NCBI GenBank assembly: GCA_900545875.1
Contig: URAQ01000004.1
Span: 1 to 22,590 of the forward strand
Direction of reading: 5' to 3'
Length of the DNA stretch: 22,590 nt
Source: an uncultured Collinsella sp.
GTDB lineage: Bacteria; Actinomycetota; Coriobacteriia; Coriobacteriales; Coriobacteriaceae
Translations under genes and position numbers: made by a program
Shown here: positions 1 to 22,590 of the stretch, piece by piece
Position numbering within the stretch: position 1 is the stretch's first letter
Layout: the number at the start of each line of letters is the position of its first letter
Notes under the pieces: generated by a model
Databases searched by the model: none
Told to the model about the DNA's origin: nothing
Seen by the model: the letters and a program-made list of their open reading frames with translations, nothing else

Positions 1-22
1 GCCACATTAAGTGGCCTTCTTT
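1..22 (+). terminator. Possible terminator hairpin, cut by window edge
   Basis: The window opens with GCCAC, loop ATTAA, GTGGC, followed by CTTCTTT. The right arm can be read as GTGGCCTT, so the left arm probably begins outside the window. A short hairpin with a pyrimidine-rich tail on the plus strand would fit the end of a plus-strand gene to the left, converging on gyrA. Only five base pairs can be seen, so this is tentative. Bases 23-90 hold nothing I recognise. Confidence 0.3.
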
Positions 23-90
23 GCGTGCGGAACTCGCGACAAACCAAAACCATCTCGCCAGCCCAGCGACCATGGAGTCCCAAGGTTTTC

Positions 91-123
91 AAAAAAGCGG
101 TCGGCGCGCAGTGCGCCGACCGC
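91..123 (-). terminator. Rho-independent terminator of gyrBA
   Basis: There is a perfect 11-bp inverted repeat, GCGGTCGGCGC (97-107) and GCGCCGACCGC (113-123), with a 5-nt loop. It is flanked on the left by six A (91-96). Read on the minus strand this is a G/C-rich stem followed by six U, 40 bases after the gyrA stop codon, so it ends gyrBA transcription. Confidence 0.9.
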
Positions 124-163
124 CGATATATGGGGTCTGATATTTTCTACCAGCTAGGGCCTC

Positions 164-2905
164 TTACTCGTCGAGGAGATCCTCTGGCATGTCGTTGCCG
201 TCGCCTAGATCGACAGGGGTTTCTTCGGGGGCAGAGCCGTTTTCCGTGGCTTCGCCTTCGGGCTTCTCTTTGGCGGCTGTCATGCGGGCTACGGCGCAGA
301 TGCGGTCGTTGTCGTCGACGGTCATCATCTTGACGCCCTGGGTGGCGCGGCCGGTCTGGCTGATCTCGTCGGTCTTGACGCGAATGACCGTCGCGCCCTC
401 CGTCACGATGAACAGCTCGTGCTGCGGGCCCACCGTCTTCATGGCCGCGAGGTTACCCTTACGCTCGGTCATTTGAATGGTGTAGACGCCCTGACCGCCG
501 CGATTCTGCTCCGGGTAGTCCGCGACCGGCGTGCGCTTGCCGTAGCCGCGCTCGGTGATGACGAATAGATCGCCGTTGCCGTTAGTGACTTCCATGCCCA
601 GAACGCTCACGCCGTCCTTCAGACCGATACCGCGAACGCCGCTGGTATCGCGGCCGGTGGCGCGCACCTGCTCCTCGGAGAACATGATCGCCTTGCCCGC
701 GGTGGTGGCCAGGATAATCTTGTCGCCCTCGCGCACGCGGCGCACGTTCAGCAGCGCGTCGTCGTCACGCAGGTTGATAGCGATCAGGCCGTCGCGACGG
801 CTGCGGTCATATGCGCTCATCACGGTCTTTTTGACCATGCCGCTCTTGGTGGCAAACATCAGGTACTCGTCGGCCGGGAACTCGCGGCAGCTGATGACGC
901 TCGCGATCTTCTCGCCTTCCTCGAAGGGCAGCAGGTTGACGATCGCGGTACCGCGCGCCTGGCGCGTACCCACCGGCAGCTCGTGCACCTTCAGGCGATA
1001 GACCTTGCCCTTGCTCGAGAAGAACAGCACGTACTCGTGCGTGGACGCGATGAACATCTCATCGATAACGTCGTCCTCTTTGAGGTTGACGCCCGACACG
1101 CCCTTGCCACCGCGCTTCTGGGCACGGTAGGCAGCCACTGGGATACGCTTAACGTAGCCGGTGTGGGTGATGGTCACGACCATATCCTCGTCGGCGATGA
1201 GGTCCTCGACATCCAGGTCCTTCTCAACCTGGCTGATTTCGGTACGGCGCTTGTCGCCAAACTTCCTGGAGATCTCGCGCATCTCTTCCTTGATGACGCC
1301 CAGAATCTTCTCCTCGTGCGCCAGCAGGTCCTCGTAGTAGGCGATGGCGCGGCGCAGGCCGTCCAACTCTTCTTGGATCTTGTCGCGCTCCAGGCCGGTC
1401 AGGCGGCGCAGCTTCATCTCGAGGATGGCCGTGGTCTGCTCGGGCGTAAAGCCAAAGCGTTCGATCAAGCGACTGCTGGCCTCGGAGTCGGTCTGCGAGG
1501 AGCGGATGATGCTAATGACCTCGTCGATATGGTCGAGAGCCATCAAGTAGCCCTCAAGGATATGCGCGCGGGCCTGGGCCTTCTTAAGGTCGAAGCGGGT
1601 GCGGCGGGTGACTACGTCGACCTGGTGGTCGATGTAGTGCTGCAGCATCTCGCGCAGGCTCAGGCATTTGGGAACGCCGTTGACGAGTGCCAGGTTGTTG
1701 GCGCCAAAGGTCGTCTGCAGCGAGGTGTACTTATACAGGTTGTTGAGCACGACCTGCGGAATGACGCCCTTCTTGAGCTCGATGACCAGACGGATACCCT
1801 TCTGGTTGGACTCATCGCGCATATCCGAGATGCCCTCGATGCGCTTGTCGTTGACGAGCTGGGCGATCTTCTCCTGCAGGGTGCCTTTGTTGACCATATA
1901 GGGAATCTCGGTAAAGACCAGGCGGCTGCGACCGGTCTTGGTGGACTCCACGTGCGCCTTGGCACGCACGGTAATGGAGCCGCGGCCGGTCTCGTAGCTC
2001 TGCTTAATGCCGGCGCTGCCCATGATGATGGCGCCGGTGGGGAAGTCCGGACCGGGCATGATCTGCATGAGCTCGTCGACGGTGGCGTCGGGGTTGTCGA
2101 TCAGGTAGCAGGTGGCCTCGATCGCCTCGGCGAGGTTATGCGGGGCGATGTTGGTGGCCATGCCGACGGCGATGCCCTGGCTGCCGTTGACCAGCAGGTT
2201 GGGGAAACGTGCAGGCAGTGCCACGGGCTCGGCGAGCGATTCGTCGTAGTTGGGCTGCCAGTCGACGGTATCCTTCTGCAAGTCACGCAGCAGTTCCATG
2301 GCGGGCTTTGCCAGGCGGCTCTCGGTGTAACGCATGGCGGCGGCGCCGTCGCCGTCGATGTTACCGAAGTTGCCGTGACCGTCGATGAGCGGCGTGCGCA
2401 TGGAGAACCACTGTGCCAGGCGGACCATGGCCTCGTAGACCGCGGAGTCACCGTGCGGGTGGTACTTACCGATAACTTCGCCGACCGTCCAAGCTGACTT
2501 CTTGTGCGGGCGGTTGGGGTAGATGCCGCTCTCGTTCATCGCGTACAGAATGCGGCGGTGCACCGGCTTTAAGCCATCGCGCACGTCCGGTAGGGCACGC
2601 GCCGTGATAACCGACATCGAATACTCGATGAACGATTGCTTCATCTCGCGACCGAACTCCGAAATCTGGAGCTGGCCGCCGTTGATATCCTCGCCGGCCG
2701 AGGCGCCACGGTCGACTTCGCCAAAGCTCTCCTCGAGCTCGCCGTCGTCGTCCTCTTCCTCGTCATCATCGGCATCGGGGTTATAGGCGTCCGGGTCGCC
2801 GTCCTCGCCCTGCTCAGCACGGGCAAGCAGGCGCTTCAGATCGTCGGGCATACCGGCATCGCCGGCCTCGTCCATACCCTCATTGTTGTTGATATCGTCT
2901 GCCAC
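164..2905 (-). CDS. gyrA: DNA gyrase subunit A
   Basis: Breakage-reunion subunit of DNA gyrase, which adds negative supercoils using ATP hydrolysed by GyrB. It has 913 residues, longer than the usual 820-875. The conserved core starts near residue 80 and includes [15 protein letters not shown]. The quinolone-determining region [12 protein letters not shown] has Ser154 and Glu158 at the E. coli Ser83/Asp87 positions, so it shows no obvious resistance change. The catalytic tyrosine is Tyr193 in MRYTES. The GyrA box QKRGGKG (596-602) opens the C-terminal beta-pinwheel and marks this as gyrase rather than ParC. Odd features are an acidic N-terminal extension of about 71 residues relative to E. 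coli and an acidic C-terminal tail. The start is GTG at 2905, with GGAGG four bases upstream. It lies 11 bases after gyrB and is surely co-transcribed. Confidence 0.98.
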
Positions 2906-2916
2906 GTTACCTCCTC

Positions 2917-4989
<2,073 letters not shown>

Positions 4990-4996
4990 TTATCGT

Positions 4997-5026
4997 AAAA
5001 AAATACCCTCGGGAACGAGGGTATTT
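4997..5026 (-). terminator. Rho-independent terminator of the dnaA-dnaN-recF-DUF721 unit
   Basis: There is a perfect 11-bp inverted repeat, AAATACCCTCG (5001-5011) and CGAGGGTATTT (5016-5026), with a 4-nt loop. On the minus strand it is followed by seven U (4997-5003). It lies just after the DUF721 stop and before gyrB, separating the replication-initiation genes from gyrBA. Confidence 0.88.
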
Positions 5027-5052
5027 GGCTCTACAAGGCCACCAGATGCGAT

Positions 5053-5616
5053 TTAAGGCTCTTTTTTGCCTTGCACGCCCTTGGCCCACTCGGCACTGGC
5101 TCTCATGGCGTTCTCGAGGGCCTCGCGCAGTTTTTGGTCTTCGATGGGCGCCACTTGGCGCTCAATCTCGGTGCGCTCGGCCTCACTTAGGTCAGCATAC
5201 GGAGCCGGCGGGCGCTCGGCCACGGCAGGACGCAGACGCTCTTTGGCAGCGGGCGGCGTGTGACCGGGCGCGGTGGTTTTGAACACCAGGCCATCCACAT
5301 GCGCACCGACGCGCTCCATGCGCGCGCGGATGATCTCGCGCAACAGCGTCATTTCCTGCGTCCACGAGGGCGAATCGAGATATACCAGCAGCTCATTGGA
5401 CTCGGGCAGGTAGCGCAGGCCCGTCACATGCCGCCCCTCGCGCGTGCCCGAGCACACCGCGTTCCACGCGCGATAGACCGCGCGCGACTCCTCGGCAGCC
5501 TCCATCTGCGCGCGGCGCTCAGGTGTTGCAGCCGCCAGGATGCGCTGGCGCTCTGCGTTTAAAAACCCACTGAAGGCGACCGTTTCGCTCTCGCGCTCGT
5601 AATTAGCACGTCTCAC
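5053..5616 (-). CDS. DUF721 protein, DciA-like helicase-associated factor
   Basis: Residues about 40-115 carry the DUF721 fold: AVYRAWNAVCSG, then a hydrophobic strand pair around RYLPESNELLVYLDS, then WTQEMTLLREII. DUF721 includes DciA, the ancestral operator/loader of the replicative helicase DnaB, and actinobacteria usually carry it between recF and gyrB, as here. The C-terminal third is an Ala/Pro/Arg linker followed by a charged helical tail (about 145-180). An ATG at 5652 would overlap recF by 50 bases. I prefer GTG at 5616, preceded by AAGGTGGTG, an 8-of-9 match to AAGGAGGTG; this gives 187 residues and a 14-base overlap with the recF end. The overlap implies translational coupling. 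Family assignment is good; the DciA role here is inferred. Confidence 0.85.
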   Translation of the reverse strand: MRRANYERESETVAFSGFLNAERQRILAAATPERRAQMEAAEESRAVYRAWNAVCSGTREGRHVTGLRYLPESNELLVYLDSPSWTQEMTLLREIIRARMERVGAHVDGLVFKTTAPGHTPPAAKERLRPAVAERPPAPYADLSEAERTEIERQVAPIEDQKLREALENAMRASAEWAKGVQGKKEP

Positions 5617-6709
5617 CCATGCCCACCACCTTGGCTCGATCAAGTAGGTCATCGGTAAAGTACCCCAGGTTGGTCGTAGTTATGACCGTCTGGATATCAT
5701 CGCCGATCAGCCGCAGGAAAGCGCCGCGACGCTCGCCGTCGAGCTCGCTCATCACGTCGTCCAGAAGCAGCAGTGGGGCGGTGCCCAGGACATCGCGAGC
5801 CACGGCAACCTCGGCCACCTTCCAGGACAGCACCAGCGTACGCTGCTGTCCTTGGCTGGCAAATGAACGGGCGGAGCGACCCGCCACGGTGAACTCAATC
5901 TCGTCGCGATGCGGTCCCACCAACGTCACGCCGCGGCGAATTTCCTCGTCGGCGTGCTCATCAAGGGCAGCCAGCATGCGCTCGTACGCCCAGCCCTTCA
6001 GCTCTTCGCGATCCTCGACCTGGGGCAAATCCCCCAGCGTGGACGCATAGGTCACGTTGGCGGTCTCACCTGACGCCACTTGCCCGTAGGCAGTGTGCAC
6101 ATGGCCCGCCAGCCGGTCGAGCAGGGCCAACCGGTGCACGAGCAGGGCCGAGCCCGCACGGGCAATCGAATCGTTCCACGCGCCGAGCATCTCGCGGCAG
6201 CACCAGGTCTCCTTGAGCAAGGCGTTACGCTGGGTCACGCAGCGCCCATAGGTGCTCGCAAGATCGGCATAGCGTGCGCTCAGTTGCATGCCAAAGTCAT
6301 CGAGGGCGGCGCGACGCACACTGGCGCCTCGCTTAACCATGTCCAGATGGTCGGGGCAAAACAGCACGCTCGGCAGAACTCCGCGCACACCGGCGGCAGA
6401 GCATCTCTTGCCGTTGCGGCTAAACGAGCGCTTACCGTCCTCCGCGCTCAATCCCATATCAAGCACGCGGCCGTCGCCCTCGAGCCTCAGCTCGATCTTG
6501 CACGAGCCCACGCCGTCATGGACGAGCTCGGCTGCGGTCGGATGCCTAAACGAGGCGCCGCTCGTCAGCAGCTGCAGCGCCTCTATGAGATTGGTCTTTC
6601 CCGCCGCGTTGGGTCCCGCAAGTATCGTCACGCCCTCGTCCAGGGCAAGGCGATAGCTATCGAAACTGCGGTAGTGCGCGACGGAAAGATCGCGGGCGAA
6701 CATGGTCAT
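5603..6709 (-). CDS. recF: DNA replication and repair protein RecF
   Basis: SMC-like ABC ATPase that, with RecO and RecR, loads RecA at single-strand gaps. It has 368 residues, the usual length. Walker A is GPNAAGKT (about 32-39) after the typical N-terminal LSVAHYRSF. The ABC signature region is SQGQQRTLVLSWKVAEV and Walker B with D-loop is LLLLDDVMSELDG. It begins nine bases after the dnaN stop. No Shine-Dalgarno is visible before ATG 6709 (a second ATG follows at 6703), so it probably depends on ribosomes finishing dnaN. It ends inside the start region of the DUF721 gene. Confidence 0.97.
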   Translation of the reverse strand: MTMFARDLSVAHYRSFDSYRLALDEGVTILAGPNAAGKTNLIEALQLLTSGASFRHPTAAELVHDGVGSCKIELRLEGDGRVLDMGLSAEDGKRSFSRNGKRCSAAGVRGVLPSVLFCPDHLDMVKRGASVRRAALDDFGMQLSARYADLASTYGRCVTQRNALLKETWCCREMLGAWNDSIARAGSALLVHRLALLDRLAGHVHTAYGQVASGETANVTYASTLGDLPQVEDREELKGWAYERMLAALDEHADEEIRRGVTLVGPHRDEIEFTVAGRSARSFASQGQQRTLVLSWKVAEVAVARDVLGTAPLLLLDDVMSELDGERRGAFLRLIGDDIQTVITTTNLGYFTDDLLDRAKVVGMGETC

Positions 6710-6718
6710 GGCGCAGCG

Positions 6719-7822
6719 CTAGATGCGGACCGGCATGACCAGGTACAGGTAGTTGATCTTATCGTAGGACTTAAAGATGCCCGCCTGCGAGTAGCTCTTG
6801 AGCTCCAGCGTGATCTCCTTCTCCTTGGACAGGGCATTGAGGCAGCCGAAGATGTAATGGTAGTTGAAGGCGATGGTACCCGACTCGCCCTCGGCCTCGA
6901 CATCGATCGTCTCCTGCGCAAGGTCCTGGTCATTGGAAATGGAGGACAGGCCCATCTGCCCGTTCTCGACATCGATCTCGAACTTGACGGCGGGGTTGGC
7001 GCTCGCGATAACGGCCACGCGCTTGAGGGCGGCGTTAAAGGCGGCGACGTCGATCTTGACGCTCGTCACGCACGAATCGGGGATGAGCTGCTTGTAGTTG
7101 GGGTACACGCCCTCGATGCGACGCGACACGTAGGTGGTGTTGCCGGCCTCGAAGACGACCTGGGTGTCGGTAGCCCCGATCATGATGGTCGCTTGGCTGG
7201 CCATGATGTTCAGCGCGTCGTTAAAGGCGTCAGCCGGAACGTTGAGCTCAAAGGAGCCCTCGAGGGCCGAGGTCTCAACCTGCGTATCGCACACGGCCAA
7301 GCGGAAGGAATCGGTCGCTACCAGGCGTACGGTGTTGTTCTCGACCTTCATGTGCACGCCGCCCAGGATGGGGCGAGCCTTGTCGGTCGAGGTGACGCGC
7401 CACACGCGGCCGACCATTTCGGACAAGACATCGGTCGGCAGCTCCACGGCACTCTCGATGGCATAGGCCGGAAACTCGGGGAAGTCATTGGCATCGAGCG
7501 TGTTCAGCCTAAAAGAGCTCTTCTCGCAACCAATCAGCACCTGGCGCTCGGACAGCTCAAAGGTGACCGGGGCATCGGGGAGGGTCTTGGTGATATTGGA
7601 GAGCATCTTACAGGGAATAACCATCTCGCCCTCTTCTTCGACATGCGCCGCGATGCGATGACGGATCGAGATGGTGTAGTTAGAGGTCTGGAATTCCAAG
7701 ATGCCGTCTTGGGCCTTGACGAGCACGCCCGACAGGATGGGAAGGGTGGATGCCGAAGCGACACCCTTCATAACGACGCCGATGGCTTGTGTAAGCGAGC
7801 TCTGGCTGACGGTGAACTTCAT
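6719..7822 (-). CDS. dnaN: DNA polymerase III beta sliding clamp
   Basis: The ring-shaped processivity clamp of the replicative polymerase. It has 367 residues, typical of the family, beginning MKFTVSQSSL and ending YLVMPVRI, the classic beta-clamp C-terminus. The internal sequences PILSGV and VATDSFRLAV are characteristic. ATG at 7822 is preceded by AAAGG about ten bases upstream. The 238-base gap to dnaA holds the probable origin unwinding region, so dnaN transcription either crosses it from dnaA or starts within it. Confidence 0.97.
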   Translation of the reverse strand: MKFTVSQSSLTQAIGVVMKGVASASTLPILSGVLVKAQDGILEFQTSNYTISIRHRIAAHVEEEGEMVIPCKMLSNITKTLPDAPVTFELSERQVLIGCEKSSFRLNTLDANDFPEFPAYAIESAVELPTDVLSEMVGRVWRVTSTDKARPILGGVHMKVENNTVRLVATDSFRLAVCDTQVETSALEGSFELNVPADAFNDALNIMASQATIMIGATDTQVVFEAGNTTYVSRRIEGVYPNYKQLIPDSCVTSVKIDVAAFNAALKRVAVIASANPAVKFEIDVENGQMGLSSISNDQDLAQETIDVEAEGESGTIAFNYHYIFGCLNALSKEKEITLELKSYSQAGIFKSYDKINYLYLVMPVRI

Positions 7823-7869
7823 CTTTTAATACCTTTCTATAGATATAAATATCTTAATAATAGTAATAG
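7823..7869. other. Candidate DNA unwinding element with DnaA-trio motifs
   Basis: This stretch is almost entirely A/T, in sharp contrast to the G/C-rich genes either side. At 7855-7869 the plus strand reads TAATAATAGTAATAG, five contiguous TAR trinucleotides. Moving from the dnaA side toward dnaN this strand reads 3'-GAT AAT GAT AAT AAT-5', the orientation described for DnaA-trios in Bacillus subtilis, with the AT-rich part (including AGATATAAATATCT, 7841-7854) lying beyond them. It sits between dnaA and dnaN, the standard place for an origin to open. The assignment is from sequence pattern only. Confidence 0.6.
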
Positions 7870-7881
7870 CACTGACGAAAC

Positions 7882-7890
7882 TGTTGATTA
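7882..7890 (-). promoter_or_regulatory. Possible DnaA box next to the trio motifs
   Basis: TGTTGATTA on the plus strand is TAATCAACA on the minus strand. It shares TCAACA with the variant boxes elsewhere in the window and differs from TTTTCAACA at two positions. It lies 12 bases from the trio motifs, where a box that starts the DnaA filament would be expected. The match is weak and the position is the main argument. Confidence 0.4.
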
Positions 7891-7954
7891 CTCCCAAAGA
7901 CGCAGGTCAGACCCAGAAAGAGAATCGACAGCAACCTGTGTGCAACAGGGGTGG

Positions 7955-7963
7955 TTTTCCACG
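7955..7963 (+). promoter_or_regulatory. Putative DnaA box TTTTCCACG
   Basis: One mismatch, at the last base, from the relaxed consensus TTWTNCACA. It lies in the dnaA-dnaN spacer between the unwinding element and the stronger box at 8035-8048. TTTTCATCA at 7983-7991 is a further weak candidate between them. Confidence 0.5.
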
Positions 7964-8034
7964 TTCAAAACCTGCGCAAAACTTTTCATCACCGCGGGTT
8001 GGGTTTTAGACACCTTATGCCCGTGGTTTCGACA

Positions 8035-8048
8035 AGTTTTCAACAGGT
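8035..8048 (+). promoter_or_regulatory. DnaA box variant, 14-mer copy 1
   Basis: AGTTTTCAACAGGT, core TTTTCAACA at 8037-8045. The same 14-mer occurs twice on the opposite strand upstream of the dnaA unit (11232-11245 and 11285-11298). It aligns with an extended DnaA box of the TTATCCACAGG type, with two core changes (A to T at position 3, C to A at position 6). It lies 13 bases beyond the dnaA stop codon. Confidence 0.7.
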
Positions 8049-8060
8049 GTCTCTATTTCC

Positions 8061-9782
8061 CTACGAGCGCAGTGTAATTTTATCGCGCAGCGACTTGAGG
8101 TCTTCGGTGACGGTGCGGTCTTCCTGGATCATCTTCTGGACCTTTTTGTAACTCGTGCTGACGGTCGAGTGGTTGCGGTTGCCAAATTCGGCGCCCACCG
8201 CCGTGGTCGTCATCTCGCACATCTCGATGGCCAGATAGATGGCAATATGGCGTGCTTTGGCGATATTGGCGTTGCGACGCGGGCCGATGAGCTCCTCGTG
8301 CGTCACGCCGTACTGCTCTTCGATGACGGACTGAACCGTCTGGACGTTGATCTTTTTGGCCGATGTGTCGAAGTACTGGCTGGCGATGGCGTCGATATCG
8401 TCAAAGGTGAGCTCCCCGCCCTCGCGCTCGCGGTCGCCCGCCTCGCCGGCGCAACGCTCGCAAAAGCTCTCGAGCTCGCGGATGTTGGTGCCCGAGACCT
8501 CGGCCATGTGTTTAAAGTGCTCGTCGGTCAGGTGCCCGCCGTCGCCCCCATAGGCCGCCAGCAGCGAGTCGTCGCCTGCCTCGGGAGCGGCGACGATGGT
8601 GTTCTCGTAATAGCGCTGCAAGATCTTGTATTTCATCTCGTAGCTGGGCTCTGCGACCAGGCAGAGCATGCCGGCGTTGAAGCGGCTGGTCAGACGCTCG
8701 TCCATGCTCAGGTCCTTGGGGGCGCGGTCTGCCGCGATGACGACCTTCTTGTTGTTGCGGATGAACTCGTCCATGAGCTGGAAAAAGTAGTCCACGCTCG
8801 CGCGCTTGCCGATGATGTTTTGGATGTCATCGATGATGAGCACGTCCACGCCGTGGTATGCCTGCATGATAGGGGCGTTGCTCTTCTTTTGGCGGTCGAA
8901 CTCGGTCATCAGGTCGTCCAGATATGCCTGGGAGTTGGCATACTTGACCTTGATCTCGGGCGACTTCTCGGCGAGCTCGTTTTTGATGGCAAGCAGTAGG
9001 TGCGTCTTGCCCAGGCCCGATTTGCCGTAGATGAACAGTGATGTGCACGTGCCGCGCTCGTCCGCGAGGGCGGCAAACTTGAGTGCCGAGCGATAGGCAT
9101 GGCTGTTCTCGGGGCCGTAGACAAAGTTCTCAAAGGTAAATTTTGAGTTCGCGGCGAGCGGGGCTCCATCCGTATTCTGCTCGGCCGGTACGGTCGGTGC
9201 TGGCATGGGTGAAGCGGGGGTCGCAGCTTGCGTGGACTTAGTCGGCGCTCCGCCCTTCATCTGGTTCATCATGCGACGAAAGTCATCGGCCGAGAGCGTG
9301 TTCTTGATTGCAATGCCCGAATCCGCGCCCGCCGCTGCGTCGTGAGCGATAGGCATGTGCGTGACGGGTGCGTTCGTTGACGCCGCAGCGGTAGGCAACG
9401 GTGCCATGGTTTCACGGGAAACATCGCTGTGCTGGTGCTCGATTGTCGGCACGTCGCCTGCGGAGGCCGGCACCGCCGGGGAGGCAGCGGGAGCCGCGGC
9501 AGGCGCCGTCGCGGCAGCGGATTCCGCCACGGCTCCTTGCGGTGCCACGATGTCGAGCGCAATCGGTGCAAAGGCGATTTCTTCCAGATAGGCCTCAATA
9601 GTCGGCTGATGCTTTTTGAGCTGCGCGATGGCAAAGCGCGAGGGGGCCTCGATCGTGAGCGTATCTTCGGTCAGGCTTATGGCGCGCGATTGCCCCAGCA
9701 TGTTGATGAGGCGTGCATCTTGGCCGTCGCGCTGGCAAAAGGCGATGGCATCCCCCAGGATGATGCTTGCTTCCTCGTCCAC
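8061..9782 (-). CDS. dnaA: Chromosomal replication initiator DnaA
   Basis: AAA+ initiator that binds DnaA boxes, opens the origin and loads the replicative helicase. It has 573 residues, long for the family because of an Ala/Pro-rich domain II linker (about 80-215) after domain I (1-80). Domain III has Walker A GKSGLGKT (253-260), Walker B LIIDDI (315-320) and the arginine-finger region RLTSRF (363-368). Domain IV (about 478-573) is divergent: the near-invariant GGRDHTTV reads GNRNHSTV (534-541), and the preceding PRQ motif reads ARH. GTG at 9782 has GGGAGAG a few bases upstream. It starts 15 bases after the upstream ATPase gene, so the two form one transcription unit, and dnaA expression should depend on the promoter beyond 11150. 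Confidence 0.97.
   Translation of the reverse strand: MDEEASIILGDAIAFCQRDGQDARLINMLGQSRAISLTEDTLTIEAPSRFAIAQLKKHQPTIEAYLEEIAFAPIALDIVAPQGAVAESAAATAPAAAPAASPAVPASAGDVPTIEHQHSDVSRETMAPLPTAAASTNAPVTHMPIAHDAAAGADSGIAIKNTLSADDFRRMMNQMKGGAPTKSTQAATPASPMPAPTVPAEQNTDGAPLAANSKFTFENFVYGPENSHAYRSALKFAALADERGTCTSLFIYGKSGLGKTHLLLAIKNELAEKSPEIKVKYANSQAYLDDLMTEFDRQKKSNAPIMQAYHGVDVLIIDDIQNIIGKRASVDYFFQLMDEFIRNNKKVVIAADRAPKDLSMDERLTSRFNAGMLCLVAEPSYEMKYKILQRYYENTIVAAPEAGDDSLLAAYGGDGGHLTDEHFKHMAEVSGTNIRELESFCERCAGEAGDREREGGELTFDDIDAIASQYFDTSAKKINVQTVQSVIEEQYGVTHEELIGPRRNANIAKARHIAIYLAIEMCEMTTTAVGAEFGNRNHSTVSTSYKKVQKMIQEDRTVTEDLKSLRDKITLRS
9408..9423 (-). promoter_or_regulatory. parS-like site inside dnaA
   Basis: GGTTTCACGGGAAACA on the plus strand matches the parS sequence TGTTTCACGTGAAACA at 14 of 16 positions. 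It encodes DVSRET in the unconserved linker of DnaA (about 120-125), where the protein would tolerate many sequences. It may be a weak ParB site or chance. Confidence 0.35.
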
Positions 9783-9797
9783 TGTCTCTCCCGTTCT

Positions 9798-11150
9798 TTA
9801 GCTCTGAGCTCGCACGCGAGCGGCGCCGAGTTCGGTCAGATGGTATTTCTGGCCATGCTTGATGACCAAGCCGGCCTGCGCCAAGTCATTGAGTGTGCGT
9901 GACCAAGTGGGGGCCGAGTTTCCAAACGCCCTCGCCAGATCGGTAGCACCGCACGCTTGATTTTGTGCCAGATAGCCCAGTGCGGCGTTGCCGCGATCGC
10001 TTACGAACACGTCCGGTTGTGGCTGCGCATACTGATTTGCTGCATTAGGATACATCATTTGAGCTGCTGGTTGTTGAGAACCCTGCATCGGCGGCATTTG
10101 CTGTTGAAAACTTTGAGGCCACTGTTGGTAAGGCTGCGGGGTCATCTGCTGGGCCCAGGGGTTGTACTGCTGCTGCGGCATCTGCTGGTACGGCTGCTGA
10201 TATCCCTGCTGGTACTGCTGTGGGAACTGCTGGCCATACCCCAGTGGCGGCATCTGCTGATATGGATATCCCTGTTGGTACGGCTGATAGCCCATTTGCT
10301 GGCCGCCCGGTGCCCCCGTCGCCTGCTGCATTGCTGCTGCATCCTGATCCGCCAGCGGCATGGCCTCTGGCGCGTTTGACGGCATCGACATCGATGCCGC
10401 CTGGGACTGTTGTGTAGGAAGCATTCCGGGCTGCTGCATCTGTCCCACGGGGCGCTGCATCTGTTGCGTTGCCATGGGCTGCTGCGCAAAAGCTCCCGGC
10501 AGGGGATATGTGGGATGCTCCGTCTCGGGCCGCACGGCAGCGCCGCGTCCGCCGGCGCGTTCGATTTCCTGCACGCGTTTAGGGTTCAGGCTTACCGTAA
10601 CCACGGTGCCGTTGCCCATATTGTCCTCGATGGATACGGCACCGCCGGCGTTTTCCAAATACTCCTGCACCATGGGAAACCCTGCTCCGGTTCCACGGAT
10701 GTAGCGCTTCATCTTGCTGTTTGCGCTGGTAACGCCAAAGTCGAAAGCGCGCTCCTTGTCGTCGATGCCGGGCCCCTGATCGGCAAAGCGGATGGTGTCT
10801 CCGCCGTCCAGAATCGAGATGATGGGCTCGGCAAAGTGCGCGTGGATAAAGTTTTCGACAATCTCGCGGATGACCATGAGCGAGATATGGCCACCTTGTT
10901 CTTTCATGCACTGGTAGACGGTGTTGGTCGTCTCTTCCAAATACGTGCGGACATCTTGCGGATCAATGACGATCACACGCGGTGTCGACAGCATGTCGTC
11001 ATAGACGGCGATGCGCGCGGCGTACATGGCTTTTGGCGCCTGCGTGGTCGTCTGCTCGCCTTCCTTACGCTCTTCGCGCACGCCGGTGATGTGCTCGTTG
11101 TCGGGTGCCGGGTCTCCGGAATCGACCATGGTGTAAAAGTCGTCAGACAT
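9798..11150 (-). CDS. GHKL ATPase with Q/Y/P-rich linker and winged-helix domain, function unknown
   Basis: I do not recognise this 450-residue protein as a named family. Residues about 40-190 form a GHKL (histidine-kinase-type) ATP-binding domain: N-box EIVENFIHA (96-104), G1 box DQGPGID (124-130), G2 box GTGAGFPM (153-160), and GNGTVVTVSL closing the fold. There is no histidine phospho-acceptor domain, no membrane segment and no sensor, so it resembles stand-alone SpoIIAB/RsbW-like domains more than a classical kinase. Residues about 219-380 are low-complexity, very rich in Gln, Pro, Tyr and Met (for example QQYQQGYQQPYQQMPQQQ). Residues about 383-447 look like a winged helix (ATDLARAFG, SRTLNDLAQAGLVIKHGQKYHLTELG). 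Only 15 bases separate it from dnaA, which it precedes in one unit. It may control origin firing or dnaA expression; that is inference. Confidence 0.88.
   Translation of the reverse strand: MSDDFYTMVDSGDPAPDNEHITGVREERKEGEQTTTQAPKAMYAARIAVYDDMLSTPRVIVIDPQDVRTYLEETTNTVYQCMKEQGGHISLMVIREIVENFIHAHFAEPIISILDGGDTIRFADQGPGIDDKERAFDFGVTSANSKMKRYIRGTGAGFPMVQEYLENAGGAVSIEDNMGNGTVVTVSLNPKRVQEIERAGGRGAAVRPETEHPTYPLPGAFAQQPMATQQMQRPVGQMQQPGMLPTQQSQAASMSMPSNAPEAMPLADQDAAAMQQATGAPGGQQMGYQPYQQGYPYQQMPPLGYGQQFPQQYQQGYQQPYQQMPQQQYNPWAQQMTPQPYQQWPQSFQQQMPPMQGSQQPAAQMMYPNAANQYAQPQPDVFVSDRGNAALGYLAQNQACGATDLARAFGNSAPTWSRTLNDLAQAGLVIKHGQKYHLTELGAARVRAQS
10090..10310 (-). repeat. Imperfect short tandem repeats coding Gln/Tyr/Pro tract
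   Basis: The plus strand shows many degenerate units built on CTGCTG with TGGTA or TGATA (for example TGCTGGTACGGCTGCTGATA). Together they encode repeated YQQ, QQY and QQM units on the minus strand. The reading frame is kept throughout. Such tracts can change length by slippage, so copy number may differ between strains. Confidence 0.7.
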
Positions 11151-11183
11151 GCCGCTCGCAATCTTTCAAAAGGTTTCGAACAA

Positions 11184-11211
11184 ATAGTAGCTCACCGTGC
11201 AATGTTTCTCA
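11184..11211 (-). promoter_or_regulatory. Weak candidate promoter for the ATPase-dnaA unit
   Basis: On the minus strand TACTAT (11184-11189) could be a -10 element about 34 bases before the start codon. The -35 position, TGAGAA (11206-11211, spacer 16), is poor. The region directly upstream is filled with DnaA-box-like sites, so binding of DnaA here would fit autoregulation. The start codon ATG 11148-11150 has only a weak ribosome-binding sequence (GAGCGGC). Confidence 0.25.
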
Positions 11212-11213
11212 TC

Positions 11214-11230
11214 TTTCGACAACTTTTCAA
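11214..11230 (+). repeat. Composite repeat shared by both origin clusters
   Basis: TTTCGACAACTTTTCAA matches 8027-8043 (TTTCGACAAGTTTTCAA) at 16 of 17 positions. In the 8-kb copy it runs into the exact DnaA-box 14-mer. Here it runs into TTTTCAAAA (11224-11232), one base off TTTTCAACA, directly abutting the opposite-strand box at 11232-11245. Confidence 0.65.
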
Positions 11231-11231
11231 A

Positions 11232-11245
11232 ACCTGTTGAAAACT
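11232..11245 (-). promoter_or_regulatory. DnaA box variant, 14-mer copy 2
   Basis: ACCTGTTGAAAACT on the plus strand is AGTTTTCAACAGGT on the minus strand, identical to copy 1 at 8035-8048. With the preceding TTTTCAA it forms a head-to-head inverted pair (TTTTCAA, six bases, TTGAAAA). Near-matches lie at 11245-11253 (TTTGGAAAA) and 11265-11273 (TTCTCAACA). Confidence 0.7.
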
Positions 11246-11284
11246 TTGGAAAACGGACGAAAAGTTCTCAACATTGCCAACATG

Positions 11285-11298
11285 ACCTGTTGAAAACT
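11285..11298 (-). promoter_or_regulatory. DnaA box variant, 14-mer copy 3
   Basis: A second exact ACCTGTTGAAAACT, in the same orientation as copy 2 and 53 bases from it, about five helical turns. The 345-base gap 11151-11495 holds this DnaA-box cluster, the weak promoter candidate facing left, and the rpmH promoter and leader facing right. I see no gene in it. Confidence 0.7.
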
Positions 11299-11393
11299 CG
11301 ATGAAATATCGTGAAAAGTTGTCATGCACCGCTAAATCGAGCTTGGCTTATGGGGGAACCGTGTGAACTGCGCAACCTTTTACCTTTGATTTC

Positions 11394-11423
11394 TTGACAT
11401 TTGAACATTGATTTCCCTACAAT
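11394..11423 (+). promoter_or_regulatory. Promoter of rpmH operon
   Basis: TTGACA (11394-11399), 18-base spacer, TACAAT (11418-11423): a near-consensus housekeeping promoter. It starts transcription about 65 bases before rpmH and is the clearest promoter in the window. Confidence 0.85.
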
Positions 11424-11449
11424 CTTCAAGCTCACGTGTCTATATCTGC

Positions 11450-11467
11450 GTCCGCGTCCCCGCGGAC
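11450..11467 (+). other. Hairpin in the rpmH leader
   Basis: GTCCGCG (11450-11456), loop TCCC, CGCGGAC (11461-11467) is a perfect 7-bp G/C stem in the leader RNA. It ends 15 bases before the AGGAGG ribosome-binding site (11482-11487). There is no U tract, so it is not a terminator. It may stabilise the leader or modulate translation of L34. Confidence 0.5.
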
Positions 11468-11495
11468 ACTCGAAATGCAGCAGGAGGAACTTAAG

Positions 11496-11630
11496 ATGAA
11501 GCGTACGTATCAGCCTAATAAGCGTAAGCGTGCCAAGACCCATGGCTTCCGTGCCCGTATGGCCACTAAGGGTGGTCGTGCCGTGCTCGCCCGTCGTCGC
11601 GCCAAGGGCCGCAAGCGTCTCACTGTCTAG
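11496..11630 (+). CDS. rpmH: 50S ribosomal protein L34
   Basis: This is the complete 44-residue L34, starting [19 protein letters not shown] and ending GRKRLTV, highly basic as expected. It binds 23S rRNA in the large subunit. ATG at 11496 has AGGAGG eight bases upstream. The in-frame upstream ATG at 11436 would only add non-conserved residues across the leader hairpin, so I reject it. It is the first gene of the rightward rpmH-rnpA-yidD-yidC-jag unit. Confidence 0.98.
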
Positions 11631-11650
11631 CAGCGATACACACATCTCGC

Positions 11651-11989
11651 ATGAAGACTATTAAGTCTCGGCAAGATTTCGAGCATGTGTTCAGTCAGGG
11701 GCGTCGTTTCAATCACCCTCTGATTCGAATGACCATATGTGAATCGGTTGGCGAAGGCGACTCCGGAAGGGTCGCCTTCGTTGGTGCTAAGCGACTCGGT
11801 TGTGCCGTCGTGCGCAACCGATCTAAGCGTGTGATGCGCGAGGCCGCCCGCAGCTGCGGATTTCCCGTTGCGGGTTATGACATCATCTTGTTTGCAACTC
11901 CCAAGACTAGGGTTTCCTCGCCGCAGGAGATGGACAAGGCGTTGCGTTCGCTTATGAAGCGCGCCGGCGTTGCCGGGGAGGAGCGATGA
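11651..11989 (+). CDS. rnpA: Ribonuclease P protein component
   Basis: Basic protein cofactor of RNase P, which trims the 5' leader of precursor tRNAs. It has 112 residues, beginning [19 protein letters not shown]. The family RNR motif is seen in [15 protein letters not shown]. It starts 20 bases after rpmH. No Shine-Dalgarno lies before the ATG, so translation is probably coupled to rpmH, a common arrangement for this pair. It ends in a 4-base ATGA overlap with yidD. Confidence 0.96.
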
Positions 11990-12210
11990 GCAATCACGTT
12001 TTGCGACGTGTTGCCATCGCTCCTATTCGCATATATCAACAGGTTATTTCGCCCTTATTGCCTGACGCCTGCATTTATTACCCAACGTGCTCGCAATACG
12101 CCATCCAGGCGATTGAGAAGCACGGTGTTTTGAGAGGCTGCTGGCTTGCCGTGAGGCGCATCGCTCGCTGCAATCCCCTGCACGTCGGCGGTTATGACCC
12201 TGTGCCCTAG
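11986..12210 (+). CDS. yidD: Membrane protein insertion efficiency factor YidD
   Basis: A small 74-residue protein of the YidD family, thought to help YidC-dependent membrane insertion. The conserved core [26 protein letters not shown] and the cysteine-containing C-terminal part [14 protein letters not shown] are complete. The N-terminal part is an amphipathic helix expected to lie on the membrane. ATG overlaps the rnpA stop and is preceded by GGGGAGGAG. A 6-bp hairpin (12202-12217) spans its stop codon just ahead of the yidC ribosome-binding site. Confidence 0.95.
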
Positions 12211-12239
12211 CGGGCACTCGCTATCGGAGGAAAACTTAC

Positions 12240-13010
12240 ATGTGGGATTGGATCGTTAACATCCTTTTCGAGCTGCTCAAGCTCATCCAGACCTTTGCGG
12301 TCGACTGGGGCCTGTCCATCATCATTCTGGTGGTCATCATCCGTCTGCTGCTGACGCCGCTTATGCTCAAGTCGACCAAGTCGACGGCTCGCATGCAGGT
12401 GCTGCAGCCCAAGATGCTCGAGATCCAGGAGCGCTATGCCGACGATCCCCAGCGTCAGGCCGAGGAGATGCAGAAGTTCTACAGCGAGAACAAGTTCAAC
12501 CCCATGGCTGGCTGTCTGCCGCTGCTGATTCAGATGCCTATCCTGTTCGCCCTGTTTACATTGCTGCGCAACCTGCCGCAGTACTTTAACGACGGCACGT
12601 TCTCGTTCTTCAACATCCTGCCCGACCTGACCACCACGCCGAGCGCTTCCTTTGCCGATGGCTTTATGGTTGCACTGCCTGCGCTGGTTTGCCTGATCCT
12701 GTTCGCCGTCCTGACCCTGATTCCGCAGCTCTATATGTCGCGCAACCAGACCGGCCAGCAGGCTCAGAGCATGCGTATGATGGCCGTTGTCATGACGGTC
12801 ATGATGCTTTGGATGGGCTGGAGCCTTCCCGTTGGTGTTCTGCTGTACTATGACGTCTCGTCTGCTTGGCAGGTTATCCAGCAGATTTTTGTGACGCAGG
12901 AGGTCATCGACAAGGCGAAGGCCGATGAGGAGGAGCGTCTTAAGAACGCTCCGCTGCAGGTTGAGGTCACTCGTCGAGAGAAGAAGCCGCGCCCGCACAA
13001 GAAGAAGTAA
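12240..13010 (+). CDS. yidC: YidC/Oxa1-family membrane protein insertase
   Basis: Inserts membrane proteins into the cytoplasmic membrane alone or with SecYEG. It has 256 residues, short and without the large periplasmic domain or a lipoprotein signal, as in many actinobacteria. The first conserved transmembrane segment (about 24-42) carries the functional arginine Arg35 in VVIIRLLLTP. A cytoplasmic helical hairpin (about 50-85) follows, then hydrophobic segments near 93-112, 143-165 and 178-205. The tail is strongly basic (EKKPRPHKKK), as expected for ribosome contact. ATG at 12240 has GGAGG nine bases upstream. Confidence 0.96.
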   Translation: MWDWIVNILFELLKLIQTFAVDWGLSIIILVVIIRLLLTPLMLKSTKSTARMQVLQPKMLEIQERYADDPQRQAEEMQKFYSENKFNPMAGCLPLLIQMPILFALFTLLRNLPQYFNDGTFSFFNILPDLTTTPSASFADGFMVALPALVCLILFAVLTLIPQLYMSRNQTGQQAQSMRMMAVVMTVMMLWMGWSLPVGVLLYYDVSSAWQVIQQIFVTQEVIDKAKADEEERLKNAPLQVEVTRREKKPRPHKKK

Positions 13011-13027
13011 CGGGATATCAATCTTAT

Positions 13028-13039
13028 TTAGGTACCTAA
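13028..13039. repeat. 12-bp perfect palindrome, copy 1
   Basis: TTAGGTACCTAA lies in the 44-base yidC-jag gap, just before the jag ribosome-binding site. The same palindrome with the same following C occurs at 16532-16543. It could be an operator for an unknown regulator. It is too short and lacks a loop and U tract for a terminator. Confidence 0.6.
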
Positions 13040-13054
13040 CCTTTGGAGTACGTT

Positions 13055-13624
13055 ATGTCTGAAGAGATCATCGAGGATATGCTTGAGGAGGTTGCCCCGC
13101 AGGTCGCGGGCGATTATCCCGAGATTGCACAGCGCTACAAGGCTGGTGAAGAGCTGACCGATGAGGAGCTTGACACCATTGCCGATGTTGCGATTTCCAT
13201 CCTGCGTTCCATCCTTTCGCACTTCGATGCCGCCAACTCTCCTATCGATGAGTATGAGGGCGACGAGGGTGAGCTGATTTTGGATGTAACGGCTCCCGAC
13301 CTTGCTGTTCTCATTGGCCGTCATGGTCGCACCCTTGATGCCCTTCAGGTTATGTTCTCTTTGCTGGTGAGCCGCAAACTTGGCTTTAGGTATCCGGTTG
13401 TAGTGGACGTAGAGGGATACAAGAGTCGCCGTCAGGACAAGGTTGCTTCCATGGCTCAGTCTGCTGCCGAGCGTGCCATCCGCACTCATAAGAGTGTTTC
13501 GCTTCCGCCCATGAATGCCTACGAGCGTCGACTGGTTCACATTGCACTTCGTGGCAATGATGCCGTCGATACTCATTCTGAGGGTTCTGACCCTGATCGC
13601 CATGTGGTGATTGTTGCTCGATAA
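13055..13624 (+). CDS. jag: Jag/KhpB RNA-binding protein (KH-R3H)
   Basis: RNA-binding protein of the Jag/KhpB family, linked in other Gram-positives to cell division and envelope control and usually encoded after yidC. It has 189 residues. A KH domain has the GxxG loop IGRHG (87-91) in LIGRHGRTLDALQ. An R3H domain carries Arg158 and His162 in YERRLVHIAL, and the C-terminus DRHVVIVAR is typical. The N-terminal part (1-60) is acidic and lacks the basic Jag-N motif of Bacillus SpoIIIJ-associated protein. ATG 13055 is chosen because TTTGGAG is seven bases upstream; the in-frame TTG at 13043 is inside that signal. A terminator follows. Confidence 0.94.
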   Translation: MSEEIIEDMLEEVAPQVAGDYPEIAQRYKAGEELTDEELDTIADVAISILRSILSHFDAANSPIDEYEGDEGELILDVTAPDLAVLIGRHGRTLDALQVMFSLLVSRKLGFRYPVVVDVEGYKSRRQDKVASMAQSAAERAIRTHKSVSLPPMNAYERRLVHIALRGNDAVDTHSEGSDPDRHVVIVAR

Positions 13625-13642
13625 TCTTCTCGAGCTTATGCT

Positions 13643-13674
13643 AAGGGGACGTGGTTTCCACGTCCCCTTTTTTT
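13643..13674 (+). terminator. Rho-independent terminator after jag
   Basis: There is a perfect 12-bp inverted repeat, AAGGGGACGTGG (13643-13654) and CCACGTCCCCTT (13658-13669), with a 3-nt loop and seven T (13668-13674). It ends the rpmH-jag unit, 46 bases before rsmG. Confidence 0.93.
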
Positions 13675-13720
13675 GTCAAAAGTTCTCGATACACTGATTT
13701 TTGTCAGAAAGGAGCTTTCG

Positions 13721-14458
13721 TTGTTAGTACTTACTGATCAGCAGGCTGACGAGATGTTGAGTCGTCTAACTTCCTATTGCAAAGAGTATTCCTTGAGCGT
13801 AACTGATGTTGAGCTGAGGAAATGTATTCAGCATTTGGATTTGGTTCTAGAAACAAATAAGACAACCAATCTCACCCGTATTCTTAACGTAGAAGATGCT
13901 GCAGTACTTCATATCCTCGACTCACTTGTTTTGCTCCCCTATATCAACAAGGCTCCTGAGGGAGCTTTGCTCGATATGGGAACAGGTGCGGGCTTCCCTG
14001 GTATTCCATTAACCATAACCACGCATCGTAAATCTACTTATATTGACTCTGTTGGCAAGAAGGTTGATGCGGTTAATTCCTTTGTCCATGCTCTTGGATT
14101 GAAACATGCTCATGCGGTTCATGATCGTCTTGAAGAATATGCTCGAAGCCATAAGAAGCAGTTCTCTGTTGTAACCGCCCGCGCACTGGCCCCTCTACCG
14201 ATTCTTGTTGAGTATGCGGCTCCGTATCTGAAGGATGGAGGGCTATTTGTTATAACCAAGGGCAATCCTTCGGATGAGGAGCTTGCTTCCGGCATGTCAG
14301 CAGCTAAGATTTGCGGCTTCACTTTGCTTCTGAATGACACAATTGATTTGCCTGAAGGCTTGGGTCACAGGGAGTTCATTGTTCTTAAGAAGAGTCATCC
14401 AGCATCTGTCTCATTGCCTCGTGCAAATGGCGTGGCAAAGAAGAATCCGCTTGCCTAG
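13721..14458 (+). CDS. rsmG: 16S rRNA (guanine527-N7)-methyltransferase RsmG
   Basis: SAM-dependent methyltransferase that makes m7G527 in 16S rRNA; loss gives low-level streptomycin resistance in many bacteria. The SAM-binding motif is LLDMGTGAGFPGIPL (83-97), followed by the family sequence VVTARALAPLPILVEYA. Start: TTG at 13721 with AAAGGAG six bases upstream gives 245 residues. The in-frame TTG at 13673 lies in the T tract of the terminator and has no ribosome-binding site, so I reject it. No good promoter is visible between the terminator and the start. Codons are visibly more A/T-rich than in yidC or dnaA. The first parS site begins two bases after its stop codon. Confidence 0.95.
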   Translation: MLVLTDQQADEMLSRLTSYCKEYSLSVTDVELRKCIQHLDLVLETNKTTNLTRILNVEDAAVLHILDSLVLLPYINKAPEGALLDMGTGAGFPGIPLTITTHRKSTYIDSVGKKVDAVNSFVHALGLKHAHAVHDRLEEYARSHKKQFSVVTARALAPLPILVEYAAPYLKDGGLFVITKGNPSDEELASGMSAAKICGFTLLLNDTIDLPEGLGHREFIVLKKSHPASVSLPRANGVAKKNPLA

Positions 14459-14459
14459 A

Positions 14460-14475
14460 TGTTTCACGTGAAACA
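14460..14475. promoter_or_regulatory. parS site 1
   Basis: TGTTTCACGTGAAACA, a perfect 16-bp match to the widespread parS palindrome bound by ParB, immediately after rsmG and upstream of parA. The symmetry extends one base each side. Confidence 0.97.
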
Positions 14476-14498
14476 TAATGGATACTAACAACTTGCAG

Positions 14499-14514
14499 TG
14501 TTTCACGTGAAACA
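14499..14514. promoter_or_regulatory. parS site 2
   Basis: A second perfect TGTTTCACGTGAAACA, starting exactly 39 bases after site 1, with a 23-base spacer of unrelated sequence. Confidence 0.97.
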
Positions 14515-14537
14515 TGGCGGTTGATATCGATTCGGAA

Positions 14538-14553
14538 TGTTTCACGTGAAACA
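14538..14553. promoter_or_regulatory. parS site 3
   Basis: A third perfect TGTTTCACGTGAAACA, again 39 bases on from site 2. It ends 39 bases before the parA start, so ParB bound here could also repress parAB. Confidence 0.97.
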
Positions 14554-14592
14554 TCCTCCGTTTGACAGCTTTAATACACACCAGGAGGGACC

Positions 14593-15393
14593 GTGGGATT
14601 TCGCGACGTTAAGCGTTCTAAGAGCGCAAAAGACACGCGTATCATTGCAATCATCAATCAAAAAGGCGGCGTCGGTAAGTCAACGACGGCTGTAAACCTT
14701 GCAGCAGCACTGGGTGAGCAGGGTCGTAAGACACTGATTGTCGATTTTGATCCGCAGGGAAACAGCACCAGTGGATTCGGAATTGAAAAAGAAGACCTTG
14801 ATCACTGCATCTATGATGCATTGTTGAATGATGTGCCGGCAGAATCGCTTGTTCTTGATACAAATTGTAAAAAGGTATTCGTTATTCCGGCTACAATTCA
14901 ACTTGCAGGCGCGGAAATTGAGCTCGTAAGCGCAATTGCTCGTGAAACCCGCCTCAAAGATTTGCTTGAGCCGATTCAGGACGAGTTTGACTTTATTTTC
15001 ATTGACTGTCCTCCTTCGCTCGGCCTGCTTACTATCAACGCTTTGACCGCAGCAGACAGCGTTTTGATTCCGATCCAGTGCGAATATTACGCACTCGAGG
15101 GCGTTACGAAGCTGCTTGAGTCAATGAAGATGGTCAAATCACGGCTGAACAAGGGCTTAGACACCTATGGTGTGCTTATGACCATGTATGACTCGCGTAC
15201 TTCACTATCGAATCAGGTTGTTGAGGAGGTTCAATCGTACTTTGGTGATAAGGCGTTTAAGACGCTAATCCCCCGTACGGTTAAAATCTCCGAAGCTCCG
15301 TCTTTTGGAGAACCGGTAATTACCTATGCACCTCAAAATAAGGGTGCAAAAGCATATATGAACCTTGCAAAAGAGGTGATCAAGCGTGCCTAG
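14593..15393 (+). CDS. parA: Chromosome partitioning ATPase ParA (Soj)
   Basis: Walker-type ATPase that, with ParB-parS, segregates newly copied origins and can act on DnaA. It has 266 residues. The deviant Walker A is KGGVGKST (24-31), with signature Lys24. The switch region is VDFDPQGN and Walker B is FIDCPPSLG. A 15-residue basic N-terminal stretch (GFRDVKRSKSAKD) precedes the core and could bind DNA. GTG at 14593 follows AGGAGGGA at good distance. Its last 8 bases overlap the parB start. Three parS sites lie directly upstream. I find no convincing promoter; TTGACA at 14562 lacks a correctly placed -10. Confidence 0.97.
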   Translation: MGFRDVKRSKSAKDTRIIAIINQKGGVGKSTTAVNLAAALGEQGRKTLIVDFDPQGNSTSGFGIEKEDLDHCIYDALLNDVPAESLVLDTNCKKVFVIPATIQLAGAEIELVSAIARETRLKDLLEPIQDEFDFIFIDCPPSLGLLTINALTAADSVLIPIQCEYYALEGVTKLLESMKMVKSRLNKGLDTYGVLMTMYDSRTSLSNQVVEEVQSYFGDKAFKTLIPRTVKISEAPSFGEPVITYAPQNKGAKAYMNLAKEVIKRA

Positions 15394-16291
15394 TGTAAAG
15401 AAACGTGGCGGATTGGGACGTGGACTCAATGCTTTGGTCTCAGAGGCCGAGTATGAGACCGGCGGTTCGGCTGCATCGGCTTCAAATGCCGCATCTGAAA
15501 CAAAACTACCTATTGAGGATATCGTTCCCAACCCTAATCAGCCGCGAATTCACTTTAACGAAACTGAACTTCGCGAGTTGAGCGAGTCAATCCAAGAACA
15601 TGGCGTTTTGCAGCCGCTTTTGGTTCGCAAGCATGGAAACGGCTATGAGATCATCGCTGGTGAGCGTCGTTACCAGGCGTCAAAGCTTGCTGGCCTTGAA
15701 GAATTGCCAGTCATCATTAAAGAGGTAAATGATGAAGAGATGCTGGCTCTTGCTCTTATCGAAAACCTTCAGCGTTCTGATCTGAATCCCGTCGAAGAGG
15801 CTAAGGGCTATCGCCAACTCATTGATGCCAGCGGGATGACCCAGGAGGCATTGTCGAAGGCAGTAAGCAAGTCACGCTCTGCAATTACAAACTCGCTGCG
15901 TCTTCTCGATCTCCCCGAAGTAGTTCAGCAGATGATTTTTGAGGGCAAACTTACTGCTGGTCATGCACGTGCGATTCTTGCAGTTCCCTATGAGGACGCG
16001 CGTATTCGACTTGCAGAGAAAGTTGTTACAGAGGGCCTTTCCGTAAGAGCGACAGAAAATCTTGCTCCGTTGTTTTCTGCCGGAGAGACACCTAAGACGC
16101 CGAGGCCTGCAACGCCTCAGTCTTTTAAAAAGGCTGCCCGCGTGCTTCGTCAGGTTTTTAATACCAACGTGCGTGTGAAGAGCTCGCGTGGAAAGAATAA
16201 GATTGAGATTGAGTTTAAAGACGAGGAAGAGCTCTCTCGTATTCTTGGCGAAATGATTCAGTTTGATCAAGGAGGCCAAGATGAGGAATAA
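15386..16291 (+). CDS. parB: Chromosome partitioning protein ParB (Spo0J)
   Basis: CTP-dependent DNA clamp that loads at parS and spreads, forming the origin partition complex and recruiting condensin. It has 301 residues. The N-terminal RGGLGRGLNALV is the typical ParA-interacting segment. The CTP-binding motifs are GERRYQA (92-98) and ENLQRSDLNPVEEA (126-139). The helix-turn-helix is in TQEALSKAVSKSRSAITNSL (about 152-171). A basic linker and dimerisation domain end it. GTG at 15386 lies inside the end of parA and has GAGGTGATC upstream, a very strong ribosome-binding site. Its end contains the ribosome-binding site of the following small gene. Confidence 0.97.
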   Translation: MPSVKKRGGLGRGLNALVSEAEYETGGSAASASNAASETKLPIEDIVPNPNQPRIHFNETELRELSESIQEHGVLQPLLVRKHGNGYEIIAGERRYQASKLAGLEELPVIIKEVNDEEMLALALIENLQRSDLNPVEEAKGYRQLIDASGMTQEALSKAVSKSRSAITNSLRLLDLPEVVQQMIFEGKLTAGHARAILAVPYEDARIRLAEKVVTEGLSVRATENLAPLFSAGETPKTPRPATPQSFKKAARVLRQVFNTNVRVKSSRGKNKIEIEFKDEEELSRILGEMIQFDQGGQDEE

Positions 16292-16535
16292 GATTTTAAC
16301 AGCGATTGCATTGGTGACGACTGTCGCGGCTGGTGCCTTTGCCGGCTATAGGATCGCGACAGACGATGAACTTCGAGGTCGTTTGCTTCGTAGCGCGCAA
16401 GATATCGTCGATACTTCCAAAAAGAAAATGGATGTTATGACAGAAGATGTTGCCATGCGTACTGCTCAGGTAACGAAGAATCCCAAGATTAACCAAAGTT
16501 GGGTTAGCAACCAATGGGAAAATGTAGGCTATTAG
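16281..16535 (+). CDS. Small single-pass membrane protein in the parAB unit
   Basis: 84 residues, no family recognised. Residues about 5-24 (ILTAIALVTTVAAGAFAGYR) form one hydrophobic transmembrane helix after a basic N-terminus. The rest is a charged, probably helical cytoplasmic tail, broadly like YtxH-type proteins (helix, then RSAQDIVDTSKKKMD). The C-terminus is polar with two Trp residues. ATG 16281 overlaps the parB end by 11 bases and has GGAGG five bases upstream inside parB. The in-frame ATG at 16263 lacks a site. Strict coupling to parAB suggests a membrane partner for the partition complex, but this is inference. The stop codon is part of the palindrome at 16532-16543. Confidence 0.82.
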   Translation: MRNKILTAIALVTTVAAGAFAGYRIATDDELRGRLLRSAQDIVDTSKKKMDVMTEDVAMRTAQVTKNPKINQSWVSNQWENVGY

Positions 16536-16543
16536 GTACCTAA
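16532..16543. repeat. 12-bp perfect palindrome, copy 2
   Basis: TTAGGTACCTAA, identical to 13028-13039 and also followed by C. It overlaps the stop codon of the small membrane protein gene. Confidence 0.6.
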
Positions 16544-16563
16544 CAATTACTCAGCATATTTTG

Positions 16564-16606
16564 AGGGGTCCTTGTCTGATTCATGAGACAAGGACCCCTT
16601 ATTTTG
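16564..16606 (+). terminator. Rho-independent terminator of the parAB unit
   Basis: There is a perfect 14-bp inverted repeat, AGGGGTCCTTGTCT (16564-16577) and AGACAAGGACCCCT (16586-16599), with an 8-nt loop and then TTATTTT. It ends rightward transcription from parAB. The gap 16536-16733 holds this, the rlmN terminator and a parS-like site. Confidence 0.88.
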
Positions 16607-16659
16607 GCCGTAAAAATGGGACAGGTAGCAGCTGATTCAAAATTAAGGTCAATAAATGA

Positions 16660-16696
16660 AACGACCCCGGTTGCATATTCTGTAACCGGGGTCGTT
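16660..16696 (-). terminator. Rho-independent terminator of rlmN
   Basis: There is a perfect 13-bp inverted repeat, AACGACCCCGGTT (16660-16672) and AACCGGGGTCGTT (16684-16696), with an 11-nt loop. On the minus strand the downstream sequence is TTTCATTTATT. It lies 37 bases beyond the rlmN stop, facing the parAB terminator. Confidence 0.78.
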
Positions 16697-16699
16697 CGA

Positions 16700-16715
16700 T
16701 GTTTCACATGAAACG
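16700..16715. promoter_or_regulatory. parS-like site between parAB and rlmN
   Basis: TGTTTCACATGAAACG matches parS at 14 of 16 positions and is non-coding. It lies about 2.1 kb from the main parS cluster, on the other side of parAB. Confidence 0.5.
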
Positions 16716-16733
16716 TTTTGGGATGCGACTCCC

Positions 16734-17786
16734 CTATGCGTTCTTCTGAACTTTGAAGCGCTGCTTCAGCTGTCCGCAAGCGGCGTCAATATCGTTACCA
16801 CGGGAGTTACGAATCGTGGTCTCGATGCCACGGGACTCAAGACGACGCTGAAGATCCTCAACCTTATGAATCGGCGACGGCTTGAGCGGGCTACCCTCGA
16901 TGTCGTTAAGCTGAATGAGGTTAACGTGGCACAGCGTTCCCTCGCAGAAGTCGCAGAGCGCCTGCATTTCGGGATTCGTATCGTTGACGCCTTCGATCAT
17001 GGCATACTCATAGGTCGGGCGGCGGCCGGTCTTCTCGGTGTAGAGCTGAAGCGCTTCGTGAAGGCGAAGCAGCGTGTACTTCTTAACACCGGGCATGAGC
17101 TTATTGCGCGTCGACTGGATGGCGGAATGCAGGGAAACGGCAAGCGTGAACTGCTCGGGGATGTCGGCAAATTTGCGAATACCGGGAATAACGCCGCTGG
17201 TAGAGACGGTGAGGTGACGAGCGCCGATACCGATGCCATCGGGGTCGTTGAGGATTCGCAGCGCCTTGAGAACCTCGTCGTAGTTGGCAAACGGCTCGCC
17301 CTGGCCCATGAAGACAACGCTCGTGGCGCGCTCGCCAAAGTCGTTGGATACATGAAGTACCTGGTCGACGATCTCTTGAGCGGTCAGAGAGCGCTTGAGG
17401 CCGTTGAGACCGGTAGCGCAAAAGGCACAGCCCATGCCACAGCCTGCCTGGGTGGAAACGCAGACGGAAAGCTTGTTACGACGGGGCATGCCGACGGTCT
17501 CGACGGAAACGCCGTCGTGGTACTCGAGCAGATACTTGCGAGAGCCATCTTTGGAAACCTGCTTGGTGAGTTCAGCCGGCGTGTCAAAGGCAAAAGCCTC
17601 TTTAAGCTGCTCGCGGAAAGCCTTGGGAAGGTTGGTCATATCGTCAAACGAACAAACGTTCTTCTCAAAGACCCATTCGATGAGCTGCTTCGCGCGGAAG
17701 GCGGGCTGGCCAAGCTCGGCCACGAGCTCGCGAATATCGTTTTGGCTCAAGTCGCGAATGTCCTGAGATTTAGTCCTGGGATTCAT
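16734..17786 (-). CDS. rlmN: Dual-specificity rRNA/tRNA adenine C2-methyltransferase RlmN
   Basis: Radical-SAM enzyme that methylates C2 of A2503 in 23S rRNA and A37 of some tRNAs. It has 350 residues. The iron-sulphur CxxxCxxC motif is CGMGCAFC (Cys116, 120, 123). Cys109 and Cys337 (in AACGQL) match the E. coli catalytic pair Cys118/Cys355, which separates RlmN from inactive relatives. The segment usually MGMGEP reads MGQGEP. ATG at 17786 has AAAGG five bases upstream. It opposes the direction of replication and diverges from ddl across 85 bases. Confidence 0.96.
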   Translation of the reverse strand: MNPRTKSQDIRDLSQNDIRELVAELGQPAFRAKQLIEWVFEKNVCSFDDMTNLPKAFREQLKEAFAFDTPAELTKQVSKDGSRKYLLEYHDGVSVETVGMPRRNKLSVCVSTQAGCGMGCAFCATGLNGLKRSLTAQEIVDQVLHVSNDFGERATSVVFMGQGEPFANYDEVLKALRILNDPDGIGIGARHLTVSTSGVIPGIRKFADIPEQFTLAVSLHSAIQSTRNKLMPGVKKYTLLRLHEALQLYTEKTGRRPTYEYAMIEGVNDTNPEMQALCDFCEGTLCHVNLIQLNDIEGSPLKPSPIHKVEDLQRRLESRGIETTIRNSRGNDIDAACGQLKQRFKVQKNA

Positions 17787-17801
17787 GGAAGCCTTTCGAT
17801 T

Positions 17802-17831
17802 TTGGGGAAACGTAGAGGGTATCGCTACAAT
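17802..17831 (+). promoter_or_regulatory. Candidate promoter of ddl
   Basis: TTGGGG (17802-17807), 18-base spacer, TACAAT (17826-17831), placed in the short rlmN-ddl gap about 40 bases before ddl. The -10 is good, the -35 weak. Confidence 0.45.
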
Positions 17832-17871
17832 ATGGTATCAGCTGCAGAAATTATAGAGGAGGAGTCTGCCC

Positions 17872-18837
17872 ATGCCGGGTAAAAGCCTAGAGAACATGCA
17901 CGTAGCGGTCTTGGCGGGCGGTCATTCCGCCGAGCGCGAGATCTCGCTCAATTCGGGAAAGAACGTTGTGGTGGCACTGAAGGAAGCCGGCTACACCTCG
18001 GTGGAGCTGCTCGACACGGCCGCTGATGATTTTATGGTAACCATGGCGACCGGCGGCTTTGACGTGGCGTTTATCGCCATGCACGGTGCCGGCGGCGAGG
18101 ATGGCGCCATGCAGGGTGCCATGGAGACCCTGGGTATCCCCTACACGGCCTCGGGCGTGCTTGCCAGCGCCTGCGGTGCCGACAAGGAGGTCTCTAAGCT
18201 CTTATACGCCAAGGCGGGCATCCCCATTGCCCCCGGCCTTGCGCTCGAGGTGGGCGATGAAGTCGATATCGATCATATCGTCGAGGTCTGTGGCGAGCGC
18301 TGCTTTGTGAAGCCGGCCGTCAACGGTTCCAGCTATGGCATTTCCCTGGTCCATGAGCCCTCCGAGCTGCCCGCGGCAATTGCCAAGGCGTTTGAGTACG
18401 GCGACAAAGTGCTGGTCGAGAAGTGCATCGAGGGTACCGAGATCACCGTCGGCGTGTACGGCGAGGACGACGTGCGCGCCCTACCGATTGTCGAGATTCG
18501 CAAGCCCGAGGACTGTGAGTTCTACGATCTGGACGTGAAGTATGTCGACCCTACGGACATCCATCGTATTCCGGCGCAGATTTCACCCGAGAATTACGCT
18601 CGCGCTCAGGAGCTTGCCTGTGCTGCTCACAAGGCCCTCGGTTGCCTGGGCATCTCGCGCAGCGATTTTATCGTGAGCGAGGACGGCCCCGTCATCCTCG
18701 AGACCAACACCATTCCCGGCATGACCGATACGTCGCTGTATCCGGATGAGATTCGCCACACCGACGACATGACGTTCCCGCAGGTCTGTGACAGCCTGAT
18801 CCGTATGGGCCTTCGTCGAGCGGGCATTGCATGCTAA
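17872..18837 (+). CDS. ddl: D-alanine--D-alanine ligase
   Basis: ATP-grasp ligase making the D-Ala-D-Ala end of the peptidoglycan precursor in the cytoplasm. It has 321 residues. The family N-terminal motif GGHSAEREISLNSG is at 16-29. ATP-grasp elements follow: VKPAVNGSSYGI, VEKCIEGTEITVGV and the metal-binding ILETNTIPGMTDTSL. ATG at 17872 has AGAGGAGGAG seven bases upstream; a second ATG at codon 9 (HVAVLAGG follows) is a less likely start. The stop overlaps the dinG start by 7 bases (ATGCTAA). It probably starts a two-gene unit with dinG. Confidence 0.96.
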   Translation: MPGKSLENMHVAVLAGGHSAEREISLNSGKNVVVALKEAGYTSVELLDTAADDFMVTMATGGFDVAFIAMHGAGGEDGAMQGAMETLGIPYTASGVLASACGADKEVSKLLYAKAGIPIAPGLALEVGDEVDIDHIVEVCGERCFVKPAVNGSSYGISLVHEPSELPAAIAKAFEYGDKVLVEKCIEGTEITVGVYGEDDVRALPIVEIRKPEDCEFYDLDVKYVDPTDIHRIPAQISPENYARAQELACAAHKALGCLGISRSDFIVSEDGPVILETNTIPGMTDTSLYPDEIRHTDDMTFPQVCDSLIRMGLRRAGIAC

Positions 18838-21725
18838 TCGAGGACGCGGTTTCGTCAGGAACGCCGCAGTTTGTCATCGACTCCTATGCCACGCTTGCCG
18901 AACGCGCCAAAACGCAGTCCTTCGGCCTTATCGAGGAAGATGTGATTGTCCTCGATACCGAGACCACAGGTCTTTCGGTGCAGGACAACGAGCTGATCGA
19001 GATCTCGGCGGCCCGTCTTTCGGGCCGCGAGATCGTCGACCGCTTCGATACCTTCGTGCATCCCAAGCAGCTAATTCCCGCCGAGATTACCGAGCTCACG
19101 AGCATTACAAATGCCGATGTGGCAGATGCCCCGTCGGCCGCTGAGGCCGTCGCCGCTCTCGCCGATTTTGTCGGTGGTTGCCCGGTGATCGCACATAACG
19201 CCACGTTCGATCGCTCGTTTATCGAGTCGGTCAAAGGCGGCGTCAACGTGAGCGATATCTGGATCGATTCGCTGGCGCTGTCGCGCATCGCGCTTCCGCG
19301 CCTGGCCTCGCACAAGCTGTCTTTTATGGCCGATCTGTTTGGCTGTGACTCGGTATCACACCGTGCCAATGCCGACGTCGACGCCCTGTGTGGCGTATGG
19401 CGTGTGTTGCTCGTGGCGCTCACCGACTTGCCCCAGGGCCTCATGGCGCGCCTAGCCGACATGCATCCGGATGTGCCTTGGTCCTATCGTCCTATCTTCT
19501 CATTCTTGGCGGGGCAGAACCCTGGTTCTATCTTCTCTCTCAGCGCCGCTCGTGCTGACGTTCTCAAGGCCGATCGCGCCGACGATCGGGTGGACGCCGA
19601 CGAACTGCCGGTCCTCAAGATGCCGAGTCGTGAGGAGATTGAGACAGACTATGCGCCGGGTGGCCTGGTCAATCGCATGTATCCCACTTACGAGCCGCGT
19701 GATGAGCAGATCGCGATGGCGCTCGAGGTCCGCGATGCGCTGGTCACGGGCACACATCGCGTAATTGAGGCGGGCACGGGCGTCGGCAAATCGATGGCCT
19801 ATCTGGTGCCTTTTGCCGAGGCAGCACGCCGTAACAACATCACGGTTGGTATTGCGACCAAATCGAACAATCTTGCCGACCAGCTCATGTACCATGAGCT
19901 GCCAAAACTTGCCGAGCAACTGGACGGTGGTCTGTCATTTTGCGCTCTCAAGGGCTATGACCACTATCCGTGCCTGCGCAAGCTTGAGCGCATGAGCCGA
20001 GGCCAGGTCGAGATTACCACCAAGCGCGATCCGGCGGACACGCTCACGGCGGTCGCGGTCATTATGGCGTACGTCTGCCAATCAGCCGATGGCGACCTCG
20101 ACTCGCTCGGCATTCGGTGGCGCAGCGTCAACCGTCCCGACTTTACGACGGCCTCGCGCGAGTGTGCTCGTCGCCTCTGCCCGTTTTTCCCTGATAAATG
20201 TTTGGTCCACGGCGCTCGCCGTCGTGCGGCGCATGCCGATGTGGTGGTCACCAACCATTCCCTGCTGTTCCGCAATGTCGCGGCCGAGGGCAGGATTTTA
20301 CCTCCGATTCGTCATTGGGTAATCGACGAGGCCCATTCCATCGAGCGCGAGGCGCGCCGCCAGTGGGCGCGCGTGGTGTCGGCGGACGAATCACGCGTTC
20401 TGTTTGAGCGCCTGGGTGGCTCGAGCACCGGCGCGCTAAGCCAGGTTTCCCGTGATTTGGCAACCTCCGAGGGCTCTACGCTCTATCTGGGCCTTACTGC
20501 CAGGGCGACGTCGGCGGTTGCGCGCGCGAGCATGGCAATCGCCGACGTGTTCGATGGCGTTCGCGAGCTCGGCCGCCGTGCCCGTGGGGGTTATGACAAT
20601 GCCAATCTATGGATTGGCCCCGAGCTGCGCGAATCTGACGACTGGCATGATTTCTTACAGTCGGCCTACGCTGCCATCGACGTATTGGAACAGGCTGACA
20701 AGAGCGTCGACGCGCTGGTGCAAGCCGTCGCCGCCGACATGCCCGAGGTTGTTGTCGACCTGGGTGATATCTCGCGCCGCCTGCACGAGCTGGCCGAGAA
20801 CCTCAAACTCATCATTGATGGCACCGATGAACACTACGTGTATTCGCTGCAGGTCAATCGCAGGCTGCGTGCCGGCGGAGAGTCAATGACCGCAGAGCGC
20901 ATCGACATTGGCGAGGCCTTGGCAACCGAGTGGCTGCCCGAGGTTCACACGGCTATCTTTGCCTCGGCGACCATGACGGTGTCCAAAAGCTTCGAACACT
21001 TTAACCACGCGGTCGGCCTCGATCGCATCGGCGCTTCAACATCCTCATCGCTGCACTTGGACTCGAGCTACGACTTCGATTCGAACATGGCTGTAGTCGT
21101 TGCGGGCGATATCCCCGATCCGCGCGATCGCGAGAGCTATCTTACGGCGCTCGAGCGCGTGCTGGTCGACGCCCATCTTGCCATGGGCGGATCGGTGCTC
21201 ACACTGTTCACCAATCGGCGCGACATGGAAGACCTGTACGCCCGCGTTGAACCCAAGATGGCCCGTGCGGGTCTGGAGCTCGACTGCCAGCAGCGCAACT
21301 CATCTCCTCGTCGCCTGCGCGACCGGTTTATCAACGAGCCGACCTCGTCGCTTTTTGCTCTTAAGGCCTTCTGGGAGGGATTCGACGCCAGCGGCGAGAC
21401 GCTGCGCTGCGTCATCATTCCCAAGCTGCCGTTCTCGAGCCCCACGGACCCGCTCTCGTGCGAGCGCAACCTGCGCGAAGACCGCGCTTGGGCGCGCTAT
21501 TCGCTGCCCGAGGCGGTGCTCGAGGTCAAGCAGGCGGCCGGCCGCCTTATCCGCTCGTCGACCGATTGCGGCGTGCTGATTCTGGCCGACCCGCGCCTAG
21601 TGACGAAGGGCTACGGAAAGAAGTTCTTAACGTCGCTGCCCACGAGCTCCTACCAGTGCATCGAATCGGCGCAGATCGGGCACTATCTGCAACTGTGGCG
21701 CGCACGCCACGAGCGGCGGCGCTAA
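18831..21725 (+). CDS. dinG: DnaQ-type exonuclease fused to DinG-family helicase
   Basis: 964 residues with two domains. Residues about 38-195 are a DEDD 3'-5' exonuclease: DTETTG (42-47), HNATFD (122-127) and HRANAD (177-182). Residues about 285-960 are an XPD-like superfamily 2 helicase: Walker A EAGTGVGKS (313-321), DEAH (499-502), and a late motif AAGRLIRSSTDCG. Four cysteines (381, 445, 450, 457) are placed to bind the iron-sulphur cluster of true DinG/XPD enzymes; Bacillus DinG lacks it. It likely unwinds and trims DNA in repair or replication conflicts. ATG overlaps the ddl stop and has no clear ribosome-binding site, so it is probably translationally coupled. Confidence 0.93.
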   Translation: MLIEDAVSSGTPQFVIDSYATLAERAKTQSFGLIEEDVIVLDTETTGLSVQDNELIEISAARLSGREIVDRFDTFVHPKQLIPAEITELTSITNADVADAPSAAEAVAALADFVGGCPVIAHNATFDRSFIESVKGGVNVSDIWIDSLALSRIALPRLASHKLSFMADLFGCDSVSHRANADVDALCGVWRVLLVALTDLPQGLMARLADMHPDVPWSYRPIFSFLAGQNPGSIFSLSAARADVLKADRADDRVDADELPVLKMPSREEIETDYAPGGLVNRMYPTYEPRDEQIAMALEVRDALVTGTHRVIEAGTGVGKSMAYLVPFAEAARRNNITVGIATKSNNLADQLMYHELPKLAEQLDGGLSFCALKGYDHYPCLRKLERMSRGQVEITTKRDPADTLTAVAVIMAYVCQSADGDLDSLGIRWRSVNRPDFTTASRECARRLCPFFPDKCLVHGARRRAAHADVVVTNHSLLFRNVAAEGRILPPIRHWVIDEAHSIEREARRQWARVVSADESRVLFERLGGSSTGALSQVSRDLATSEGSTLYLGLTARATSAVARASMAIADVFDGVRELGRRARGGYDNANLWIGPELRESDDWHDFLQSAYAAIDVLEQADKSVDALVQAVAADMPEVVVDLGDISRRLHELAENLKLIIDGTDEHYVYSLQVNRRLRAGGESMTAERIDIGEALATEWLPEVHTAIFASATMTVSKSFEHFNHAVGLDRIGASTSSSLHLDSSYDFDSNMAVVVAGDIPDPRDRESYLTALERVLVDAHLAMGGSVLTLFTNRRDMEDLYARVEPKMARAGLELDCQQRNSSPRRLRDRFINEPTSSLFALKAFWEGFDASGETLRCVIIPKLPFSSPTDPLSCERNLREDRAWARYSLPEAVLEVKQAAGRLIRSSTDCGVLILADPRLVTKGYGKKFLTSLPTSSYQCIESAQIGHYLQLWRARHERRR

Positions 21726-22590
21726 AGCGGACAGACGAGGGTTTTTGCCATATCGCACAGACGCTTTGACAGGGCGGGGTCATCCAAGATGCGGATGGCT
21801 CCGCCCGCTGCGATTATCTGACTCAGTAGCCAACGCTCGGAGCCGTAATGCACGGTTACCGTTGCCGTGTCTGCCCCGCTGCGCTCGATTAGGGTGATGC
21901 CGGCCCAGTCCAGATGCTCCGCCATATCGAATGGCATCAGGAGCTTTGCGCTATGCTGCGTCCGGGCAAGGGAATCGTGGAGGGATGCGACGTCCGGTGC
22001 GTGAGACACGACGGAGTCTTCCGTCAAGGTGAGTCCCTCGATTTTATCCATGCGATAGGTGCGCTGCTCATCGACTGCGATGTCCCAGGCAATCAAGTAT
22101 GTTTGGTCGCCGTTTGCCGTAATGCGCAAGGGGTCGACCAGACGCTCGCGTGGCCGTGCATCGTCCATCGAGCGATACGAGATGCGGCAGCGAACGCCGT
22201 CCTGAATGGCGCAGCTCAGCTGCTGCCAGTGCGACCCGTGGTTGACGGTGTCAAAGACGCGCTGGTTATAGCCGAGCTCTTCGGGTAGAAGAGCATGCCG
22301 AATCCGGGCTGCCGTCTGTGGCTCGATCCCCAACGATTCAAGTTCGTGGTTGAGCACAGCGCCCTCGGCGGCACTCAGGCGCAACGGTAGAACACGCCCG
22401 GCGTCGCCGGTGAGGACCACACGCTCGCCGCGGCATTCGCAGATGATGCGCGCGCCCGATTCTCGGTCCGCGAGCGTCGAGACGATCTCGAGAATCTCGT
22501 CGAGCGACACCCCTGTGATGTCAAAGCGGCTGCAAATCTCGGCTCGTGTCATGCCGCTCTCGCCGGCGGCGTAGAGGGCCTCCATGATGT
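21722..22590 (-). CDS. WYL-domain transcriptional regulator (partial, 5' end outside window)
   Basis: At least 287 residues. The N-terminal part (GMTRAEICSRFDITGVSLDEI) looks like a helix-turn-helix of the PafC type. The WYL region is about 125-200: CRISYRSMDDARPRERLVDPLRI, then TYLIAWD and RTYRMDKIEGL; the signature Trp is replaced so the motif reads TYL. The C-terminal part (VTVHYGSERWLLSQIIAAGG) matches the usual WCX extension. WYL proteins sense ligands or DNA-damage signals. The frame is open at the right edge, five bases beyond an ATG at 22585, so the true start cannot be seen; PafB/PafC-like genes are often paired. Its TAG overlaps the dinG TAA by 4 bases, tail to tail, with no terminator between. 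Confidence 0.85.
   Translation of the reverse strand, partial: IMEALYAAGESGMTRAEICSRFDITGVSLDEILEIVSTLADRESGARIICECRGERVVLTGDAGRVLPLRLSAAEGAVLNHELESLGIEPQTAARIRHALLPEELGYNQRVFDTVNHGSHWQQLSCAIQDGVRCRISYRSMDDARPRERLVDPLRITANGDQTYLIAWDIAVDEQRTYRMDKIEGLTLTEDSVVSHAPDVASLHDSLARTQHSAKLLMPFDMAEHLDWAGITLIERSGADTATVTVHYGSERWLLSQIIAAGGAIRILDDPALSKRLCDMAKTLVCPL

Follow-up and report, generated by a model that had tools for sequence, protein, structure and literature searches.

The window that we analysed (the whole 22,590-nucleotide stretch of DNA from an uncultured Collinsella sp.) carries, directly ahead of dnaA and on the same strand, an open reading frame that begins with ATG and encodes a protein of 450 amino acids (its coordinates in Table 1 include the stop codon). 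The gap between the two genes amounts to 15 bases (9783–9797), and beyond dnaA the window continues, in order, with dnaN, recF, a DciA-like gene, gyrB and gyrA. This position, together with DnaA-box clusters 5' of the gene and behind dnaA, had been described in an earlier note made from the sequence alone, and both clusters were located. When the window was scanned with TTWTCMACA, which we take to be the DnaA-box consensus, at up to one mismatch, 26 sites were found as opposed to 9.2 expected, and none of 100 shuffles contained as many. The cluster on the origin side contains exact sites at 11235–11243 and 11288–11296 and one-mismatch sites at 11224, 11245 and 11265, and the second cluster is perhaps the other part of a two-part origin.

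Table 1. Features of the dnaA region in the window, with positions counted from its first letter.
Feature	Position	Strand	Basis or remark
Predicted GHKL ATPase–linker–winged-helix gene	9798..11150	-	Open reading frame, Pfam, AlphaFold2, orthologs in place at dnaA
Predicted GHKL ATPase domain	10581..11018	-	Residues ~45–190; PF02518, invariant residues
Q/P/A/M/Y-rich low-complexity linker	9999..10580	-	Residues ~191–384; length and composition not conserved
Winged helix, MarR/Csa3-like fold	9801..9998	-	Residues ~385–450
dnaA	8061..9782	-	Directly downstream of the ATPase gene, GTG start
DnaA-box cluster, origin side, 5' of the ATPase gene	11224..11296	.	Between the ATPase gene and rpmH
Second DnaA-box cluster	7882..8045	.	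Between dnaA and dnaN
rpmH	11496..11630	+	Across the box cluster from the ATPase gene, facing away
Promoter-like TTGACA-18-TACAAT of rpmH	11394..11423		Sequence match

The open reading frame, Pfam and AlphaFold2 agree on the protein that the earlier note had proposed, namely a GHKL ATPase with N, G1 and G2 boxes and a C-terminal winged helix. PF02518 (HATPase_c) matches residues 93–189 at E 1e-10, over the Pfam cut-off, and winged-helix Pfam families match residues 385–445 with scores under their cut-offs. The motifs REIVENFIHAHF, DQGPGI and RGTGAGF, which we take to be the N, G1 and G2 boxes of GHKL ATPases, are all complete. At eleven positions of the nucleotide site, 151 of 151 sequences have the same residue: N100 and H103 of the N box (which also includes E96 and E99), D124, G126 and G128 of the G1 box, then, past the lid, G153, G155 and G157 of the G2 box, and finally N177, G181 and T185. 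The glutamate E96, four residues before the Mg-binding N100, is kept in 145 of 151 sequences and is invariant in two further alignments (74 and 65 rows); in GyrB, MutL and SpoIIAB, a Glu at this position serves as the catalytic base. All 65 of 65 relatives match PF02518, and the predicted model has Bergerat-fold topology. These features place the window protein in the GHKL ATPase superfamily, and both binding and hydrolysis of ATP are predicted for it.

The same domain is common to sensor histidine kinases, whose CA domains (KinB 3d36, HK853, ZraS) share PF02518 with the family and among which KinB gives the best PDB sequence match (E 5e-8). These kinases have a DHp domain, a phospho-acceptor and a sensor, whereas the family lacks all three and has a winged helix; they also usually have Asn, not Glu, four residues before the Mg-binding Asn, where the family has Glu. 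No DHp match appeared among the Pfam families matching the 65 relatives (25 of 30 matching families shown), the AlphaFold2 secondary structure contains neither a four-helix bundle nor a DHp helix pair, and only about 40 low-confidence residues stand N-terminal to the ATPase domain. The absence of a phospho-acceptor histidine domain, which had also been claimed beforehand, therefore stands, and on these matches and models a sensor histidine kinase is rejected.

At its C-terminus the model has a winged helix of MarR/Csa3-like fold, whose core is recognisable across phyla and which is predicted to bind DNA. The fold resembles the MarR, IclR, TrmB and Csa3 regulators, and we know of no member of these groups that carries a GHKL domain. 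A CARF domain gave no match in the family, and the VIA-align list covers mostly the winged helix, so that families beyond it may be similar too. Among 161 of 185 loci (duplicates removed), mean pairwise identity was 0.507 for the ATPase domain, 0.537 for the AAA+ domain of DnaA, 0.512 for DnaA domain IV, 0.414 for DnaN and 0.393 for the winged helix, such that the ATPase is about as conserved as the AAA+ domain of DnaA and the winged helix is the least conserved part among those measured. Because the correlations of pairwise identity among the ATPase protein, DnaA and DnaN were uneven (r from 0.38 to 0.81), we draw no claim of coevolution from them.

A short aromatic motif was noticed at the N-terminus (Met, Val or Leu, up to four residues, then FY, FF or FW, as in MSDDFY or MKSFY; about 11130–11150 in the window), and is possibly a docking motif. 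It occurs in 124 of 229 anchored stretches versus 15 after shuffling, 31 loci without an anchor having been dropped; the count is uncorrected for kinship, and some of the matches fall ahead of the probable start.

The association of this gene with dnaA extends far beyond the window. In a first set of 150 loci (set A), dnaA lies downstream on the same strand in 140, another 2 have it divergent, and the remaining 8 run out of sequence within 400 bases, so that dnaA adjoins the gene in 142 of 142 testable loci. Among 80 named loci (set B, the best 80 of 452 relatives), dnaA is downstream in 76 and the other 4 are ends of sequence (76 of 76 testable); among 20 loci picked across the phylum (set D), the corresponding numbers are 15 and 5 (15 of 15 testable). 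A further set C, which partly re-finds the genomes of set A, has dnaA downstream in 10 of 10. These sets overlap in part (for example, L038 and L159 are one contig), and sets A and D consist of hand-picked genomes as opposed to a random sample, with many of the best matches, L001–L030, being near-identical. The dnaA frame starts at most 150 bases past the end of the gene in 235 of 241 same-strand loci, the rest reaching 450 bases, and in most loci the two are separated by a few bases or have overlapping frames; in L080, where two frames make up dnaA, the closer one is 4 bases from the gene. The searches took in whole genomes, and none of the orthologs read with enough flanking sequence was found apart from dnaA. 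The synteny check on whether homologues are scattered away from dnaA was thus run, and the proposed origin linkage came through it.

Of the 251 loci with at least 500 upstream bases, 237 have one or more TTWTCMACA sites in the 800 bases ahead of the 5' end of the gene, the other 14 being without an exact site, compared with 15 of 239 loci for a control stretch of 800 bases inside dnaA. When only the spacers between rpmH and the gene were considered (224 loci whose spacer could be delimited at both ends), a box was present in 217, versus 10 after shuffling. On the other side, 79 of 189 loci have a site in the 400 bases that follow the 3' end of dnaA.

The most informative loci are rearranged ones: within a single family of the order (f3), small inversions at the origin have occurred repeatedly. 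In 13 of these loci (L082, L089, L091, L094, L096, L098, L100, L102, L114, L115, L127, L128 and L129), the gene and dnaA have been turned round as a pair, which puts rpmH behind dnaA and dnaN on the far side of the spacer. In two others (L101 and L106; L276 and L277 in the wider reading), the gene alone is turned and heads rpmH, divergent from dnaA. In all 15, the 5' end of the gene still faces the spacer with the DnaA boxes, and 14 of them, all but L127, contain one or more exact sites within 800 bases. Because its 5' end faces boxes in every arrangement, the box cluster is the constant partner of the gene, even more so than the dnaA transcript. Some caution is called for, since the promoter region of the gene overlaps the box cluster and the gene would tend to stay by the boxes anyway: selection would act against any inversion that separated gene and promoter.

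In a whole-genome search of the Coriobacteriia, ortholog-level matches (E <1e-20) were obtained in 341 of 396 genomes and none in 55, a split that is a hand count of the search table at E 1e-20. At a looser threshold (E 0.001), 378 of 396 genomes have a match, a figure that includes histidine kinases. Among genomes listed in detail, an ortholog is present in 58 of 71 and 44 of 55 (two picked sets), and in these genomes the orthologs, one in each, are set apart by a wide gap in score (5e-23 or better, with the background at 5e-9 or worse); 56 of the 58 strong matches were retrieved, G005 and G260 being left out.

The 55 Coriobacteriia genomes in which no ortholog was found are of several kinds. 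Because 41 have no match to dnaA either, the region is probably absent from those assemblies; one has a weak partial dnaA match only, and in three (G096, G146 and G385) the contig breaks off at dnaA. In the remaining 10, rpmH faces dnaA with no ATPase gene between them (G163, G228 and G330, of one genus; G009, G012, G021 and G030, of one family; G132 and G140; and G062). Since some of these genomes have relatives of the same genus or family that possess the gene, some of the absences look like clean losses. The existence of these junctions implies that the gene is not indispensable everywhere.

At the level of the phylum, a sample of 396 Actinomycetota genomes contains an ortholog (E 1e-12 or better) in 157, of which 38 are Coriobacteriia and 119 belong elsewhere. 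The earlier statement that rpmH faces dnaA directly in most actinobacteria is compatible with this frequency. The named genomes, again the best 80 of 452 relatives, include Candidatus Aquicultor, Hakubella, Oleimmundimicrobium, Subteraquimicrobium, ANGP1 and CSP1-3. Because NCBI taxonomy places Hakubella and Aquicultor in Actinomycetota and ANGP1 and CSP1-3 in Candidatus Sysuimicrobiota, the family spans at least these two phyla, and it is ancient. Some records (L217, L220, L228, L234 and others) bear the labels 'Bacillota' or 'Armatimonadetes', which we give as found in the source. The protein searches considered the best 120 matches, and the figures for spread hold among the matches listed; among these, members are annotated variously as 'histidine kinase', 'ATP-binding protein', 'anti-sigma regulatory factor', 'ArsR family regulator', 'predicted transcriptional regulator' or 'hypothetical protein'. 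A phage or defence origin was considered and rejected, the matches to PHROGs and PADLOC being only at the level of domains, to the ATPase or the winged helix.

The linker between the two domains varies in both length and composition. In the window protein it comprises about 192 residues (26% Q, 15% P, 11% A, 8% M and 6% Y), and its blocks have AlphaFold2 pLDDT values of mostly 39–53. Its median length is 197 in the window's own family, 109 in a second family and 55 in the other families of the order, whereas the class-level set has a median of 35, the named set 30 and the phylum-level set 25; across relatives it varies from about 0 to 280 residues, and its composition moves from Q/P/A-rich to P/A/S/T/R-rich. 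The Q-rich tract reported by the earlier note is therefore present in the window protein but is not general to the protein family. Assembly through this tract, which the note had suggested, did not survive the comparison as a general mechanism: given a linker that is not conserved and that is short in most groups, prion-like or condensate assembly is improbable as the core function. The long Q-rich linker is an added elaboration of the window's family and some neighbouring ones, not a common working part. The families with long linkers are mostly gut-dwelling.

A single weak tandem array (two overlapping rows) within the window linker is compatible with growth by slippage. We also noted that an exact DnaA-box site, TTTTCAACA, lies inside the Q-rich coding tract at 10102–10110, and that the length of the dnaA frame rises with linker length across loci (Spearman 0.44, n = 230, uncorrected for kinship).

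The closest known fold is that of DIP2311 from Corynebacterium diphtheriae (PDB 3lmm), which we take to be a protein with an AlbA_2/Schlafen domain, a HATPase_c_4 domain and a winged helix. Like DIP2311, the models of the family have a GHKL domain followed by a winged helix, but identity between them is 13–15%, and DIP2311 falls outside the best 60 of the 188 sequence matches obtained with E up to 10. Nor is there room for its N-terminal domain in the roughly 40 residues that precede the ATPase of the family, and profiles for AlbA_2/Schlafen and HATPase_c_4 were absent from the matches listed for the window protein and for the relative P0161. To our knowledge, DIP2311 is not linked to an origin. 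GyrB and MutL share the E-x-x-x-N form of the N box with the family, whose profile aligns with MutL over positions 72–131 (E 1.8e-4); these proteins have a transducer domain, in place of which the family has a winged helix.

An intact and invariant ATP site without a phospho-acceptor, a DNA-binding fold and a constant place at the DnaA boxes together point to an ATP-gated regulator of the origin, the dnaA promoter or both, a reading to which we assign about equal chances of proving right or wrong. Binding of ATP, and probably its turnover, in the GHKL domain would alter the shape or the dimer state of the protein; this change would control binding of the MarR-like winged helix to DNA in the origin and dnaA promoter region; and the bound protein would tune the loading of DnaA at its boxes, the transcription of its own gene and dnaA, or both. 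Each step here, from the binding of ATP and of DNA to the site bound and the effect on initiation, is deduced from fold, residues and position. Somewhat more tentatively, the family may constitute an undescribed and ancient class of replication-initiation regulator in which a GHKL ATPase is paired with a winged helix; inherited with the origin in at least two phyla, it would read nucleotide state and act with DnaA at the boxes.

A simpler possibility, which we consider rather unlikely, is that the protein is a plain transcription factor of the dnaA operon (perhaps also of rpmH), in which the ATPase senses ATP/ADP and the winged helix acts as a repressor or an activator at the promoter of its own gene, where promoter and DnaA boxes overlap, with no direct role in melting the origin or loading DnaA. 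The tight placement of the gene before dnaA, on the same strand in most loci, and the likeness of its winged helix to the MarR, IclR, TrmB and Csa3 group would be in keeping with such a role; however, in the two loci where it is divergent from dnaA, the gene still borders the boxes, and counts of 8-mers and dyads in the 224 spacers detected no operator common to the family. This word search recovered the DnaA boxes, the rpmH promoter, the rpmH ribosome site and words confined to single lineages. Since no family-wide operator was found, the winged helix may recognise DNA that is box-like, lineage-specific or less specific.

Two other products of the spacer search deserve mention. The word GGGAAAAC occurs in 25 of 54 loci of L075–L130 as opposed to 3.3 in shuffles, and is not a DnaA box of the pattern used; GAAAGGGA, a candidate operator, was rejected because it is mostly the rpmH ribosome site.

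It is also improbable that the gene is a passive passenger, that is, a housekeeping regulator of something else that has been kept in place because the rpmH-dnaA-dnaN neighbourhood is rarely broken. The order of rpmH, dnaA, dnaN and recF is itself strongly conserved, and the 10 genomes with an intact rpmH-dnaA junction do without the gene, as would be expected of a passenger. But the lack of any displaced ortholog among the loci read, despite whole-genome searches and 15 loci with inversions, and a degree of conservation close to that of DnaA's own ATPase both argue against this explanation.

The weakest alternative, a kinase or anti-sigma factor like SpoIIAB/RsbW that acts on a sigma factor or other partner and sits at dnaA by chance, is very improbable: these proteins do share with the family a GHKL domain without DHp, 33 of 65 relatives have a match to TIGR01925 (anti-sigma F) with E up to 1e-3, a PDB anti-sigma F factor aligns with positions 74–170 of the family profile (E 0.01) and the model opens strand-helix-helix, as does SpoIIAB, yet TIGR01925 scores 25 bits on a compact member relative to a cut-off of 135, the CA domains of histidine kinases and DIP2311 match better, SpoIIAB is without the winged helix that the family has, and no sigma or STAS gene occurs among the part of the window's genes that was scanned.

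The control of replication start outside E. coli, Bacillus and Caulobacter is largely open, and the known regulators of DnaA include Hda, SeqA, DiaA, SirA, YabA and Soj. If the reading of the gene product as an ATP-gated origin regulator is true, it would be an ATP-dependent origin factor of a kind not known among them. The gene is fixed at the origin in bacteria that range from Coriobacteriia of the gut to lineages for which metagenomes are the main source; no published function was found for it, and it hints at an undescribed part of the control of DNA copying in little-studied bacteria, including common species of the human gut. The earlier note knew of no described system with this layout, and none emerged from the open-access full-text literature, in which no paper on such a gene was found (subscription papers and preprints being outside its scope); none of nine passages on dnaA and oriC in PMC4255298 mentions one. 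Because Eggerthella lenta and other Coriobacteriia are transformable, and E. lenta is editable, according to PMC9734109, the role of the gene is directly testable.

Some minor features of the region were also recorded. The rpmH promoter lies within an extended and conserved block (TTGACA..TAcAATC..cagGCTt; 11394–11440 in the window, and in relatives), and the pattern AATCnnnnRGCT occurs in 101 of 224 spacers, with 103 of 105 matches in the direction of rpmH. Elsewhere in the window, an open reading frame of 338 amino acids (16866–17882, plus strand), flanked by parB and a gene for D-Ala-D-Ala ligase, gave no Pfam match at E 0.1. The window's DnaA scores 308 bits relative to the NCBIfam DnaA cut-off of 343.9, and its AAA and DNA-binding domains pass the Pfam cut-offs.
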